Assembly: GCA_013360585.1 (NCBI GenBank)
Contig: JABWBH010000025.1
Span: 1-64,000, forward strand
Length of the DNA stretch: 64,000 nucleotides
Direction: 5' to 3'
Source of the DNA: Phycisphaerae bacterium
GTDB lineage: Bacteria > Planctomycetota > Phycisphaerae > UBA1845
Every line of letters begins with the position of its first letter. The first letter of the stretch is position 1. This document shows positions 1-64,000 of the stretch, in pieces. The position numbers were made by a program, and so were the translations under genes. The notes under the pieces are model-generated. The model ran no database searches. It saw nothing but the letters and a program-made list of their open reading frames with translations, and was not told where the DNA came from.

Positions 1-29
1 CGCCGCCCGCCGCGGCGAGCGCGCGCAGT

Positions 30-75
<46 letters not shown>

Positions 76-229
76 CGCCCATCATGTCCAGACTCCTTCC
101 GACAAACGCCTCAGACCCCCGGGGCAACCCAACGTAGGACTGCGTCGAGGTCTGATCGTTCATTCTTCCCGGAGCAACGGTTCTCACCCCCAGCCGACCT
201 GAAGGCCGAAAACCGCCGCCCCGGCGCAC

Positions 230-340
230 GGGCCACAGGTTCAGAAACCTGCATCGCAGAACACCGGTCTTAAGCCGGCGCCCCACGCCAGAGGCTTTGA
301 AACCTGCCACCCAAGGAGTCCCACCCGCCTTGTGGGAGCC
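230..340. repeat. Tandem array of small hairpins, period about 27-30 bp
   Basis: Four short inverted repeats follow one another, with centres near 243, 271, 298 and 328. The first has arms CAGGTT/AACCTG (236-251). The second is CCGGTCTTAAGCCGG (264-278). The third is AGGCTTTGAAACCT (292-305). The fourth has arms CCCAC/GTGGG (320-336). The sequences differ but size and spacing are shared, so the conserved feature seems to be the fold. The overlapping reading frames do not look like protein. Similar palindromic intergenic arrays occur in planctomycetes, but that link is from memory. Confidence 0.6.
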
Positions 341-431
341 GCCCTCAGGAACGACGTCCCCGAGGACATCCGCATCTTACGGAATGAGGGGAGGCAGGTC
401 AATAAAAAACGGCGCAGCACGGAGTTTCAAA

Positions 432-516
432 AAGCCCCTTCCACCGGGGCGGAAAACCCCTGCAACCAGGACAATAAGCCGTGCCACCAGGGAAAGAAAC
501 CCTGCAACCGGGACAG
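432..516. repeat. Four imperfect 20-22 bp direct repeats
   Basis: Four units start at about 432, 454, 476 and 497. Each begins AA, then a C-rich arm, a loop around TGCAACC or TGCCACC, and a G-rich arm. Each copy can therefore form a small hairpin. One frame would read as seven-residue PCxxxxK repeats, but no convincing gene surrounds it. The units are too divergent and unspaced for CRISPR. Confidence 0.65.
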
Positions 517-769
517 AAAGAACGCTTCCAGATAGGCACGCTCGGTAATGCGCACAACGTGAGCGGCAGGCGGGACGTCGGGCGCGCATGTGGTCGATTT
601 CGATGCGAGACGCGAATCTGCTGGTCGATCTGGTCAGGCTCTCCGCACCGATCGGCGTGGGCAAGGAGGCGATCGAACTTCCCTTCATTCTCGTGTGCGA
701 CGCCGGGCGTTCGCCCGCGCGTTGTTCTTTTCGGCGATCTCGACCACCGGCCCCCGGCGCTGCCGGAGG

Positions 770-1258
770 ATGAACGCCTGGGCAGATCCCTTCGGCGATG
801 ACCTCCGGCCAGCCGCGGACTTCATGGGCGCGTTCGAGATCGCGCTTTACGGCTGGAAGGAAGGTGCGGGCGACAAGTTCTACGGACCGAACAACACGAC
901 CGACCTGTGGCACGTGAAGAAGGTCAACCCGCCGTCGATGGTCCTCTTGATCGAGAAGCCCGTCAAACTCGCGGTGCGGGCGATGCAGTACTCCAGCCTC
1001 GCGGGCGAGAACGTGCCGAGCCTGTTCGACGGCTCGGGCTTGATGCTCATCGCGGCGGAGCAGACCGGGCGCAACGCCTACCTGACGGAACTCGACACGC
1101 TGCACTGCGACGTGATTGTGCGGCGCTGGGGGAAGATTGCCGGGAGGAAAGCGGAATGCATCGGTGCCGCAACCTGTGAGGCTGTGTCAGGAGAGGACAT
1201 CGTTGCGGATCTCTCGTTGCTTGGGGAAACCCGCCGGATGTGCACGGGTAGCGAATGA
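770..1258 (+). pseudogene. C-terminal remnant of a phage-type DNA N4/N6 methyltransferase
   Basis: From the ATG at 770 the frame matches the end of beta-class methyltransferases of the kind often fused to ParB-like domains in prophages. An ALYGWKEGA segment comes first, followed by a KPV motif (usually PTxKPV). Next is LFDGSG in place of the S-adenosylmethionine motif DPFGGSG, then IAAEQTGRNAYLTELD and CDVIVRRW. The catalytic DPPY motif and the N-terminal half are missing, and the SAM motif is degraded. The frame runs to a stop at 1258 after homology has faded near 1155. I infer a decayed remnant of phage or integrated DNA; the residues are visible, but the family match is from memory. Confidence 0.7.
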
Positions 1259-1846
1259 AATGGCGTTCTGGATACGGCGCCGCCACCTCGCCGAAACCTG
1301 CGCTTTGAACGCGGCCAGCGCCTCGTCTTCCTTACGCTCCGCCGTGTCTGCCGTGGGGCAAGTGCAGTAGTGGATATACAACTCACCGAGGTTGAACAAC
1401 GTCTTGAGCCAATGACCTCCTGCGTGGGGGCTTCGATTGCCCAGCTTGTGCCGGTAGAGCTGATCCAGTCGCTTTCGGATACACGTTGCCTTTCCGATAT
1501 AGACGATGTTCTCATCCGGCAGCCAGAATTCATTCAAGACTTCGGCCACTTCCGCGGGATCTGGGTTCAGTCGCCCGCGAAAGCAAAACGCAGAAACACG
1601 ATCCATCCATGCACGCACCCTCGCTTCATTGATCGACGCCTTCGGGAGCAATCCGCCGTTGTCCAGCGGGTTGCTGCTGAGGGAGACCGCATACACGCCA
1701 GGAGCATCGGTAGCGGGGAGATCCCCCACCGGACGCTCCCTCTTACCAGGAGACCAATCTGTTGAAAAAGCTGGCTGGGCGCGATCGGCATTCTTCCAGG
1801 GTAGTTCGTGATACCGACGCCGCAGGAAACCCCCGACGCCGGTCAC
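1187..1846 (-). CDS. GIY-YIG domain protein
   Basis: A 219-residue protein if started at the GTG at 1846, which overlaps the stop of the upstream membrane-protein gene as GTGA. It has a GIY-like motif GVYAV (residues 50-54) and a YIG motif VYIGK (115-119), followed by an arginine-containing helix. This resembles GIY-YIG endonuclease folds as in UvrC and Slx1. The roughly 60 residues between the two motifs are longer than the usual 10 or so, so the protein may bind rather than cut nucleic acid, or be a distinct subfamily. No zinc or UvrC-type domain is visible. The tail overlaps the methyltransferase remnant on the opposite strand. Confidence 0.7.
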   Translation of the reverse strand: MTGVGGFLRRRYHELPWKNADRAQPAFSTDWSPGKRERPVGDLPATDAPGVYAVSLSSNPLDNGGLLPKASINEARVRAWMDRVSAFCFRGRLNPDPAEVAEVLNEFWLPDENIVYIGKATCIRKRLDQLYRHKLGNRSPHAGGHWLKTLFNLGELYIHYCTCPTADTAERKEDEALAAFKAQVSARWRRRIQNAISFATRAHPAGFPKQREIRNDVLS

Positions 1847-2175
1847 CCGCCGCGGGAAAGCCGCCGGGCCTTGAGGAAGAACAAACCCGCTATCCCCACG
1901 AAAGAAAACAGCACACCGTAAACGACGATCGCCAGGAAGATCACCCCCGCCGCCGCCCCGCGCACCATCGGGTCGTCCGACTTGCCGAAGCACACCGCGC
2001 ACGCATGAACCGTCGGGGCCCAAGACAGAACCGCCGCCGCCGCGACCAGCGCCAAGGCCGCCCACCACGCAGGCCGCCGCCTCAATCCGACGCCGTGCGC
2101 GCCGGACGCTCGCCGCACCCCCGGATATTCAGCACCCTCGCCTGCAAACATGGGATGTTGTCGCCTCAGATGCAC
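1843..2175 (-). CDS. Small membrane protein with CAVCFG motif
   Basis: A 110-residue protein with an N-terminal hydrophobic segment (about 35-58) ending in a signal-like ACAVCFG sequence. A second transmembrane helix follows at about 75-100, with a basic C-terminus. Small proteins with a CAVCFG-x-SDDP-like segment are common beside cytochrome oxidase genes in planctomycetes and verrucomicrobia; their role is unknown. The paired cysteines could bind copper or heme, but this is inference. The gene follows the oxidase operon on the same strand after a 209-bp gap. Confidence 0.65.
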   Translation of the reverse strand: MHLRRQHPMFAGEGAEYPGVRRASGAHGVGLRRRPAWWAALALVAAAAVLSWAPTVHACAVCFGKSDDPMVRGAAAGVIFLAIVVYGVLFSFVGIAGLFFLKARRLSRGG

Positions 2176-2384
2176 TCGAACTCCGTGTCATAACCAAGCC
2201 GTGCCCTGCTGCTCTTGATGGGATGATACCTTGTCAAGAGGGTCCGAAAGCATTCCTTTTCCGCTGGTGCTGATGCCGCTGCGGCTGAAGATGCCTCAAA
2301 GCGGAGCGTCTGCTAGGCTCGACCTCGAACATCGGTCCCCGGTCCCACGTCATTCGTCATTCGCAATTGATCCCGCCCTGTCGC
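2176..2384. other. Intergenic region below the oxidase operon
   Basis: No gene is seen. An inverted repeat with 7-bp arms CTCTTGA and TCAAGAG lies at 2212-2240. A TTGACA hexamer occurs within it on the minus strand, but without a convincing -10 box at proper spacing. A short CATTCGTCATTCGC run near 2350 resembles repeat filler. Confidence 0.5.
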
Positions 2385-2591
2385 TCAGATGTAGCTGAGG
2401 TGCTTCTTGCTGCGGATGAACCACGCCCCGTAACCGAGGCACGCCAGCGTCGCCGCCGTGCAGACCCCCGCGAACCCCAGCAGCCACGCCTCCTTCGTCG
2501 TCGCGTACTCCCGCGCCGCCCACAGCCCGCATCCGGCGGACATCATCGTCGAGAGGATAATGAAGAAAACGTGAAACGCCTTGAGTGACAC
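2385..2591 (-). CDS. Small two-helix membrane protein of the oxidase operon
   Basis: A 68-residue protein starting at a GTG one base after the stop of coxD. It has two predicted membrane helices (about 5-27 and 36-58) and a basic end with SKKHLSY. Tight spacing and strand place it as the last gene of the oxidase subunit operon. Small hydrophobic proteins often end such operons and may be accessory subunits. A longer frame to 2768 exists, but its upstream part is an arginine-rich shadow of coxD. Confidence 0.6.
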   Translation of the reverse strand: MSLKAFHVFFIILSTMMSAGCGLWAAREYATTKEAWLLGFAGVCTAATLACLGYGAWFIRSKKHLSYI

Positions 2592-2592
2592 G

Positions 2593-3006
2593 TCAGTGCC
2601 CGCCTTTCTCCGCGCCGCCGTCCGTCGCGTGCTCCGCCGAACCGTCCCCGCTGCCGTGATCCCCGTGCGCCGGCGGCGCGACGCCCGGCGCCACCTGAAT
2701 CTGCGGGTGCGACGCCATCTCCCCGTGCACGAAACTCGGCAGCGCCAGCAGGACCGCGAAAAACCCAACCGTCAGGATCAGGATCGAGTACAGCGCCTTC
2801 CGCTCCGACACCAGATGCATGAAGAACGCCGCCACCAGCGTCCCCTTCACCAGAGCAATCAGCAGGGCGATGACGACGTGCCCGGTGAAGGACACCGGCA
2901 GCCACGACGCCGCCACGGTCAGGATCGTCCCCGCCGTCAGCGCGGCGAACACGATCATGTATTTACGAACATGCGCCTTGACGTCTACGTGATGCGCGGC
3001 TTCCAC
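2593..3006 (-). CDS. coxD: Cytochrome c oxidase subunit IV (prokaryotic type)
   Basis: A 137-residue protein with three membrane helices (about 16-38, 43-65 and 72-92) and the AFFMHL motif typical of the bacterial subunit IV family (CyoD/CtaF-like). A soluble C-terminal tail rich in His, Gly and Asp follows. It starts 12 bases after coxC and one base before a small membrane-protein gene, so the set is co-transcribed. The subunit stabilises the catalytic core. The His-bearing tail resembles the His-rich N-terminus of subunit I in this locus. Confidence 0.88.
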   Translation of the reverse strand: MEAAHHVDVKAHVRKYMIVFAALTAGTILTVAASWLPVSFTGHVVIALLIALVKGTLVAAFFMHLVSERKALYSILILTVGFFAVLLALPSFVHGEMASHPQIQVAPGVAPPAHGDHGSGDGSAEHATDGGAEKGGH

Positions 3007-3018
3007 GGCGAGGCTCTC

Positions 3019-3624
3019 CTACAGCAAGTATAAGACCGGAAACAGAAAAATCCACACGATATCGACGAAGTGCCAGTACAACCCCGTGCATTCGATCCGG
3101 TTCGTGTAATACTCAGGGTTGGTGTGATACAGCTTGCTGCCCGGGCCCAGGAAGTACCCGATGACCACGATCCCCCCGACGATGTGCAGCGCGTGCAGCC
3201 CCGTCATCGTGAAGTAGCAGGCGTAAAACGGATTCGTCGAGGGATACGTCCCGTGGTCCCACTTGTACTTGTACTCGAAGATGAACTTCACCACGAGGAA
3301 GAAGATCGCGCACGCCAGCGTCCACGCCAGATACGCCCGGCACGCCGGAAGGTTGTTCTCATGCAGCTTCGCCCACGCCAGCACCATGCAGACGCTCGAA
3401 ACGATCAGCACGAACGTGTTAATCAGGCCGATCCAGACGTTCAGCCCCGTCACGTGATGATCGAACACGCCGGGGTTGGCGATCCGCAGCAGAATGTACG
3501 ACGAGAACAACGCCCCGAAGAGCATGACCTCGCTCGCCAGGAACAGCCACGTCCCCAGCTTCCCGCTGTACATCCCGGTGACGGGATGCGCCTTGACCGT
3601 GTAAGGAAGAAGCTCGTGCGACAA
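3019..3624 (-). CDS. coxC: Cytochrome c oxidase subunit III
   Basis: A 201-residue membrane protein with five helices. It has the family features KLGTWLFLASEVMLFGALF near the N-terminus and a FTMTGLHALHIVGG segment later. It begins at a TTG three bases after the coxA stop, with a GGAGG ribosome site 8 bases upstream lying inside the end of coxA. The five-helix form lacks the two N-terminal helices of mitochondrial subunit III, as in caa3 and bo3 oxidases. It supports stability and proton uptake of subunit I. Confidence 0.93.
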   Translation of the reverse strand: MSHELLPYTVKAHPVTGMYSGKLGTWLFLASEVMLFGALFSSYILLRIANPGVFDHHVTGLNVWIGLINTFVLIVSSVCMVLAWAKLHENNLPACRAYLAWTLACAIFFLVVKFIFEYKYKWDHGTYPSTNPFYACYFTMTGLHALHIVGGIVVIGYFLGPGSKLYHTNPEYYTNRIECTGLYWHFVDIVWIFLFPVLYLL

Positions 3625-3627
3625 GAG

Positions 3628-5421
3628 TTACGCCTCCGAGGTTTGACACTGCGGGCAGTAATCTTTCGGACTGCCCGGAACGCTGTATTCATACGGCCCG
3701 CACACCACCACCGGGTCGGCGAGGAAGTTGCCGTGCGGCGGCGGCGACGGAGCGGCGACCCACTCCAGCGTCGTCGCCTCCCACGCATTCTGCGCCGCCT
3801 TCCTCCCCGCGAAGATGCTGCCGAAGAAGTTCAGGATGAACGGAATCTGACCCAGCCCCAGCACCGCCGCGCCCACCGACGAGAACACCACCCAGTACTG
3901 CGTCAACTGACCGAGCTGATAATCCGTCTGTGTCCACAAGCGCCGCTGCACCCCGACGATCCCCACAAAGAACATCGGTCCGAACACCATGTTCATCCCG
4001 ATCAGCGTCGGCCAGAAGTGCAGCTTCCCCAGAAACTCGCTCATCCGCCGTCCCGTCACCTTCGGGAACCAGTAATAAATCCCGGCGAACAAGGCGATAA
4101 TCGTCCCCGGTGCCACCACGTAGTGGAAATGCCCGATCACGTAATACGTGTCGTGCAGGTGAATATCCGACGCCGCCAGCCCCAGCGGAAGACCGGTCAG
4201 CCCGCCGATCGCGAACATCGGCAGGAACGCCAGCGCGAAAAGCATCGGCGTGTTGTACCGGATCCGCGCCCCGTAAAGACTGATGATGAAGCACGTCAGG
4301 ATGATCACCGATGGCACTGAGATGATCATCGTCGTCGCCTGGAAGAACGTGGACAGCGCCGTGCCCATCCCCGTCATGTACATGTGGTGCGCCCAGACGA
4401 TGAACGACATGAACCCCAGGAAGATGATCGAGTACACCAGCGTCGTGTACCCCCACAGCGGCTTGCGCGTGTTGTTCGCGATGATCTCCCCCACGATCCC
4501 CATCGCCGGAAGGATCAGCACGTACACCTCAGGGTGCGCCAGGAACCAGAACAGGTGCTGCCACAACAGCGGGCTTCCGCCTCCCGTCCACTCCGTCGGC
4601 TTGTCGCCCACGATCAGCCCCTCGGGCATGAAGAAGCTCGTCCCCGCCACGCGGTCCATCAACTGCATGACGCCCGCGGCCTCCAGCGGCGGAAACGCCA
4701 GCAGCAGCAGAAACGCCGTCACAAACTGCGCCCAGACGAAAAACGGAAGCCGCCACATCGACAGCCCCTTCGCCCGCAGGTGCATGATGGTCACGATGAA
4801 GTTCACCGATCCCAGCAGCGACGACGTGATCAGCAGCACCATCCCCACCAGCCACCACGTCTGCCCGGACAGCGCCGTGTTCGCCAGCGGAGGATACGAG
4901 GTCCATCCCGATTGCGCCGCCCCGCCGTTCGCCCAGAAGCTCGCCATCATCACGATGCCGCCGGACAGGTACACCCAGTAGCTCATCATGTTGAGCTTCG
5001 GGAACGCCATGTCCTTCGCCCCGATCTGCAACGGCATCACGTAGTTGCCGAACCCGCCGACCGCCAGCGGCACGACGCCCAGGAACACCATGATGGTTCC
5101 GTGCATCGCGCCGAGCATGTTGTAGCCTTCGTTCGTCAGCGCCCCGGTCTGCGCGTGCGTGATGCCCAGTTGCGACAGCAGCGACCCGATCAGCGGAACC
5201 GCCTCTCCCGGACGCGCCAACTGCCACCGCATGATGAGCATCATCGTGAAGCCCACCAGCAGGAAAACCAGCGCGGTCACCGTGTACTGCACGCCGATAA
5301 CCTTGTGATCCACCGAGAAGATGTACTTCCCGATGAACCCGGGCTCGTGATGATGTCCGTGCAACGCAGGCTCGTGCCCGTGATGCCCGCTCCCGTGATC
5401 GTGATGATGTCCGCCGCTCAT
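3628..5421 (-). CDS. coxA: Cytochrome c oxidase subunit I
   Basis: The 597-residue catalytic subunit of a heme-copper oxidase with at least twelve membrane helices. Heme and CuB ligands are visible: H107 (MHGT), H296 with the HPEVY motif (crosslink Y300, gating E298), H345-H346 (WAHHMY) and H431/H433 (GHFHY). D-channel residues D137 and N144 are present, indicating an A1-type enzyme. The segment after SVP (370) reads SVIILTC where typical members have TGIKIF, so the K-channel lysine is missing. The N-terminus carries 11 histidines within residues 5-25, a possible copper-binding tail. It reduces oxygen and pumps protons together with coxB, coxC and coxD. Confidence 0.97.
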   Translation of the reverse strand: MSGGHHHDHGSGHHGHEPALHGHHHEPGFIGKYIFSVDHKVIGVQYTVTALVFLLVGFTMMLIMRWQLARPGEAVPLIGSLLSQLGITHAQTGALTNEGYNMLGAMHGTIMVFLGVVPLAVGGFGNYVMPLQIGAKDMAFPKLNMMSYWVYLSGGIVMMASFWANGGAAQSGWTSYPPLANTALSGQTWWLVGMVLLITSSLLGSVNFIVTIMHLRAKGLSMWRLPFFVWAQFVTAFLLLLAFPPLEAAGVMQLMDRVAGTSFFMPEGLIVGDKPTEWTGGGSPLLWQHLFWFLAHPEVYVLILPAMGIVGEIIANNTRKPLWGYTTLVYSIIFLGFMSFIVWAHHMYMTGMGTALSTFFQATTMIISVPSVIILTCFIISLYGARIRYNTPMLFALAFLPMFAIGGLTGLPLGLAASDIHLHDTYYVIGHFHYVVAPGTIIALFAGIYYWFPKVTGRRMSEFLGKLHFWPTLIGMNMVFGPMFFVGIVGVQRRLWTQTDYQLGQLTQYWVVFSSVGAAVLGLGQIPFILNFFGSIFAGRKAAQNAWEATTLEWVAAPSPPPHGNFLADPVVVCGPYEYSVPGSPKDYCPQCQTSEA

Positions 5422-5445
5422 GCCCTTTTCCTTACGCGACCACCG

Positions 5446-6495
5446 TCATTCCTCAATGAACTCGTCGCCGCCCGCCGCCTGCTCCGCGTACCACGCCTCA
5501 AACTCATCCGGCGGCATCAGGATGACGAACCCGCGCATCTTGTAATGCGTGATGCCGCAAAGCTGCGTGCAGTGAATCTCGACCGGATGACGCGGCGCCA
5601 CGCGGATCTCGCCGATCCCCGCCTTCTGAAGCGCCTCGACGTGCTCGGCGCTCGGCTCGCGGCCCTTCCCCACAATCACTGTTCCGTCCGCGCCCTTGAT
5701 GTCCTCGACCGCGATGTTGTTCGTACACCACATCACGAAATCCCGCGGGTTCTGCCCCGCCGGCGGAACCGACACCGTGCGGATCATCGTCTCCCGGATC
5801 GCGTCGCTGCTCGTCCCTTCTTTCACGGTAAACCAGACCGGGATCTCCATCCCCGGAACGGTATCCTGTTTCACACGCAGCATCGGCACGGAGAACGAGT
5901 GAATCACGTCTTTCGACGTCAACTTCACGATGACCGGCCGGCCCACCGGAAGGTGCAGTTCGTTGTTGGCGACGATATCGTCCTTCGCGTCCGGGTCGCC
6001 GTCGCGGTCCAGACCGAGCGGGTTGCCGTTGGCGTCACTGACCAGCTTCGCGTTCCGCTTGCCGAACTTCCCGTCCGGACCGGGGTAATGAATGTTCCAC
6101 GCGAACTGCTGCGCGACGACGTGAACCTCGAAAGGATTATCTTCCGGTTTCGGCGGGTCATTCTTGTATTCCGCCAGCACCGGAATCGCAAACGCCACCA
6201 GCAGCACCACCTCGATCACCACCACCGCCGCTTCGATCACCTTCGACGCCTTCGCCTTGATCGGTTCATAAAGCGCCGTCGGGTTCGCCCGGTACCGGTA
6301 TTTCACCAGGCAGCGCGCGAAAAACACGCCCCAACCTGCGAACAACACCGCCATGAAAACGTGGATCCAGTTGATCAACTGGTCGATCTGCCACCCGTGC
6401 GTCGAGTAATCCGGCGGCAGCCAGTACATCGGTTGTGTTTGCGCCAATAACGACACCGTCATTGCTCCAGGATGTAGGACGTCGCTGAAGAACAA
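5446..6495 (-). CDS. coxB: Cytochrome c oxidase subunit II
   Basis: The subunit carries the CuA electron-entry site. Two membrane helices (about 43-63 and 87-107, counted from the TTG at 6495) precede a periplasmic cupredoxin domain. CuA ligands are H199 (DVIHSF), C309, C313, H317 and M320 in the pattern CTQLCGITHYKM. Gln replaces the usual Glu between the cysteines. About 75 residues (227-303) lie between the WFT strand and the CuA loop, an expansion over typical subunits. There is no fused cytochrome c domain. The TTG start has GGAG at good spacing; an ATG at 6462 is an alternative. Confidence 0.94.
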   Translation of the reverse strand: MFFSDVLHPGAMTVSLLAQTQPMYWLPPDYSTHGWQIDQLINWIHVFMAVLFAGWGVFFARCLVKYRYRANPTALYEPIKAKASKVIEAAVVVIEVVLLVAFAIPVLAEYKNDPPKPEDNPFEVHVVAQQFAWNIHYPGPDGKFGKRNAKLVSDANGNPLGLDRDGDPDAKDDIVANNELHLPVGRPVIVKLTSKDVIHSFSVPMLRVKQDTVPGMEIPVWFTVKEGTSSDAIRETMIRTVSVPPAGQNPRDFVMWCTNNIAVEDIKGADGTVIVGKGREPSAEHVEALQKAGIGEIRVAPRHPVEIHCTQLCGITHYKMRGFVILMPPDEFEAWYAEQAAGGDEFIEE

Positions 6496-6752
6496 CCCCG
6501 TCTCCGCAAGGAGGTGAACGCCCCCCTTGCCGATCGCAGGGTCCTCAACAACGCCTGAATCTCTTCAACCACCCGCCGGGCAAGTCCCGCCCCCCCTCCC
6601 GCAGAGTCCGCGCCGACTCGGAAGGGAGCGGCATTCTAGCGAACCTGCAAACCATCGCAAACCGCCCGCGACGCGGAAAATCACCGCCCCGCCCCGCGCA
6701 TACATCCGCGCCAATTCACGCGACGCCCGGACCACCGCGCCGCCGCCAAGCC
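6496..6752. other. Gap upstream of coxB
   Basis: This 257-bp gap lies between the DUF420 gene and coxB. No gene is seen. It probably carries the coxB leader; a GGAG near the TTG at 6495 is visible on the minus strand, but no clear promoter boxes were found. Confidence 0.45.
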
Positions 6753-7205
6753 TCATCCCGACGCCCCGCGCAGCGCCGCCTTCGCCCCGTACACGACGTA
6801 CATCACCACGTAGATCACCACCCCCGTGATCGACACATACAACCAGATCGGCAGCGCCCACCTCGCCAGCCGCCGGTGCGCCTCGATCCGCCCCCGCAAA
6901 CCCCGAACCGCCGTCACCAGCGCCAGCGGAACCACCGCCGCCGCCAGCACCACGTGACTGATCAGCATCGCGAAATACGCCGGCCTCTGCCACCCCTGCC
7001 CCGGAAACTTCGGCGATTGCGCATTCAGGTGGTACGTCACATACGAGGCAAGAAAAAGCGCCGACGTCGCCAGGGCCGCAAGCATCAACCGCTTGTGCGC
7101 GTCTCGACGCCCCGCGCGGATCGCCGACCACCCGCAGATCAGCAGCACCGCCGCAACGCTGTTCAGCACCGCGTTCAACGCGGGCAGTTCCAGCACCCAG
7201 CTCAC
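6753..7205 (-). CDS. DUF420 membrane protein
   Basis: A 150-residue protein with four membrane helices, conserved histidines (HKRLM and YHLNAQ regions) and a late HRRLARWALPIWLYVSITG segment, as in the DUF420 family (YozB-like). It starts at a GTG overlapping the SCO gene stop as GTGA, so translation is probably coupled. DUF420 proteins often lie beside oxidase and SCO genes and are thought to help assembly, but the biochemical role is unproven. Confidence 0.85.
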   Translation of the reverse strand: MSWVLELPALNAVLNSVAAVLLICGWSAIRAGRRDAHKRLMLAALATSALFLASYVTYHLNAQSPKFPGQGWQRPAYFAMLISHVVLAAAVVPLALVTAVRGLRGRIEAHRRLARWALPIWLYVSITGVVIYVVMYVVYGAKAALRGASG

Positions 7206-7849
7206 GACCCCCCGCCCTTCGCCAGCGCCGCCGCGTCCGCCGCCAGTTTCTCCAGCATCCCGCTTTCGTTCGAGTCGTAATATCCCCGGATGCGCCCCTC
7301 CCCGTCCACCAGCACGAACGATGTGCTGTGATGGATCGACTCCCCGGCCATCCCGATCCGGAAGCCCTTCACCTGCACCGCGTCCAGCACCTCGATCGAA
7401 CCCGTCAGGAACAGCCAGCGCTGCGGGTCCGCCCCTTTCGCCGCCGCGTAATCACGCAGCACCTCGGGCGTGTCATGCTGCGGATCGACCGTAAACGTCG
7501 TCAGCACCACGTCCGGAACTCCCGCCAGCATGTCCTGCAAACGCCGCATCTTCGACGTCATCTCCGGACACGGACCCAGGCACCGCGTGAAAATGAAATC
7601 CGCGATCCACACCTTGCCGCGCAAATCCGCCGACGTCACCGTCCGTCCGCCGCGCTCCGTCAACTCGAACTGCGGCGCCGACCCGTAATCCACCGAGATC
7701 TGCGCCGCCCGCGCCGCGCTCAGTCGCTCCGTCTCACGCCGAACCTCCAGCCGCGCGCGGACCACCGCCAGCGCCCCGATCGCCAGCGCCAACCCCACAC
7801 CGATCACCCGCATCGGCGTCATTACTCTGACCTTCGTTTCAACCGTCAT
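7202..7849 (-). CDS. SCO1/SenC copper chaperone
   Basis: A 215-residue thioredoxin-fold protein with one N-terminal membrane anchor (about 13-31) and a periplasmic domain. The copper-binding CxxxC appears as CLGPC inside FIFTRCLGPCPEM. The distal histidine is in HHSTSFVLVD. SCO proteins deliver copper to the CuA centre of subunit II or keep its cysteines reduced. The gene sits between the ABC transporter and the coxB operon and overlaps the DUF420 gene by four bases, in keeping with oxidase maturation. Confidence 0.92.
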   Translation of the reverse strand: MTVETKVRVMTPMRVIGVGLALAIGALAVVRARLEVRRETERLSAARAAQISVDYGSAPQFELTERGGRTVTSADLRGKVWIADFIFTRCLGPCPEMTSKMRRLQDMLAGVPDVVLTTFTVDPQHDTPEVLRDYAAAKGADPQRWLFLTGSIEVLDAVQVKGFRIGMAGESIHHSTSFVLVDGEGRIRGYYDSNESGMLEKLAADAAALAKGGGS

Positions 7850-8082
7850 TACACCCCGTCGTTCTTTCCGCCCTCTCCGCTCGCCTGCTCCGGTTCAACG
7901 CCGCGCCGTCAACCGAGCCGCGCGGGTTTAACCGAGCCGCGCACCCAGGAACGTGTCTTTTTCCCGGCCCACACCGCGGACGATTCTGCAACAGCGACAA
8001 CGTCGTATTCCTTCATGACCTGCCGGGCTTGAAACCGCATCCGCGCCTCATGCGTTAACCGCGCAACCCCCCGAACCGGGCG
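7850..8082. other. Intergenic region with a repeated 13-mer
   Basis: This 233-bp gap lies between the ABC permease and SCO genes. The sequence AACCGAGCCGCGC occurs twice in direct orientation (about 7910-7940). No gene is seen. It may contain the promoter for the SCO-DUF420 pair. Confidence 0.45.
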
Positions 8083-8877
8083 TTACGCCCCCGGTCGGCG
8101 ACCCGCCAGCCTCTCACCCGCCGCGATCATCACCGCCGCAAACACGATCATCATGACCCAGCTTGAAAATGCCCCGGGCGCACCTGCCGCCGTCAGCGCT
8201 TCCCGCGACGCGCCCAACGCACTCCTCAATTCCGCCACCCCGTAAGTCAGCGGGTTCACCGCCATCACCGCCCGCATCCACCCCGAAGCCCCCGAGGCCG
8301 GAAACACCGCTCCCGACAGCAGCCACATCGGCATCATCACCAGGTTCATCACCGCGTGATATCCCTGCACCGACTCCGCCCACCACGCCGCAACCAACCC
8401 CAGCCCGCTCAACCCCCCCGCCATCGCCGTCAGCACGGCCAGCGCATGAACGATGCCGCCCACGCTCACGCGCACCCCCGTCACCGGCGCGAGGATCAGC
8501 AGCAATCCCGCTTGAACCACTGCCAGCACCGTCGCGCCGACGATCTTTCCCGCCACAACGCTCGCCCGCGGCGCCGGCGACGCCAGCACCCCCTGCAGAA
8601 AACCCTCTCGACGATCCTCGATCACCGTAATCGTTGAAAAAATCGCCGTAAAAAGCACCACCATCGCCAACGCGCCCGCAAACGCGTATTCGAGGTACCC
8701 CCCCTCCCCCACGCCTTCTACGTTGAACGACCTCCCCAGCCCCGATCCCAGCAGAAACCAGAACAACACCGGCGTCGCCAGCGCTCCGATGATCCGCCCC
8801 GGCTGCCGCAGGAACCGCACAACCTCACGACGCGCCAGCGACCCTGCTGCCAGAACGCCGGCTGCGCCATCCGACAT
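8083..8877 (-). CDS. ABC-2 type transporter permease of the oxidase locus
   Basis: Starting at the ATG at 8877 the protein has 264 residues and six membrane helices, with the usual ABC-2 cytoplasmic segment REVVRFLRQPGRII before the first helix. A longer frame begins at a TTG at 8961, but its extra residues look non-conserved. The gene follows the ATPase directly. Its location between heme-biosynthesis and SCO genes suggests a role in oxidase assembly, perhaps moving copper, heme or another ligand as proposed for NosFY-like transporters. The substrate is not visible in the sequence. Confidence 0.8.
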   Translation of the reverse strand: MSDGAAGVLAAGSLARREVVRFLRQPGRIIGALATPVLFWFLLGSGLGRSFNVEGVGEGGYLEYAFAGALAMVVLFTAIFSTITVIEDRREGFLQGVLASPAPRASVVAGKIVGATVLAVVQAGLLLILAPVTGVRVSVGGIVHALAVLTAMAGGLSGLGLVAAWWAESVQGYHAVMNLVMMPMWLLSGAVFPASGASGWMRAVMAVNPLTYGVAELRSALGASREALTAAGAPGAFSSWVMMIVFAAVMIAAGERLAGRRPGA

Positions 8878-8967
8878 GAGTCGCGGGGCAGACCCCGCCT
8901 CAGAACCGAACGGCGCCCGTGAGAAAGCGATCGCTTTCGTTGTCACTTTCGGATCTTGCAACGCTCT

Positions 8968-9912
8968 TTACCCGCCCATGTCGCCGCTTCCTTCGAAGCG
9001 TCGCCCCGTCAGTCGCAGAAACACGTCCTCCAGCGACGGACGACTCACCGTGATCGACCGGATTTGATCACCGAACCTCTCCGCCAACCGCGCCGCCAGC
9101 GCATGTCCACGTGGATCCGCAATGCACAAACCCCGATCCGTCTCCTGCGGCGCAAGCCCGAATTCCTCGCGGATCCGCGCCGCCACCCCCCCCGCATCCT
9201 CCGCCTGGACCGTCACCACTTCGCCGCCGACGCACGCTTTCAGCGCTGACGGCGCATCCAGCGCCGCCAGCCGGCCCCGATCCAGAATCGCCACCCGGTC
9301 GCAGACCTCGGCCTCGTCCATCAAGTGCGTCGTCATCAGACAGGTCAGACCTCGCTCCCGACGCAGGCCCGCTAGCAGGTCCGCCAGGCTACGCCGCGCC
9401 GCCGGATCCAGCCCCGTGCTTGGCTCGTCCATCAACAGCACGTCCGGCTCATGCAGCAACGATTTTGCAATCTCCACCCGCCGTCTCATCCCACCGGAAA
9501 GCTGGTCCACGCGATCCCCCGACCGGTCGTGCAACTGCACGCCCTCAAGTCCCGCGTCGATCCGCGCAGAAAGCTCACGCCCTCGCAAACCGTAAAGATG
9601 CCCGTGATGCATCAGGTTCTCGCGCACCGACAACCGACCGTCCAGGCTCGGCGACTGAAACGTCACCCCGATCCGACGACGCACCGCACCGGGATCCGCC
9701 CCCACGTCCGCACCCAACACCGATGCCCGACCCCGGGTCGGCCGCATCAGCGTCGCAAGAATCCGGAAAAGCGTTGTCTTGCCGCAGCCGTTCGGGCCTA
9801 GCAGCGCGACAAACTCACCCGGCGCAACGTCGAACGTCAGGTCCGTCAGCGCCATCCGTGACCCGTATTCATGCCCGATCCCCTGCACCGACACGGCCGG
9901 CGTCGGTCTCAT
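8968..9912 (-). CDS. ABC transporter ATP-binding protein of the oxidase locus
   Basis: A 314-residue ABC ATPase with Walker A GPNGCGKTT (about 39-47), signature LSGGMRRR, Walker B VLLMDEPSTGLDP, a switch histidine in TTHLMDEAE, and a C-terminal extension of about 80 residues typical of NatA/DrrA-type exporters. It ends seven bases before the permease frame and starts 13 bases after ctaB, so it is co-transcribed with heme O synthase. The substrate is unknown; context suggests oxidase maturation. Confidence 0.9.
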   Translation of the reverse strand: MRPTPAVSVQGIGHEYGSRMALTDLTFDVAPGEFVALLGPNGCGKTTLFRILATLMRPTRGRASVLGADVGADPGAVRRRIGVTFQSPSLDGRLSVRENLMHHGHLYGLRGRELSARIDAGLEGVQLHDRSGDRVDQLSGGMRRRVEIAKSLLHEPDVLLMDEPSTGLDPAARRSLADLLAGLRRERGLTCLMTTHLMDEAEVCDRVAILDRGRLAALDAPSALKACVGGEVVTVQAEDAGGVAARIREEFGLAPQETDRGLCIADPRGHALAARLAERFGDQIRSITVSRPSLEDVFLRLTGRRFEGSGDMGG

Positions 9913-9925
9913 CCGCTCCCTCCCG

Positions 9926-10852
9926 TCAGACCGCCCGATCCAGCACCAGCGCCACCATCAGGAGCGGCAGGTATGCGATCGACGCCACGAAGGACAACCG
10001 CTCCGTCCGCGCCGAAGACCGCATCGCCATCGGAATCGTGCATGCCAGGTAGGCGAGGCTCAGCCCCACCCCAGCCACCGCCGAAACGCCTCCGGTAAGT
10101 CCCGTCCACCACGGAAGCAACGACGCCGGCACAAGCGCCGCACAAAGCAGCGACGACACCATCCCTGTCTGACGACCGTCCGCATCCCGCAGCGGCCACA
10201 TCGCGTAACCCGCCCGCGCATAATCGTCCCGCCAAAGCCGGCAGATCGCGAAGAAATGCGGGAGCTGCCACAACACGAGGATCGCGAAGACGCCCAGCGC
10301 CGCGGGCGAAAGCGCCGCGCCCGCAAACCCCCACCCGATCAGCACCGGCAACGCCCCCGGAACCGTGCCCACCACCGTGTTCCACGACGACCGCCGCTTC
10401 ATCGGCGTGTACACCAGCAGATACAGCCCCAGCGAAAGCAGCGCATACGCCACGCCCCGCGCGTCTCCGAACCCCGCCAGCGCCCCTAGACCCGCCAGCG
10501 CGCAGCCAAGTCCGATCGCAAGCCCGGCGCCCGGTGCAAGCCGTCGCGAAGGCAGCGGACGACCGCGGGTCCGAGTCATCAGCAGATCCAGGTCGCGCTC
10601 CAGGTATTGATTCAGCGCGTTCGCCCCACCGCCGACGAGAAAGGAGCCGAGAAGAACGCCCAGAAGACCCCGCGCTGAGAACGCTTCCCCCGACGCCAGA
10701 ACGTATCCCGCCGCACACGCCGCGGACGCCAACCCGGTCAAACGCGGCTTCAACAACTCGAACCCCGCGCGGACCGCACCAAGTCCTTCGGCTCGCGTCG
10801 CCGACCCTGCGACGATCATCACGCCGGCGTCTTGTGTTGGATTCCGAATCAT
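9926..10852 (-). CDS. ctaB: Protoheme IX farnesyltransferase (heme O synthase)
   Basis: A 308-residue UbiA-family prenyltransferase with eight or nine membrane helices. The allylic diphosphate site is visible as NALNQYLERDLD followed by MTRTRGRPLP. It converts heme b to heme O using farnesyl diphosphate. The gene is six bases downstream of heme A synthase, so both steps from heme b to heme A are encoded together beside the oxidase that uses the product. Confidence 0.93.
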   Translation of the reverse strand: MIRNPTQDAGVMIVAGSATRAEGLGAVRAGFELLKPRLTGLASAACAAGYVLASGEAFSARGLLGVLLGSFLVGGGANALNQYLERDLDLLMTRTRGRPLPSRRLAPGAGLAIGLGCALAGLGALAGFGDARGVAYALLSLGLYLLVYTPMKRRSSWNTVVGTVPGALPVLIGWGFAGAALSPAALGVFAILVLWQLPHFFAICRLWRDDYARAGYAMWPLRDADGRQTGMVSSLLCAALVPASLLPWWTGLTGGVSAVAGVGLSLAYLACTIPMAMRSSARTERLSFVASIAYLPLLMVALVLDRAV

Positions 10853-10858
10853 CTCACG

Positions 10859-11833
10859 TTACGCCGCCGTCACCGCTTCCGAAGCCGCCACGCGACTTTC
10901 TGCAACGACGCCCGCCTGACACAGCGAGCACACCGCGCCCGCCGACGCGAGCACCACCGCCCCCGTCAGCACATGAAGCGTCGGCAGGATCCACTGCGAC
11001 AACGTCGCGGATTCAATCAACGCGCTCGACCCGCCCGTCACGGCGAACGCCCCAACGCCCAGCAGCACCTGAACCACCGTCGCCATCCCGAGTACCGCCG
11101 CAGCCCGCCGCAACCCCCGGTCCCCCACCACTTCACCCAGAACGCGCATCGTCACCCGAAGCGCAATCACCGCCGCCATCGTCCCCCACCAGATGTGCAC
11201 GATCAGCAGTCCGAACGACCCGAAATGCCGGACGCCCGCCCCGAGCAGCAACTGCACCACCAACACACCGACCAACCAACCCGACCACCGCGCCCGCCAC
11301 CCGGCCTCTTCCGATCGCGACGCCGACAGTCTACGCCCCCACGCAGGACTTGAGAACATCGCCGCGCACACCAGCCACGCGAACGTCACCTGCCCCAGAA
11401 CGCCGTGACCCATCGCCAGCACCACCGAGTCATGACGCACCCGGAGAATGCCGAGAATCCCCTGCGACACAATCAGAAGCAGCGAAAGAATCGACGCATA
11501 CCTCACCCACGACCGACGCTCCGTGGCAAAGCCGGCTACGACGGTCGCCACAGCGCACAAACCCACCCCCCAGCCGACCAGCCGATGCTTGTGCTCCCAG
11601 AACGTCTTGACCTCCGTCAACCACCCGGGCGGATTGATCAACGCGCCGTTCGACAGCGGCGCATCCGGATACGCCATCCCCGCGTCCAGACTCGTCACCG
11701 AACCGCCCACAAAGATCAGAAACGACGCAAGCACCACCGTCGCCATCGCAAACCCGAACATCCAGCGCGACGACGTCTCCCCCGCCCCTCCCGACAAGGC
11801 TTGATCTGCTGCTGCACGCTCCACTGCAATCAT
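10859..11833 (-). CDS. ctaA: Heme A synthase
   Basis: From the ATG at 11833 the protein has 324 residues and about eight membrane helices in two four-helix bundles. Heme-ligand histidines are visible in FWEHKHRLVGWGVG and later in VLAMGHGVLGQVT, IVHIWWGTM and LHVLTG. It oxidises the heme O methyl group to the formyl group of heme A. A longer frame to 11908 adds an arginine-rich stretch that looks non-coding. The gene leads the ctaA-ctaB-ABC transcription unit, 184 bases downstream of the cupredoxin-like gene. Confidence 0.92.
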   Translation of the reverse strand: MIAVERAAADQALSGGAGETSSRWMFGFAMATVVLASFLIFVGGSVTSLDAGMAYPDAPLSNGALINPPGWLTEVKTFWEHKHRLVGWGVGLCAVATVVAGFATERRSWVRYASILSLLLIVSQGILGILRVRHDSVVLAMGHGVLGQVTFAWLVCAAMFSSPAWGRRLSASRSEEAGWRARWSGWLVGVLVVQLLLGAGVRHFGSFGLLIVHIWWGTMAAVIALRVTMRVLGEVVGDRGLRRAAAVLGMATVVQVLLGVGAFAVTGGSSALIESATLSQWILPTLHVLTGAVVLASAGAVCSLCQAGVVAESRVAASEAVTAA

Positions 11834-12017
11834 CCGTCTCACGCAGCCTGAACCCCGAACCCTGAACCGCTCCCCCGCCCCCGCCCCCGCCCGCCTCCGC
11901 AAAATCAAACGGCGGATGACGCCCTCGGGACGTCACCCGCCGTCATTTCTGCCAGCCGCGGATTTCAGCCCGCGCGATTTCTCGTCAGCGGGAACGCGAT
12001 CTTCCGTTCGCGTCGCT

Positions 12018-12773
12018 TCAGCCGCTGCCTTCCATCTTGAATGTGTGATCCAGCTTGTTTTCGCCGGCCTTGATCGTCACCTTCTGCTTCTGCTCGCCGA
12101 ACACCTCGTGCCAGAACGTGATCTCGTGCTCGCCCGGCGGAAGACCCTTGATCTCGAACTCGCCCTTCTCATTGCTGACCGCGTGGAACGCATGCGGAAA
12201 CACGCCGATCCAGGCGCCCATCCACTTATGAACGTCACACTTGACTTTGAAGATTTCCGGCTTCTTGAACGCCACCGGATTCTTCATGCCCTTCTGCGGC
12301 TGACCGTAGTTGAACGCCGGGTTCTTCTCCGGCTGGGCGTTGATGTTGTGCAGGATCGGGTCGCTGTTGAGAACCTCCAGCGTCTGATCCACTTGCAGCG
12401 TCACGACGTGCGGGATGTAAAGACACCCCTTCTGATCCAGCACCTTCGCCTCCGCCGGCGGCGCCGACGCCGGACCCACGTCCGACGAAACGTAGATGAT
12501 CACGTTCTGCAGCCAGCGCTGATCCTCCTTCGCCGGCTCCATCTTCATCGCAACAATCTGCTCGGAGCGAATCTGCGGCTTCTCATACTGCTCCGCGCAC
12601 TTCGGTTCGGTCTTGATGTCGTTGTACAGGTTCGTGATCTTCGGCGGCTCGCCCGCCTTGTGCGAAAGGAAGATCGTCCCCTTCAACGTGCCCGTGTCCT
12701 GCGCCGCGGCGATCCCGCAAATGATTCCGAACGCCAGCGCGCTTCCCATCCCCGTGCGAATGCTCCGCAACAT
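12018..12773 (-). CDS. Secreted cupredoxin-like protein with carboxypeptidase-regulatory-like tail
   Basis: A 251-residue protein with a signal peptide (1-24, cut after AAA). The middle region resembles a plastocyanin-type fold with possible type 1 copper ligands H142 (LHN), C179, H182 and M185 (CDVHKWM). The C-terminal part (about 195-250) reads as a beta-sandwich in which GEFEIKGLPPGEHEITFWHE is typical of carboxypeptidase-regulatory-like domains. Related proteins accompany respiratory genes in planctomycetes. It may be an electron donor to the oxidase or a copper carrier. It is first in the locus and is preceded by a strong palindrome. Confidence 0.8.
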   Translation of the reverse strand: MLRSIRTGMGSALAFGIICGIAAAQDTGTLKGTIFLSHKAGEPPKITNLYNDIKTEPKCAEQYEKPQIRSEQIVAMKMEPAKEDQRWLQNVIIYVSSDVGPASAPPAEAKVLDQKGCLYIPHVVTLQVDQTLEVLNSDPILHNINAQPEKNPAFNYGQPQKGMKNPVAFKKPEIFKVKCDVHKWMGAWIGVFPHAFHAVSNEKGEFEIKGLPPGEHEITFWHEVFGEQKQKVTIKAGENKLDHTFKMEGSG

Positions 12774-12889
12774 CTTTGCGTCTCCTTTACCTGACCCGCC
12801 GGCGGCGGGGCGGCGCCTGGCCGCTGATCCCGATCCGTCTTTGTCCCGAGCCCCCGCCGGTGTCCGGACTCAGAACCCGTTGTCATCCG

Positions 12890-12935
12890 CATATATCGAC
12901 TTGTCGTCCCGACTTCGTGATTTTTTTCACGAAGT
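12890..12935 (-). promoter_or_regulatory. CRP/FNR-like operator with possible promoter for the cupredoxin gene
   Basis: A perfect 24-bp palindrome occupies 12912-12935: arms ACTTCGTGA and TCACGAAGT around six T residues. The GTGA-N6-TCAC core matches the binding pattern of CRP/FNR-family regulators. On the minus strand a TATATG hexamer at 12895-12890 would put transcription start near 12883, with the palindrome centre at about -40.5, a class II activator position. The hairpin could alternatively be a terminator, but no gene ends into it within 100 bp. Confidence 0.6.
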
Positions 12936-13140
12936 ATGGATGCGGAAGCGTAATCGAAAGTAAAACGCCCTGTCAAGACCCCTTCTTGCCACAATTCCGC
13001 ACGCCCGGACGAATTCCGACAATCCAGAGAACCCCTTCGCCAGCGCATTGACCGGGATCGAAGGATCGTCAGAATGCCCGGCTCGGACGCGCGACGCCGG
13101 TCGGAACCGCCTGCGACGTCCGGCGGATCAGGTGACGGTC
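12936..13140. other. Leader region upstream of the TIM-barrel gene
   Basis: This part of the 367-bp divergent intergenic region has lower GC near the palindrome. A GTG-started extension of the downstream gene could begin at 13048, but its Arg-rich translation and lack of similarity argue against it. Confidence 0.4.
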
Positions 13141-14043
13141 ATGAAGATCGGTTTCAGCACGCTTGTATGTCCCGCGTGGGATTTGCCGACGGCGATCGCC
13201 CAGGCTGCAGCGTTGGGGTACGCAGGGATTGAAATCCGCGGCCTCAAAGGCGAGTTTGACCTCCTCCGCTGCGCCGCCCTCGCCGGTAACCCCGGTCTGG
13301 CGAAGAAGGCGTTTGCAGATGCCGGCATCGAGTTGATCGGCCTGTCACCCTCCGTCACCCTCGATAGCAAGAAGCGAAGCCGCCTTGACGAATCCCGCCG
13401 GACCCTGGTGGAGCACATCGAACTGGCCGGGCAGCTCGGCTGCCCCTACGTGAAGCTTTTTGCCGGCGAAGTTCAGCGCTTTGATCATCATGACGCCGCG
13501 CTCAGCCGGATCGCCCGTGAGTTGAACGAACTGGTTCCGACCGCGGTGAAGCACGGTGTGACGCTTCTGATCGAGAACACCGGCGATTTCACGCGCAGTG
13601 AAGACCTCTGGTATCTCCTCGACGCCGTGTCTCACCCCGCGGTTCAATGTTGCTGGAATCAGACAAACGCCGGAACGCGCCGGGAGTTCCCGAGCGTGTC
13701 CATCCCGCGCCTGGGCATCAGGATTGCCGTGTCCCACATCTGTGATGCGGACTTCGACGAAACCGGGGTGCTGAAGGCATACAAACTCCCGGGCGAGGGT
13801 CAGGTCGGCGTCACTCGCCAGATCGAACTGCTCCGCGGCGTCGGGCACGAGGGGTGGCTGGTCTTTGAGTGGCCGAAGGCCTGGCTCCCGGACCTTCCCG
13901 ATCCGTCCGCGGCCCTGCCCGCGGTAGCACAGTTTCTCAAGGCGGAGCTGTCGAAAAAGCAGGTTGTTCTGTCTGCGTACAAAGGCGACAAGAACGCGGC
14001 GAAGTTCGCAGCGAAAACCTCGGTCTCCGTCCCGTCACCCTGA
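13141..14043 (+). CDS. Sugar phosphate isomerase/epimerase family protein (xylose isomerase-like TIM barrel)
   Basis: A 300-residue TIM barrel of the AP-endonuclease-2/xylose-isomerase-like superfamily. The N-terminus MKIGFSTLVCPAWDLPTAI and the segment GYAGIEIRGLKG are typical. Metal-site candidates are E in IENTGDF, the W-N-Q region after QCC, H in VSHICDADFD, and E in VFEWPK. The usual metal-binding Asp-x-x-His of the family reads as WNQTNAG, so metal binding may be altered. Substrate cannot be told from the sequence. The gene stands alone on the plus strand after the oxidase locus. Confidence 0.8.
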   Translation: MKIGFSTLVCPAWDLPTAIAQAAALGYAGIEIRGLKGEFDLLRCAALAGNPGLAKKAFADAGIELIGLSPSVTLDSKKRSRLDESRRTLVEHIELAGQLGCPYVKLFAGEVQRFDHHDAALSRIARELNELVPTAVKHGVTLLIENTGDFTRSEDLWYLLDAVSHPAVQCCWNQTNAGTRREFPSVSIPRLGIRIAVSHICDADFDETGVLKAYKLPGEGQVGVTRQIELLRGVGHEGWLVFEWPKAWLPDLPDPSAALPAVAQFLKAELSKKQVVLSAYKGDKNAAKFAAKTSVSVPSP

Positions 14044-14118
14044 GTCGGCGTCGAGGGCGGTCTTGGAGAAGGAGCGTCTGACGCAACCGGAACGCAGGCG
14101 CCGGACCTTGTCACCATC

Positions 14119-15540
14119 GTGATCACGCTTGCAATCCTCAGTGCCGCAGTCCTCGGGTTGCTGATGATCCGGGTGCTGCCGCGCGGGATCAGTCTGGCGC
14201 TGATCGGCGCGTCCTTGACCGCCGCCGTCCTGCATGCCGTCCTGACCCCGTGGCCTCGCTCTGAAGCCCTGCTCAATATGATCGCAGGATCCGCTGCCGG
14301 CGCCGCCCTGTCGTGGGGCGTGATTCATGCCGCGGCTCGCAAGGCCGACGTTCGACGTGGACAAGGCGACGGACACGCCACCTCAGCATCCGAATTGTCC
14401 GTCGTGGCGGGTTACTTCCTTCTCGGTTTCGGCGTCTGCGCGGGCGTGGCGATCTGTGTAGGTCTCGCAATGCGTGCGGTATCGGTGACCGCAGCCCTGT
14501 CATCGCCCGCGGCGACGTCCGTCACAGCAGGCGTTGCGTTCTCGCCCTCGTTGTGGCCGGCGCTGCTGCTGCTGGCGACGCTTCTGCCCGCTCGCACCGG
14601 CGTCACTCCGCGCGCAATCCCCCTCTGGGCAGCAGCCGCCGCGGCCTTGACATGGGCGCTTGACGCGATCCCCCCGGTGCTTCCGACGGGGGAGGCGCGT
14701 TATGCGTGCCTGCTGGCGGCGCTGGCGCGCTGGCAGATCTGCGCGGCCCTGCTGGTTGCCGCCGCCACCCTTCTGGAGGGAGCGGCGCTGCGGCGTCGAA
14801 GGTGGTCGCTGGTGCGATCGACACCGTGGGAATTGAGGTCCGCGTCGAATTCCGCTTCCGCCGGGCTTCGGGCAGGGTGCTGTGTTCTGGCGCTGACTTC
14901 TTTTCTGGCGCTGGCGGCGACGATGGTGCTACCGGTCCCCGAGGGCTGGGCTTACCGTGCGGTGCTGCCCGCATGCGCCGTTTGTGTGATCCTCTGCGGA
15001 TTGTCGCTGCTGACGCACTTGAACCGATCCTTCAGCGTCGGACTGGCGGAGATCGGGCTTGCTCTGGTCTCGCTGGGATGCGCGGCGGCCTTTCAATCCA
15101 TCGTTCCCGCTCGCGTCGGCTCGCCGTCGGCGCGGTACGCGATGGTGTTCAACGCCTTGATGACCGGGTTCGCGTTCCTGACGTGGTTGTGGGGGTGGCT
15201 GGCCGGGGTCTGGATGCAGCAGCTCCGAGACCGCGAGGCGTGGACGACCGCGGGGCGCATGATTCCGCTGGCGCGGCGATTCTCCTTCGCGTGCGCTTGT
15301 GTCACCCTGCTTTGCGGCGGCTTGCTGGCGTTGTGGCCGCGCTTTTCCGGAGTAGCGTCGGCGGATGACACACTCGGTCGTTTCGCCGCGGGCGTTGGCG
15401 TCAATTTTTTCGCCCTGCTGGTCTTCGTCGGCTGTGCCCGTCGCGGTCGTCGACCGGTATTTCATCTGGTGGTCGTACTCGGGATCATGAGCCTCCTGGG
15501 GTTCGTTGCAGTGAGAATGTTGCCGTTTTCGGGGCGATAA
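14119..15540 (+). CDS. Polytopic membrane protein of unknown function
   Basis: A 473-residue protein beginning at GTG with about twelve hydrophobic helices, Ala/Leu-rich, and short loops. A basic cytoplasmic stretch occurs near 225-240 (RRRRWSLVR). I recognise no family motif. It follows the TIM-barrel gene by 75 bases and precedes a WYL regulator by 85 bases. It could be a lineage-specific transporter or a scaffold; no catalytic residues stand out. The plus-strand frame is long, hydrophobic and without competing genes, so the coding call is firmer than any function. Confidence 0.7.
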   Translation: MITLAILSAAVLGLLMIRVLPRGISLALIGASLTAAVLHAVLTPWPRSEALLNMIAGSAAGAALSWGVIHAAARKADVRRGQGDGHATSASELSVVAGYFLLGFGVCAGVAICVGLAMRAVSVTAALSSPAATSVTAGVAFSPSLWPALLLLATLLPARTGVTPRAIPLWAAAAAALTWALDAIPPVLPTGEARYACLLAALARWQICAALLVAAATLLEGAALRRRRWSLVRSTPWELRSASNSASAGLRAGCCVLALTSFLALAATMVLPVPEGWAYRAVLPACAVCVILCGLSLLTHLNRSFSVGLAEIGLALVSLGCAAAFQSIVPARVGSPSARYAMVFNALMTGFAFLTWLWGWLAGVWMQQLRDREAWTTAGRMIPLARRFSFACACVTLLCGGLLALWPRFSGVASADDTLGRFAAGVGVNFFALLVFVGCARRGRRPVFHLVVVLGIMSLLGFVAVRMLPFSGR

Positions 15541-15625
15541 CGGTAGGATGCGCGTACCCTCGACGCCCGTCCGCTTCAGACCGCATCCCGCGGGGGGCGC
15601 AGGCTCGAGGCGCGGACCCGGCGTC

Positions 15626-16621
15626 ATGAAACGCGTGGATCGAGTCGCACGACTCCTGAAGATGATGCAGCTTCTGCAGAGCGGCCGCCCGCTCGAGCCT
15701 GAGAAGCTCGCCGAGTCTCTCAAGGTCTCGCGCCGCACCCTTTTCCGCGATCTGAAGCTGCTGGACGACGCCGGCGTGGGGTTTTCGTTCAGTCGGCGCT
15801 CCGCGACGTATCAGCCGAAGGAGGAGCCCCTTCTGCCCCCGACGCACCTGACGTTTCCCGAGGCGCTCGCGCTGCTGGCGCTGCTGCGACAGGGACTGCG
15901 GCAGCGCAGCCACCCGAACCCGCGCGAACTGGCGTCGGCAGCCGTCAAAATCGAAAGCCTGCTGCCGCGCCGTCTTCAGGACACCTGCGGTCCGCTCCTC
16001 CGCGATATCGAATTCATCCCGCCCCCGGAATCACGGACGGAGCTGGCTGCGTCGAAGGTCGAGTATCTCCAGCGGGCGATGTCGATGCGGCTGAAGGTCC
16101 GCGGAGTCTACCACGCGGTGAGCCCCCGGGAGGTGATCACCTCGATCATCCGCCCTTACCGACTCGTGCATGTCCACCGCGGCTGGTATCTGCTGGGCTT
16201 CAGCGAGGCGCACGGCGAAGTGCGGATGTTCAAGATCGAGCGGTTTGTTTCGATCGAAGTGACGCAGGAGACGTACCGCCCCGACCCGGACTTCAGCGTC
16301 GAGCGATACTTCGGGCGGGCGTGGAACGTCATCCGCGAGGACCGGACCTGGCGGGTGAAGCTTCGCTTCTCGCCGCGCGTCGCTCAGAACGTGGCCGAGA
16401 TCCGCTGGCACGCCACGCAGCGGACGTTCCTCGCCTCGGACGGCGGGTTGATCTTCGAGGTCGACGTGGACGGGTTGAAGGAGATATCCTGGTGGATCCT
16501 CGGTTACGGCGACGAGGTGCGCGTGCTTCAGCCGCCGGCGCTTCGGGAGTTGATCAAGGACCGCATTGAGGGCATGAGAGCGTTGTACATGAACGGCGTC
16601 ACGGCGATGAAAGAGGCCTGA
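15626..16621 (+). CDS. HTH and WYL domain transcriptional regulator
   Basis: From the ATG at 15626, a 331-residue regulator. The N-terminal winged helix (about 1-60: VDRVARLLKMMQLL, then SLKVSRRTLFRDLKLLDDAG) is a DeoR/HTH_11-type DNA-binding domain. The central WYL domain contains IIRPYRLVHVHRGWYLLGFSE and FKIERFVSIEV, followed by the WCX extension. WYL domains sense nucleotides or nucleic acids in several systems and often act in DNA-damage or defence regulation. It sits four bases upstream of dtd in a likely operon; targets are unknown. Confidence 0.88.
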   Translation: MKRVDRVARLLKMMQLLQSGRPLEPEKLAESLKVSRRTLFRDLKLLDDAGVGFSFSRRSATYQPKEEPLLPPTHLTFPEALALLALLRQGLRQRSHPNPRELASAAVKIESLLPRRLQDTCGPLLRDIEFIPPPESRTELAASKVEYLQRAMSMRLKVRGVYHAVSPREVITSIIRPYRLVHVHRGWYLLGFSEAHGEVRMFKIERFVSIEVTQETYRPDPDFSVERYFGRAWNVIREDRTWRVKLRFSPRVAQNVAEIRWHATQRTFLASDGGLIFEVDVDGLKEISWWILGYGDEVRVLQPPALRELIKDRIEGMRALYMNGVTAMKEA

Positions 16622-16625
16622 GCGG

Positions 16626-17075
16626 ATGCGGGCGGTGGTGCAGCGGGTGTCACGGGGCGACGTCGTGATCGGCGGCGCGTCCTTCGCCCGGATCGACCGG
16701 GGATTGCTCGTTTACCTTGGCGTAGACGCGGACGACGCGGAGACGGACGCGCTCGCTCTCGCGGAACGGGCGGCGCGCCTCCGCATTTTCCCCGACGCGG
16801 AGGGAAAGATGAACCTTGATGTGGGCGAGGTCGGCGGCGCGATGCTCGTCGTCAGTGCGTTCACCGTCAGCGCCGACGCGCGACGTGGACGCCGACCGAG
16901 CTTCGACAGCGCAATGTCTGGCGACGGCGCGGCGCGCCTGGTCGATCGGTTCTGCGAAGCCGTCGCCGCCCTCGGCGTCCCGGTGTCGAGGGGCCGCTTC
17001 GGCGCGGACATGCAGATCGACGCGGTCAACGACGGGCCGGTGTGCATCCTGATGGACTCCCGGAAGCGCTTCTGA
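16626..17075 (+). CDS. dtd: D-aminoacyl-tRNA deacylase
   Basis: A 149-residue protein, the usual DTD length. It hydrolyses D-amino acids wrongly attached to tRNA. The start MRAVVQRVSRG, the middle LVVSAFTVSAD and the end NDGPVCILMDS match the family. The Gly-cisPro pair (137-138) that screens chirality is present and T80 is kept. SQFT reads SAFT (Q78 to Ala) and GPVT reads GPVC. The gene overlaps the next start as TGATG, so the WYL regulator, dtd and the TIGR03790 gene form an operon. Confidence 0.9.
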   Translation: MRAVVQRVSRGDVVIGGASFARIDRGLLVYLGVDADDAETDALALAERAARLRIFPDAEGKMNLDVGEVGGAMLVVSAFTVSADARRGRRPSFDSAMSGDGAARLVDRFCEAVAALGVPVSRGRFGADMQIDAVNDGPVCILMDSRKRF

Positions 17076-18712
17076 TGACTCCCGCGCACTCGCCCTCGAT
17101 TCTTTCGTTCACCGCGTTCGTCGCGCTGGCCGTCGCGACGGCGCCCGCGACCGGCCAGCTCCGAGCAGAACAATGCGCCTTGATCGCGCGGGAAGGCGAC
17201 GCCGAGGGCCTGGCGCTGGCGGCTCGCTACGCGGACCTCCGAGGTGTTCCGGCCGATCAGATGCTCGCGCTGCCTCTCCCTCAGGCGGAGACGCTTACTC
17301 ACCGGCAGTATGAAGCGGCCGCCGATCGCGTCCGGACGTGGCTGGCGGGGCCGATGAAAGACCGCGACCTGCGATGTCTCGTCGTCTTTCGCGGCGTTCC
17401 GCTGAAGGTGGCTGCGGTCGAACCGTCTCCTGAAGATCGTCGGAAAGCGGACGCGCTGACCGAAACACGGGCGGCGCTGGAGGCGGAGTGGACCACGCTG
17501 ATGGAGGATCGACTCGCCGCACTTCCGGCGATCGTTCAAGCGCGCGTCGCCGCGGCGTTAAAGGGGCGCGAGCCTTCGCTCTGGGAACGTCACGACGCGA
17601 CGCGCCGGGCGTGGTCCGCGTACGCACGAGAGCTTCCCGACGAGGCGAGGATTAACCTCAACCGTGAGCTGGTCGCCTATCTTGAGCACGCCGAAGGCAG
17701 CCAGGTTCTGCTGGAGCTGATTCAGTTTGCGGATGCCCGCGGCGTCCCGGAATCGCCGGAGAAAATCGCGGTCGTGGAGCAGACCCTGAAGGACGCCGAG
17801 GCACGCGTGCAACGAAACGCCGACACCGAGCCGGGATCGCCGGAATTCGTAACGCTGGTGCAGGCCCTGCGCGTTCGGAGCGGGCTGGCCGGCGCATCCG
17901 CGTTCCTCACGAAGCGCGCCGAGTCGCTTGTCCCGCCCGACAGCGAAGCCGCCTTCGACAGCGAACTGGCGCTGGTTCACAACGATGCTTACCCGCTCGC
18001 GCGGTGGATTCCGAACCCGCTTCAGGGCTTGCGCAAACCTTCACCACCGCGCGACGCCGCCTTGATGGTCGCGCGCCTGGACGGACCTGACCCGACGATC
18101 ATCGAGCGGATGATGACCGACGCGCTTCACGCGGAGCGGAGCGGGCTGCGCGGTACGTTCTACATCGACGCCCGCGGGCTGACGAAGGATGATGAGTACC
18201 GGGTGTACGATCGCGATCTGGCGGCGCTGGCGGAGTGGACGCGCACACGGACGGTGATTCCCGTCGTGCTCGACCAGCGCGAACCCGTCTTCGCCGAAGG
18301 CTCGTGTCCCGGAGCCGCCTTGTATTGCGGCTGGTATTCACTGGCGAAATATGTGCCGGCGTTCACGTTCGAGCGCGGGGCCGTCGGGTATCACATCGCC
18401 AGCTTCGAGCTGGGGTCGCTGTCGCGATCGAACAAGGCGTACTGGTGCCGCGGGATGCTGACGGACGGCGCGGCGGCGACGCTGGGACCGACCAGCGAGC
18501 CGTATCTGTCGGCGTTTCCCCGACCGAGTGAGTTTTTCGGACTGCTGATGACCGGCGAACTGACGCTGGTCGAGTGCTTCGCGCGGACAAACCCGTTTCT
18601 GTCTTGGCGGATCGCGCTGGTCGGGGATCCGCTTTACCGCCCCTTTGCGAAGAATCCGCCTTACTCGCTCGACGCCTTCCTCGAAGCACATCCCGAGTCC
18701 GAAGCTCCGTGA
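17075..18712 (+). CDS. TIGR03790 family secreted protein
   Basis: A 545-residue protein from the ATG overlapping the dtd stop. An N-terminal signal peptide (about 1-27) is followed by a RYADLRGVP segment and a CLVVFRGVPLKV strand, hallmarks of TIGR03790 proteins. The C-terminal part has ALYCGWYSLAKY, a GSLSRSNKAYWCRGMLTDGAAATLG region and WRIALVGDPLYRPF. A helical, Glu/Ala/Arg-rich insert occupies about residues 130-310. The fold and function of the family are unknown. It is common in planctomycetes and is presumed periplasmic or surface-located. Confidence 0.8.
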   Translation: MTPAHSPSILSFTAFVALAVATAPATGQLRAEQCALIAREGDAEGLALAARYADLRGVPADQMLALPLPQAETLTHRQYEAAADRVRTWLAGPMKDRDLRCLVVFRGVPLKVAAVEPSPEDRRKADALTETRAALEAEWTTLMEDRLAALPAIVQARVAAALKGREPSLWERHDATRRAWSAYARELPDEARINLNRELVAYLEHAEGSQVLLELIQFADARGVPESPEKIAVVEQTLKDAEARVQRNADTEPGSPEFVTLVQALRVRSGLAGASAFLTKRAESLVPPDSEAAFDSELALVHNDAYPLARWIPNPLQGLRKPSPPRDAALMVARLDGPDPTIIERMMTDALHAERSGLRGTFYIDARGLTKDDEYRVYDRDLAALAEWTRTRTVIPVVLDQREPVFAEGSCPGAALYCGWYSLAKYVPAFTFERGAVGYHIASFELGSLSRSNKAYWCRGMLTDGAAATLGPTSEPYLSAFPRPSEFFGLLMTGELTLVECFARTNPFLSWRIALVGDPLYRPFAKNPPYSLDAFLEAHPESEAP

Positions 18713-18737
18713 CCGAGGGCGACGCTCGCACAACCGG

Positions 18738-19658
18738 TCAAGACACACACTCCAGCGCGAGGACCGTGATGTCGTCGGCGCGCCAGCTGGAAGGTTGCAC
18801 AACTTCACGACGTCGGCGCCAGGCGTTCAACGCATACGTCACGCCCTCAGCCGCAACATCGACACGCCAGTCCGCTGCGGGAGGATCAGCGCCGGAACCG
18901 GTCCCCAGCAGAAGATTGTCAAGCCCGTCCGACCAGAGCAGCGCGACGTCTCCCGGCCCGAGTTCATACTCAGCGACTTGAAACTCCGGCGACGGGACGA
19001 CGCCGAGCAGAATGCCGTCTGAGTTCACCGGTTCGACGCACCCGTCTTGCCGCAGCAGCACGGGCGCCGGCGCCCCTCCGCGGGCCACCCGGATGCGGCG
19101 GGACGGTTCGTCGTACGTGGCGCAGACCGCGGCGACGTATTGCTCCTGCGTCGCGCCGAGGCTGATGAGATCGGCGTTGATCCGGCGCAGCATTTCGTCC
19201 GGGCGACGCGCCGCCTCTCCACGCTCGCCGTCCTGACAGCGCAGACTGCGCTTCAGGAACGCGGACATCAAGGCTGCGGGAACCCCGTGACCGGTGGCGT
19301 CGGCGATCGTCATTACAATTGTCCGGTCATCGGCGCGATAAACGTCGTAGAAATCTCCGCTGACACGATCGGCGGGGGCGTACCAGCTTTGCAATCGTGC
19401 CCCGGCGACCTGCGGAAGATGCGCCGGCAGCAGTTCACGCTGAACCTGCTCCGCCAGCGCCAACTCGGCGTCAAGGTCGCGGACCCGGCGCAAAAGCTGG
19501 TCTGAGAGTCGCCGGGCGCGGTCCAGCTCGGTCTCGATCTGACCGAGCGCATTCTCAATCCCCCCGGGGCACCGGAGAGGTCTTGACGCGGTGCGAGCAG
19601 TGGTGGGCCGGGTTTCAAGGACCGTATCCGGCCTGATCCTGATCTGCGGCTGCGCCAT
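18738..19658 (-). CDS. PP2C/SpoIIE-type serine phosphatase (RsbU-like)
   Basis: From the ATG at 19658 (GAGG eight bases upstream), a 306-residue phosphatase. A predicted coiled coil (about 40-75) precedes the SpoIIE domain. Metal-binding aspartates are seen in SGDFYDVY, MTIADATGHGVPAALMSA, LLWSDGLDN and WRADDITVLALE. Such proteins dephosphorylate STAS-domain anti-sigma antagonists in partner-switching pathways. No sensor domain, STAS protein or anti-sigma kinase lies nearby, so its partner is elsewhere. It follows mutL on the same strand after 127 bases. Confidence 0.88.
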   Translation of the reverse strand: MAQPQIRIRPDTVLETRPTTARTASRPLRCPGGIENALGQIETELDRARRLSDQLLRRVRDLDAELALAEQVQRELLPAHLPQVAGARLQSWYAPADRVSGDFYDVYRADDRTIVMTIADATGHGVPAALMSAFLKRSLRCQDGERGEAARRPDEMLRRINADLISLGATQEQYVAAVCATYDEPSRRIRVARGGAPAPVLLRQDGCVEPVNSDGILLGVVPSPEFQVAEYELGPGDVALLWSDGLDNLLLGTGSGADPPAADWRVDVAAEGVTYALNAWRRRREVVQPSSWRADDITVLALECVS

Positions 19659-19785
19659 CCGACGTTCCTCGCGTGGGGCCGCGAGCCTGCAATGCGCAAG
19701 CCGGTCGCGGCGCACAGGTGTTTGTCGGACGCGGTCTGCGCAAACTTGACCGCGGCGCCTTCGGAACGCGTCCGCTCCGCCGCCG

Positions 19786-21759
19786 TCATGTTCGTTTGAA
19801 TTGCCGCTCCAGGTCCGACTTGGTGAGGCGCAACGTGGTGGGTCGGCCGTGCGGGCAGTTGCTCGATCGCTCGACGAGGTCTTTATGCGCGACCAGCGTG
19901 TTGATTTCCTCGGCGGTGAGCGGGTCGCCCGCCTTGACCGCAGCCTTGCACGCCATCATGTCCAGCACGTCGTGAATGAGTGCTTCCGGGTGCTCCTGAT
20001 CCCCCTGTCGCTGGAGGCGATCGAGGAGGTCGCGCATGAATTGCGGGACATCCGTGTCCTTCATCAATGACGGAAAGGCGTGGACGGCGATCCGATCCGC
20101 GCCGAACGCCCCGGCATCGATGCCAAGGCGTTCAAGGAGGTCGGCGCGGGCCTCCACCGCCGCCAGATCGGCTGCGGACGCCGGGATCGTCTCCGGAAGC
20201 AGCAGGCGTTGTGACTCCAACGCAGCGGACATGATCCGCTGACGAAGGTGCTCGTACATGATCCGCTCGTGCAATGCATGCTGGTCGATGATGAGCAGAC
20301 CGTCGTCCGACTCAACGACGATGTAGGTGTTATGAAGCTGGATCGCGCGGAGACCTGACCCGCGCGACGTACCCGGACCTTCCCCCCGCTGCCGATCCGG
20401 GACGCGCTCCGCCGAACCCGCATCGCCTCCGAGCAATCTTGCATCTTGCCCACCTGCGTTAGTCGGCGCCTCGGGGATGCCCCCGGATCGCGCGTCATAA
20501 AGCGACCGCCAGACTACCGCGGCCTGAGCGACGGTGGATTCTCCGCTGAGGGATCCGCCCCGCACGAACCCTTCCGGCTTCCCCGCTCCCCCCCCACCGA
20601 CCAACGTCTCCCCGGAACCGCCCACCCGAATCAGCGGCGGTTGACTCAGCAGCAAAGACGCGAACTCACGACGGATGCGATCCTGCTCAGCGGCGTCCAC
20701 GTTCGGTCGGGCGCGATCCGTCCGAAGCCCGGGCGTCAGGTCGGCGCGTTGCAGCAACTCCCGCAGCGCGCTGAGCACCTGCGAATGAACAAGGTTCGGC
20801 TCCGCCCAGCGAACCTCGATCTTCGTGGGATGAACATTGACGTCAATCATTTCGGGATCGATCGTGATGAAAACGAACACGACCGGAAACCGCGACGGCT
20901 CGATCAACCCGCGGTACGCCTCCTTTACGGCGTGCTGAAGGAACCGGTCGCGGATGTACCGGCCGTTGACGAAGAAATACTGCCACGTTCCCGTCGCCCG
21001 CGAGTGCGCCGGCGGTGCGGCGAAGATCTGAAGGTTCAGACCTCGCTCGCGCCGATCCGTCGCCAGCAGAACGCCCGCCAGTTCGTCTCCGAAGAGCCGC
21101 CGGATCCGGTCGACGGGTCCGCTGGCGGGAGGGAGGTCGTACGTCGTGCGCGCCCCGCTGATCATCCGGAATCCGACGTCCGGAAAGGCCAGCGCCGCCC
21201 GCACAAACACTTCCGTCACGTGTCCGGTTTCGGTCGCCGGCGCCTTCAGGAACTTGCGCCGCGCCGGAACGTTGTGAAAAAGGTCACGGACCTCGACGGT
21301 CGTGCCCGGCGCCGCGGCGGCGGCCTGCGCCCGCTCCAGCGTCGAACCGCAAACGCGGACCTCGTGTCCGCCCGCGGATTCACGACGCCGGGATACGATC
21401 CGCAGCGAGGACACGGCCCCGATGCTCGCCAGGGCCTCCCCGCGAAATCCGAGCGTGGCAATGCGGTAGAGATCCTGCTCATCCGCGAGCTTACTGGTGG
21501 CGTGCGCTCGAACCGCCAGCTCCAGTTCGTCCGGGCTCATGCCTCCGGCGTTGTCGGTCACGCGGATCAGTTCGGTCCCGCCTTTCTCGACGACCACGGT
21601 GATCTCGAGCGGGCCCGGAAGAGGCTCGGCGGATCCGGCGTCGAGGGCGTTGTCCAGCAGCTCCTTGACGACGCTGGCCGGCCGCTCGATCACTTCACCG
21701 GCGGCGATCTGGCTGACCAGCAAAGGTGGAAGTACGCGTATGCGGTTCGCCGACGACAT
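19786..21759 (-). CDS. mutL: DNA mismatch repair protein MutL with endonuclease motifs
   Basis: A 657-residue MutL. The GHKL ATPase domain starts with IAAGEVIERPASVVKELLDNALDAG, with DNAGGM and ATSKL further on and GFRGEALASI following. A low-complexity linker (about 350-460) joins it to the dimerisation domain. Metal-dependent nicking motifs are present: DQHALHERIMYE at 492-503 fits DQHA(X)2E(X)4E, with ACKAAVKAG near 603 and CPHGRP near 635. It should therefore nick the error strand itself, as in bacteria without MutH. mutS is not in the window. Confidence 0.97.
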   Translation of the reverse strand: MSSANRIRVLPPLLVSQIAAGEVIERPASVVKELLDNALDAGSAEPLPGPLEITVVVEKGGTELIRVTDNAGGMSPDELELAVRAHATSKLADEQDLYRIATLGFRGEALASIGAVSSLRIVSRRRESAGGHEVRVCGSTLERAQAAAAAPGTTVEVRDLFHNVPARRKFLKAPATETGHVTEVFVRAALAFPDVGFRMISGARTTYDLPPASGPVDRIRRLFGDELAGVLLATDRRERGLNLQIFAAPPAHSRATGTWQYFFVNGRYIRDRFLQHAVKEAYRGLIEPSRFPVVFVFITIDPEMIDVNVHPTKIEVRWAEPNLVHSQVLSALRELLQRADLTPGLRTDRARPNVDAAEQDRIRREFASLLLSQPPLIRVGGSGETLVGGGGAGKPEGFVRGGSLSGESTVAQAAVVWRSLYDARSGGIPEAPTNAGGQDARLLGGDAGSAERVPDRQRGEGPGTSRGSGLRAIQLHNTYIVVESDDGLLIIDQHALHERIMYEHLRQRIMSAALESQRLLLPETIPASAADLAAVEARADLLERLGIDAGAFGADRIAVHAFPSLMKDTDVPQFMRDLLDRLQRQGDQEHPEALIHDVLDMMACKAAVKAGDPLTAEEINTLVAHKDLVERSSNCPHGRPTTLRLTKSDLERQFKRT

Positions 21760-21871
21760 GACTCCTGCGAGTATACCGAGCCGGTGCGTCCCGACCAGCG
21801 CTCCGCCGGCGCCTTGCGCCTCGACAGACGACCTGCTAGAATTCCGGCGGTCATGTGAGGAGAGTCTTTGT

Positions 21872-23299
21872 ATGTTTCATCAGCGACGGGCGGCGGCGGC
21901 GGCGGTCATTCTTGCGGTTCTCGCGGGAGGGGGAAGGCCCGCTTTCGGCGCGCAGCAAACGCCCTCAAAGATCGAAACCGCGCGACAAGCCTTGAAGTTT
22001 TTTCTGGAAAAGGAGCTTCCTAAGTTCATCGACCGGGGCGACGCAACCTTCAAAGAGAAGTTCACCGTCGCGATCGGAACCGGTATCTGGGACCGCATTC
22101 ACTTCAAAGTCGGGCACTTTGCCGCTGAGGAATCCGCCCGCCTGATCCGTGAGGAGGGGCGTGACGTCGTTGCGTTTGAACTGCGCTTCGAGCGCGGGCG
22201 CGCCGACGTTCGCGTGGGCCTGTCTCCCGGCGGCGAAGTCGTGGGGTTCTGGGTGGACCGCGTCGAGCCCGAGATCGAATACGAGGCGCCCGGGTACGTT
22301 GACGTAGAGGCGTTCATCGACGAACCGGTGCGCGTGGCCGCGGATGAGAAATTTCCGCTGCGGGGTCGGATCACGATCCCCGTCGGCGAGGGTCCGTTCC
22401 CGGGAGTGGTGCTGATTTCGGACGCCGGTCCGCTGGACGTCAACGCGACGACGGGTCCGAACCAGGTTTTCAAGGATGTCGCGTGGGGGTTCGCCTCGCA
22501 GAAGCTGGCGGTCCTGCGGGTCGAGAAACGATCCTTCGCATACCCGCGCGCGTACCCGCCTGCGGAGTGGACGCCCGAAGTCGAGTTCATCGACGACGCC
22601 GTCGCCGCGGTTGCAGCGCTGCGCAAGCATCCGAAGGTGGATCCCCGCGCGGTGTTCCTGCTCGGGCACGGGATGGGGGGCGTGATCACGCCGACGATCG
22701 CCCGGAAAGACCCGCAGATCGCCGGTGTGGTTCTGCTGGCGACCCCCGCCCGCCCGATGCTGAATATGATCGAGGATCAACTGCACTACCTCGTCAATTT
22801 CGACCAGATCATCAGCGAAAAAGAGCAGCGAGAGCTTGCCGCAGCGCTGGAAGCGATCGCATCGGTGCGCGCGGGAGACCCGAAGGGTTCGATCCTCAAC
22901 ACGCCCGCAATGTACTGGAGTCGTTATGAAAAGCTGGACCCCGTCCGTACCTGCCTGGCGACGAAACAACCGCTGCTGATCGTGCGCGGAGAGCGGGATT
23001 TTCAAGTCACCGAGGAGGACACGGTGCTCTGGAAAAGCCGGCTCGCCGACCGGTCTGACGTCGAATTCAGAACCTACCGCCGCCTCAACCACCTTCTGAT
23101 GGGAGGTCTGGGAACCGGCCCCTCCTCGCCTGGCGAATACAGTTCTCCCGGCAAGGTCTCGAAGGAGGTCGTCCTTGAAACAGCGCAGTGGATCCTCTCG
23201 AAAGCGCCGAAGCCAACAACCCCCGTCGTCGCGCCCGAGTCTGCTTCGACGCAACCCCCGGCAGGTCCGCCGTCTCCCGACAATACGCCGACGCCGTGA
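21872..23299 (+). CDS. Secreted alpha/beta hydrolase-fold protein with altered nucleophile
   Basis: From the ATG at 21872 (GAGGAG upstream), 475 residues with a signal peptide (about 1-26, AFG-A). An N-terminal DUF3887-like domain (about 30-135) precedes an alpha/beta hydrolase domain. The nucleophile elbow reads GHGMGG (265-270), with Gly267 where Ser is expected. Candidate acid and His residues are in RGERDFQ and LNHLL. Family relatives are esterases of unknown physiological role. Without the serine the protein may be inactive or use another residue. It is divergent from mutL and overlaps the next gene as GTGA. Confidence 0.85.
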   Translation: MFHQRRAAAAAVILAVLAGGGRPAFGAQQTPSKIETARQALKFFLEKELPKFIDRGDATFKEKFTVAIGTGIWDRIHFKVGHFAAEESARLIREEGRDVVAFELRFERGRADVRVGLSPGGEVVGFWVDRVEPEIEYEAPGYVDVEAFIDEPVRVAADEKFPLRGRITIPVGEGPFPGVVLISDAGPLDVNATTGPNQVFKDVAWGFASQKLAVLRVEKRSFAYPRAYPPAEWTPEVEFIDDAVAAVAALRKHPKVDPRAVFLLGHGMGGVITPTIARKDPQIAGVVLLATPARPMLNMIEDQLHYLVNFDQIISEKEQRELAAALEAIASVRAGDPKGSILNTPAMYWSRYEKLDPVRTCLATKQPLLIVRGERDFQVTEEDTVLWKSRLADRSDVEFRTYRRLNHLLMGGLGTGPSSPGEYSSPGKVSKEVVLETAQWILSKAPKPTTPVVAPESASTQPPAGPPSPDNTPTP

Positions 23300-23790
23300 A
23301 TCACAAAACCTCGGTGAATTCAAGCGCCACGTACCGGGTCAGGCCGGTTCGGGACAACGACGTGCCCGGCATCGTGAACCTGATTCGTCGCGTCTACGCC
23401 GAATACGGGCAGACGCTTGATCAGGCTGAGGAGCCGCACGTCTTCGACCCGGGAGCTTACTTTCGCGGTCACGGCGGAGAGTTCTGGGTAGCGGACGCCG
23501 ACGACACGATCGTCGCCACGTGCGGGGTGAAACCGGTCGGCGATGACGCTGAGTTGAAGACGTTATACGTTGATGCCGCGCACCGGAGGCAAGGGCTTGC
23601 ACGCCGGCTCGTCGACCTCAGCCTCGCTCACGCCGCAGCGCGTGACGCCCGGCGCCTGATTCTCTGGAGCGACACCCGCTTCCTCGACGCGCACCGCCTT
23701 TACCAACGCCTCGGGTTCACGCTGGATGGGCTGCGCGAGCTGAAGGACTCCAACCTGACCTGGGAATTCGGATTCTTCAAGCTCCTCTGA
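23296..23790 (+). CDS. GNAT family N-acetyltransferase
   Basis: A 164-residue protein starting at a GTG that overlaps the hydrolase stop. The GNAT core is clear: RPVRDNDVPGIVNLI at the start, then ELKTLYVDAAHRRQGLARRLVD with the acetyl-CoA loop RRQGLA, followed by ILWSDTRFLDAHRLYQRLGF. It transfers an acetyl group to an unknown amine. It is translationally coupled to the secreted hydrolase and convergent with the PPC-domain gene. Confidence 0.88.
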   Translation: MNHKTSVNSSATYRVRPVRDNDVPGIVNLIRRVYAEYGQTLDQAEEPHVFDPGAYFRGHGGEFWVADADDTIVATCGVKPVGDDAELKTLYVDAAHRRQGLARRLVDLSLAHAAARDARRLILWSDTRFLDAHRLYQRLGFTLDGLRELKDSNLTWEFGFFKLL

Positions 23791-23829
23791 CCTTCAGGAT
23801 ATGCAAGCCCGCGCGACCCGACCGCGCGG

Positions 23830-26319
23830 TCAGGGTTGCGCTGGCGGGGGCGGCGGATCAGTGGCCTTGCGCGCCTCGGTCTCCTTGCGGCGGGCTTCGA
23901 TCGCCGCGAGGCGCTCCGCCTTCCTGCGATCCTTCTCTTCCTGGGCCTTGCGGGCGGCTTCTGTGCGTTCCGCCTCTTTCTGTGGATCCTTCGGCGGGAG
24001 CGGCCGGTCGATCACGAGTTGCCCCGGAGGAGAGTTATGTGCCACCGCAACCGAACCGGTCGGTACCGGCACATGAACGAAAACACTGCCGTGCTCCCCG
24101 GGCGGAGCATCCGCCTCGACGTTAAGAGGAAAACGCAGCTCCGGGGTCTGCGCCGTGAAATTCAGCGGAACCGTCGTCACCTTGTTCGGCAATCCGAGAA
24201 GTTGCGCCTGCGCCTCGCCCTCAAACGGCGCTCGATGCGTCAACTTCACCACCAGTTCGACCGGCATGCCCTGCTCGGTTCGGGTTCGTTCGACCGCAAA
24301 CTCGACGAAGGGATCGGCAACCTCCAGTTCGACCAGACCGCTTGACACTTCGATCGGGGCGCCGCCGCCGTCTGCTGACGCGATCACAACGATCGGCCAC
24401 CGCCCCACCGCTGCATTTCCCGCAGCGTTCAGCGGAATCCCCCCCTCGGCTGTCCCCGACGGCAGCTCAAGCGCCCCGGACGCAATTCCGGGCGGATTCC
24501 AGATCATCCGCGCCGTGATGTGCCCCTCGTAGCCTTCCGCTCGCTCGACGCGCACCGGAAGCGACATCGATCCAAAACGGACGATCGGTGTGTCCGGCGG
24601 ACGAAGTTCAATCCGGAAAGGCGCCGGCTGTGCCGACGCAACGGCCAGGCGATCCGCAGAATAACTGTAAAAGGGGTTGTTCTCGTAACGAACCAGTTCA
24701 ATGTCCTGGTCAAAACGACCTCGGATGCCCGTCGCGGCGTCAACGTGCGTCGCCGTCAGATCGACCAGCGCCCCCGCAGGCGCCGCATCCGCCACCGCCT
24801 CAAACACGACCGGAATTTGCCCAACACTGGCTGGCATCTGCACAAAATGCGCCGCCACCCCTCCAGGCAAACCCTCCGCCGCCAGATTCAAAGCGCCGCC
24901 GAAGTCCACCCGGTTAGCCGTCACCAGCAGCGCAGCCCGGTTTCCCGCCGGGACGGTCAGTCCTCCTTCCCTTGATGAAACCGTCAGCGTGAGCGCCGGT
25001 TTCGGCGGGCCGATCTCCAGGAAGTACACGAATTCCCCTCCGCCACGCCAGAGCAGATCGCGCACGGCGATCACATACTTCTCTGACGCCTGACATGTCC
25101 AGCGCAGCACGCTGTCCGCACCCGCGGCATCGTCGTTCCCCGCACCCTCACCACCGGCGAGCCTTCGAACCTCGATCACCGCATCCAGCGGCGACCCGAG
25201 TCGCCGGGCAAACAACCGCGCTTCAAGGGTCTGACCCTGCGCGCCGTCGAACACAAAGTAATCAACTTCTCTCGCCGCCGAGATGACGCCCGACGCCGCA
25301 CCCGGCAGCGTCAGCGGGGTCGCCTGCTCCGGACTGTCGTTCGGTTCGACCTCGACGGCAATCCCCAACTCTGACACCCGAAAGGGCATCGGACTGGGGC
25401 TTATGCCGCGCTCGTCGATTGCAGGCACGTACACAATCCCGGGTTCCGGGGGAAACGTCACGCTCTGCGTCGAGCCCCCACCTCCGATCCACGTCACCGG
25501 CGCAGTGCTCCCCGCCTGCCCCCCGCAGGGGTGCGAAGCCGCAGGGCGAGGGAAAGACCCGACGTGAAGTCGGTAGTGCGCATTCCCCGCCCCCCCGAAG
25601 GCCGTCTCGCGCACCACCACGCAATATGTCCCCTCCGCCGGAAGCGTCGCCGTCAGCGCCGCATCCTGACGCAGAAGAGACGAGTCATCTGCAACGGCAA
25701 GCTCAGCTCCCGACGAATCCGTCAACGCAATCCGAGGGTCAAACAACACGTCCCCGAGGCGCTGCCCCTCAATCTCGACTGAGACAACCTGCCCCGCCGC
25801 CCCTGCAAAGGAAAAAACGTCCACGTCTTCCGGCGGAATCGCGCCGTTTATGCAGACCGGCAGGGTGATCGCTTGTGCGGTCTGCGAAGTCTGGTTCGGT
25901 TCGGCTTCGGCGATCTCCGGCAAGGCACCGACGGAGAACAAGCGCCCGTTTGAAATGCCCGCCGCCGTCCGCAACCGCAGGAATCGCAACCCCGGTGCGC
26001 CATCCGGCGCAAGTCGAAGCGTCGCTCTCGCTACGCCAGGCTCCACCGCCTCGACGGCGACGCAGGTGACGCCCGGTTCGTGACTCAACACCTCCAGCGG
26101 AGCCTCAAGGCGAGCACCGCGGAAGGTGACTACCACGTCCGTCCCCCGCTGCCCGCCGCGCGGAAGCACGCTCTCGATCGCGGGCGGAGCCGAGGCGAGA
26201 CAGATCGTCGCGAAGACCGTCGGGAGCATCAAAAACACCGACCGGCCGCGCCGCAGTCCTGACAGCCGATGAAGCGGAGTCGTTTGACGAAGGAACCTGA
26301 AATGCACGGGAATTCTCAT
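23830..26319 (-). CDS. Large secreted protein with PPC (pre-peptidase C-terminal) domains
   Basis: From the ATG at 26319 (GGAGAGG upstream), 829 residues with an N-terminal signal region ending near ICLASA. Beta-rich Ig-like sequence follows. Two PPC-type domains are recognisable from AEPNQTSQTAQAITLP and VEPNDSPEQATPLTLP, each followed by DVDVFSF or EVDYFVF. The C-terminus is a charged Lys/Arg/Glu helix with a proline end. There is no peptidase domain. Such proteins pair with DUF1501 genes in planctomycetes and are thought to act at the cell surface. An SHPCGGQAGSTAP patch near residue 265 looks like inserted repeat DNA. Confidence 0.82.
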   Translation of the reverse strand: MRIPVHFRFLRQTTPLHRLSGLRRGRSVFLMLPTVFATICLASAPPAIESVLPRGGQRGTDVVVTFRGARLEAPLEVLSHEPGVTCVAVEAVEPGVARATLRLAPDGAPGLRFLRLRTAAGISNGRLFSVGALPEIAEAEPNQTSQTAQAITLPVCINGAIPPEDVDVFSFAGAAGQVVSVEIEGQRLGDVLFDPRIALTDSSGAELAVADDSSLLRQDAALTATLPAEGTYCVVVRETAFGGAGNAHYRLHVGSFPRPAASHPCGGQAGSTAPVTWIGGGGSTQSVTFPPEPGIVYVPAIDERGISPSPMPFRVSELGIAVEVEPNDSPEQATPLTLPGAASGVISAAREVDYFVFDGAQGQTLEARLFARRLGSPLDAVIEVRRLAGGEGAGNDDAAGADSVLRWTCQASEKYVIAVRDLLWRGGGEFVYFLEIGPPKPALTLTVSSREGGLTVPAGNRAALLVTANRVDFGGALNLAAEGLPGGVAAHFVQMPASVGQIPVVFEAVADAAPAGALVDLTATHVDAATGIRGRFDQDIELVRYENNPFYSYSADRLAVASAQPAPFRIELRPPDTPIVRFGSMSLPVRVERAEGYEGHITARMIWNPPGIASGALELPSGTAEGGIPLNAAGNAAVGRWPIVVIASADGGGAPIEVSSGLVELEVADPFVEFAVERTRTEQGMPVELVVKLTHRAPFEGEAQAQLLGLPNKVTTVPLNFTAQTPELRFPLNVEADAPPGEHGSVFVHVPVPTGSVAVAHNSPPGQLVIDRPLPPKDPQKEAERTEAARKAQEEKDRRKAERLAAIEARRKETEARKATDPPPPPAQP

Positions 26320-26378
26320 TGACCTCTCCCCCGTCAATTGCATAAAGTAGCGCAACCGTTTCGGGCCGTCAACGCGAC

Positions 26379-26395
26379 GCAGGCTTGTCGCCTGC
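26379..26395 (+). promoter_or_regulatory. Hairpin in the leader of the DUF1501 gene
   Basis: Arms GCAGGC and GCCTGC flank a 5-base loop, 22 bases upstream of the start codon and just before the AGGAGG ribosome site. It may influence mRNA stability or translation; no known riboswitch is recognised. Confidence 0.4.
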
Positions 26396-26417
26396 CGTCG
26401 GCAAAGGAGGAAGGCGC

Positions 26418-27776
26418 ATGACCGATGTCGGACTCCCCTTGTATCAGCAGGATCCCTGGCACATGCGCGGCGTGACGCGGCGCGAGATGCTTCGCGTCGG
26501 GTTCGTCGGCGCCGCGGGGCTGGCGCTGGGGGACTGGTTCGCGCTTCGCGCCGCCGCGGCTGCACCGGTCGGCGCCGCGCAGAACCCCTCGACGCCGCCG
26601 GCGCCCCCCTGCGACGGCGTCATTTACATCTTTCTCGAAGGTGGAATGAGCCACATCGACTCTTTCGACCCGAAGCCTTATGCCCCGATCGACATCCGCG
26701 GCGAACTCGGCACGATCGGAACCAACGTCGACGGCGTGCAGATCTCCGCGTTGTGGGGACACACCGCCCAGGTTGCCGACAAGATCGCGTTCATCCGCTC
26801 AATGACCCACGGCGAAGCCGCACATGAACGCGGCGCGCACAATATGTTGACCGGGTACAAGCCCAGCCCGGCCGTCACGTACCCCAGCCTCGGGTCGGTC
26901 GTCTCCTGCGAACTCGGCGTGCGCAACGACCTGCCCCCTTACATCTGCGTCCCGGACGACGGTGGCGGCTTCGGTTTCGCGCACACGGGTTATCTCAGCT
27001 CGGCGTTCGGACCTTTCTCGCTCGGCGCCGAGCCCTCGAACCAGCAGTTCGTCGTCCGCGACCTGAGTCTGCCCGGCGGGGTGGATGAGACCCGGATGGA
27101 CCGGCGCAAGGGCATGCTCGCCGCGGTTGACGCGCACTTCCGCAAGCTGGAGGACAGCGACGCGCTCGACGCGATGGATGCCTTTTACCAGCGCGCATAC
27201 AGCCTGATCAGCTCTCCGCGTGCCCGTGAGGCTTTCAATATTGCCGCTGAACCCGACGTGATCCGCGACGCTTACGGGCGCACGCCGATCGGGCAGCGTC
27301 TCCTGATGGCGCGGCGCCTGATCGAGGCCGGCGCTCGCTTTGTCACCGTCTTTTCGGGCGGCTGGGACATGCACGTGGACATCCACGGCGGAATGAGAGG
27401 CCTCGTCCCCCCGCTGGATCAGGGGTACGCCGCGCTTCTGCGCGACCTGGACCTGCGCGGACTGCTTCCGAAAACGCTGGTCGTCCTCGGCACTGAATTC
27501 GGACGCACAACGAAACTGAACAAAGATCGGGGACGGGATCACTGGCCGAAAGTGTTCAGCATCGCGGTGGCGGGCGGCGGAGTCCGCGGCGGGCAGGTCA
27601 TCGGCGAGTCCAACGCTTACGCCACCGAACCGAAGGATCGACCGGTATCGCCCGGCGACGTTGCGGCGACGATCTTCACGCAGCTCGGGGTCAACCCCGA
27701 CAAGGATCTGATGGCGCCGGGAGATCGCCCGATCCGCATCGTCCGCGACGGCCGGCCCATCGCCGGCCTGACCTGA
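26418..27776 (+). CDS. DUF1501 protein with Tat signal
   Basis: From the ATG at 26418 (AGGAGG seven bases upstream), 452 residues. The twin-arginine signal is RREMLRVGFVGAAGLALG. The DUF1501 core is alkaline-phosphatase/sulfatase-like: FLEGGMSHIDSFDPKP, MTHGEAAHERGAHNMLTG, FSGGWDMHVDIH and TEFGRTTKLNKDRGRDHWP contain the likely metal ligands. The enzymatic activity of the family is not established. DUF1501 genes are heavily amplified in planctomycetes, usually beside large secreted proteins as here. It diverges from the PPC gene over a 98-bp shared promoter region. Confidence 0.9.
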   Translation: MTDVGLPLYQQDPWHMRGVTRREMLRVGFVGAAGLALGDWFALRAAAAAPVGAAQNPSTPPAPPCDGVIYIFLEGGMSHIDSFDPKPYAPIDIRGELGTIGTNVDGVQISALWGHTAQVADKIAFIRSMTHGEAAHERGAHNMLTGYKPSPAVTYPSLGSVVSCELGVRNDLPPYICVPDDGGGFGFAHTGYLSSAFGPFSLGAEPSNQQFVVRDLSLPGGVDETRMDRRKGMLAAVDAHFRKLEDSDALDAMDAFYQRAYSLISSPRAREAFNIAAEPDVIRDAYGRTPIGQRLLMARRLIEAGARFVTVFSGGWDMHVDIHGGMRGLVPPLDQGYAALLRDLDLRGLLPKTLVVLGTEFGRTTKLNKDRGRDHWPKVFSIAVAGGGVRGGQVIGESNAYATEPKDRPVSPGDVAATIFTQLGVNPDKDLMAPGDRPIRIVRDGRPIAGLT

Positions 27777-27786
27777 TCCCCGCGGA

Positions 27787-29076
27787 TTACGCGCGGACTT
27801 CTTCAGCCTCCTGCCCCGACTCGTCCGGCAGGCGGATCCGGAGGCGCGACACCTTCCGCGCGTCGCCGTCCACGACCTCGAACGCGATGCCGTCGTGGCG
27901 ACACAAATCCCCGACGCCCGGGATCCGCCCCAGCGACGACGATATGAATCCGCCGATCGTCTCGTAATATTCGCTCTCGGGAATGTTGATGCGCAGCTCC
28001 TCGTTGACTTCCTCAATGCTCATTCGGGCGTCCACGTCGTACGTGCGCGGATCGATCTGAACGACTGGGCGCGCCTCGGGCTGCTCATGTTCGTCCGAGA
28101 TGTCGCCGACCAGCTCCTCGATGATGTCCTCGATCGTAACCAGCCCCGCCGTCCCCCCGTATTCGTCCAACACGACGGCCAGATGGATCTTCTGCTGCTG
28201 AAACTCGTGCAACAGATCCCGGACGCGCTTCGTCTCCGGCACAAAAAGCGGCGTCCGCAGTCCCGCCCGAAGATCGAAGTTCGGAACGCCGTCGATCTGC
28301 AGCAGATCCTTCGCGTACAACACGCCCACGACGCGGTCGATCGTCTCCTCATACACGGGAATGCGCGAGTGACCGTGTTCGCGGATCGTCCGCCGCACAT
28401 CCTCCAACGTCGCATCCACGGGAACCGCCACAATATCCGTCCGCGGCGTCATGATCTCGTTGACGTGAAGGTTGCGCAGCTCGATCACCGACTCGATCAT
28501 CTCGCGTTCGTCCTGGCTGACCGCGCCCTGGCGCTCCCCCTCGCTGACCACGCCGAGAATCTCACGCTCCACGTCGACGGTCTGGCTGCTTTCTTCGTCG
28601 CTGACTCCCGCGAGCCGACGCACCAGCGGATCGAACATGCCCAGCACCCACAGCAACGGGAACAACACAATGCGCACCGCCTGAAGCACCGGCGCACAGC
28701 GCAAAATCAGCGTCTCTCCCGCATAACGCTCGATCCCCGCCGGAATCGCCAGGGCGAAAACCGCGCAAAGCAGGATCGTCACCAGGAAAGCCCACGCCGA
28801 ACGCGTCCGATCCGATCCGAACTGCGTCTCCTCAAGAAACGCAAGGACGATCAGCACCAGGACAAGGATCGCGCCGATGCGCAGTAGCCCCGTCGCCTGA
28901 AGAAACTGCTGCCGGGAGGCGTACAACTGGCTGAGACGCTCTTCATGCGCGGACCCCTCCATCTCGCCCGCCAGCCGCGCCAGCGACGTGCGCAAGGCGA
29001 GGTTCGCCGCCGCCGCCAACGTCAGCAGCAGCACATCCGCCGAACCCCAGAGCATCAATTCCAACCAGTGAGGCAT
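27787..29076 (-). CDS. CorC/HlyC-type CBS-domain membrane protein
   Basis: From the ATG at 29076, 429 residues. An N-terminal membrane region (about 5-160) has three or four helices and resembles the CNNM/DUF21 transporter domain. A CBS pair follows, with [39 protein letters not shown] and [16 protein letters not shown] CorC/HlyC C-terminal domain ends the protein. Family members affect magnesium or other cation export. The conserved placement after phoH and ybeY matches the phoH-ybeY-corC cluster of many bacteria. It may be in the same transcript, 46 bases after ybeY. Confidence 0.9.
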
Positions 29077-29122
29077 CGTGTCCACCCATCGCGACCCCGG
29101 ACCCCCGGCGTCGCTCGGATTC

Positions 29123-29701
29123 TTACGCCAACCTCCCCGCACCCACGCCGCCCAGCACGGAGTCGCCTCGCGCCCGCTCCGGTCCGGAGGCGCCGGATTC
29201 CTCGCGATCCTCGCCCTCCTTCGGAGCAATCCGCGCCAGTCCGCACGCCTCCAGGGCGTCGTCCGCCCGCGCATGCATGAGGCGAGCCTCCTCCTCCGTC
29301 CCGTCATCCAGACCGAGAAGATGCAGCGCGCCGTGAGCGGCGTACAACGCCAGCTCAACCGCCGGATCATGACCGCGCCGCCGCGCCTCCCGCAGCGCCG
29401 TGTCCAGCGAGATCACGATCTCACCCTCCACCTCGCCCCCGCGGCCTTCCGAAAGATCGAAGGACAGAACGTCGGTCGCGCCCTCATGTTGAAGGAAACG
29501 CTCATTCAGATCAGCGATGTGCTGATCGTCCACCAGCGCCACGTGAATGTTCGCCGCGCGGCATCCGTGGCGGCGAAGGACTTCGCGCACGACGCGCAGA
29601 ACCTGCTCGCGCGAATGCAGATCGCTCGTCGGCATCGCGCTTAAGCTCAGTTGGTAAGGCGGCTCCTCGTCCATCGACGTCGCTTCCGGACCGAAACTCA
29701 C
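29123..29701 (-). CDS. ybeY: Endoribonuclease YbeY
   Basis: A 192-residue rRNA maturation endonuclease. The GTG at 29701 overlaps the pgpH stop as GTGA; an ATG at 29674 is an alternative start. The zinc motif reads HGALHLLGLDD where E. coli-type members have a third histidine (GYDH), so the last ligand position is aspartate. Such DD variants are known to me in planctomycete-like proteins. The core TDVLSFDLSEG segment is present. It acts in 16S rRNA 3' end processing and 70S quality control. A C-terminal tail of about 40 residues is an extension. Confidence 0.92.
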   Translation of the reverse strand: MSFGPEATSMDEEPPYQLSLSAMPTSDLHSREQVLRVVREVLRRHGCRAANIHVALVDDQHIADLNERFLQHEGATDVLSFDLSEGRGGEVEGEIVISLDTALREARRRGHDPAVELALYAAHGALHLLGLDDGTEEEARLMHARADDALEACGLARIAPKEGEDREESGASGPERARGDSVLGGVGAGRLA

Positions 29702-32025
29702 ACCGCCGCGGGTTTCGGTTGCGGCGGAGCTTCACGCCGCCCGCCGCCCTCGCCCGCCTTCGGGTACGCCACCCGCCCGTGATAAAGACTGCACAACGCC
29801 TTCACCAGCGCCTGCTCGACCTTGTGCAGGTCCGCCAGCGTGATTTCGCAGGCGTCGAACTGCCCGTCGTTAAGTCGGTCCATCAGGATCGAGTGTACGA
29901 CGTTCTCGATCCGGCCCGGCGCCGGATCGCGGAGCGAACGCACCGCCCCTTCGACCCCGTCGCACAGCATCAGCACCGCCGTCTCCCGCGTTCGAGGCTT
30001 CGGTCCCGGATACCGGAACTCCGCCTCCGGAACCCCCCGGTCATGACGCCCCGTCGCGATCGACGGCTGTCGCTCCGCGGCAACGTTGTGAAAGTACCGC
30101 ACCAGCGTCGTCCCGTGATGCTCGCGGATGAAGGGGATTAACGCGGGCGGAAGGCGGTACTCCCGCGCAAGTTCAACCCCGTCCTTCACGTGCGCCAGGA
30201 TGATCAGCAGGCTCATCTTCGGCGCCAGCGTTGAATGAAGGTTGATCTGCGCCGTCTGATTCTCGGTGAAGTACTCCGGTTTCAGAATCTTTCCCACGTC
30301 GTGATACAGCGCCCCGACCGAAGCGAGCAGGTCATCTGCGCCGATCGCCTGGCACGCCTCCTCCGCCAGCTTGCTCACCGTCAAACTGTGCTGGTATGTC
30401 CCCGGCGCCTCCCGCGCCAGCAGTTGCAGCAGCGGCTGCCGTGAATCCCGCCACTGCATCAGCATCAGCGGCGTCGCCAGCCGGAAAAAACCCTCCGCAA
30501 AGGGCAGCACGCCCGACACAAAGAACGCCGCCCCCAACGAACACGCCGCCCCCCAGCCCGCCGACTGAAGCGCGAACGCCAGCGACTCCCCCCCAACCAG
30601 ATCCCCTGATATCCCCGCCAGCGGCGCCGCCACCGCCGTCACTAACCCCGCCGTCAGAATCCGCGTCCGAGCCCGGATCGCGCTCAATTGAAACGCCATC
30701 ACGCTCGACGCCGTCGCCATCGTCAGCAGCAACGTCAGCGACTCCCGCGACACCAGCACGACGATCACGCACAGAATGCTCATCGCCCCGATCGCCAGCC
30801 GCGACGGGAAAAAAATCGCAAACGCGCTCGCGCATACCAGCGCCGGCGCCAACGTCAGCTCCCGATAATCCGGCCACTGCACCGACAGCAATCGCGCGCT
30901 GATCAACGTGCAAAGCACCAGCAGAGAGAACGCCCAGCACTTCGTCCGCGACTCCAGCATCCGCGGATGATGTTGCGCCAGGTACACCACCAGTCCGATC
31001 GCCACCAGCGCCACCAGCGTCAACCGTCCCGCCGTCTGAAGCCGCGCTTCATTCCGCTCCGCCGCAGCCCCCGGCGCCTCCGAACGCAGATACCCAGCCC
31101 ACGCCTCGCGATGCGCCTCGAGAAGCTCCTTCTCCCGCGTCGTCAAAACGCTTGATCGGACACCCGCCGCGGGAACCACGAACGCCTCTCCGCGCTTACA
31201 CGCGAACCGCGCCTCCGGAATACGGTCGACCGCCAGACCCATCTCCCGAAGCGTCCGATCCGCCTCGTAGCGAAGCGTCGGTGCGGACGTCAGCCGCTCC
31301 TGGATCAGCGCCGTCGCCGCAGGCCGCAGCGCCTCCGACAGACACGCCGCCGCCGATTCCGAAAGCTTCCGAACCTTCTCCGGCTCCTCCAGCGCCGCCA
31401 CCTTGTCCAGCGGAACGACGCGGGACTCCTGCGCTTCCGTCGATCCGCCGTGAACGATGATCCAGTCCGCCGTCGAACGCGGATCACGCGGCTCTCGCGC
31501 CACGTCGCGCGCCGTATACGCCGTCAGCAACGCCGCACTCAACGCATCCAGCTCCGCCTGGATCACCTCCGGCGTCTGCCCCGACGTGAATGCCTTCACC
31601 CGCTCGTACGCCGCGCCATCGACGACCTTCAGCGCCCCGTCCGCAGCATGAAGCGCGTCCAGCGACACCTGTTCCGCCGCACCCTGCATCAACGCCCGAA
31701 GACTCGCCACCACGCGATGCCCGGCCGCCGGATCGAACGCGTAATGACTGGGGGCGCCCTCCCGCGCTTTCCGCCTCTCGAACTCCGTCGTCGTCGGATC
31801 CGGAACGTCGAAATCCACCCGGGCGAGGACGGGCGACTGAATTCGCTGACCCAGCCGATACGGCAGAGGCTCGGGCCCGTAAAGACTCACCCCGCAGGCG
31901 CCCAGCGCCAGCACAATCCCCAGGCGAGTCGCGCGACCCGTCAGAACACGCAACCACGCTGGTCCGCTCGTCGACCCTCCGACGCGCAGCCGCTTGTCAA
32001 TCTGGATTCGCCGGACCTTCGCCAT
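29698..32025 (-). CDS. pgpH: PgpH-type 7TM-HD c-di-AMP phosphodiesterase
   Basis: From the ATG at 32025, 775 residues. An N-terminal helix is followed by a large extracytoplasmic 7TMR-HDED-like domain (about 50-330), then seven membrane helices (about 335-540) and a cytoplasmic HD domain. The HD signature is visible as EAPGTYQHSLTVSKLAEEA, ALYHDVGKILKPEYF and IREHHGT. PgpH degrades c-di-AMP, linking this messenger to membrane or turgor sensing. It lies between phoH and ybeY, a conserved order, and overlaps ybeY. No diadenylate cyclase gene is in the window. The 5' end is uncertain. Confidence 0.92.
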   Translation of the reverse strand: MAKVRRIQIDKRLRVGGSTSGPAWLRVLTGRATRLGIVLALGACGVSLYGPEPLPYRLGQRIQSPVLARVDFDVPDPTTTEFERRKAREGAPSHYAFDPAAGHRVVASLRALMQGAAEQVSLDALHAADGALKVVDGAAYERVKAFTSGQTPEVIQAELDALSAALLTAYTARDVAREPRDPRSTADWIIVHGGSTEAQESRVVPLDKVAALEEPEKVRKLSESAAACLSEALRPAATALIQERLTSAPTLRYEADRTLREMGLAVDRIPEARFACKRGEAFVVPAAGVRSSVLTTREKELLEAHREAWAGYLRSEAPGAAAERNEARLQTAGRLTLVALVAIGLVVYLAQHHPRMLESRTKCWAFSLLVLCTLISARLLSVQWPDYRELTLAPALVCASAFAIFFPSRLAIGAMSILCVIVVLVSRESLTLLLTMATASSVMAFQLSAIRARTRILTAGLVTAVAAPLAGISGDLVGGESLAFALQSAGWGAACSLGAAFFVSGVLPFAEGFFRLATPLMLMQWRDSRQPLLQLLAREAPGTYQHSLTVSKLAEEACQAIGADDLLASVGALYHDVGKILKPEYFTENQTAQINLHSTLAPKMSLLIILAHVKDGVELAREYRLPPALIPFIREHHGTTLVRYFHNVAAERQPSIATGRHDRGVPEAEFRYPGPKPRTRETAVLMLCDGVEGAVRSLRDPAPGRIENVVHSILMDRLNDGQFDACEITLADLHKVEQALVKALCSLYHGRVAYPKAGEGGGRREAPPQPKPAAV

Positions 32026-32119
32026 CTCCCTGCATTCCTGCCTGCCTGCGATCCTCCACCCGATGCTCCGTCGCAACGCCTGCGCTCCCGCGCCGCTCAA
32101 CGCTTTCGCGCGGTCGAGG

Positions 32120-33088
32120 TCATCCGCGCGGTTGCATCATGTTTCCGTATGCATCCACGATCTGCTGCACCAGCGGATGCCGCACAATATCCACCTCCGT
32201 CAACCGCACGATCGCCACGCCGGGCGTCTGACCCAGCCGCTTCACCGCGTCCGTCAGCCCGCTCTGACGATCGGACTCCAGATCCACCTGCGTGTCGTCC
32301 CCCGTCGCAATCATCTTGCTCCCGTTACCCAGGCGCGTCAGGAACATCAGCATCTGACGCACCGTCGCGTTCTGCGCTTCATCGAGAATCACCGCCGCGT
32401 GATTCAGCGTCCGCCCGCGCATGAACGCCAGCGGCACGATCTCGATGATGTCGTTCTTGATGAAGTTCCGGACCTGCTCAAAGGGCATCATGTCGTGCAT
32501 CGCGTCGAACAGCGGGCGCAGATAAGGATTCACCTTCGCCTGAAGGTCGCCCGGCAGATACCCGAGCTTCTCCCCCGCCTCCACCGCCGGACGAACCAGC
32601 ACGATCGACCGGATCAAGCCCTCCTTCAGCATCGACACCGCCACCGCCACCGCCAGATAGGTCTTTCCCGTACCGGCCGGCCCAAGACAGATCGTCAGGT
32701 CATGATTCCGGATCGCATTGACGTACGCCTCCTGCCCGGCGGTTCGAGGCGTAACATGAGCCGACGCCAGATAGACGCGCAGCGACGAAGACCCCGACTC
32801 CGGGCGACGAACGTCCACCCGGCGGATCGCGTCCACCACATGCTCATCATCCAGAAGGGGGGAGCTTCGAAGTCGCGTTTGAAGCTCTTCAAGAACCGAC
32901 CGTGCGCGGTCCACCGCGTCCGCGTCGCCGCTGATCCGCACATGATCGTCACGGGCGCTGATGCGGACGTCGAACGCCGTGCGGATCCGACGCAGGTGAC
33001 GGTCCGCAGGACCGTACAACGCGCCGCGATGACGGGGGTCGCCGATCGTCAACGTCAGCTCAACCGTTTCTACGTCGCCCATGCTCAT
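32120..33088 (-). CDS. phoH: PhoH family ATPase
   Basis: A 322-residue protein with an N-terminal KH-like RNA-binding region (about 20-75) and a PhoH ATPase domain. Walker A is GPAGTGKTYLAV and Walker B is AVILDEAQNAT; SKMIATGDDTQVDLE follows. It probably acts as an RNA helicase or nuclease accessory together with YbeY. It precedes pgpH and ybeY on the same strand, a long-conserved cluster. The ATG start is followed by another ATG two codons later. Confidence 0.95.
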   Translation of the reverse strand: MSMGDVETVELTLTIGDPRHRGALYGPADRHLRRIRTAFDVRISARDDHVRISGDADAVDRARSVLEELQTRLRSSPLLDDEHVVDAIRRVDVRRPESGSSSLRVYLASAHVTPRTAGQEAYVNAIRNHDLTICLGPAGTGKTYLAVAVAVSMLKEGLIRSIVLVRPAVEAGEKLGYLPGDLQAKVNPYLRPLFDAMHDMMPFEQVRNFIKNDIIEIVPLAFMRGRTLNHAAVILDEAQNATVRQMLMFLTRLGNGSKMIATGDDTQVDLESDRQSGLTDAVKRLGQTPGVAIVRLTEVDIVRHPLVQQIVDAYGNMMQPRG

Positions 33089-33165
33089 CCGCCGGCGCCT
33101 CCCGCGACGCCGGCTTTGCCGACTCCTTCATATTCCGGACAGCCGCCGAAGCCTCACGCGGCTCG

Positions 33166-34170
33166 TCAAAGCACGCCCCACGCCTCCCGCAGCAGGAACC
33201 ACGCTACCGGCAATGCGCCGCAGGGACTGTCCAGCAGGTCAAGTATACCCCCGTAAGTCGGGATATGAGAAGCCGAGTCTTTGACACCACCTTCGCGTTT
33301 AATGCAAGACTCAAATAAATCACCCAACAATGCAAAACACGCCAGAACTGCCCCCAGTACACCGGCCCGAATATATCCAAGGCGATCAAACACCCCGAAC
33401 ACTTCGTCAACCAACGCACCGATCGACTCGGCCTCGCTTTCCCACAGCCCTCCGGCGATCGCACCCAGCATCCGCGCCGTGGCGACGAGACCCAGCGCGA
33501 ACCCGGCGCTTAAAACCACGCCCCCGATCGTTCCCTCCCACGATTTCGACGGGCTGATCTCCGGGATAAGCTTGTGACGCCCGAAAGCGCTTCCGACCAG
33601 GTAACCCCCGATGTCAGATCCCTTGATCATCAGGATCACGAACAACAGCGTCCACGCCCCCCGCCCGGGGTCCACATCCCACCCACACCTTAATTGAAGA
33701 CCGAACGACGGAAGAAGCCCCAGATACAGAATCATCAGCAGCGTCGAACCCGCGTCGCGCAGCGTTCGCGACGGATCACGACGACGCACCTGGAGCCACA
33801 TCGTGCCCACCGTGGCCAGCCCGAGCAGCACGAACTGACCAACGATCCCTTCTCGATGCTGCGGCGCGTACCCCAACCAGCCCGTCGGCGCGATCCACGG
33901 CTGCAACATCAGCAGAACGATCATCGCGTATGCCCACCGTGCGTGCGGACGGCAGCCCGCCCCAGTCAGGATGCGCCGCAACTCCGCCGCCGCAGCCAGC
34001 GTCAACCCGATGAAGGTCAGCGGGATCACGCTCCCGTGGCGCACCAGCGCCGCAAGCGCCGGCCACGTGGATTCCGCCTGCGCCGCCGCCGCATCGACCG
34101 CCGTCAGGGTGATCAGAAAAAGGATCGCGATCGCGCCGTAGGTGATCCGCTGGACGGCGTGGGAGGTCAT
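33166..34170 (-). CDS. cdsA: Phosphatidate cytidylyltransferase
   Basis: A 334-residue membrane protein with about eight helices that makes CDP-diacylglycerol from phosphatidate and CTP. The family region is visible: SPSKSWEGTIGG, then ALLGDLFESCIKREGGVKDSAS. The C-terminal signature normally reads PGHGGxLDRxDS, but here it is PTYGGILDLLDS, so the histidine and arginine are replaced. The catalytic aspartates are kept. It lies 15 bases after rsgA. Variants of this kind may be typical of the lineage. Confidence 0.9.
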   Translation of the reverse strand: MTSHAVQRITYGAIAILFLITLTAVDAAAAQAESTWPALAALVRHGSVIPLTFIGLTLAAAAELRRILTGAGCRPHARWAYAMIVLLMLQPWIAPTGWLGYAPQHREGIVGQFVLLGLATVGTMWLQVRRRDPSRTLRDAGSTLLMILYLGLLPSFGLQLRCGWDVDPGRGAWTLLFVILMIKGSDIGGYLVGSAFGRHKLIPEISPSKSWEGTIGGVVLSAGFALGLVATARMLGAIAGGLWESEAESIGALVDEVFGVFDRLGYIRAGVLGAVLACFALLGDLFESCIKREGGVKDSASHIPTYGGILDLLDSPCGALPVAWFLLREAWGVL

Positions 34171-34185
34171 GCCGCGGGGCTCCGC

Positions 34186-35328
34186 TCAGTCGTAGACCGG
34201 CTCGTGCGCCGGATCCGTGAAAAGACGCACGTAACTCTCATACCGATCAGGGTGGATCTCCCCCCGCTCAACCGCGTCGCGCACCGCGCAGTCCGACTCA
34301 TGCACGTGCGTGCAATCCGGAAACCGGCAATTCGGCACAAACCGGATGAACTCCACGAAAAATCGCTCAAGCTCGTACTTCCCGATCAGCGTGACGTCCA
34401 GCGTCCGGACCCCGGGAGTGTCCACGATGACGCCGCCGCCGTCGAGAGGGATCAGCCGCGCGTTCGTCGTCGTATGACGCCCCTTCCCCCACCGCCGGTC
34501 CAGCTCCCCGACGCGCAGGTCCAGCCCCGGTTGGATCGCGTTCAGAAGCGCGGTCTTCCCGACCCCGCTTTGACCCACGATGACGGACGATCGCCTGGTC
34601 AGAACCTCACGCAGCGCCTCGATCCCGTCGCCGCGGACCGCGCTGGTTGCCAGCGCCGCGTACCCCAGCGTCCGGTAGCGATCGAGGACATCCGCCGCTC
34701 CCGGATCCAGGTCCACCTTGTTGAGGCAGACGACAGGGACGATCCCCCCTTTCAACGCCGCGACGATGTAACGGTCGATCAAGTGCGGTTTCGGCGGCGG
34801 CAGACCCGCGGACACGACGATCACCGCCCGGTCGACGTTGGCCGCCACCGTGTGCAGGCGGTTCATCACGCGCCGCGTCAACTCGCTGGTCCGGGGCTCG
34901 ACATGTTCGATCAGGCCTTCCGACGGCGCGGACTCGTCGCCCGCCGCCGCCCGGAAAAGCACGCGATCTCCGACCGCCAGCGGACTGCGCGCCTCGATCA
35001 GCCGTGTCTTCAGGACGCGGCGCATCCGGCAGCGCCACAACCGCCCGTCCGCCTCGACCTCGTTGAACCCTCCGAGGATCGACAGAACCACCCCGTGGAT
35101 CAGTTCCCCCGACGGTTCGTCGCCGACGATGATCGTCCGCTTTCGGGACAGCGCGCCCTTCGCGCGCACCGACTCGACCTTATGCGTCTCGACGTCGCCG
35201 CCTTCAGCCTCCGACGCCCGCTTCGTCCAGTCCTTGACCCGGCCCGGACGGCTTCGGTTGCGCCGGAACGAGACGCGGACCTTGCGACCTTTCGGAGAAT
35301 CAGGCTTGCCCGGCGTCTCGTCGCTCAT
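34186..35328 (-). CDS. rsgA: Ribosome small subunit-dependent GTPase A
   Basis: A 380-residue circularly permuted GTPase for 30S maturation, from the ATG at 35328 (a GTG lies one codon upstream). The OB-fold N-terminus has a basic leader (SFRRNRSRPGR). The G motifs are in permuted order: LNKVDL (G4), then GQSGVGKTALLNAI (G1) and DTPGVR (G3). The zinc finger is CRFPDCTHVHESDC. It starts 15 bases after a secreted protease gene and precedes cdsA. Confidence 0.95.
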   Translation of the reverse strand: MSDETPGKPDSPKGRKVRVSFRRNRSRPGRVKDWTKRASEAEGGDVETHKVESVRAKGALSRKRTIIVGDEPSGELIHGVVLSILGGFNEVEADGRLWRCRMRRVLKTRLIEARSPLAVGDRVLFRAAAGDESAPSEGLIEHVEPRTSELTRRVMNRLHTVAANVDRAVIVVSAGLPPPKPHLIDRYIVAALKGGIVPVVCLNKVDLDPGAADVLDRYRTLGYAALATSAVRGDGIEALREVLTRRSSVIVGQSGVGKTALLNAIQPGLDLRVGELDRRWGKGRHTTTNARLIPLDGGGVIVDTPGVRTLDVTLIGKYELERFFVEFIRFVPNCRFPDCTHVHESDCAVRDAVERGEIHPDRYESYVRLFTDPAHEPVYD

Positions 35329-35343
35329 CACGCCCGCAATGTC

Positions 35344-36915
35344 CTACTCACACGGCGTCTCGATCGGCGGCACGCACCCGGACGGACTCTCGAGCGACAC
35401 CGTCACCGGACCCGCGAAACAACAGACCTTCTCCGCCACCCGGTCCCCGCGCACGGTGAACGCGAACGCCCGACCGTCGAGGTTCACCACGACCTCCTGC
35501 CCGTTATGATCCTCATTGCGCAACCGCACCTTCAGGCTCACCTGGCCCCGCGCACTGCACCGCGCCGTCATCTTCTTGACGTCGCCGCACGTGATCGCGC
35601 ATTCCGGATCCACCGTGAGGTCGCAGTTCGCCCGCCGCAGCCACGGCAGGATCGCCTCCGAAATCGACCGCTCATGAAGACGCAGCACGATGTTGAACAT
35701 CCCGCGCGGGCATCCGTGACAGTAACTCATGATCGTCCCGTTGAAGGCGTCCGAGCAGTCCCCCAGCCCGCACCCGTCGATCACCGGGTTATGATCGTGC
35801 GTGTGAGGCGCGCCGAAGTTGTGCCCCAGTTCGTGCGAAACCACAAAAGGATCCCAGTTGTAATTGCTGTGATCGCGCAGCGGATACGGAAAGTAACCTG
35901 CAAGCGCCCCGGACAGCCCGTATTCGTATCCCCAGTTGCAAAGCCCCGGCAGATACGCCACGCCCCCGCCGTACCCGGCGCAGAGGATGTGCGCGGCGTG
36001 GCGCGGAACGTGGCCCATGTTGGCGTTCCAGTAATTCTGGAACTCTCCCAGACCGCCGCCGGCATAAGGATCCGAGTCGCTTTCCCAGACCCGCAGGAAA
36101 CTGATCCGAAGGCTCGTGTTCACGTCCCGCTTGTAAATCTCCGACACCGCGCCCCACAGGGTCAGCGCATACGCCGCTGACGCCTCCGTGTTGCCGCCGA
36201 AGATGCTCCCCGTGTACTCCCAGTCCGTCTCCACGGCGATCACCGCCACGCGGCACGGCGGACGCTCTTCGCCCCCGGCTGTCTCCTCTCGTCCGGAATC
36301 CGCCACGCCGACCGCCTCGACCCGCTCCGACGCCCCCACCGAGCACGTCCAGTCCGCCCAGTTGAACGCATCCTCCGGCACGGCGTCCGTCCGGTAGATC
36401 ACCGGCGGCAGCCCCTGACCCGCCGGTCCGCTCGACAGAACGTGCGTCGCCCCGTCCACGATCACGTATCCGTATTGCGCCCCCTCGGAAAGGCTCAGAA
36501 ACACACGGCTGTCCGCCTTCCCAACCACCTGCCCCGAATACAGCGCGACGTTCGGCAGCGCGGCAGGCCGATCCCCCGCTCGGGTTCCGATCACCAGCCT
36601 CGCGTCTTCGGTCGTCAGTTGCATCGGTTCCAGCAGCAATTCCGCGGTCGTCCCGTCTCCGAGCACAAACGACGACATCACGAACGCTCCCTCGCCACAG
36701 TCCGCCCCCGACAGCTCCCCCGTAAAGCGCAAACCAACGAAACCTTCCGTTCCCTGACCGTCAACGCTGAAGGGGGACATGATCTTGGGCAGCGGACCGT
36801 TCCGATCCTCCGCGGCCTTTGCATCCGAAAACAACACCCCCGCCGCGACCGCCGCCGCCGCCGCAACACGCCCCGCCGCTCTTCCAACGATCCTGCGCAT
36901 CATCCCCCCGTGCAT
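35344..36915 (-). CDS. Secreted reprolysin-like (M12B) metalloprotease
   Basis: A 523-residue zinc endopeptidase with a signal peptide ending near SDAKAAED. The catalytic motif is HELGHNFGAPH with a Met-turn IMSYCHGC, as in metzincins of the reprolysin type. The N-terminal region (about 45-225) resembles a propeptide or beta-sandwich. A Cys-rich C-terminus with CAITCGDVKK and a final CVPPIETPCE may be disulfide-bonded. It likely digests extracellular protein. It is unusual to find it directly upstream of rsgA, and it may be driven by its own promoter in the 36916-37129 gap. Several ATG codons occur near the start. Confidence 0.88.
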   Translation of the reverse strand: MHGGMMRRIVGRAAGRVAAAAAVAAGVLFSDAKAAEDRNGPLPKIMSPFSVDGQGTEGFVGLRFTGELSGADCGEGAFVMSSFVLGDGTTAELLLEPMQLTTEDARLVIGTRAGDRPAALPNVALYSGQVVGKADSRVFLSLSEGAQYGYVIVDGATHVLSSGPAGQGLPPVIYRTDAVPEDAFNWADWTCSVGASERVEAVGVADSGREETAGGEERPPCRVAVIAVETDWEYTGSIFGGNTEASAAYALTLWGAVSEIYKRDVNTSLRISFLRVWESDSDPYAGGGLGEFQNYWNANMGHVPRHAAHILCAGYGGGVAYLPGLCNWGYEYGLSGALAGYFPYPLRDHSNYNWDPFVVSHELGHNFGAPHTHDHNPVIDGCGLGDCSDAFNGTIMSYCHGCPRGMFNIVLRLHERSISEAILPWLRRANCDLTVDPECAITCGDVKKMTARCSARGQVSLKVRLRNEDHNGQEVVVNLDGRAFAFTVRGDRVAEKVCCFAGPVTVSLESPSGCVPPIETPCE

Positions 36916-37129
36916 ACGACCCCCCTTTTTCGTTCCGACTTCCCCCTATCCGACATCCCGATCCTACCCGATCAGACCGTGAAACCGAAATCGCACCATC
37001 CACGTTCGATCGCTCGCGCTGCGCCTGCATGAACGGCGACAGCCTCCTGCCTCACATCGGCGCGGCTTTACCCCCCGCCGCACGGTCGATAACATCGCCG
37101 CGCGGCGACGACGTGACCGCCGCAGGTCC

Positions 37130-37203
37130 GCGCCCGTAGCTCAATTGGACAGAGTGGCAGACTTCGAATCTGAAGGTTGGAGGTTCGAGTCCTCCCGGGC
37201 GCA
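37130..37203 (+). tRNA. tRNA-Arg (anticodon TCG)
   Basis: A 74-nt cloverleaf. The acceptor GCGCCCG (37130-37136) pairs with CGGGCGC (37196-37202), with discriminator A37203. The D arm has GCTCAATTGGACAGAGT. The anticodon loop CTTCGAA gives TCG, reading CGA/CGN arginine codons. The T arm is GGAGG-TTCGAGT-CCTCC. CCA is not encoded. The next base begins the ATG of mutY. Confidence 0.95.
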
Positions 37204-38313
37204 ATGCAGGCTCACGCAACCGTGCGAACCACCGTCTCGCTCGAATCCGCCGCGCCGATCGTACGCCGGCGCCTCCTGCGCTGGTATGACCGCCACCGCC
37301 GCGAACTCCCTTGGCGGCGCAACCCGCCCGACCCTTACGCCACGCTCGTCTCCGAGTTCATGCTCCAGCAGACCCAGGTGAAAACCGTCCTGCCTTATTT
37401 CGAACGCTTCATGCGCCGTTTCCCCACCTTGCGATCTCTGGCGTCGGCGTCGATCGACGACGTCCTCCCTTTCTGGGCGGGACTGGGCTACTACCGCCGC
37501 TGTCACCACCTTCATGCCGCGGCATGCGCCATCGTGGACCGCCACCAAGGCCGCATCCCGAAAGACGTGGAAGCGCTCCGCGCGCTGCCCGGCGTCGGGG
37601 CGTACACCGCCGGCGCGATCGCATCGATCGTCTTTAACGTCGCCGTCCCGGCGGTGGACGGGAACGTCTGCCGCGTGCTTGCCCGCCTCCGCGGCGACGA
37701 TCCGAAGTCCGCTGGAAGTCGCCCGCTGAACGAGATGCTCGCCGCCCGTCTTGTCGCCCCGCGGCGTCCCGGTGACTTCAATCAGGCCTTGATGGAGCTT
37801 GGCGCGCTGATCTGCACCCCCCGATCTCCGGATTGCCCTCGCTGCCCGCTCCGCGCTTTGTGCCCCAGTCGAGACCGAACCGCGGCGCTTCCGGCTCGCC
37901 GCAAAACGCCGCCTTCGGAATCCCCCCGCACCTTACACGTCGTCGCTCTCGCCATCCTCCGCAAGGAGCAAACGTTCCTCGTGCGCAGACCCGACCGCGG
38001 ATTGTGGGCGGGCTTGTACATGTGGCCGACGGCCGAATGCCTCCCTCACGCCGACCGCGACGCCGTCGCGCTGAACCTTTGCCGGCGGCTCCTGCCCCGC
38101 GCCGCGGCGCTTCCGCGCCACGCAGGACATGTGCGACACGTGCTCACGCACCGCACCGTCCACTTTGACGTGTACGTCGTGCGCGTCAGTGTCGGCGCAC
38201 GACCGACCATCACCGGACGCTGGAGATTGCCCACGTCCCCCGGAACCGACCCGCCCCTCAGCACGGCTCAGCGCAAACTGGAGGCTTGTCTGGTTTCGCA
38301 CGCCTCCGCTTGA
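37204..38313 (+). CDS. mutY: Adenine DNA glycosylase MutY
   Basis: From the ATG at 37204, 369 residues. It removes adenine mispaired with 8-oxoguanine. The active-site glutamate is E51 (SEFMLQQTQV) and the aspartate D152 (VDGNV). The helix-hairpin-helix reads LPGVGAYTAGAIA. Iron-sulfur cysteines C204, C211, C214 and C220 fit C-x6-C-x2-C-x5-C. A C-terminal NUDIX-like domain (about 245-365) recognises 8-oxoG. The start abuts the tRNA-Arg 3' end with no gap; a GTG at 37222 is another option. mutL also lies in this window, 15 kb away. Confidence 0.95.
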   Translation: MQAHATVRTTVSLESAAPIVRRRLLRWYDRHRRELPWRRNPPDPYATLVSEFMLQQTQVKTVLPYFERFMRRFPTLRSLASASIDDVLPFWAGLGYYRRCHHLHAAACAIVDRHQGRIPKDVEALRALPGVGAYTAGAIASIVFNVAVPAVDGNVCRVLARLRGDDPKSAGSRPLNEMLAARLVAPRRPGDFNQALMELGALICTPRSPDCPRCPLRALCPSRDRTAALPARRKTPPSESPRTLHVVALAILRKEQTFLVRRPDRGLWAGLYMWPTAECLPHADRDAVALNLCRRLLPRAAALPRHAGHVRHVLTHRTVHFDVYVVRVSVGARPTITGRWRLPTSPGTDPPLSTAQRKLEACLVSHASA

Positions 38314-38344
38314 CACTCCGGGCGGCGACCGGTCAATTCGTTGC

Positions 38345-39661
38345 ATGAACGCTCAGCTTCAGCAGCGCGTCGAGGCGGCGAGGGAAACGCTGGACGCCCA
38401 CGTCCGCAACATCATCGCGTGGCATTTCGATCCGAAGACCGGCTGTCCCTTCTGGCTGGAGTACGCCGACCGCCTCGGCTGGGATCCGCGCGAGCACGTG
38501 CATACCTACGCCGATCTCGACCTGTTTCCCCCGTTCCAGGATGAGTGGCTGCGCGGCGGACCGGTGCGGCGCTGGGTTCCGAAGGGCCTGGCGCACAAAC
38601 CCGTCTACGTCTTTGAGACCGGCGGCAGCACCGGCGTACCCAAGACGCGCATCAACATCGACGACTTCCGCATCGACTACGAGATGTTCAGCGAAACCCT
38701 GGACGATCGTTACTTCCCGAAGGGCGCCGACTGGCTCATGCTCGGTCCGTCCGGCCCGCGACGCCTGCGCCTCGCCGTCGAGCACCTGGCGCAGCATCGC
38801 GGCGGCATCTGCTTCTGCGTCGATCTCGATCCGCGCTGGGTCACGAAACTCATCAAGTCCGGCCGGATGGACCTGATGCACGAGTACAAGGATCACGTCA
38901 TCCATCAGGCGCTCACGATCCTCCGCGCGCATCCCAACATCCGCTGCATGTTCGCCACGCCGAAACTGCTCGAGGCGCTGTGCGAAAAAATCTCCCTCGT
39001 GCAGGCCGGCATCACCGGCGTCTTCTGCGGCGGAACCTCGATGACCGCCCAGTTCCACCGCTTCGCCCGGGAGGAATTGCTGGAAGGCGGACCCGACTGG
39101 TGGAAACCGAGCCGTGTCCGTCAGGAAGCGGGTTCTGCAACCTCTGCTCCAGGCGACACGAACGCGAACGCAGAATGCAGCATGAGGACTGAAGAACGTC
39201 AATCTCATGACGCGGATCATTCTCCTTCCCGCATCCCGCCTTCCGCATGCCCCATCGATTTCGTCCCCACCTACGGCAACACCCTGATGGGCCTCGCCAC
39301 GCACAAGCCCTTCGACCCGGCCGACCGTTACGCGGTGATCTATCATCCCCCGCATCCGCGCGCCGTGATTGAAGTCGTCGATCCGAAATCCACGGAGAGC
39401 CCCGACGCCTGGCACATCCCGCCGCACGGCGCCGGCGCTGCTAACCCCGGACGCGGCGGCGAACGTCACCGTCTCGTCCCTTACGGCGAAGTGGGCCGCG
39501 TCCGCCTCACCACCCTCACCCGGGAGTTCTTCATGCCCCGCTTCCTCGAACGCGACGAAGCCGTCCGACATCCGCCGTGCGAACGCTATCCCTGGGACGG
39601 CGCCGGCGACGTGCGCCCCTTCTCGGGCTTCGCCGTGCCGATCGTCGAAGGGGTGTACTGA
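38345..39661 (+). CDS. AMP-forming (PaaK-like) acyl/aryl adenylate enzyme
   Basis: From the ATG at 38345, 438 residues. The adenylate-forming signature is FETGGSTGVPK, and CGGTSMT and VPTYGNTLMG follow. It ends soon after GDVRPFSGF, equivalent to the RTGD region, so the mobile C-terminal lid with catalytic lysine is absent. About 47 residues (DNA 39112-39252) between WWKPS and IDFVPTYG are low-complexity and unrelated to the family. The reaction probably activates a carboxylate as an adenylate or thioester, or the truncated protein may only bind. It follows mutY by 31 bases. Confidence 0.75.
   Translation: MNAQLQQRVEAARETLDAHVRNIIAWHFDPKTGCPFWLEYADRLGWDPREHVHTYADLDLFPPFQDEWLRGGPVRRWVPKGLAHKPVYVFETGGSTGVPKTRINIDDFRIDYEMFSETLDDRYFPKGADWLMLGPSGPRRLRLAVEHLAQHRGGICFCVDLDPRWVTKLIKSGRMDLMHEYKDHVIHQALTILRAHPNIRCMFATPKLLEALCEKISLVQAGITGVFCGGTSMTAQFHRFAREELLEGGPDWWKPSRVRQEAGSATSAPGDTNANAECSMRTEERQSHDADHSPSRIPPSACPIDFVPTYGNTLMGLATHKPFDPADRYAVIYHPPHPRAVIEVVDPKSTESPDAWHIPPHGAGAANPGRGGERHRLVPYGEVGRVRLTTLTREFFMPRFLERDEAVRHPPCERYPWDGAGDVRPFSGFAVPIVEGVY
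39112..39252 (+). repeat. In-frame inserted repeat-like segment in the adenylate enzyme gene
   Basis: About 141 bp inside the gene contain CGCAGAATGCAGCATG, CATTCTCCTTCCCGC and related runs, lower in GC than the flanks and similar in style to intergenic filler such as that at 2350. The length is a multiple of three and keeps the frame open. Boundaries are approximate. Confidence 0.55.
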
Positions 39662-39730
39662 ACCGCAGCACGCGGCGGAATCGCTCGAACCGGTGATCTC
39701 TCGGCGCTCGTCACCGCTTAATCCTTCGCG

Positions 39731-40714
39731 TCATTGTCGCCGCGCCGCATTCGGATCGACGCGCATCAAGCGCCCGAACTCCTCGGCGACGCGAACCCAG
39801 TCCGTCTCGCCGGTGTAGACGATGCACGCGGCGGACTTTCGACGGGAAAGCTCCTGCAAGGCTTCAGCCGGGGTGAAGAAGCGCTTTCCCCCCGAATACG
39901 GCGGACCGGCGAGGCGCACCTGGAGCTTCTCGATCGTGCGGGATTCCGGGACCGTCTCGTGCATCTGCACCTCCGCCCCGCGCAGGGCCTCCGCCAGCGG
40001 GTTCTCCGCCCACGCGCGATAGCCGGTCAGAAACCGGGAACGCGGCACGGCGGCGTACACACGGCGCGTCAGCTCCGCCGTCTCCTCCCGGCGTCGTGCG
40101 TTCGACGGCGTGTCGAGCAGCACCACCGGCATGTTCCACCAGAACTCCAGCCCGGTCTCCGCGAGCGGTCTGAGAACCGCTGAAATCTCCGCCAGCGTCT
40201 TAGGCGATCGTCCGCCGTGAAACTCGCCCAGCGCGGTCTCGTTCTCAAGCACAACGACGTTGTTCCCCGTGAGGGCGACCACGCGCCGTGCCACGCGGGC
40301 GAGCCGCTCCCACCCCGCCGCCTCGTGAAACGTCGGACGCAGATCAAAGTGCGTCTTGAACCCGCCGATCACATGAAGGTTCGCGGGCTTGTCGCGCATC
40401 AACGCGGCGTACACGCCCTCCACGCGCGCCGGAACCGTCGTCACGATCGCCACGTCCGTCACCTGGGCCCACGCCTTCAGTCCTTCGCAGGCGTGATCCA
40501 GCCCCGACACGCCAGACCTCGACGCCACATCCTCGAAGGGCAGGTTCATCTCCAGCCAGGGAATAAGCGTCGGGTGCTTCGCCGGTTCGATCGCTCGGGA
40601 TACTTCGACGGAGGCGTCAAGGTCGGGCGCGACGGCCGGTCTGGCGAAAAGCGCTGCTGCAACGCCAAAAGAGAAGAACAGCGACGGGATGTTGAGAGCG
40701 CTGTAGTGCGGCAT
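39731..40714 (-). CDS. Secreted protein of unknown function
   Basis: A 327-residue protein with an N-terminal hydrophobic segment (about 9-28). No family is recognised. Alternating strands and helices, with segments such as VVVLENETALGEFHGG and LEFWWNMPVVLLDTPSN, suggest a TIM-barrel-like glycosidase fold; the Glu residues could be catalytic, but this is a guess. It is convergent with the adenylate enzyme. No strong ribosome site precedes the ATG. Confidence 0.6.
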   Translation of the reverse strand: MPHYSALNIPSLFFSFGVAAALFARPAVAPDLDASVEVSRAIEPAKHPTLIPWLEMNLPFEDVASRSGVSGLDHACEGLKAWAQVTDVAIVTTVPARVEGVYAALMRDKPANLHVIGGFKTHFDLRPTFHEAAGWERLARVARRVVALTGNNVVVLENETALGEFHGGRSPKTLAEISAVLRPLAETGLEFWWNMPVVLLDTPSNARRREETAELTRRVYAAVPRSRFLTGYRAWAENPLAEALRGAEVQMHETVPESRTIEKLQVRLAGPPYSGGKRFFTPAEALQELSRRKSAACIVYTGETDWVRVAEEFGRLMRVDPNAARRQ

Positions 40715-40773
40715 CGGGAGGCCATCTTATTCTCCACGGATGCCGGGCGGAATTCTTCCGGTCGCCGGAACAA

Positions 40774-41787
40774 TCACTCCACCAGCCTCACCCGCGGGGC
40801 AACCTCCGCCGCGCGGGCGACGTAGCGCGGGATCAGACCGTCCGCCAGCATCTCGTGCAGACGGACCACCTGGCGCGGGTGGAAATCGCGCCGCAGATAC
40901 AGGCGCGGGTTCGGAACCGCCCACTGCGGAACCGGGGCGAGCCGACCCTCGCTCAGTTCGCGCGCCGCGAGGATCATTTTCTCCACCCCGGCGAGGATCG
41001 CCTTGCACCCGATCATGTGCGGACCGTCCTCGGCGGCGATGACCGGACGGGCGTGATGCAGGATCGGACCGCTATCGATCCCCGCGTCGATCAGGTGGAC
41101 CGTCGCCCCGACGTACTCCGGTTCGTCGTTCAGGAGCGGGTAGAAGTTCGTCGCCGTCCCCCGGTAATACGGCGACAGCCCCAGGTGCAGATTGATGATC
41201 CGTCCGGCGAAGGCGTCCAGCAGCGGCGGCTTGATCAGGTTCGTGCCGTAAACCAGGAGCGCCCCGGCGCCGGCCTCTTGCAGGAACTGCAGCGTGTCCG
41301 CCGAATTGAGCTTGCCCGGCGCGATGGGCCTGACGGAACAACCCGCGTCTGCTCCGCCCGACCCGCGCGAAACTTCCGCTTCCTTTGCGCGGTCCGAGCC
41401 CGCCGGTCCGATTTCCGCAGCCGTGCCGGCCCTCGCTGCCGAAACGGTTGCCGCCGCCGAGACCTTTACCGCACCCGAACCGGCAGGGATGGCTCCTGCG
41501 GCGTAAACGACGGCGACGCCGGCGGGACCGGCGGACGAACCGTGTTCGATGAACGCGGCGTCATGTCCGAAATACCGCTCCTCCTGCCGGGCGCGGTCCT
41601 CGTAATGCTCGCAAACGATGCGCCGCTCGCCCTCGGTCAGATCAGCCTCCGACGCCGTGGCCGCGGGCGAATACCCCGTCCGCTCATACCCGACCGCAAC
41701 GACAGGCAACGCCCGGCGCAACGCGTTGGCCACATACCGATGCCGCGTCTCGACGCTGGTGAGGACGGCGAACTTCACAAGCAGCAT
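40774..41787 (-). CDS. Formyltransferase-family protein
   Basis: A 337-residue protein with the formyl transferase core of Fmt/PurN-like enzymes: ALLVYGTNLIKPPLLDAF, IINLHLGLSPYYRGTATNFYPL with catalytic Asn-x-His, and DAGIDSGPI with catalytic Asp. About 55 residues rich in Ala, Gly and Ser (near 95-150) interrupt the N-terminal half between AAFIEHGSS and VRPIAPGKLNS. It is probably not Fmt itself because the C-terminal tRNA-binding domain is lacking. It may use formyl-tetrahydrofolate on a sugar or other amine, with unknown acceptor. Confidence 0.82.
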   Translation of the reverse strand: MLLVKFAVLTSVETRHRYVANALRRALPVVAVGYERTGYSPAATASEADLTEGERRIVCEHYEDRARQEERYFGHDAAFIEHGSSAGPAGVAVVYAAGAIPAGSGAVKVSAAATVSAARAGTAAEIGPAGSDRAKEAEVSRGSGGADAGCSVRPIAPGKLNSADTLQFLQEAGAGALLVYGTNLIKPPLLDAFAGRIINLHLGLSPYYRGTATNFYPLLNDEPEYVGATVHLIDAGIDSGPILHHARPVIAAEDGPHMIGCKAILAGVEKMILAARELSEGRLAPVPQWAVPNPRLYLRRDFHPRQVVRLHEMLADGLIPRYVARAAEVAPRVRLVE

Positions 41788-41873
41788 ATCGGCGCGTCGG
41801 CCGATTCTATGTGAACGAATCTGACGGGGTTCACCCTCCGCGATCCCCGATCTCGGCGGGCGATGGGGATCGC

Positions 41874-43377
41874 TTACCTGGGGCGCTCGCCGGATTCCGC
41901 TTGTCGGATCGCTCGGTCATGATCCGCGGTCCCCAGAATTCGGTGTATCCCGGTTGAACCTGGTTTGGCGGATTCTTCTTGGATCGCCTCTTCCTTCTGC
42001 CTCGGCGTAAGCAGAGCAACCAGTTGCGGTCTCAATCGCTCTTCGAATAGGCGAGCCACCGGCACCCGCAGGCGACGTTGCTCCTCCAGCGGCTCGGCCC
42101 GACGCGGGTCTGCGTCAGCTCCCTTTGAGGATGAAATGGCCGCAAGTTTCGATGCGACGGCTTCGAGCTCCGAGCGGCGCTCGCGAAGATGCGCGACGGC
42201 ATTGGCCCGACAGGTTCGGTGGATATCCCAGGCCTTCTCCGCCTGCTCCTGTGTTAGCCGGAACGCTCGGACGAATCGCCGAACGAATTCCGACCAAAGG
42301 ACAGGATCGTCCGCGGAGACTGCAATATCCCAGGCACCGAGTCCGGCATCGGACGAAGGCGTCCGCCCCTGCGACCGACCTCCCTTATGGTCCGCCAGCA
42401 GCTTCTGAATTGTTGTAAAGTCCAATTCTCCAGCGGCCTGGCGGGCATGCGCCTCCTGGATGGGAATCCCCTTTGCACCATCCCACACGAGAACCGTGCC
42501 GCCCGACGCAACGCTTGCCCCAACGGGAATTCCAAGCATTTGAGGCGAAAGTCGTGAATCATGAAACGGTTCGTCAAACCGGGCCGACAGGATCGAGATC
42601 GTCTGGTAAAGCTCGCCTCTTTCCCGAAACTCCGCACGCCAAAGGATAAGCGCGCTCATGGCTCTCGTAGGTCAGCGAGCACTCCTGCAATACTTCACCT
42701 TCCCGAATGTAAGCGCATTCAACAGGCTGATGCCCCAGCGCCGGATCGAGAACCCACTGGTATACGACGCCGTCCCTGGGAAACGCTCTCACGATCACAC
42801 GATCGTTCGCATCCTGATCCACCGTGTAAGGCCCCAGATCGCCCCATGCGATCGCGTCCCATGAGGTCATATGCGTGGGACTCGGCCAGAATCCAAGGGT
42901 GTGAATGTCCACATAAGGTTGGCGGTTGCGTGAGTCGCCGGGGTCCGCCATCTTTGCCGTCGCTGAGTGCTCGGTGTAGGCGTATTGCACGCCGTCCCTT
43001 AGAAGGACACGGCGCTCGGAGTAGGTGTGAATATCGTCCTCCGCCCTCCCGGAGGGTCGCATGTCGTCCGCATACTGTCGCCCGGTCTCGTCGCCGCGCC
43101 GAATCCAGATCGCGTCGTCCCCGGCGTTGCGCGTCGTGAAATACTGGGTTACGGATGAAGTCCGGTGATCGGTGACGGACCACTCGATCTCCGCCGTGCA
43201 CCAGCCCAGCCGCATCTCTTTGCCAGCGGAGATAACCTCTGGCGGGATGGGTCCGGCCGACGCCGCGCCGGCAACCCCCGTTACCATTAACAACGTGGCC
43301 GGGAAGTGCGATGGGATACGGCGTCCTTGATCTTGATCGTGATCATCACGTGACCGGAAGTTCCGCAGGAAACGCAC
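41874..43377 (-). pseudogene. Secreted hypothetical protein interrupted by a frameshift
   Basis: Two overlapping frames seem to be one gene. The first (43377 to 42574, GTG start with GGAG upstream) has a signal peptide ending near AASA and then reads QECSLTYESHERAYPL. The second (42659 to 41874) continues with WRAEFRERGELYQTISILSARFDEP and a GIPVGASV segment. Deleting one G near 42638-42642 would join AYPL to RAEFRERGEL smoothly. The joined protein would have about 490 residues. Planctomycete secreted proteins show a similar pattern of a fit-for-purpose strand followed by a WDG segment. It may be a real pseudogene or an assembly error. Function is unknown. Confidence 0.65.
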
Positions 43378-43770
43378 GTTAGTCTCCTCCCCGTAGAGAT
43401 GCCTTCGAACCGTTTGCGAATCCGAACCGGGTGGATTAGCCGATCAGAACCCTTTGTTGGCGTATCCCATTTGTCTTTTGTCCACAAGGCGCCGCCGCAA
43501 CGGTCAAAACGAACGTCCCGAGCGACGCTTCAGGCAGCGCGGCCGCCTCGCTCGATCGGATGGAAACCAGGATCAGGCACAGACTCAGGACCGGCAGGAA
43601 AATCGTTCACGTCATGTTCGGACTCCGATCAGAGGTCATTCTGGCGTATGCGGGACGATCCGCACACCCGGTACCAGGTGATTATCCAACGGCGACTGCT
43701 TCCATTACAAGAGAAAAATGGGGGGGGGGGGGGGGGGGGGGCTCGTATTAGAGGACTTTTATTGATGGTA
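43378..43770. other. Gene-free stretch with a poly-G run
   Basis: Nearly 400 bp between the frameshifted gene and the FtsX permease. No gene is supported. The sequence has lower GC than its surroundings and includes the 22-G tract. Confidence 0.55.
43720..43741. repeat. 22-G homopolymer
   Basis: An uninterrupted run of 22 G residues, extreme for a bacterial chromosome. It could be a phase-variable tract, a G-quadruplex former, or an assembly/sequencing artefact. It lies 30 bases beyond the end of the FtsX-type gene. Confidence 0.95.
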
Positions 43771-44985
43771 TCATTCGAACCTCAGCGCCTCCACTGGGTC
43801 CATCCGGGCCGCTCGGATGGCGGGGTAGAGGCCGCTGACCAGTCCGACAAAGGTCGCCACCACCAGCGCCATGACGATGCTCGCCGGCGGCGTGTACGTC
43901 TTCAGCACCGCCGTGATCTGCGACAGCAGGTCGCTGAAAGCGTAACCCACCACCACGCCCAGCGCCCCGCCGAGCAGGCTGATGACCCCCGCCTCGACGA
44001 AGAACTGGAACCAGATGTCCACGGGTCGCGCCCCGACGGCGATGCGCACGCCGATCTCCCGCGTCCGCTCCGTCACCGAGACCATCATGATGTTCATGAT
44101 CCCGATCCCGCCGACGACCAGCGAGATGCCCGCGATGCTGTAAAGCACGACGGCCATGATGAGCGTGACGTCGCGGAGCTGGTTCTTCGCCTGTTCCTGG
44201 GTGAGGATCTGGAAGTCGTCCGGCTCGCCGGCGCGCAGGTTGTGCGACTCCCGGAGGATGCGCGTCACGCTGTCGAGGCAGGAGGACAACCTGCGGGAAT
44301 CGGCCGCCTGCACGACGAGCATGTCGAGATAGCGCGCTCCGGTCATGCGCTGCAGCGCCGTCACCGGGACGAACACCATGTTGTCCACCTCGACAAAGCC
44401 CAACATGCCGCGCTCCTCCATCACGCCGCGGACGATGAAGCGCTTGCCGTTGAGATCGACGTCCTGCCCGACGGCCGGGCGCGCGCCGAAGAGATCCTGC
44501 TTGACCTGGTGTCCGAGGACGCAGACGAACGCCCCGTTGCCGTCGAGATCCTCCGGTTCCAGGAAGCGCCCGTCGGCGGGTTCGTAACTGTTCATCGAGG
44601 CGTAGGCGTCGCTGGTGCCCATCATCGTGCATTGCGTGGTGCGGGCGAGCTTCTGCGCCTGCGCCGGGCGCTGCATCTGCGGACAGGTCGCCCTGACGGA
44701 TTCCGACGCTTTTCGACGAATCAGGGCTTCGTCGTCGAGAGTCAGCGACGGAGGCATGACGCCGCGGCGGCGGGTGCGGTCGCTGCTGCCGTTGATCACG
44801 ATGAGCTGGTCCGCGCCCAGGGCTTCGAAGCGCTGGAGGATGTCGCGCTCCATCCCCTTCAGCACGGAAACCGCGGAAATCACGGCCGCCACGCCGATGA
44901 TGACGCCGAGCGTCGCCAGGATCGACCGGAGGAAGTTCGCCCGGAGACTGACCAAGGCCATCTTGAAGATGCGCAGGAAAATCAC
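43771..44985 (-). CDS. MacB-type FtsX permease without adjacent ATPase
   Basis: From the GTG at 44985, 404 residues (an ATG at 44961 is also possible). The N-terminal segment ALVSLRANFLRSILATLGVIIGVAAV is the MacB/LolCE transmembrane signature, followed by a periplasmic MacB-like domain and a C-terminal FtsX block with IGIMNIMMVSVTERTREIGVRIAVGA. No LolD/MacB ATPase gene is next to it; the ATPase at 47 kb belongs to a different type. It may pair with an ATPase elsewhere. MacB-like proteins export lipoproteins, peptides or siderophores. Confidence 0.88.
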   Translation of the reverse strand: MIFLRIFKMALVSLRANFLRSILATLGVIIGVAAVISAVSVLKGMERDILQRFEALGADQLIVINGSSDRTRRRGVMPPSLTLDDEALIRRKASESVRATCPQMQRPAQAQKLARTTQCTMMGTSDAYASMNSYEPADGRFLEPEDLDGNGAFVCVLGHQVKQDLFGARPAVGQDVDLNGKRFIVRGVMEERGMLGFVEVDNMVFVPVTALQRMTGARYLDMLVVQAADSRRLSSCLDSVTRILRESHNLRAGEPDDFQILTQEQAKNQLRDVTLIMAVVLYSIAGISLVVGGIGIMNIMMVSVTERTREIGVRIAVGARPVDIWFQFFVEAGVISLLGGALGVVVGYAFSDLLSQITAVLKTYTPPASIVMALVVATFVGLVSGLYPAIRAARMDPVEALRFE

Positions 44986-45283
44986 GGTCCGCCATGTTAA
45001 ACCGGGCACTCGGCGGCGACAACCCGTCGCACCGTGTTGCACCGCCTTGCCGGGGGGAGACTGGACACCGCCGGTCCCGATCCGTTAGGGTACGCGCCGG
45101 GTGCGGTCCACGAACCGGAAACCGATCGTATTCGCGGCGGGGAGGCGACGAAGAAGACGCTGCGCGGCCTGAATCGGACGATGAAACGCGCGTTCAAAGC
45201 CGATGGGCCCGCGTGAGAATCAGGCGCTTCCTTGACCGGCGCGGTTCGGTTTTGACACACGTCTTATGAACAAGGAGATGCGA
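44986..45283. other. Divergent intergenic region
   Basis: About 300 bp separate the permease start from the lipoprotein start. A TTGACA occurs near 45253 but with no well-spaced -10. No gene is seen. Confidence 0.4.
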
Positions 45284-45847
45284 ATGAAAAAGCAGGGGCT
45301 TGGGGTGTTGGGGCTTTGCGTGATGGGCGCGCTGGTTTCGGGATGCGCGTCGAACAAGATGAACATGGAGGAGATGATGCAGGCGCCGTCGCGCCCGGCG
45401 GAGCTGGACGCGCTGAACGCATTCACGGGAACGTGGAGCACGTCGTGGGAGTGCACGATGGAGGGCATGCCCGAACCGATGAAGGGCACGGGCACGTCGG
45501 TCGTCGCGTGGGAGTGCGACACGTGGGTGCTGCTGGAGCGCTTCAGCGGTTCGATGGGCGAGGACAAGTTCCAGGGCATCGGGATGTGGTCCTACGATCC
45601 GAAGAGCGGGAAGTACCCGATGCGCTGGATGGACAGCTTCGGCGGCGTCGGCGACGGAACGGCGACGTATGACGCCGCGACGCGCACCTGGACGGTGAAG
45701 GGCAAGGGCTCCGGCATGCAGGACTCCGTGATGGAAGGCACGATGCGCTTCGTGGACGACAACACGATGGAGTGGACGCACACGGAGTGGAACTCCTGGA
45801 AGACGCAGAAGACGATGAGCATGAAGGGCACCAGCCGGAAGCAGTGA
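45284..45847 (+). CDS. DUF1579 lipoprotein
   Basis: From the ATG at 45284 (AGGAG six bases upstream; an earlier ATG at 45266 is less likely), 187 residues with a lipobox LVSGC. The DUF1579 core starts at FTGTWSTSWECTMEG and includes SYDPKSGKYPMRWMDSFGG and GTATYDAATRTWT. The fold is a lipocalin-like beta barrel; ligand and role are not known. A rho-independent terminator follows at 45892. Confidence 0.88.
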   Translation: MKKQGLGVLGLCVMGALVSGCASNKMNMEEMMQAPSRPAELDALNAFTGTWSTSWECTMEGMPEPMKGTGTSVVAWECDTWVLLERFSGSMGEDKFQGIGMWSYDPKSGKYPMRWMDSFGGVGDGTATYDAATRTWTVKGKGSGMQDSVMEGTMRFVDDNTMEWTHTEWNSWKTQKTMSMKGTSRKQ

Positions 45848-45891
45848 TGCGCGAGGGCGGGGCGCTTTGATCCCCGTCGGTTTCCGTCCCA

Positions 45892-45923
45892 CCCCCTCCC
45901 GCCGACGGGCCGGAGGGGGTTTT
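45892..45923 (+). terminator. Rho-independent terminator after the DUF1579 gene
   Basis: Arms CCCCCTCC and GGAGGGGG flank a short loop and are followed by TTTT. Confidence 0.8.
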
Positions 45924-46026
45924 CTCATTGATTGACCGTCCCTTCCGGGCAGCGCTAGAATCGGTCGCCCGGTCCGATGCGCACGGCGAACGCGGCGGTC
46001 GGCGGGATGGACGGCGGAGTTGACGG

Positions 46027-46872
46027 GTGTACGCGCGTCTGCTGGGGTTCATCATTGTCGCATCGTGGGTGACGGCGACCGGCTGGCTGGTCAAACATGA
46101 CCTGCTCCCCGTCTGGACCGCAAGCCCCGCGCCCAGCCCGCTGCGGGCGGACTGGCTGGCGGAGGGTCGGACGGTCGAGCTTCAATGCGGGGTGTTCCGG
46201 GATAACGGGCGGATCGGCACGATGTGGACGATCTACCGTTACCGCCCGCAGGTGATCGAGCGAGAAGATCTGATCCTTCTGGAAGACCTGGTTCCGCAGT
46301 TGCCTTCGCTGCGCGTCGAGGGCGGCGCCACGTTCACACCCGAAGGCGCCCTGGACAGCCTGAAGGTCGAGCTGCGGGTCAGCAATCACGGGTTCCCGAT
46401 CACGCTCAACGGTGAGCGGTTTCCGCAGGATTTCGCGTTCACGCTCGACGCGGGGCTGGGCGGGATCAAGCCTTTCAAGGTTCCGGTCGGCGAGGCGGAC
46501 ATGATCGCCGAGGCGTTCAACCCGTTTACCACGCTTCCGAAGCTGTCGGTCGGGCAGTCGTGGCGCATGCAGGTCATCAATCCGCTGGCGGCGCTGCTGA
46601 ATCTTTCGGAGAAGTTCAGGCCCGTCGTCGTCCGCGTGACGGGTCGCGAGAAGCGGGCGACGAATTTCGGGGCGCGGGATTGCTTCGTCGTCGAGGCGGA
46701 AGGCGTCACCGCGTGGGTCGATGATGAAGGCGTCGTGCAGGTGCAGGAGGTGCGCCTTCCGATCGGATCGACGATCCGCCTCCTGCGCGAACGTTATGAT
46801 GAGACGCTGCACCGGATCGCGTCGGACAGCCGGCGGTTGTGGGAGTTGCCCGAGGGCGAGGGGCGGCGGTGA
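46027..46872 (+). CDS. Membrane-anchored protein preceding an ABC exporter
   Basis: A 281-residue protein starting at GTG with one N-terminal membrane helix (about 4-22) and a beta-rich extracytoplasmic domain. No domain family is recognised. It lies 130 bases upstream of an ABC ATPase and its permease, so it may be a periplasmic partner. The last residues are acidic and basic (PEGEGRR). Confidence 0.65.
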   Translation: MYARLLGFIIVASWVTATGWLVKHDLLPVWTASPAPSPLRADWLAEGRTVELQCGVFRDNGRIGTMWTIYRYRPQVIEREDLILLEDLVPQLPSLRVEGGATFTPEGALDSLKVELRVSNHGFPITLNGERFPQDFAFTLDAGLGGIKPFKVPVGEADMIAEAFNPFTTLPKLSVGQSWRMQVINPLAALLNLSEKFRPVVVRVTGREKRATNFGARDCFVVEAEGVTAWVDDEGVVQVQEVRLPIGSTIRLLRERYDETLHRIASDSRRLWELPEGEGRR

Positions 46873-47002
46873 CGACGACGGGGACGACGGCGCAGGCCGC
46901 CTGACGTCCGTGCGGGACGGACGGGTCGAACCGGGTTGCGGTCTGAACGGCGCGGTCGTCGAAGCGAACCACGAGACGACGGAAAGGGTGAAAGAACAAC
47001 GC

Positions 47003-47770
47003 ATGAGCGCGGAACCGTCCAGCGTAGGACCAGCGATCGAGCTGGTCGGCGTGCGCAAGTGCTACGGACGGCAGGTGGCCGTGGCGGACCTGTCGTTGAC
47101 GATCCGCCGCGGGGAAATCTTCGCCTTTCTGGGGCCGAACGGGGCGGGGAAAACAACGACGATCAAGATGATCGCCGGTCTGCTGCGTCCGAACACGGGG
47201 CGCGTGACCGTCTGCGGACACGAGATGAACATGAACGGGACGCCGGCGAAGGCGCTGATGTCCTACGTTCCGGATCAACCTTTCCTTTATGACAAGCTGA
47301 CGGGGCGCGAGTTCCTCGAATTCGTCGGGCAGATGTACGATATGACGGCTCAGCAGCGGTGGGATGCTTTAAAGCCGCTGATCGAACGTCTTGCGCTGGG
47401 CGAGTTCCTCGATCGCCTCACGGAGACCTACAGTCACGGCATGAAGCAGCGGGTCGTGCTGGCGGCGGCGCTGATGCACGATCCAGAAGTGCTGGTGATC
47501 GACGAACCGATGGTGGGGCTGGACCCGCGGACGGCGCGATCGGTGAAAGACGCCTTCCGGGAGCGGGCCCGCGCGGGGCGGACGGTGTTCATGAGCACGC
47601 ACACGCTGGAGGTGGCGGAGGCGATCGCGGACCGGATCGGCATTCTCAACGCGGGGCACCTGGTCGCGCTGGGCACGCTGGACGAGTTAAAGAAGCGCGC
47701 GACGCGCGAGCACTCGCTGGAAGACATTTTCCTGCGCATGACGGAGACGGGCGATGAGACCGTCGTCTGA
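47003..47770 (+). CDS. ABC transporter ATP-binding protein
   Basis: From the ATG at 47003, 255 residues. Walker A GPNGAGKTT, a signature-like YSHGMKQRV, Walker B VLVIDEPMVGLDP, and H-loop STHTLEVAE are visible. The signature serine-glycine pair reads SHGM rather than SGGQ. It overlaps the permease gene by 17 bases. The class is ABC-2 exporter; the substrate is unknown. Confidence 0.9.
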   Translation: MSAEPSSVGPAIELVGVRKCYGRQVAVADLSLTIRRGEIFAFLGPNGAGKTTTIKMIAGLLRPNTGRVTVCGHEMNMNGTPAKALMSYVPDQPFLYDKLTGREFLEFVGQMYDMTAQQRWDALKPLIERLALGEFLDRLTETYSHGMKQRVVLAAALMHDPEVLVIDEPMVGLDPRTARSVKDAFRERARAGRTVFMSTHTLEVAEAIADRIGILNAGHLVALGTLDELKKRATREHSLEDIFLRMTETGDETVV

Positions 47771-49514
47771 ATCAGCGCCGGTGGAAGCGGTCGCCGCGCT
47801 TTCTGCCTTCGGCGAGACTCGATCCGGAAAACCGGCGCACGCGCCGGGGTCGAAGTTCGGTCTGATGCTGCGGATGCGCGGCCGCCTGACGATCAACCAC
47901 GTTCGATCGGTGCTGACGGAGGCGCCGGTGAGGGTGGCGATGACGGCCCTTTTCGTCGTCGTCATCTGGTTCGGACTTTACGGGCTTTTCCTGCACGTTT
48001 TCCGCCTGCTGAGGCAGACGCCGCTGGAAGGCGTGGTGGCGATCCCGCTGGTCTTCAACTTCTTTTTCCTGGCGATGCTGGCGTTGCTGGTGTTCTCGAA
48101 CGCGATCCTGGCGTTCGGATCCTTGTTCTCGCGCGAGGAAGTCCCCTACCTGCTGTCGCTGCCGTTGCCCCCGGTGGACGCGGTGCTCATCAAGTACCTG
48201 GAAACACTGGTGTTCTCGAGCTGGTCGCTGATCCTGCTGGGACTTCCGCTGATGATGGCGATGGCGGACGCGACGGCCGAACCGCGCATGTTCTACCCGC
48301 TGTTTCTGGCGTTCTTCCTCGCGTTCATTCCGATCCCCGGAGCGCTGGGGCTGGGTCTGGCGTGGGCGATCGCACGGTTCTTCCCGCGGAAGATCAAGCA
48401 TCGGTTCCTCAAGGCCGCGGGCGCCGCCGCGTGTTTCGCGGTCGCGTATCTGCTGATGACGTTTCAGCGCCTTCCGATGGACAGCGAGAAGTGGCTGCGC
48501 GAGTTCCTGACGCAGGTGCATTTCGTCGAGTCCGCGTTGTGGCCGAACACGTGGGTGGCGAAGGGCATCGACCACGCGATGGGCAACCGCCTCGACGAGT
48601 CGCTGGGCTACCTGTTTGTGACGCTGGCGAACGGCGCGTTCCTGAGCTGGATCGCGGTTCACCTCGTCGCGCGGCATCTGGCGGCGGCGTACGACACCGC
48701 CACGTCCGCGCGTCACGGCGTCCGCGTCAGCGCGGCGGACCAGCCGGCAAGTCTGCTCGAAGCCGTGTTCTTTTATCTGTCGCCGGCGCTTCGGCGGATC
48801 GCGGTCAAGGATCTGCGCACCTTCCTGCGCGACCCGTTGCAGTGGAGCCAGCTTCTGATCCTTTTCGGACTGATGACGTTCTATCTGATGAACATCCCCT
48901 ACCGTCACGGCGACCTGACCAGCGGCGCGTGGACGCTCATCATCCCCTTCCTGAACCTCTGCGCGGTGAGTCTGATCCTGGCGACGTTCACCAGCCGGTT
49001 CGTGTACCCGCTGATCTCCCTGGAGGGTCGGCAGTTGTGGCTGATCGGACTGCTGCCGATCCGGCGGGGGCGGATCCTCGTGGCGAAGTTCGCCTTCGCG
49101 CTGACTGTGACGCTGCTGGTGGCAGGCGCGACACTAAGCCTGGAGATGATCCTGCTCAAGCTGGACTGGCGGTGGGCGCTGATCCACCTGGCGGTGACGC
49201 TGGCGGTATGCTTCGGGTTGTGCTCGCTGGCGGTGGGGATCGGGGCACGCTGGCCGATGTTCCACCAGTTGAACACGGCGCGCATCGCCAACGGCATGGG
49301 CGGGACGATCAACCTCGTGGCGTCGGTGCTGCTGTCCGGGGGGCTGCTGACGGTGACGGGCTACGCGACGTGGCGGGCGCAGCGCGAGGATCCGCTGGGG
49401 CTTCCGACCTGGGAGACGGTGGGCTTTGCGGCGATTGTGCTGATGATTGCCTTGTCCGTGGGGTCGGCCGTCCTGTCCGTCGGGGCGAGGCATTTCGAGC
49501 GCGTTGAGGTCTGA
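47754..49514 (+). CDS. Large ABC-2-like permease
   Basis: A 586-residue protein with about 12 membrane helices and a long cytoplasmic N-terminus. It overlaps the ATPase gene start-to-end by 17 bases, which fits translational coupling. Segments such as SREEVPYLLSLPLPPVDAVLIKYLE, FLRDPLQWSQLL and SRFVYPLISLEGRQLWLIGLLP are like large ABC-2-type permeases. Together with the two upstream genes it forms a transport operon; the cargo cannot be told. Confidence 0.8.
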   Translation: MRPSSESAPVEAVAALSAFGETRSGKPAHAPGSKFGLMLRMRGRLTINHVRSVLTEAPVRVAMTALFVVVIWFGLYGLFLHVFRLLRQTPLEGVVAIPLVFNFFFLAMLALLVFSNAILAFGSLFSREEVPYLLSLPLPPVDAVLIKYLETLVFSSWSLILLGLPLMMAMADATAEPRMFYPLFLAFFLAFIPIPGALGLGLAWAIARFFPRKIKHRFLKAAGAAACFAVAYLLMTFQRLPMDSEKWLREFLTQVHFVESALWPNTWVAKGIDHAMGNRLDESLGYLFVTLANGAFLSWIAVHLVARHLAAAYDTATSARHGVRVSAADQPASLLEAVFFYLSPALRRIAVKDLRTFLRDPLQWSQLLILFGLMTFYLMNIPYRHGDLTSGAWTLIIPFLNLCAVSLILATFTSRFVYPLISLEGRQLWLIGLLPIRRGRILVAKFAFALTVTLLVAGATLSLEMILLKLDWRWALIHLAVTLAVCFGLCSLAVGIGARWPMFHQLNTARIANGMGGTINLVASVLLSGGLLTVTGYATWRAQREDPLGLPTWETVGFAAIVLMIALSVGSAVLSVGARHFERVEV

Positions 49515-49590
49515 TCCCCCTTGCGGGGTGCGGCGTCGCGCGCCTTGCCCGAGACGGCTGGTTCTGGCCTCGGCAGAGGATCGGGTTTTG

Positions 49591-49620
49591 TTGACATGCG
49601 CCGGGCGTGGATCGTATGCT
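49591..49620 (+). promoter_or_regulatory. Sigma70-type promoter for cysK
   Basis: A perfect TTGACA (49591-49596) is followed after 18 bases by TATGCT (49615-49620). Transcription would start near 49627, about 40 bases before the cysK ATG. Confidence 0.65.
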
Positions 49621-49667
49621 CATACCCAACGCCGAGCGCCATCGTCGGCCGAGATGGGAGACGCAAG

Positions 49668-50615
49668 ATGATTCCGGGCCGCTTTGAAGATATCACCAAA
49701 ACAATCGGGAAGAGTCCTCTGGTTAAAATCCGCCGCCTGATCGACGCCCCGGCGACGGTCTTCGCCAAGCTCGAATTCTCCAACCCGCTGGCCAGCGTCA
49801 AGGACCGCATCGGCGTGTCAATGATCGACGCCGCCGAGCGCGACGGAAAGATCCATCCGAAGACGCACATCATCGAGCCGACCTCGGGCAACACGGGGAT
49901 CGCACTCGCTTTCGTGTGCGCCGCGCGGGGTTACCGGCTGACGCTGACGATGCCGGAGAGCATGTCGATGGAGCGCCGGGCCGTGCTGAAACTGCTGGGG
50001 GCAAACCTGGTGCTGACGCCGGCAGCGGAGGGCATGCGCGGGGCGGTCGCCGCCGCCGAGCGCCTCGCCTCCGAAGACCCGAACGGTTGGATTCCCCAGC
50101 AGTTCAACAACCCGGCCAACCCCGAGATTCATCGCAAGACGACGGCGCTGGAAATCTGGGATGACACGGACGGCAAGGCCGACATCCTGGTCGCGGGCGT
50201 CGGCACAGGCGGAACGATCACCGGCGTGGGCGAGGTCATCAAGTCGCGCAAACCAAGCTTCAAGTGCTACGCCATCGAACCGGAAACGTCGCCCGTCATC
50301 ACGCAGAAGCGCAAAGGCCAACCCCTTCAACCGGGCAAACACCTCATTCAGGGCATCGGCGCAGGTTTCATCCCCGGCGTCCTGAACCTCGACGTCATTG
50401 ACGACACGGTGCTCGTCTCCAGCGAAGACGCCTTCGCCTGGGCGAAGCGCGCGGCGAAGGAGGAGGGGATCCTCTGCGGGATTTCCTCTGGCGCGGCGCT
50501 CTGCGCGGCGGACCGCGTCGCCCGGATGCCGGAAAACAAGGGCAAGACGATCGTGACGGTGCTGGCGAGCTTCGGCGAACGCTACCTGTCGACGGCGCTC
50601 TTTGATCAGAAGTAG
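49668..50615 (+). CDS. cysK: Cysteine synthase A
   Basis: A 315-residue PLP enzyme (O-acetylserine sulfhydrylase). The PLP lysine is in SVKDRIG (about 43-49), the substrate loop is TSGNTGIA, and the phosphate-binding loop [10 protein letters not shown]. The C-terminus [11 protein letters not shown] is typical. It makes cysteine from O-acetylserine and sulfide. The ATG is preceded by GGGAG and by the TTGACA promoter. No cysE is adjacent. Confidence 0.95.
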
Positions 50616-50765
50616 TCTGTCGTCACGGCTGCGCAGGGCGACAATTCGCCCGTGACGCAGGGACACCCGGGGCACGCGGCGGCGGGAGGCGGACATGCTT
50701 CGCCGGAGGTCGCCCGGCGACGCCGTTGCACCGCTCATTCAATCCTCGACGGGGGCAGAACACGC

Positions 50766-51251
50766 ATGCCGCTTTCCTCGGAACGAGACGCCGTCGCCGC
50801 AGCGCTGGGGCGCATCCCCAGCGGCGCGGGAATCCTGACCGCCGCTCACGCCGGACGACGCACCGGAATGTTGGCGTCCTGGTTTCAGCAGGCGTCGTTC
50901 GATCCGCCGGTCATCACCGTGGCGGTGCGTCGCGGCCGACCGGTGCAGTCGCTCATTGAAGCTTCCTCCGCGTTCGTATTGAACGTCGCCGCGGAGTCCT
51001 GCTCGACCGCGTGGTTCAAGCACTTCGGGCGCGGGTTCTCGCCGGATGAGGATGCCTTCGCCGGATGGACGGTGGACAACACGGAATTCGGTCCGGCGCT
51101 TTCGGAGGGCGCGTCCTCACTGGGCTGCCGAGTCTGCGGACGGCTGGAGACCGGCGACCACGTGGTCTTCGCGGGGCAGGTCACCGCGGCGCTCGGGGAT
51201 TCGGCCCGCGCCCCGTATATCCACATCCGGCGCAACGGCCTGTCTTACTGA
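50766..51251 (+). CDS. Flavin reductase-like domain protein
   Basis: A 161-residue protein of the flavin reductase-like, FMN-binding split-barrel family. Markers include PSGAGILTAAHAGRRTGMLASWFQQASFDPP, then VQSLIEASSAFVLNV, and a C-terminal LETGDHVVFAGQV. It may reduce free flavin or act as the flavin-binding half of a two-component oxygenase. It stands downstream of cysK with a 150-bp gap. The partner is not visible. Confidence 0.82.
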   Translation: MPLSSERDAVAAALGRIPSGAGILTAAHAGRRTGMLASWFQQASFDPPVITVAVRRGRPVQSLIEASSAFVLNVAAESCSTAWFKHFGRGFSPDEDAFAGWTVDNTEFGPALSEGASSLGCRVCGRLETGDHVVFAGQVTAALGDSARAPYIHIRRNGLSY

Positions 51252-51437
51252 TTCTCATCAACGCTACGAACCCCACCGGACGCAAACCCGAGGCGGACCC
51301 GCGCCACCCGTCCGCCAGCCTGACTTCCCGGCAGATTCCGTAAACTTGGCGCGTGCGGCGCGGCGCGGTAAGAAACCGATCTTTCGCGGTGGACGGCGCG
51401 TCAGCCCCGGTCATTGCGAAAAACCCCGATCTGCGAC

Positions 51438-51521
51438 GCCCGGGTGGCGGAACTGGCAGACGCGCATGGTTGAGGGCCATGTACCCGCAAGGGTGTGGAG
51501 GTTCGAGTCCTCTTCCGGGCA
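51438..51521 (+). tRNA. tRNA-Leu (anticodon GAG)
   Basis: An 84-nt tRNA with a class II long variable arm. The acceptor GCCCGGG pairs with TCCGGGC, with discriminator A51521. The anticodon stem CATGG/CCATG encloses TTGAGGG, so anticodon GAG. The T loop is TTCGAGT. CCA is not encoded. It is convergent with mgtE. Confidence 0.93.
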
Positions 51522-51590
51522 TGATCGGGCGCGGACCACGCCGACACATCGACGGGTCGGGCCGGGATACAGGGTCGTCACCGAGCCGCC

Positions 51591-52919
51591 TTATCCCGCC
51601 GGCATGTTTCCCAGCAGGGCCCGGGCGACGCTGAAGTAGATCAGCAGCCCCGCCACGTCCACCAGCGTGGCGACGAAGGGCGCCGACGCGCTCGCCGGGT
51701 CCAGACCGACGCGCCGCAGCGCAAAAGGCAGCATCGACCCGCAGATCGTCCCCCAGACCACCACGCCCACCAGGCTCAGCGACACGCTCAGCGCAAGCAC
51801 CAGTTGATAAGGACCGTATCCGCCCGAAACCACCTGGGTCAGACCGATCCGCACCAGCCCCAGCACCGCGAGGATCACCCCCAGCGCCACGCCGAAAAGG
51901 ATCTCCCGCCGCACGACGCGCCACCAGTCGCGCAACGCCACCTCCCCCAGCGCCATCGCGCGGATCACCAGCGTCGACGCCTGCGACCCGGAGTTGCCCC
52001 CGCTGGCGATGATCAGCGGCATGAACACCGCCAGCACCCCCGCCTGCACAATCTCCGCCTGAAAGTGGTCCAGGGTCACCGTCGTCAGCATCCCGCTGAC
52101 AAAAAGAAACGCCAGCCACCCGGCGCGCTTTTTCAGCATCGGCAGAAAGCCGGTCTGAAGATACGGCGCATCCAGCGCCTGCATACCGCCGATCTTCTGG
52201 ATGTCCTCCGTCGCCTCCTCCTGAACAACGTCGACGATGTCGTCCACTGTGACGATGCCCTTCATGCGGCCCTCGGCGTCCACCACCGGGATCGCCACGA
52301 GGTCGTGCTCCGCAAAGACGCCCGCCACCTGCTCCTGGTCCATGTTCTCCGGAACGCTGATGACCTCGCGGTGCATCACGTCGGCGACCGGGACGACGCC
52401 GCGCGATGCGAACAACTCGCGCAGGCTGACGACGCCCGCCAGGCGCTGCTGCTGATCGAGAATGTACGCGTAGTAGATCGTCTCGAGGTGGGCCTGGATC
52501 TGACGTCGCAGGTAGCCGATCGCCTCGTCCACCGTCATGTCCGCGCGGATGCGGGCGAAGCGCGGACTCATCAGACCGCCCGCCTCGTCCTCCGCGTACG
52601 CCAGCAGAACCTTCACCTCGCGCCGCGTGCTCTCGTCGAGCAGGTCCAGCCAGACCTGCCTCTCCTCGGCAGGTATTTCCTGAAGCAGGTCCGCCGCGTC
52701 GTCCGGCGCCAACGCCCGGACCCAGAGTCTTCGCTCTCCGGGCGACAGCGCTCGCAGCACCTCGACCTGATCCAGCGTGGACAACCCCTGAAAAAGGTCG
52801 TCGCCGTCTTCCGGCGTAAGCAGGCGGAACGCCTCGGCCCGCTCCTCCGGATCCAGCGCGGTCCACACCGGACGGAGATCCTCGGCGGTAATGCGATCGG
52901 CCTGATCCAGCGACGTCAT
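51591..52919 (-). CDS. mgtE: Magnesium transporter MgtE
   Basis: A 442-residue protein with the MgtE N-terminal superhelical domain (about 1-125), two CBS domains (about 130-250, with TVDEAIGYLRR and DVMHREVIS) and a five-helix transmembrane region. PLIIASGGNSGSQASTLVIRA is the pore signature. It is a Mg2+-gated channel. The strand and terminator downstream of rplT separate it from rplT. Confidence 0.95.
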   Translation of the reverse strand: MTSLDQADRITAEDLRPVWTALDPEERAEAFRLLTPEDGDDLFQGLSTLDQVEVLRALSPGERRLWVRALAPDDAADLLQEIPAEERQVWLDLLDESTRREVKVLLAYAEDEAGGLMSPRFARIRADMTVDEAIGYLRRQIQAHLETIYYAYILDQQQRLAGVVSLRELFASRGVVPVADVMHREVISVPENMDQEQVAGVFAEHDLVAIPVVDAEGRMKGIVTVDDIVDVVQEEATEDIQKIGGMQALDAPYLQTGFLPMLKKRAGWLAFLFVSGMLTTVTLDHFQAEIVQAGVLAVFMPLIIASGGNSGSQASTLVIRAMALGEVALRDWWRVVRREILFGVALGVILAVLGLVRIGLTQVVSGGYGPYQLVLALSVSLSLVGVVVWGTICGSMLPFALRRVGLDPASASAPFVATLVDVAGLLIYFSVARALLGNMPAG

Positions 52920-53025
52920 GCCCGCCTATGATGACCGCGCCTCACATGCGGTCAAACGCCGCCTCCGGGAAAGGGGCTCGTCGCTCCCGGCGTGTCCCAC
53001 CCGCAACGGGCGCTCCATCAATGAA

Positions 53026-53055
53026 AAGACCCGGCGCCGCTCAGCGTCGGGTCTT
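53026..53055 (-). terminator. Rho-independent terminator after rplT
   Basis: The minus-strand hairpin has 12-bp arms AAGACCCGACGC and GCGCCGGGTCTT with one mismatch, followed by TTTTC. It would end rpmI-rplT transcription. Confidence 0.75.
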
Positions 53056-53106
53056 CGTAAATTCTTTCATCAGAGGGGCGCCGGTCGCCCGCTCCCACGT
53101 CCACCG

Positions 53107-53481
53107 TCACGCAACCGCGCGATCCTTCGGCAGATGCTTGCGGACCGCTTCGACGATCGCGTCGAAATCCGCCGGAGCGTGGATCGCAATCTCGCTGAGC
53201 ATCTTACGGTTCAGTTCGATGCCCGCGCCCTGCATCGCGCGGATGAACCGGCTGTACTTGATCCCGCGCGCCTCACACGCCGCCGTCAGCCGCGTAATCC
53301 ACAGCGAGCGGAAATCCCGCTTGCGGCGGCGGCGATCCCGGAAGGCGTAAACCCCCGCGCGGATGACCGCCTCCTTCGCCAACCGGAAACACTTGCTTCG
53401 CGCTGACCGATATCCCTTGGCGTCGTTCAGCGTCCGGCGTTTCCGCCGATGACTGGCCGCACCCATCCTTGCTCTAGGCAT
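53107..53481 (-). CDS. rplT: 50S ribosomal protein L20
   Basis: A 124-residue basic protein with the L20 signature: an Arg/Lys-rich N-terminus, GYRSARSKCFRLAKEAV, DFRSLWITRL and MLSEIA. It binds 23S rRNA early in 50S assembly. It is downstream of rpmI. Confidence 0.97.
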   Translation of the reverse strand: MPRARMGAASHRRKRRTLNDAKGYRSARSKCFRLAKEAVIRAGVYAFRDRRRRKRDFRSLWITRLTAACEARGIKYSRFIRAMQGAGIELNRKMLSEIAIHAPADFDAIVEAVRKHLPKDRAVA

Positions 53482-53540
53482 TGTTCAATACTCCTGTGTG
53501 CTGCACGCCGGACTCGTTCTCCGGCATGCGCGGGACCGGC

Positions 53541-53738
53541 CTACGCCTTGCCCATCTGAATCCTGATGTTCTTGGAAATCACGTTGTTCAGGACGGCGTC
53601 CTTGCGCAAACGACGCACCCGGTCTCCGCCCTTCCCGCTCATCAGGTGGCTCGCGTTCGGGCGCTTGTGCTTGACCTTGCCGTTGGCCGTGATCTTGATC
53701 CGTTTTTTTAAACCCTTGTGGGTCTTCATCTTAGGCAT
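53541..53738 (-). CDS. rpmI: 50S ribosomal protein L35
   Basis: A 65-residue basic protein with MPKMKTHKGLKKRIKITANG at the start, as in all L35 proteins. It is 59 bases upstream of rplT. infC, usually before it, is absent; a TATAAT box is found upstream instead. Confidence 0.97.
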   Translation of the reverse strand: MPKMKTHKGLKKRIKITANGKVKHKRPNASHLMSGKGGDRVRRLRKDAVLNNVISKNIRIQMGKA

Positions 53739-53786
53739 ATGTCACCCATCCCCCACCCGCGCGGTCCCCTGACCGGCGGGCCGGGC

Positions 53787-53814
53787 ATTATACGGGAGGG
53801 CCCGCAGGCTGCAA
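53787..53814 (-). promoter_or_regulatory. Promoter of rpmI-rplT
   Basis: A perfect TATAAT (53792-53787, minus strand) with TTGCAG 16 bases upstream. Start of transcription would be near 53780, about 42 bases before rpmI. Confidence 0.55.
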
Positions 53815-53926
53815 CTGGCGCGGGTTCGCCCCGCACAAACCCGTCGGGACAGCACGGAAAAGCGAGTCCGCGACCTGTCGCCCCTCATCCAGGGTGGAAG
53901 TCGGACCGGAAGACGCCGGCGCGGCG

Positions 53927-54805
53927 TTACTCGGCCCCGGGAATGACGAAACGATCCGGGTACGTCACAACGTCAATGACCGGATACCCGGCGTCGGCCC
54001 GCCCGGTCAGACGATGATTCGCCCGCAGCAGCGCCAGCTTTTCCTCGACGGAGTTCTCAATCAGTTCGCTCCCCGGCGCGGACCCCCACCGGATGCGCCC
54101 GCCGGCCCGGTCCGTCGCCAGCTCAATATGCGCCATCAGCGGGTTGTTGCGCCCGGAAAAGTTGTGAACGAGAACCCCCGTGATTTGATCGGCGAAAGCC
54201 TCACACTTCAGTCGCGCAAGAAGGCTCAAGGCGGCGTGAAGGTCCGCGCCGTCCCAGCGCCGCCCCGCACCCGGAGGCGCCGCCGCCACCCCCTGAATCA
54301 GCTTCCACGTCTGATGAAACGCGTACAACCCGGGAAGGCGAACGCCGTCGCGATCCACCAGCGCATACCCGTTCCCCGCGTCCACCATCGCAAAAGGCTC
54401 AAGACACGCCAGCTCAATCCGGATCGTTCCGTCCGAGACCCGCCGAACCCGGCGAACCTCGTTGACCCACGGACTTTGTCCGACCACCTGTGCCGCCTCG
54501 GAACACAACTGCGGATCGGTCCAGTCCCGCGCGCTCAGCCCCTCCAGCCGCTTTGCCAGATCCTCCGTCACCAGGTCACTGACCCGCGCCGGAACGCCTT
54601 CGAAAACCCACTTCGCCCGCGCCCTGGACGCGATCTCAGCCTCGACCGTCCGCTCAACAATCGCCAGCGCCCCCCCCGCCGTGGCAAGAAGCCCCCCCAC
54701 CGCCAACATGCGGCCGACCGCACCGCGCGAGACCGTCCACGCCCGGCGCAACCACATCATCCGGAAGCCCGACAACGCTGCTTTTTTCTTTTTTCGTGTG
54801 CTCAT
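53927..54805 (-). CDS. ftsQ: FtsQ-like cell division protein
   Basis: A 292-residue protein with a basic cytoplasmic N-terminus (MSTRKKKK), one membrane helix (about 32-50), a POTRA-like region with VSDLVTEDLAKRLEG, and a beta domain containing GQSPWVNEVRRVRRV and EPFAMVDAGNGYALVDRDGVRLPG. Similarity is weak but the domain order and place after ddl identify FtsQ. It links the divisome subcomplexes. No ftsA or ftsZ follows. Confidence 0.72.
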   Translation of the reverse strand: MSTRKKKKAALSGFRMMWLRRAWTVSRGAVGRMLAVGGLLATAGGALAIVERTVEAEIASRARAKWVFEGVPARVSDLVTEDLAKRLEGLSARDWTDPQLCSEAAQVVGQSPWVNEVRRVRRVSDGTIRIELACLEPFAMVDAGNGYALVDRDGVRLPGLYAFHQTWKLIQGVAAAPPGAGRRWDGADLHAALSLLARLKCEAFADQITGVLVHNFSGRNNPLMAHIELATDRAGGRIRWGSAPGSELIENSVEEKLALLRANHRLTGRADAGYPVIDVVTYPDRFVIPGAE

Positions 54806-55105
54806 GCCCGGGTGAACCCCTCGAACACGGCTTCAAAACCGAGTCGCACCCGTGACGAAGCGGCATCAGGGTGCATGATTTCAGATTCGGTCCGCCGCCT
54901 CCGCACCGCTATCCGAAACCTCACATCCGTCTTCCAACATGCCCCAAGCTGCGCCCGCGTGCCCTTGACGTTGCGATGCCATGTTAAGGGTCAGAAAAGG
55001 TTCCTTTTTCGCTCTGCTCCTTTGAGTTCGCAGCTCCCCTTTTTGCTCGTCGCCACCGGACGCAACCCTGGCCAAATCCGCACCCGCCAGCCCGAACGAA
55101 ATCCG
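54806..55105. repeat. 300-bp non-coding, possibly REP/MITE-like insert between ddl and ftsQ
   Basis: The stretch has lower GC than its surroundings. It holds homopolymer-rich motifs such as GGGTCAGAAAAGG, TTCCTTTTTCG and CTCCCCTTTTTG around 54990-55045. These resemble remembered repeats tied to REP-associated transposases. No coding frame is convincing. Gene order suggests a later insertion, since ddl and ftsQ are normally close. The insert identity is inference. Confidence 0.45.
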
Positions 55106-56095
55106 TCAGACCGCCACGGCCCGCTGGCTCTCCGCCGATGCGTTGCACCGCCGCGCCTCCCACCGGTCCAGCGACTCATCCACGATCCGCTGCACGAGTC
55201 CGTCGAACGTGATCCCGACGCGCGCCGCCGCCTTCGGCAGCAGCGAGTGACTCGTGAACCCCGGGATCGTGTTCACTTCGAGCGCAAAGGGCGACCCGCT
55301 CTCCCGGTCAATCATCCAGTCCACCCGCGAGAACACCTCGCAACCCAGCGCCCGATGCGCCGCAAGGCTCAGCCGCTGCACATGCGCCAGCAACTCTCCG
55401 GGCAGATCAACGTCAAAAAGATACTCCGTGTCATCGTCGATATACTTCGCCTGGTAGTCGTAGAACTCCCGCTTCGTGCGGATCTGGCACACCGGCAGCG
55501 CCGTCTCGCCCAGAACACCGACCGTCAGCTCCGGTCCGCGAATGTACTGCTCGATCAGCGCCTCCCCCTCCGCCTCAATCCGCTCGCGCACCGCCGCGGC
55601 AAGCGACGTGCGATCCTTCGGAATGCTGGTTCCCACGCTGCTGCCCGACGCAGACGGTTTCACCACGCACGGCGGATGCATTCGCGTCAGCACTTCTTCA
55701 AAGCTCGACGCCGTGGCGACGACGTACGCCGGCGTCGGCACACCGGCTGCTGCAAACCCCCGCTTCGCCTTCACCTTGTTGAACGCGGCCGCCGACGCTT
55801 CCGCCCCGCTCCCGCAATAAGGCAGTCCGCGACGATCCAGCTCCCGCTGCAACCGGCCGTCTTCGCCGAACTCCCCGTGCAACGCAATGAAAACGAAATC
55901 CGCCGGCTCATCCAGCGCTGAAAGATCGTCCGGACCGATGTCGCAAAGCGCAGCGCGATGTCCGAGCCGCTTCATCGCCTCGAACACACCGGCCCCGCTT
56001 TGAAGGCTCACCTCCCGCTCGACCCCGACGCCTCCCGCCAGCACCGTCACGCGCAGCGGACCCCGCCCCACGCCCCCGCTTCCGATCGACTTCAT
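55106..56095 (-). CDS. ddl: D-alanine--D-alanine ligase
   Basis: From the ATG at 56095 (GGAG six bases upstream), 329 residues. ATP-grasp features: ALHGEFGEDG near the N-terminus, KPSASGSSVGTSI for the phosphate loop, and ALEVNTIPGFTSHSLLPKAA with metal ligands. It makes the D-Ala-D-Ala peptide end for MurF. It lies 34 bases after murB. Confidence 0.95.
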   Translation of the reverse strand: MKSIGSGGVGRGPLRVTVLAGGVGVEREVSLQSGAGVFEAMKRLGHRAALCDIGPDDLSALDEPADFVFIALHGEFGEDGRLQRELDRRGLPYCGSGAEASAAAFNKVKAKRGFAAAGVPTPAYVVATASSFEEVLTRMHPPCVVKPSASGSSVGTSIPKDRTSLAAAVRERIEAEGEALIEQYIRGPELTVGVLGETALPVCQIRTKREFYDYQAKYIDDDTEYLFDVDLPGELLAHVQRLSLAAHRALGCEVFSRVDWMIDRESGSPFALEVNTIPGFTSHSLLPKAAARVGITFDGLVQRIVDESLDRWEARRCNASAESQRAVAV

Positions 56096-56129
56096 CCGCT
56101 TCTCTCCCCCAAAAAACGCGGGTGCGGCG

Positions 56130-57008
56130 TCACCACACCTCCATCTCCTGCTCCAGCTCGACCCCGAACCGCTCGCGCACCCGATCGCGCACGCGCTGCG
56201 CCAGCGCCAACACGTCCGACGCCCGCGCATCCGCCGACGCCACGATGAAATTCGCATGCCGCGGCGAGACCTGCGCCCCGCCGCAGCGCTCGCCCTTCAG
56301 CCCGGCCTCGTCGATCATCCTTCCGGCTGACGCGCCGGGAGGGTTCTTGAAAACACAACCCGCGCTGCGCTCGCCCACCGGTTGCGTCGCCCGTTTCAAC
56401 CGCCAGTATTCCTTGAACCGCCCGCGCACCCGCACCGGATCGTCGCGGACAAGATCCATCACCACCTCCGTCACGATCGCGCGCCCCAGCCCCCACGTCC
56501 GGTATCCGAACCCGACGTCCTCCCGAGACAGGTCGCGCAACGCACCACCCGTCTCCACGACGCTGATGCTCCGAACCCGGTCACCGAACTCGCCGTACCG
56601 CCCCCCCGCGTTCATCCGCACCGCCCCGCCAACGCTCGCCGGGATCGCCGCCAGCCCTTCCAACCCTGAAAGCCCGCGATCGCAACACGCCTTGCAGAGC
56701 TTCATCAGATCCGCCCCGCCCCCGACGCACACCGAAACATCCTCAAACGTCATCTTCGTAAACGCCGGAGCATCCAGGACGATGACGACGCCGTCGAAAC
56801 CCTCGTCACGGACCAGCACGTTCGCGCCGCGCCCCAGGACTCTCCAGGGCACGCCCTCGGCAGCGACCGCCGACATCAACCGCGACAGGCTTTCCGCATC
56901 ACTCGGATGCGCCAGCCACTTCGCCCGTCCGCCGATCCGGTACCACGTCCGCGCACCCAGCGGAGCATCCGTCTCGATGCGGTCACGCCATCCTCGCCAC
57001 CAGCTCAT
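56130..57008 (-). CDS. murB: UDP-N-acetylenolpyruvoylglucosamine reductase
   Basis: A 292-residue FAD enzyme that makes UDP-MurNAc. The FAD segment LGRGANVLVRDEGFDGVVI, the GLSGLEGLAAIPASVGGAVRMNAG region and SAGCVFKNP are clear. The catalytic glutamate is in the final LEQEMEVW. The start overlaps the end of murC by 26 bases. Confidence 0.94.
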   Translation of the reverse strand: MSWWRGWRDRIETDAPLGARTWYRIGGRAKWLAHPSDAESLSRLMSAVAAEGVPWRVLGRGANVLVRDEGFDGVVIVLDAPAFTKMTFEDVSVCVGGGADLMKLCKACCDRGLSGLEGLAAIPASVGGAVRMNAGGRYGEFGDRVRSISVVETGGALRDLSREDVGFGYRTWGLGRAIVTEVVMDLVRDDPVRVRGRFKEYWRLKRATQPVGERSAGCVFKNPPGASAGRMIDEAGLKGERCGGAQVSPRHANFIVASADARASDVLALAQRVRDRVRERFGVELEQEMEVW

Positions 57009-58392
57009 CCGCCACCTTCCAGACGTCCCCGGCGCCCAACGTCAGCACCAGATCCCCCGCCACCAGCTCCGACGCCACCACTTCCGTCACTTCCTTAAGC
57101 TGCGGCACGTGCCGGACGCGCACCCCGCGCTCGCGCATCCGCGCCACCAGCGTCCCCGAGCTGACATCCCGCTCGATCCCTCCTTCCGAACGCGCGTCGT
57201 ACACGTCCGGAACGATCACCTCATCCGCCGCGTCGAACGACTGCGCGAAATCCTCCAGCAGGTACTTCGTCCGGCAGAACTGATGCGGCTGGAAGATCAC
57301 CCACGTCCGACGCGGATCGCACGACCGCTTCACCGCATCGATCGTAACGCGAATCTCCGTCGGGTGATGCGCGTAATCATCCACGATCGTCACCCCGCGC
57401 GGCACGCCCTTGAACGTCATCCGCCGCTGCGCCCCCTCGAAGGTCGCCAGTGCCTCCGCCACCGCTTCCGGCGGCGCCCCCGCGTGAATCGACACCGCCG
57501 CCGCCGACAGCGCGTTCGTGACGTTATGCTCGCCCAGCACCTTCAAATGCGTCGTCAGCACGCGCCGACCCCGGTACACGACGGTGAACGCAAACGCCCC
57601 GCGGCAACCCACCAGCCCCTCCGCTCGCCAATCCGCGCCGTCCGTCAGACCGAACGTCTCCAGCCGAGCGGTCGTCTGACCCGCCGCCTCCCGCGCCAGG
57701 GCGTCCTCCGCTCGCACGAGCAGCCGCCCCTGAGGATGCACCTGCCGGGCGAACTGCCCGAACGCCTCGACCAGATCCTCGATCTTCGGAAAACAGTCGA
57801 AATGATCCTTCTCGATGTTCAGGATCGTCGCGTAGTAGGGGTAGAACTGAAGGAAGGACCGGTCGAACTCGCACGATTCGACGATGAAATGCGGTCCCTC
57901 CCCCAGCGCCGCGCTCCCCCCGAGTTGGCTCGACTTCGCCCCCACCACGAACGTCGGCGACAGCCCCGCCGTCCGGAAGATGTGCGCCGTCATCGCTGTC
58001 GTCGTCGTCTTCCCGTGCGTCCCGGCGATCGACACCCCGACCCGTCCGCACATGAACTGCCCCACCAGCTCCGCGTACTTCAGGCAGACCGCTCCGCGGG
58101 ATTCCGCCGCACGAACCTCCACGTGATCCGCAGGCGCCGCCGCCGTCCGAACCACGATATCCACCCCCTCGGGCACAAACTCCGCCCCGTGCCCGATCAC
58201 CACCTTCACCCCGCGACGCACCAGCTCTCCCACGCCCTCGAAGCCCTGACGGTCCGTCCCGCTCACCCGCGCGCCAAGATCCGCGAGAATCGACGCCGCG
58301 CCCATCATGCCGCAACCGCCGATGCCCACCATGTGAATCCGCTTGCCCTGCCAGCTCATCCTCTGCTCGATCGTGTTCAACTGGTAATGCAT
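56983..58392 (-). CDS. murC: UDP-N-acetylmuramate--L-alanine ligase
   Basis: From the ATG at 58392 (GGGAGGA upstream), 469 residues. The nucleotide-binding start is HMVGIGGCGM; the Mur ligase P-loop is GTHGKTTTTAM; the later DDYAHHPTEI is typical of MurC. It adds L-Ala to UDP-MurNAc. It overlaps murB. Confidence 0.95.
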   Translation of the reverse strand: MHYQLNTIEQRMSWQGKRIHMVGIGGCGMMGAASILADLGARVSGTDRQGFEGVGELVRRGVKVVIGHGAEFVPEGVDIVVRTAAAPADHVEVRAAESRGAVCLKYAELVGQFMCGRVGVSIAGTHGKTTTTAMTAHIFRTAGLSPTFVVGAKSSQLGGSAALGEGPHFIVESCEFDRSFLQFYPYYATILNIEKDHFDCFPKIEDLVEAFGQFARQVHPQGRLLVRAEDALAREAAGQTTARLETFGLTDGADWRAEGLVGCRGAFAFTVVYRGRRVLTTHLKVLGEHNVTNALSAAAVSIHAGAPPEAVAEALATFEGAQRRMTFKGVPRGVTIVDDYAHHPTEIRVTIDAVKRSCDPRRTWVIFQPHQFCRTKYLLEDFAQSFDAADEVIVPDVYDARSEGGIERDVSSGTLVARMRERGVRVRHVPQLKEVTEVVASELVAGDLVLTLGAGDVWKVADELVARMA

Positions 58393-58508
58393 CGGGCGTC
58401 CTCCCCCGGCTACGGCGGCTCCTGCCGCCTTCCCTCGTCGCATCCTGCTTCAGCAGAAAAACTCCGCGCGTGTAAGGCGCGCAACCCCTTCTATCGGGCA
58501 CGCGCCGA

Positions 58509-59675
58509 TCAGACCATCACAGATTCGGCACGATTCCGGTTCGACAACGCGCGTGCGCCGGCGCATTCCAGTACAACGTCCGCAACACGATCCGCCGCGT
58601 CACGTCGCCCCAGACGCGCCGCCCGAACCGCCATCGTCATCCGCCGCGCGTCGTCGTCCATCAACGCCTCCAACGCAGCACCAAACCGCTCCGCGTTCCG
58701 CAGCGGATCCACCCGGTCATCCACGAGTTCCGCCGCCCCGCTGTCCGTAAGTACGCCCGCGTTCATGCGTTGATGCTGGTCACGATGATACGGGTAGGGC
58801 ATCAGAATCGACGCGCGACCCACGATCGTCAGCTCCGCCAGCGTGGACGCCCCCGCCCGCGCAACCACCAGGTCCGCCAGCCGCAGCGCCGACGCCATCT
58901 CATGCGTAAATGACAAAACCGTCGCTTGAACCGGACGCCCCGCGTACGCCCGCTTCACCTCCGCGTAATCCGCCTCACCCGTCAGGTGAAGCACCTGCCA
59001 CCGATCGCCGCGCCGCTCGATCCGATCCAGGCAGGCCGTCACGACCCGGTTGACGCTCCGCGCCCCCAGCGACGCTCCCGTCACCAGAAGCGTGAGCTTG
59101 CCCCCCTTCAATCCGAACCGCCGCGGATCCGGCCGCTCCTCGTTCAGGAACTCCGCCCGCACCGGACACCCCGTCACGTCAACCCTCGTCGCAACCGGAA
59201 AATGCGCCCGACTTTGCTCCCACTGCACCAGCACCCGGTCCACGCGCGAGGCCAGAAACCGGTTCGCCCGCCCAGGCAGCGCGTCCGGATTGAATAACAC
59301 CGTCGCCGCACCCGCCCGCCGCCCCTCCAGCATCGCCGGAAGGCTCGACATCCCTCCGCTGCCGATCACCACCGCAGGACAGTGAGTCGTTATCCACCGC
59401 CGGCACGAGACCTGTGCGACCCGCAGCTTCGCCAGCATCCCGGGCCAACGCCACGGCGCCCGCGTCAGCCGCGGCAGCGACTGTGCTACGAATTCGCACG
59501 CCTCACCTCCCAGAACCGTCTCGTCAATCCGCCGATCCGATCCGAAGAACGTGATCCGCACTCCCGGTACCCGCCGCCGCAATTCACGCGCAACGGAAAG
59601 GGCGGGGTACAGATGACCCCCGGTCCCGCCTCCCGCAAATACAATGTGAAGCCCCTCTCCCACCGCGCGCCCCAA
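58509..59675 (-). CDS. murG: Undecaprenyl-PP-MurNAc-pentapeptide GlcNAc transferase
   Basis: A 388-residue GT-B glycosyltransferase making lipid II. The N-terminal GGGTGGHLYPALSVAREL loop and the C-terminal ARAGASTLAEL and PYPYHRDQHQRMNA segments are diagnostic. The start is a TTG at 59675 with GAGGAG nine bases upstream inside ftsW; a GTG at 59663 is possible. Confidence 0.95.
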   Translation of the reverse strand: MGRAVGEGLHIVFAGGGTGGHLYPALSVARELRRRVPGVRITFFGSDRRIDETVLGGEACEFVAQSLPRLTRAPWRWPGMLAKLRVAQVSCRRWITTHCPAVVIGSGGMSSLPAMLEGRRAGAATVLFNPDALPGRANRFLASRVDRVLVQWEQSRAHFPVATRVDVTGCPVRAEFLNEERPDPRRFGLKGGKLTLLVTGASLGARSVNRVVTACLDRIERRGDRWQVLHLTGEADYAEVKRAYAGRPVQATVLSFTHEMASALRLADLVVARAGASTLAELTIVGRASILMPYPYHRDQHQRMNAGVLTDSGAAELVDDRVDPLRNAERFGAALEALMDDDARRMTMAVRAARLGRRDAADRVADVVLECAGARALSNRNRAESVMV

Positions 59676-59678
59676 CCG

Positions 59679-60866
59679 TCATGACTCCTCGGAAATCTCG
59701 TTCGGCACGGCGACTTCGTTCATCGCAGACCGCGTCCCGATCGCTGCCAGCATCCCTACCATCGCGCTGAACACCAGATAATTCGACCCGCCAGCCGAGA
59801 TAAAAGGCAGAGGGATGCCCGTCGTCGGAATCCAGACCGTCACCACCGCGATGTTGATCAACGCCTGAAACCCGATCAGTGCCGTCAATCCGAACGCCAG
59901 AAGAGTTTCTACGCCCGTCCGCGCCGTCCGCATCGCCCCCACCCCCAGCCAGATGAACGCGATGAACAACGCCACGACGACCGCCCCGCCGACAAAACCC
60001 AACTCCTCGCACAGCACCGCGAACACGAAATCCGTCCGGCTCTCCGGCAGGTAACCGTATTTCTGCACTCCCGCGCCAAGACCGCGCCCCCACCACCCGC
60101 CGGATCCCAGCGTCAGCAGCGATTGAACGCCCTGATACCCCTTCCCTTGGGGGTCGTTCCAGAGATTCTGGTGCGCCCACAACCGGTCCATCCGGTAAGG
60201 CTCGAACCAGATCAGCGCCGCCAACCCGAGCACGCTGACAACCCCCAGCGCGATCAGGTGCCGGTATGAACACCCGCCGATCCACACCATCAGGCACGCC
60301 ACGAGGCACGTCAGAGCCGCCGTCCCCAGATCTTCAAGCCCGATCAGCAACCCGCCGCAGAAAATCATCCCCAGCACCGGGATGAATGTTTTCCGCAGCG
60401 ACCGCGCATCCACCCCGTCCCGCGTCAGAAAAAGCGCCAGAAACCCGATCAGAACCGGCTTCGCAAGCTCCGAGGGCTGAAATCCGATGTCGAACCCCCC
60501 CAGCGAAAACTTCAACCACCGCTGCGACCCTCGCGTCACGTCCCCGAAGATTTTGACCGACACAAGACTGACCACGGCCGCGACGACCCCGATCCACGCC
60601 GCAGCCCGCAAGCGATCGCGCGACGCCAGAAGCCAGGGGCCGACCGCTTTCGCCGTCAGCATCATGACCCCCGTGCCCGCTGCCACAAACACGCATTGCC
60701 GTCCGAACGTCGTCTTGAGAAACTCCGAACCCAGCAGCGGGCGCTGAAGCGAGGCGCTGCCGGACGCGACAATCATTAATCCGATGCACGTCAGCGCCCC
60801 GGCGACCACGATGAACCACGCACCGTGCGTCAGTCCTTCCGCCCTTTCCGACCGCTCGTTCAGCAC
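59679..60866 (-). CDS. ftsW: SEDS family lipid II polymerase FtsW
   Basis: A 395-residue protein of ten membrane helices starting at GTG. SEDS hallmarks include GSQRWLKFSLGGFDIGFQPSELAKP and LPESRTDFVFAVLCEELGF and TGIPLPFISAGGSN. Its place between mraY and murG marks it as FtsW rather than RodA. It polymerises septal glycan with a class b PBP, not found here. Confidence 0.92.
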   Translation of the reverse strand: MLNERSERAEGLTHGAWFIVVAGALTCIGLMIVASGSASLQRPLLGSEFLKTTFGRQCVFVAAGTGVMMLTAKAVGPWLLASRDRLRAAAWIGVVAAVVSLVSVKIFGDVTRGSQRWLKFSLGGFDIGFQPSELAKPVLIGFLALFLTRDGVDARSLRKTFIPVLGMIFCGGLLIGLEDLGTAALTCLVACLMVWIGGCSYRHLIALGVVSVLGLAALIWFEPYRMDRLWAHQNLWNDPQGKGYQGVQSLLTLGSGGWWGRGLGAGVQKYGYLPESRTDFVFAVLCEELGFVGGAVVVALFIAFIWLGVGAMRTARTGVETLLAFGLTALIGFQALINIAVVTVWIPTTGIPLPFISAGGSNYLVFSAMVGMLAAIGTRSAMNEVAVPNEISEES

Positions 60867-60893
60867 GACCCCCTCATTCTGCTCAAGCCCCGC

Positions 60894-62030
60894 CTACCGC
60901 AATTTGATCGTCGCCAGCGCCGCCCCGCCGCACAACGCCGCAATCAACCAGAACCGCACGACCGTCTTCGGTTCGGTCCACCCTCGCATCTGAAAGTGAT
61001 GATGCAGCGGCGAACACGCGAAGATCCGCTTCCCTCCCGTCATCTTGAAATACGACACCTGAAGAATCACCGACAGCGCCTCGATCACGAACACGCCCCC
61101 GGCGATGAAAAGCATCAACTCCTGCCGCGTCACCACCGCCACGTAACCCAGCAATCCCCCCAGCGGCAGCGATCCCGTGTCGCCCATGAAAACCGTCGCC
61201 TGATGACAGTTGTGCCACAAAAACCCCAGCAACGCCCCGAGCATCGCCCCCAGCAGCACCACCAGCTCCAGACTCAGCGGCACATGCGGGAGCAGCAGAC
61301 GTCGCGCCGCCGACTCGGTGCCCACGATGAACGTCAGCGCGAGAAACACCACCGTGCAAAGCGCCGCACACCCGGCCGCAAGCCCGTCCAGCCCGTCCGT
61401 CAGGTTCACCGCGTTCGACGACGCCGTCATCACCAGCACCGTAATGAGCATGAAGCTCACCACGCCCAGGGCAATCCCCGGCTTGTAAAACGGCACGTCC
61501 AGAATCCGGTACGACGGCATCGCCCCCGACACGGCGCTGATCGCATGATTCTCGCCCCCGTACCGGAAGATGAACGTGCCCAGCACCACGCCCAGCCCCA
61601 GCTGAAACAGCAGCTTCTCCGCCGTCCGCAACCCATCCCGGCGACGCTCGCCACGCCGCGCCGCGCGAATCTTCAGCGCGTCGTCCACCCCCCCCAACAC
61701 CCCCAGCCACAGCAGCGTCACCAGACCCATCACAACGTAGAAGTTCGTCAGGTCGGCGAAAAGCAGCGCCGCCGCAATCATCGCCCCGATGATGAGAATC
61801 CCTCCCATCGTCGGAACGTTCGCCTTGCTCTTCATCAATTCATTAAGGTCCGCACGATCGAACTCAGGCCGATCACCGATCTTGAACCGCAACAGAACTC
61901 GGATCACCGCCGGACCGCTCAGCAGAACGACCAGAAAACAGAACAACCCCGCGACGGTCGCCCGGAAGAGGCTGTTCTCGTACGCGTAATGCTTTCCCTC
62001 CGTCAGATAGTGAAAAAGATGATAAATCAC
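60894..62030 (-). CDS. mraY: Phospho-MurNAc-pentapeptide-transferase
   Basis: A 378-residue membrane enzyme making lipid I. The GTG start is at 62030. Signatures: KANVPTMGGILI, GGVDDALKI with the catalytic Asp pair, NAVNLTDGLDGLA, FMGDTGSLPLGG and a C-terminal PLHHHFQMRGW. It is followed 28 bases later by ftsW; murD, usually between them, is absent. Confidence 0.96.
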   Translation of the reverse strand: MIYHLFHYLTEGKHYAYENSLFRATVAGLFCFLVVLLSGPAVIRVLLRFKIGDRPEFDRADLNELMKSKANVPTMGGILIIGAMIAAALLFADLTNFYVVMGLVTLLWLGVLGGVDDALKIRAARRGERRRDGLRTAEKLLFQLGLGVVLGTFIFRYGGENHAISAVSGAMPSYRILDVPFYKPGIALGVVSFMLITVLVMTASSNAVNLTDGLDGLAAGCAALCTVVFLALTFIVGTESAARRLLLPHVPLSLELVVLLGAMLGALLGFLWHNCHQATVFMGDTGSLPLGGLLGYVAVVTRQELMLFIAGGVFVIEALSVILQVSYFKMTGGKRIFACSPLHHHFQMRGWTEPKTVVRFWLIAALCGGAALATIKLR

Positions 62031-62084
62031 GATCGGTCCGAACCGGCGATCCTTCCTGCCCGACGCCCCCTCCTCGCTCCGCCA

Positions 62085-63593
62085 TCACGACGCGACCCGG
62101 ATCAGCCTCATACCACTCAGCGCCGACTCCAGACGCTGAACCACCACCTCCAGCCCAGCCGCGCGCGACCCCTTCACGAGGATCACATCATCCTCCCCCA
62201 CCCGGCTCACGATCAGATCCGCAGCGTGACCCGCATCGTCACAGAGCACAATCTCGGAAACCCCCGCGGACGCCGCCGCCTGCGCCGCCGCGTGGGCGTG
62301 AGCGCCGGCTGCAATAAACAGATCCACCCCAGCCCCTGCCGCCGCCTCGCCGATCTTCCGGTGCCACTCCACCGCCGCAGGCCCCAGTTCCTTCATCTCC
62401 CCCATCACGAACACCCGCCGACGGCCTTGCACCGTCGCAAGAATGTCCAGCGCCGCCCTCATGCTCGACGGGTTCGCGTTGTACGCGTCGTCGATCAACG
62501 TCACGTCGCCGAAATCCACCCGACGCGTCCGTCCCGACGGCGGCACGAATTCGTAAAGACGCCCCCCCACCGCCTCCGACGTTAGACCCATCCATCGCCC
62601 CACCGCGTACGCCAGTGCCGCGTTCGTCGCGTGATGCGCCCCGGGAAGTCGCAACCGAACCGCCGTGTCTCCGTCCAGAACGAACGAAGTTCCGTCGAGG
62701 TCCCCCTCGATGCACGTCACAAACAAGTCCGCCTGAGGATTCCGTCCCACCGTGCAAAGCCGGTAATTCGAATCTTCGTCCTCGCGCAACAACCCGCCCC
62801 CCCCCACCGTCGCCCCCGGAAACGCCGCAACCTCCCCGCGGACCCGATCACGATGTCGTCCCGGTGCCGGCATCTTCGGAAGATGAGGAAGAATCTCACA
62901 AGCGTCGATGTTCACCGCCGCCAGCCCCCCGCGACGCACATGCCGCAGGATCGACGCCTTCTCCGCCGCCACCGACGTTACGTCGCCCAGTCCCGCAAGG
63001 TGCGCCGCTCCGATCGACGTGATCACCGCCACGTCCGGCTGCGCCATCCGCGACAGTGCGTCGATCTCTCCCGGCGCGCTCGTCCCGATCTCCACGACCA
63101 GGTAATCATCCGTCGGTTCCGCCGACAGCAGCGTCAGCGGAACCCCGATCGCGTTATTGAAGCTCCGCTCCGATGCCCGACCCACCAGCTCTCCTGCCAG
63201 CACGTGGTCGATCATCAGCTTCGTCGTCGTCTTCCCGTTGCTGCCCGTGACGCCGATCACCGTCGTCCGCGCCGTAAGCGCCGTCCGGCGGTACCACCCG
63301 CCCAGCCGTCCCAGCGCCGCAATCGTGTCATCCACGATGATCATCCGGTCGCGCGCGCCAACGCACGCACCCTCGGCGCATTCACGCTCCACCAGACATG
63401 CCGCCGCCCCGGCACGCAGCGCATCCGCCAGAAAATGATGACCGTCAAGTCGTTGCCCGACGATCGCAACGAACAAGTCCCCCGGACGCACCGCCCGCGA
63501 GTCCGTCGCAATCCCGCGGACCACCACGTCCTGCGGCCCCGTCCACGCTCCGCCCGCCGCCGCCGCAACATCAGCGATCTTGATCGGATGCAC
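62085..63593 (-). CDS. murF: UDP-MurNAc-tripeptide--D-Ala-D-Ala ligase
   Basis: A 502-residue Mur ligase starting at GTG. The P-loop is VTGSNGKTTTKL; DDAYNANPSSM and VMGEMKELGPAAVEWHR are typical of MurF. It adds D-Ala-D-Ala from Ddl. It is 51 bases downstream of murE. Confidence 0.95.
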   Translation of the reverse strand: MHPIKIADVAAAAGGAWTGPQDVVVRGIATDSRAVRPGDLFVAIVGQRLDGHHFLADALRAGAAACLVERECAEGACVGARDRMIIVDDTIAALGRLGGWYRRTALTARTTVIGVTGSNGKTTTKLMIDHVLAGELVGRASERSFNNAIGVPLTLLSAEPTDDYLVVEIGTSAPGEIDALSRMAQPDVAVITSIGAAHLAGLGDVTSVAAEKASILRHVRRGGLAAVNIDACEILPHLPKMPAPGRHRDRVRGEVAAFPGATVGGGGLLREDEDSNYRLCTVGRNPQADLFVTCIEGDLDGTSFVLDGDTAVRLRLPGAHHATNAALAYAVGRWMGLTSEAVGGRLYEFVPPSGRTRRVDFGDVTLIDDAYNANPSSMRAALDILATVQGRRRVFVMGEMKELGPAAVEWHRKIGEAAAGAGVDLFIAAGAHAHAAAQAAASAGVSEIVLCDDAGHAADLIVSRVGEDDVILVKGSRAAGLEVVVQRLESALSGMRLIRVAS

Positions 63594-63643
63594 CCTCGAC
63601 CTCCCGGTTGTCGACCTCGGCCTCTCCTCGTCTCACGCCCGAT

Positions 63644-64000
63644 TCAACCCGCGTGGCGCAATCCCCGCGCGTCTTTCAGAAACTCCGCCGCCACCGCCGC
63701 ATCATCGAATTGATGCCTCACCTTGCCGACGATCTGGTAGTCCTCGTGTCCCTTACCGGCGATAAGAACCGTGTCTCCAGGCCGCGCCTGCGAAAGCGCC
63801 CACCCGATCGCCGCTCGCCGGTCCGGCTCAATGTGCGCCTTCCGCCGCCCCTCCGCGTCGAACCCGCTGACGATCTCCTCGATGATCGCCAGCGGATCCT
63901 CCGTCCGCGGATTGTCGCTCGTGACCACGACCACGTGCGATCCCGCCGCCGCCGAACGCGCCATCCGCGGACGCTTCGTCCGATCCCGGTCGCCCCCGCA
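63644..64000 (-). CDS. murE: MurE ligase, C-terminal part (cut by window edge)
   Basis: The last 118 residues of a Mur ligase. CGGDRDRTKRP enters from the edge, followed by VVVVTSDNPRTEDP and IAGKGHEDYQ, characteristic of UDP-MurNAc-L-Ala-D-Glu--meso-diaminopimelate ligases. The DNPR motif in TSDNPRTEDP is the one linked to meso-diaminopimelate specificity. It heads the murE-murF-mraY order. Confidence 0.95.
   Translation of the reverse strand, partial: CGGDRDRTKRPRMARSAAAGSHVVVVTSDNPRTEDPLAIIEEIVSGFDAEGRRKAHIEPDRRAAIGWALSQARPGDTVLIAGKGHEDYQIVGKVRHQFDDAAVAAEFLKDARGLRHAG

Follow-up and report, generated by a model that had tools for sequence, protein, structure and literature searches.

A tRNA-Arg gene joined directly to mutY in a Phycisphaerae bacterium: a probable tRNA-mRNA operon with a conserved seam

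In the tRNA-tufB operon of E. coli, as it is treated in the references given in PMC5371648, tRNA gene(s) are co-transcribed with a downstream protein gene, while the tRNA punctuation of mitochondria, where the cuts made at tRNAs define the ends of mRNAs, goes back to Ojala 1981 as referenced in PMC5203842. Leaderless mRNAs occur in bacteria such as Propionibacterium acnes, and the 5' end of such mRNAs is there the transcription start site (PMC3848588). In a streptococcus that has only CCA-less tRNAs, RNase Z cleaves immediately 3' of the discriminator base, and redox sensitivity of tRNA maturation has been reported for a streptococcus (PMC8549757). The literature searched, with its incomplete coverage, held no description of a bacterial mRNA made leaderless by tRNA processing.

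The locus analysed here lies in a window of 64,000 nucleotides (contig JABWBH010000025.1 of assembly GCA_013360585.1, positions 1 to 64,000 of the forward strand), in which a tRNA-Arg gene runs directly into mutY. It was compared with two sister genomes of the same genus, i.e., G001 (MutY 92% identical) and G003 (MutY 84% identical), giving n=3 species with the junction. The features discussed below are the following.

37067..37072, + strand: putative -35 element TTTACC; 8 of 12 consensus matches together with the -10 element; identical in three species
37090..37095, + strand: putative -10 element TAACAT, 17 nt after TTTACC; identical in three species
37130..37203, + strand: tRNA-Arg(TCG), found by ARAGORN and Rfam; without encoded CCA, discriminator A37203; identical in G001 and G003
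37204..37206, + strand: seam ATG; G001 and G003 have ATA here; unlikely to be the ancestral start
37204..37221, + strand: inferred mutY leader after RNase Z cleavage, 18 nt
37222..38313, + strand: mutY with its most likely start at GTG 37222, 363 aa; TIGR01084, PF00730, PF14815; GTG invariant in three species

The tRNA-Arg/mutY seam and its distribution

The ends of the tRNA gene given by Rfam (RF00005, 69 bits, 37130-37203) are the same as those given by ARAGORN, and the seam reads ...CGGGCGC-A(37203)-ATG(37204-37206), in its full form CGGGCGCA-ATG. The first-pass annotation, which had placed the discriminator A at 37203 and a mutY ATG at 37204, is exact to the base according to both programs and the sequence itself. 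This ATG directly follows the discriminator, with a gap of zero between tRNA and frame, and opens a frame of 369 codons that is the MutY frame; the GTG at 37222 lies in frame 18 nt 3' of it, and upstream the frame stays open into the tRNA up to a TTG at 37177. The third base of the seam ATG, 37206, was read from one draft assembly of 84 contigs. The product belongs to the MutY family, as it carries the HhH-GPD (PF00730) and the NUDIX-like C-terminal (NUDIX_4, PF14815) domains and scores 286.7 bits with TIGR01084 (MutY), over the cut-off of 286.5. A 438-aa frame on the + strand (38345-39661), which begins 31 nt after the mutY stop and is conserved in both sisters, matched no Pfam family at E 0.001, and a divergent gene for a reprolysin-like M12 metallopeptidase (35344-36915, - strand) lies upstream of the tRNA.

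In both G001 and G003, a tRNA that matches this one at every base is joined directly to mutY with zero gap, and the gene order around the pair is conserved. This indicates a genuine adjacency that has been passed down by descent. In G002, the fourth genus member, mutY stands without the tRNA, and a nearly identical tRNA-Arg lies on another contig. A tRNA just upstream of mutY was absent at all other mutY loci of the family that were scanned, the junction was absent from the named relatives checked, and neither a search for close MutY proteins across the order nor a scan of viral contigs turned it up; the arrangement appears to be a lineage-specific join. In another genus of the family (G034), a tRNA-Arg(TCG) at 663-736 of L041 lies less than 2 kb from mutY (1501-2520), on the opposite strand and past the mutY 3' end. 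Within the genome studied, a long frame begins at the base right after the tRNA at one of the 44 tRNA genes, that of the tRNA-Arg/mutY pair. An ATG frame 15 nt downstream of tRNA-Leu(TAA) was considered as a second case and rejected, the frame being unlike a real protein by eye.

Transcription and processing of the tRNA-mutY unit

The tRNA-Arg and mutY are probably copied as one RNA. The weak sigma-70-like site TTTACC-17 nt-TAACAT begins 63 bases before the tRNA, and a site of this grade (8/12) is met by chance in 3.6% of random 130-nt windows; TTGAC/TATAAT-like elements were seen by eye upstream of several other tRNA genes of the genome. The search for terminator-like sites over 36850-38450 found none, and the same-strand adjacency with zero gap and no terminator between the two genes is kept in the three species. 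What has been conserved is a closely packed pair of tRNA and mutY, preceded by a weak sigma-70-like site.

None of the 44 tRNA genes found in the genome carries a CCA after the discriminator, and an RNase Z homologue of 298 aa with the HGHMDH motif is encoded at L152:1366-2262 (G000:C27). Therefore, RNase Z should cut after A37203 and free the mutY mRNA, and the streptococcal cleavage right after the discriminator (PMC8549757) puts the expected 5' end of this mRNA at 37204. L152 matches RNase ZS1 7xgt (E 3.5e-31) and the Thermotoga tRNase Z (1ww1), so that both the CCA-less tRNAs and a homologue of the enzyme of RNase Z-type 3' maturation are present, the latter at about 50 bits with TIGR02651, under the cut-off of 293. 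In its sequence, L152 resembles the plant RNase ZS1 (7xgt) and the Thermotoga tRNase Z more than the common bacterial RNase Z model.

We hypothesize, with a probability of roughly 0.68, that the locus is a tRNA-mRNA operon in which one promoter before the tRNA drives tRNA-Arg(TCG) and mutY together. RNase P and RNase Z would excise the tRNA, the latter cleaving after the discriminator A37203, and the single precursor would yield the mature tRNA and a mutY mRNA with its 5' end at 37204. Most MutY would be translated from GUG 37222, preceded by an 18-nt leader, and the AUG at 37204 would have arisen recently from an ancestral AUA by an A-to-G change.

The start codon of mutY and competing explanations

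The seam codon is ATG in this genome versus ATA in G001 and G003, and between the tRNA and the GTG a single base, that of the seam, distinguishes G001 from this genome. The GTG at 37222 is invariant in all three species, and no other ordinary start codon is common to them outside the tRNA; in both sisters the stretch from the tRNA to the conserved RRRLLRWYD segment holds no ATG, GTG or TTG besides it. In bacteria, AUA serves only very poorly as an initiation codon. Since the seam start codon is missing in both sisters, translation of mutY most likely starts 18 bases after the seam, at GTG 37222. By parsimony, the ancestral seam codon is best read as ATA, with ATG arising by a single A-to-G substitution in the line leading to this species, which makes GTG 37222 the conserved start. 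At this locus, automatic annotation may set the start of mutY wrongly.

The sole Shine-Dalgarno-like piece of the 18-nt leader is AGG at 37208-37210, and Shine-Dalgarno support for GTG 37222 was rejected, the duplex with the anti-Shine-Dalgarno sequence (-2.5 kcal/mol) being no better than that of random 18-mers; the mRNA start region has less structure than shuffled versions of it (z 1.5). A start at GTG 37222 leaves 20 residues to WYD, an ordinary distance in this family: the sole candidate start of L022 is a GTG at 20, and that of L030 an ATG at 19. A start at ATG 37204 leaves 26 residues, against 27 for the ATG that is the sole candidate in L021 and in L037. N-terminal length was dropped as a criterion between the two starts, because family lengths vary too widely and fit either.

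The first-pass annotation had proposed that tRNA processing creates a mutY 5' end at 37204, where the seam AUG starts translation. The processing part is consistent with the CCA-less tRNA and the RNase Z homologue, but the AUG finds no support as the start, since both sisters with the same seam have ATA and the GTG is kept in 3/3 species; leaderless, tRNA-gated translation of mutY likewise loses its standing as a conserved mechanism because of the ATA in both sisters. A look for the same junction in relatives, which it had suggested as a check, recovered the seam in two sisters, with ATA in both in place of ATG. Its fallback, GTG 37222 preceded by 18 bases of leader, fits better, since the GTG is kept in all three species.

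In this one species, RNase Z could still yield a leaderless mutY mRNA from AUG 37204, so that tRNA maturation gates MutY. The ATG sits exactly at the expected cut, the tRNAs are CCA-less with an RNase Z homologue in the genome, the rival GTG 37222 comes without a Shine-Dalgarno signal, and the resulting N-terminal length is inside the family range. We nevertheless consider this unlikely, as both seam-keeping sisters have ATA and an AUG start thus cannot have been conserved along with the junction. A start codon right after the tRNA 3' end, which is expected of leaderless mRNA made by tRNA processing, is present here (ATG 37204 after 37203); the locus falls outside this class because the terminal start codon is not conserved where the junction is, being ATA in both sisters. 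Leaderless initiation at the AUG in this one species, if present, would be a late addition. It is very doubtful that the A-to-G change added a processing-dependent leaderless AUG atop the ancestral GUG, whereby RNase Z would add or gate a second MutY form and couple tRNA maturation to the repair of oxidative DNA damage.

We also regard as quite improbable a promoter of mutY's own inside or around the tRNA gene, with the adjacency playing no role in expression: TGGACA-17-TCTGAA inside the tRNA reaches 8/12, but it is dictated by the tRNA sequence, its -10 element is without the final T, a strict promoter scan returned nothing, and the scant free sequence between the tRNA and the GTG leaves little room for a separate mutY promoter. 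For translation from TTG 37177 within the tRNA on unprocessed transcripts, the frame is open and identical in three species. This identity is uninformative, because the tRNA itself fixes these bases, and a start there is extremely improbable: it would sit within the T-arm fold, and processing would remove it.

Comparison with described systems

The probable tRNA-mRNA operon with its conserved GTG offers a clean natural case of a bacterial mRNA 5' end probably set by tRNA 3' processing, and the sister species are a ready-made ATG/ATA comparison. Where an ATG stands exactly at a tRNA end, relatives should be checked before a leaderless mechanism is inferred. As in the leaderless mRNAs of Propionibacterium acnes, the RNA of this species would open with a start codon; unlike there, its 5' end would be produced by processing of the tRNA, and the AUG at its terminus is confined to this species. 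The locus resembles mitochondrial tRNA punctuation in that excision of the tRNA would, judging from the sequence only, set the 5' end of the neighbouring mRNA, and differs from it in being bacterial and in that the codon at the cut is no conserved start; therefore, the mutY mRNA is probably not leaderless. With the E. coli tRNA-tufB operon it shares, at the sequence level, a tRNA followed by a downstream protein gene, the two being probably co-transcribed here, whereas a single CCA-less tRNA, zero bases to the frame and a DNA-repair gene set it apart. The tRNA-mutY pair appears to belong to the known tRNA-mRNA operons, among which its spacer is unusually short.
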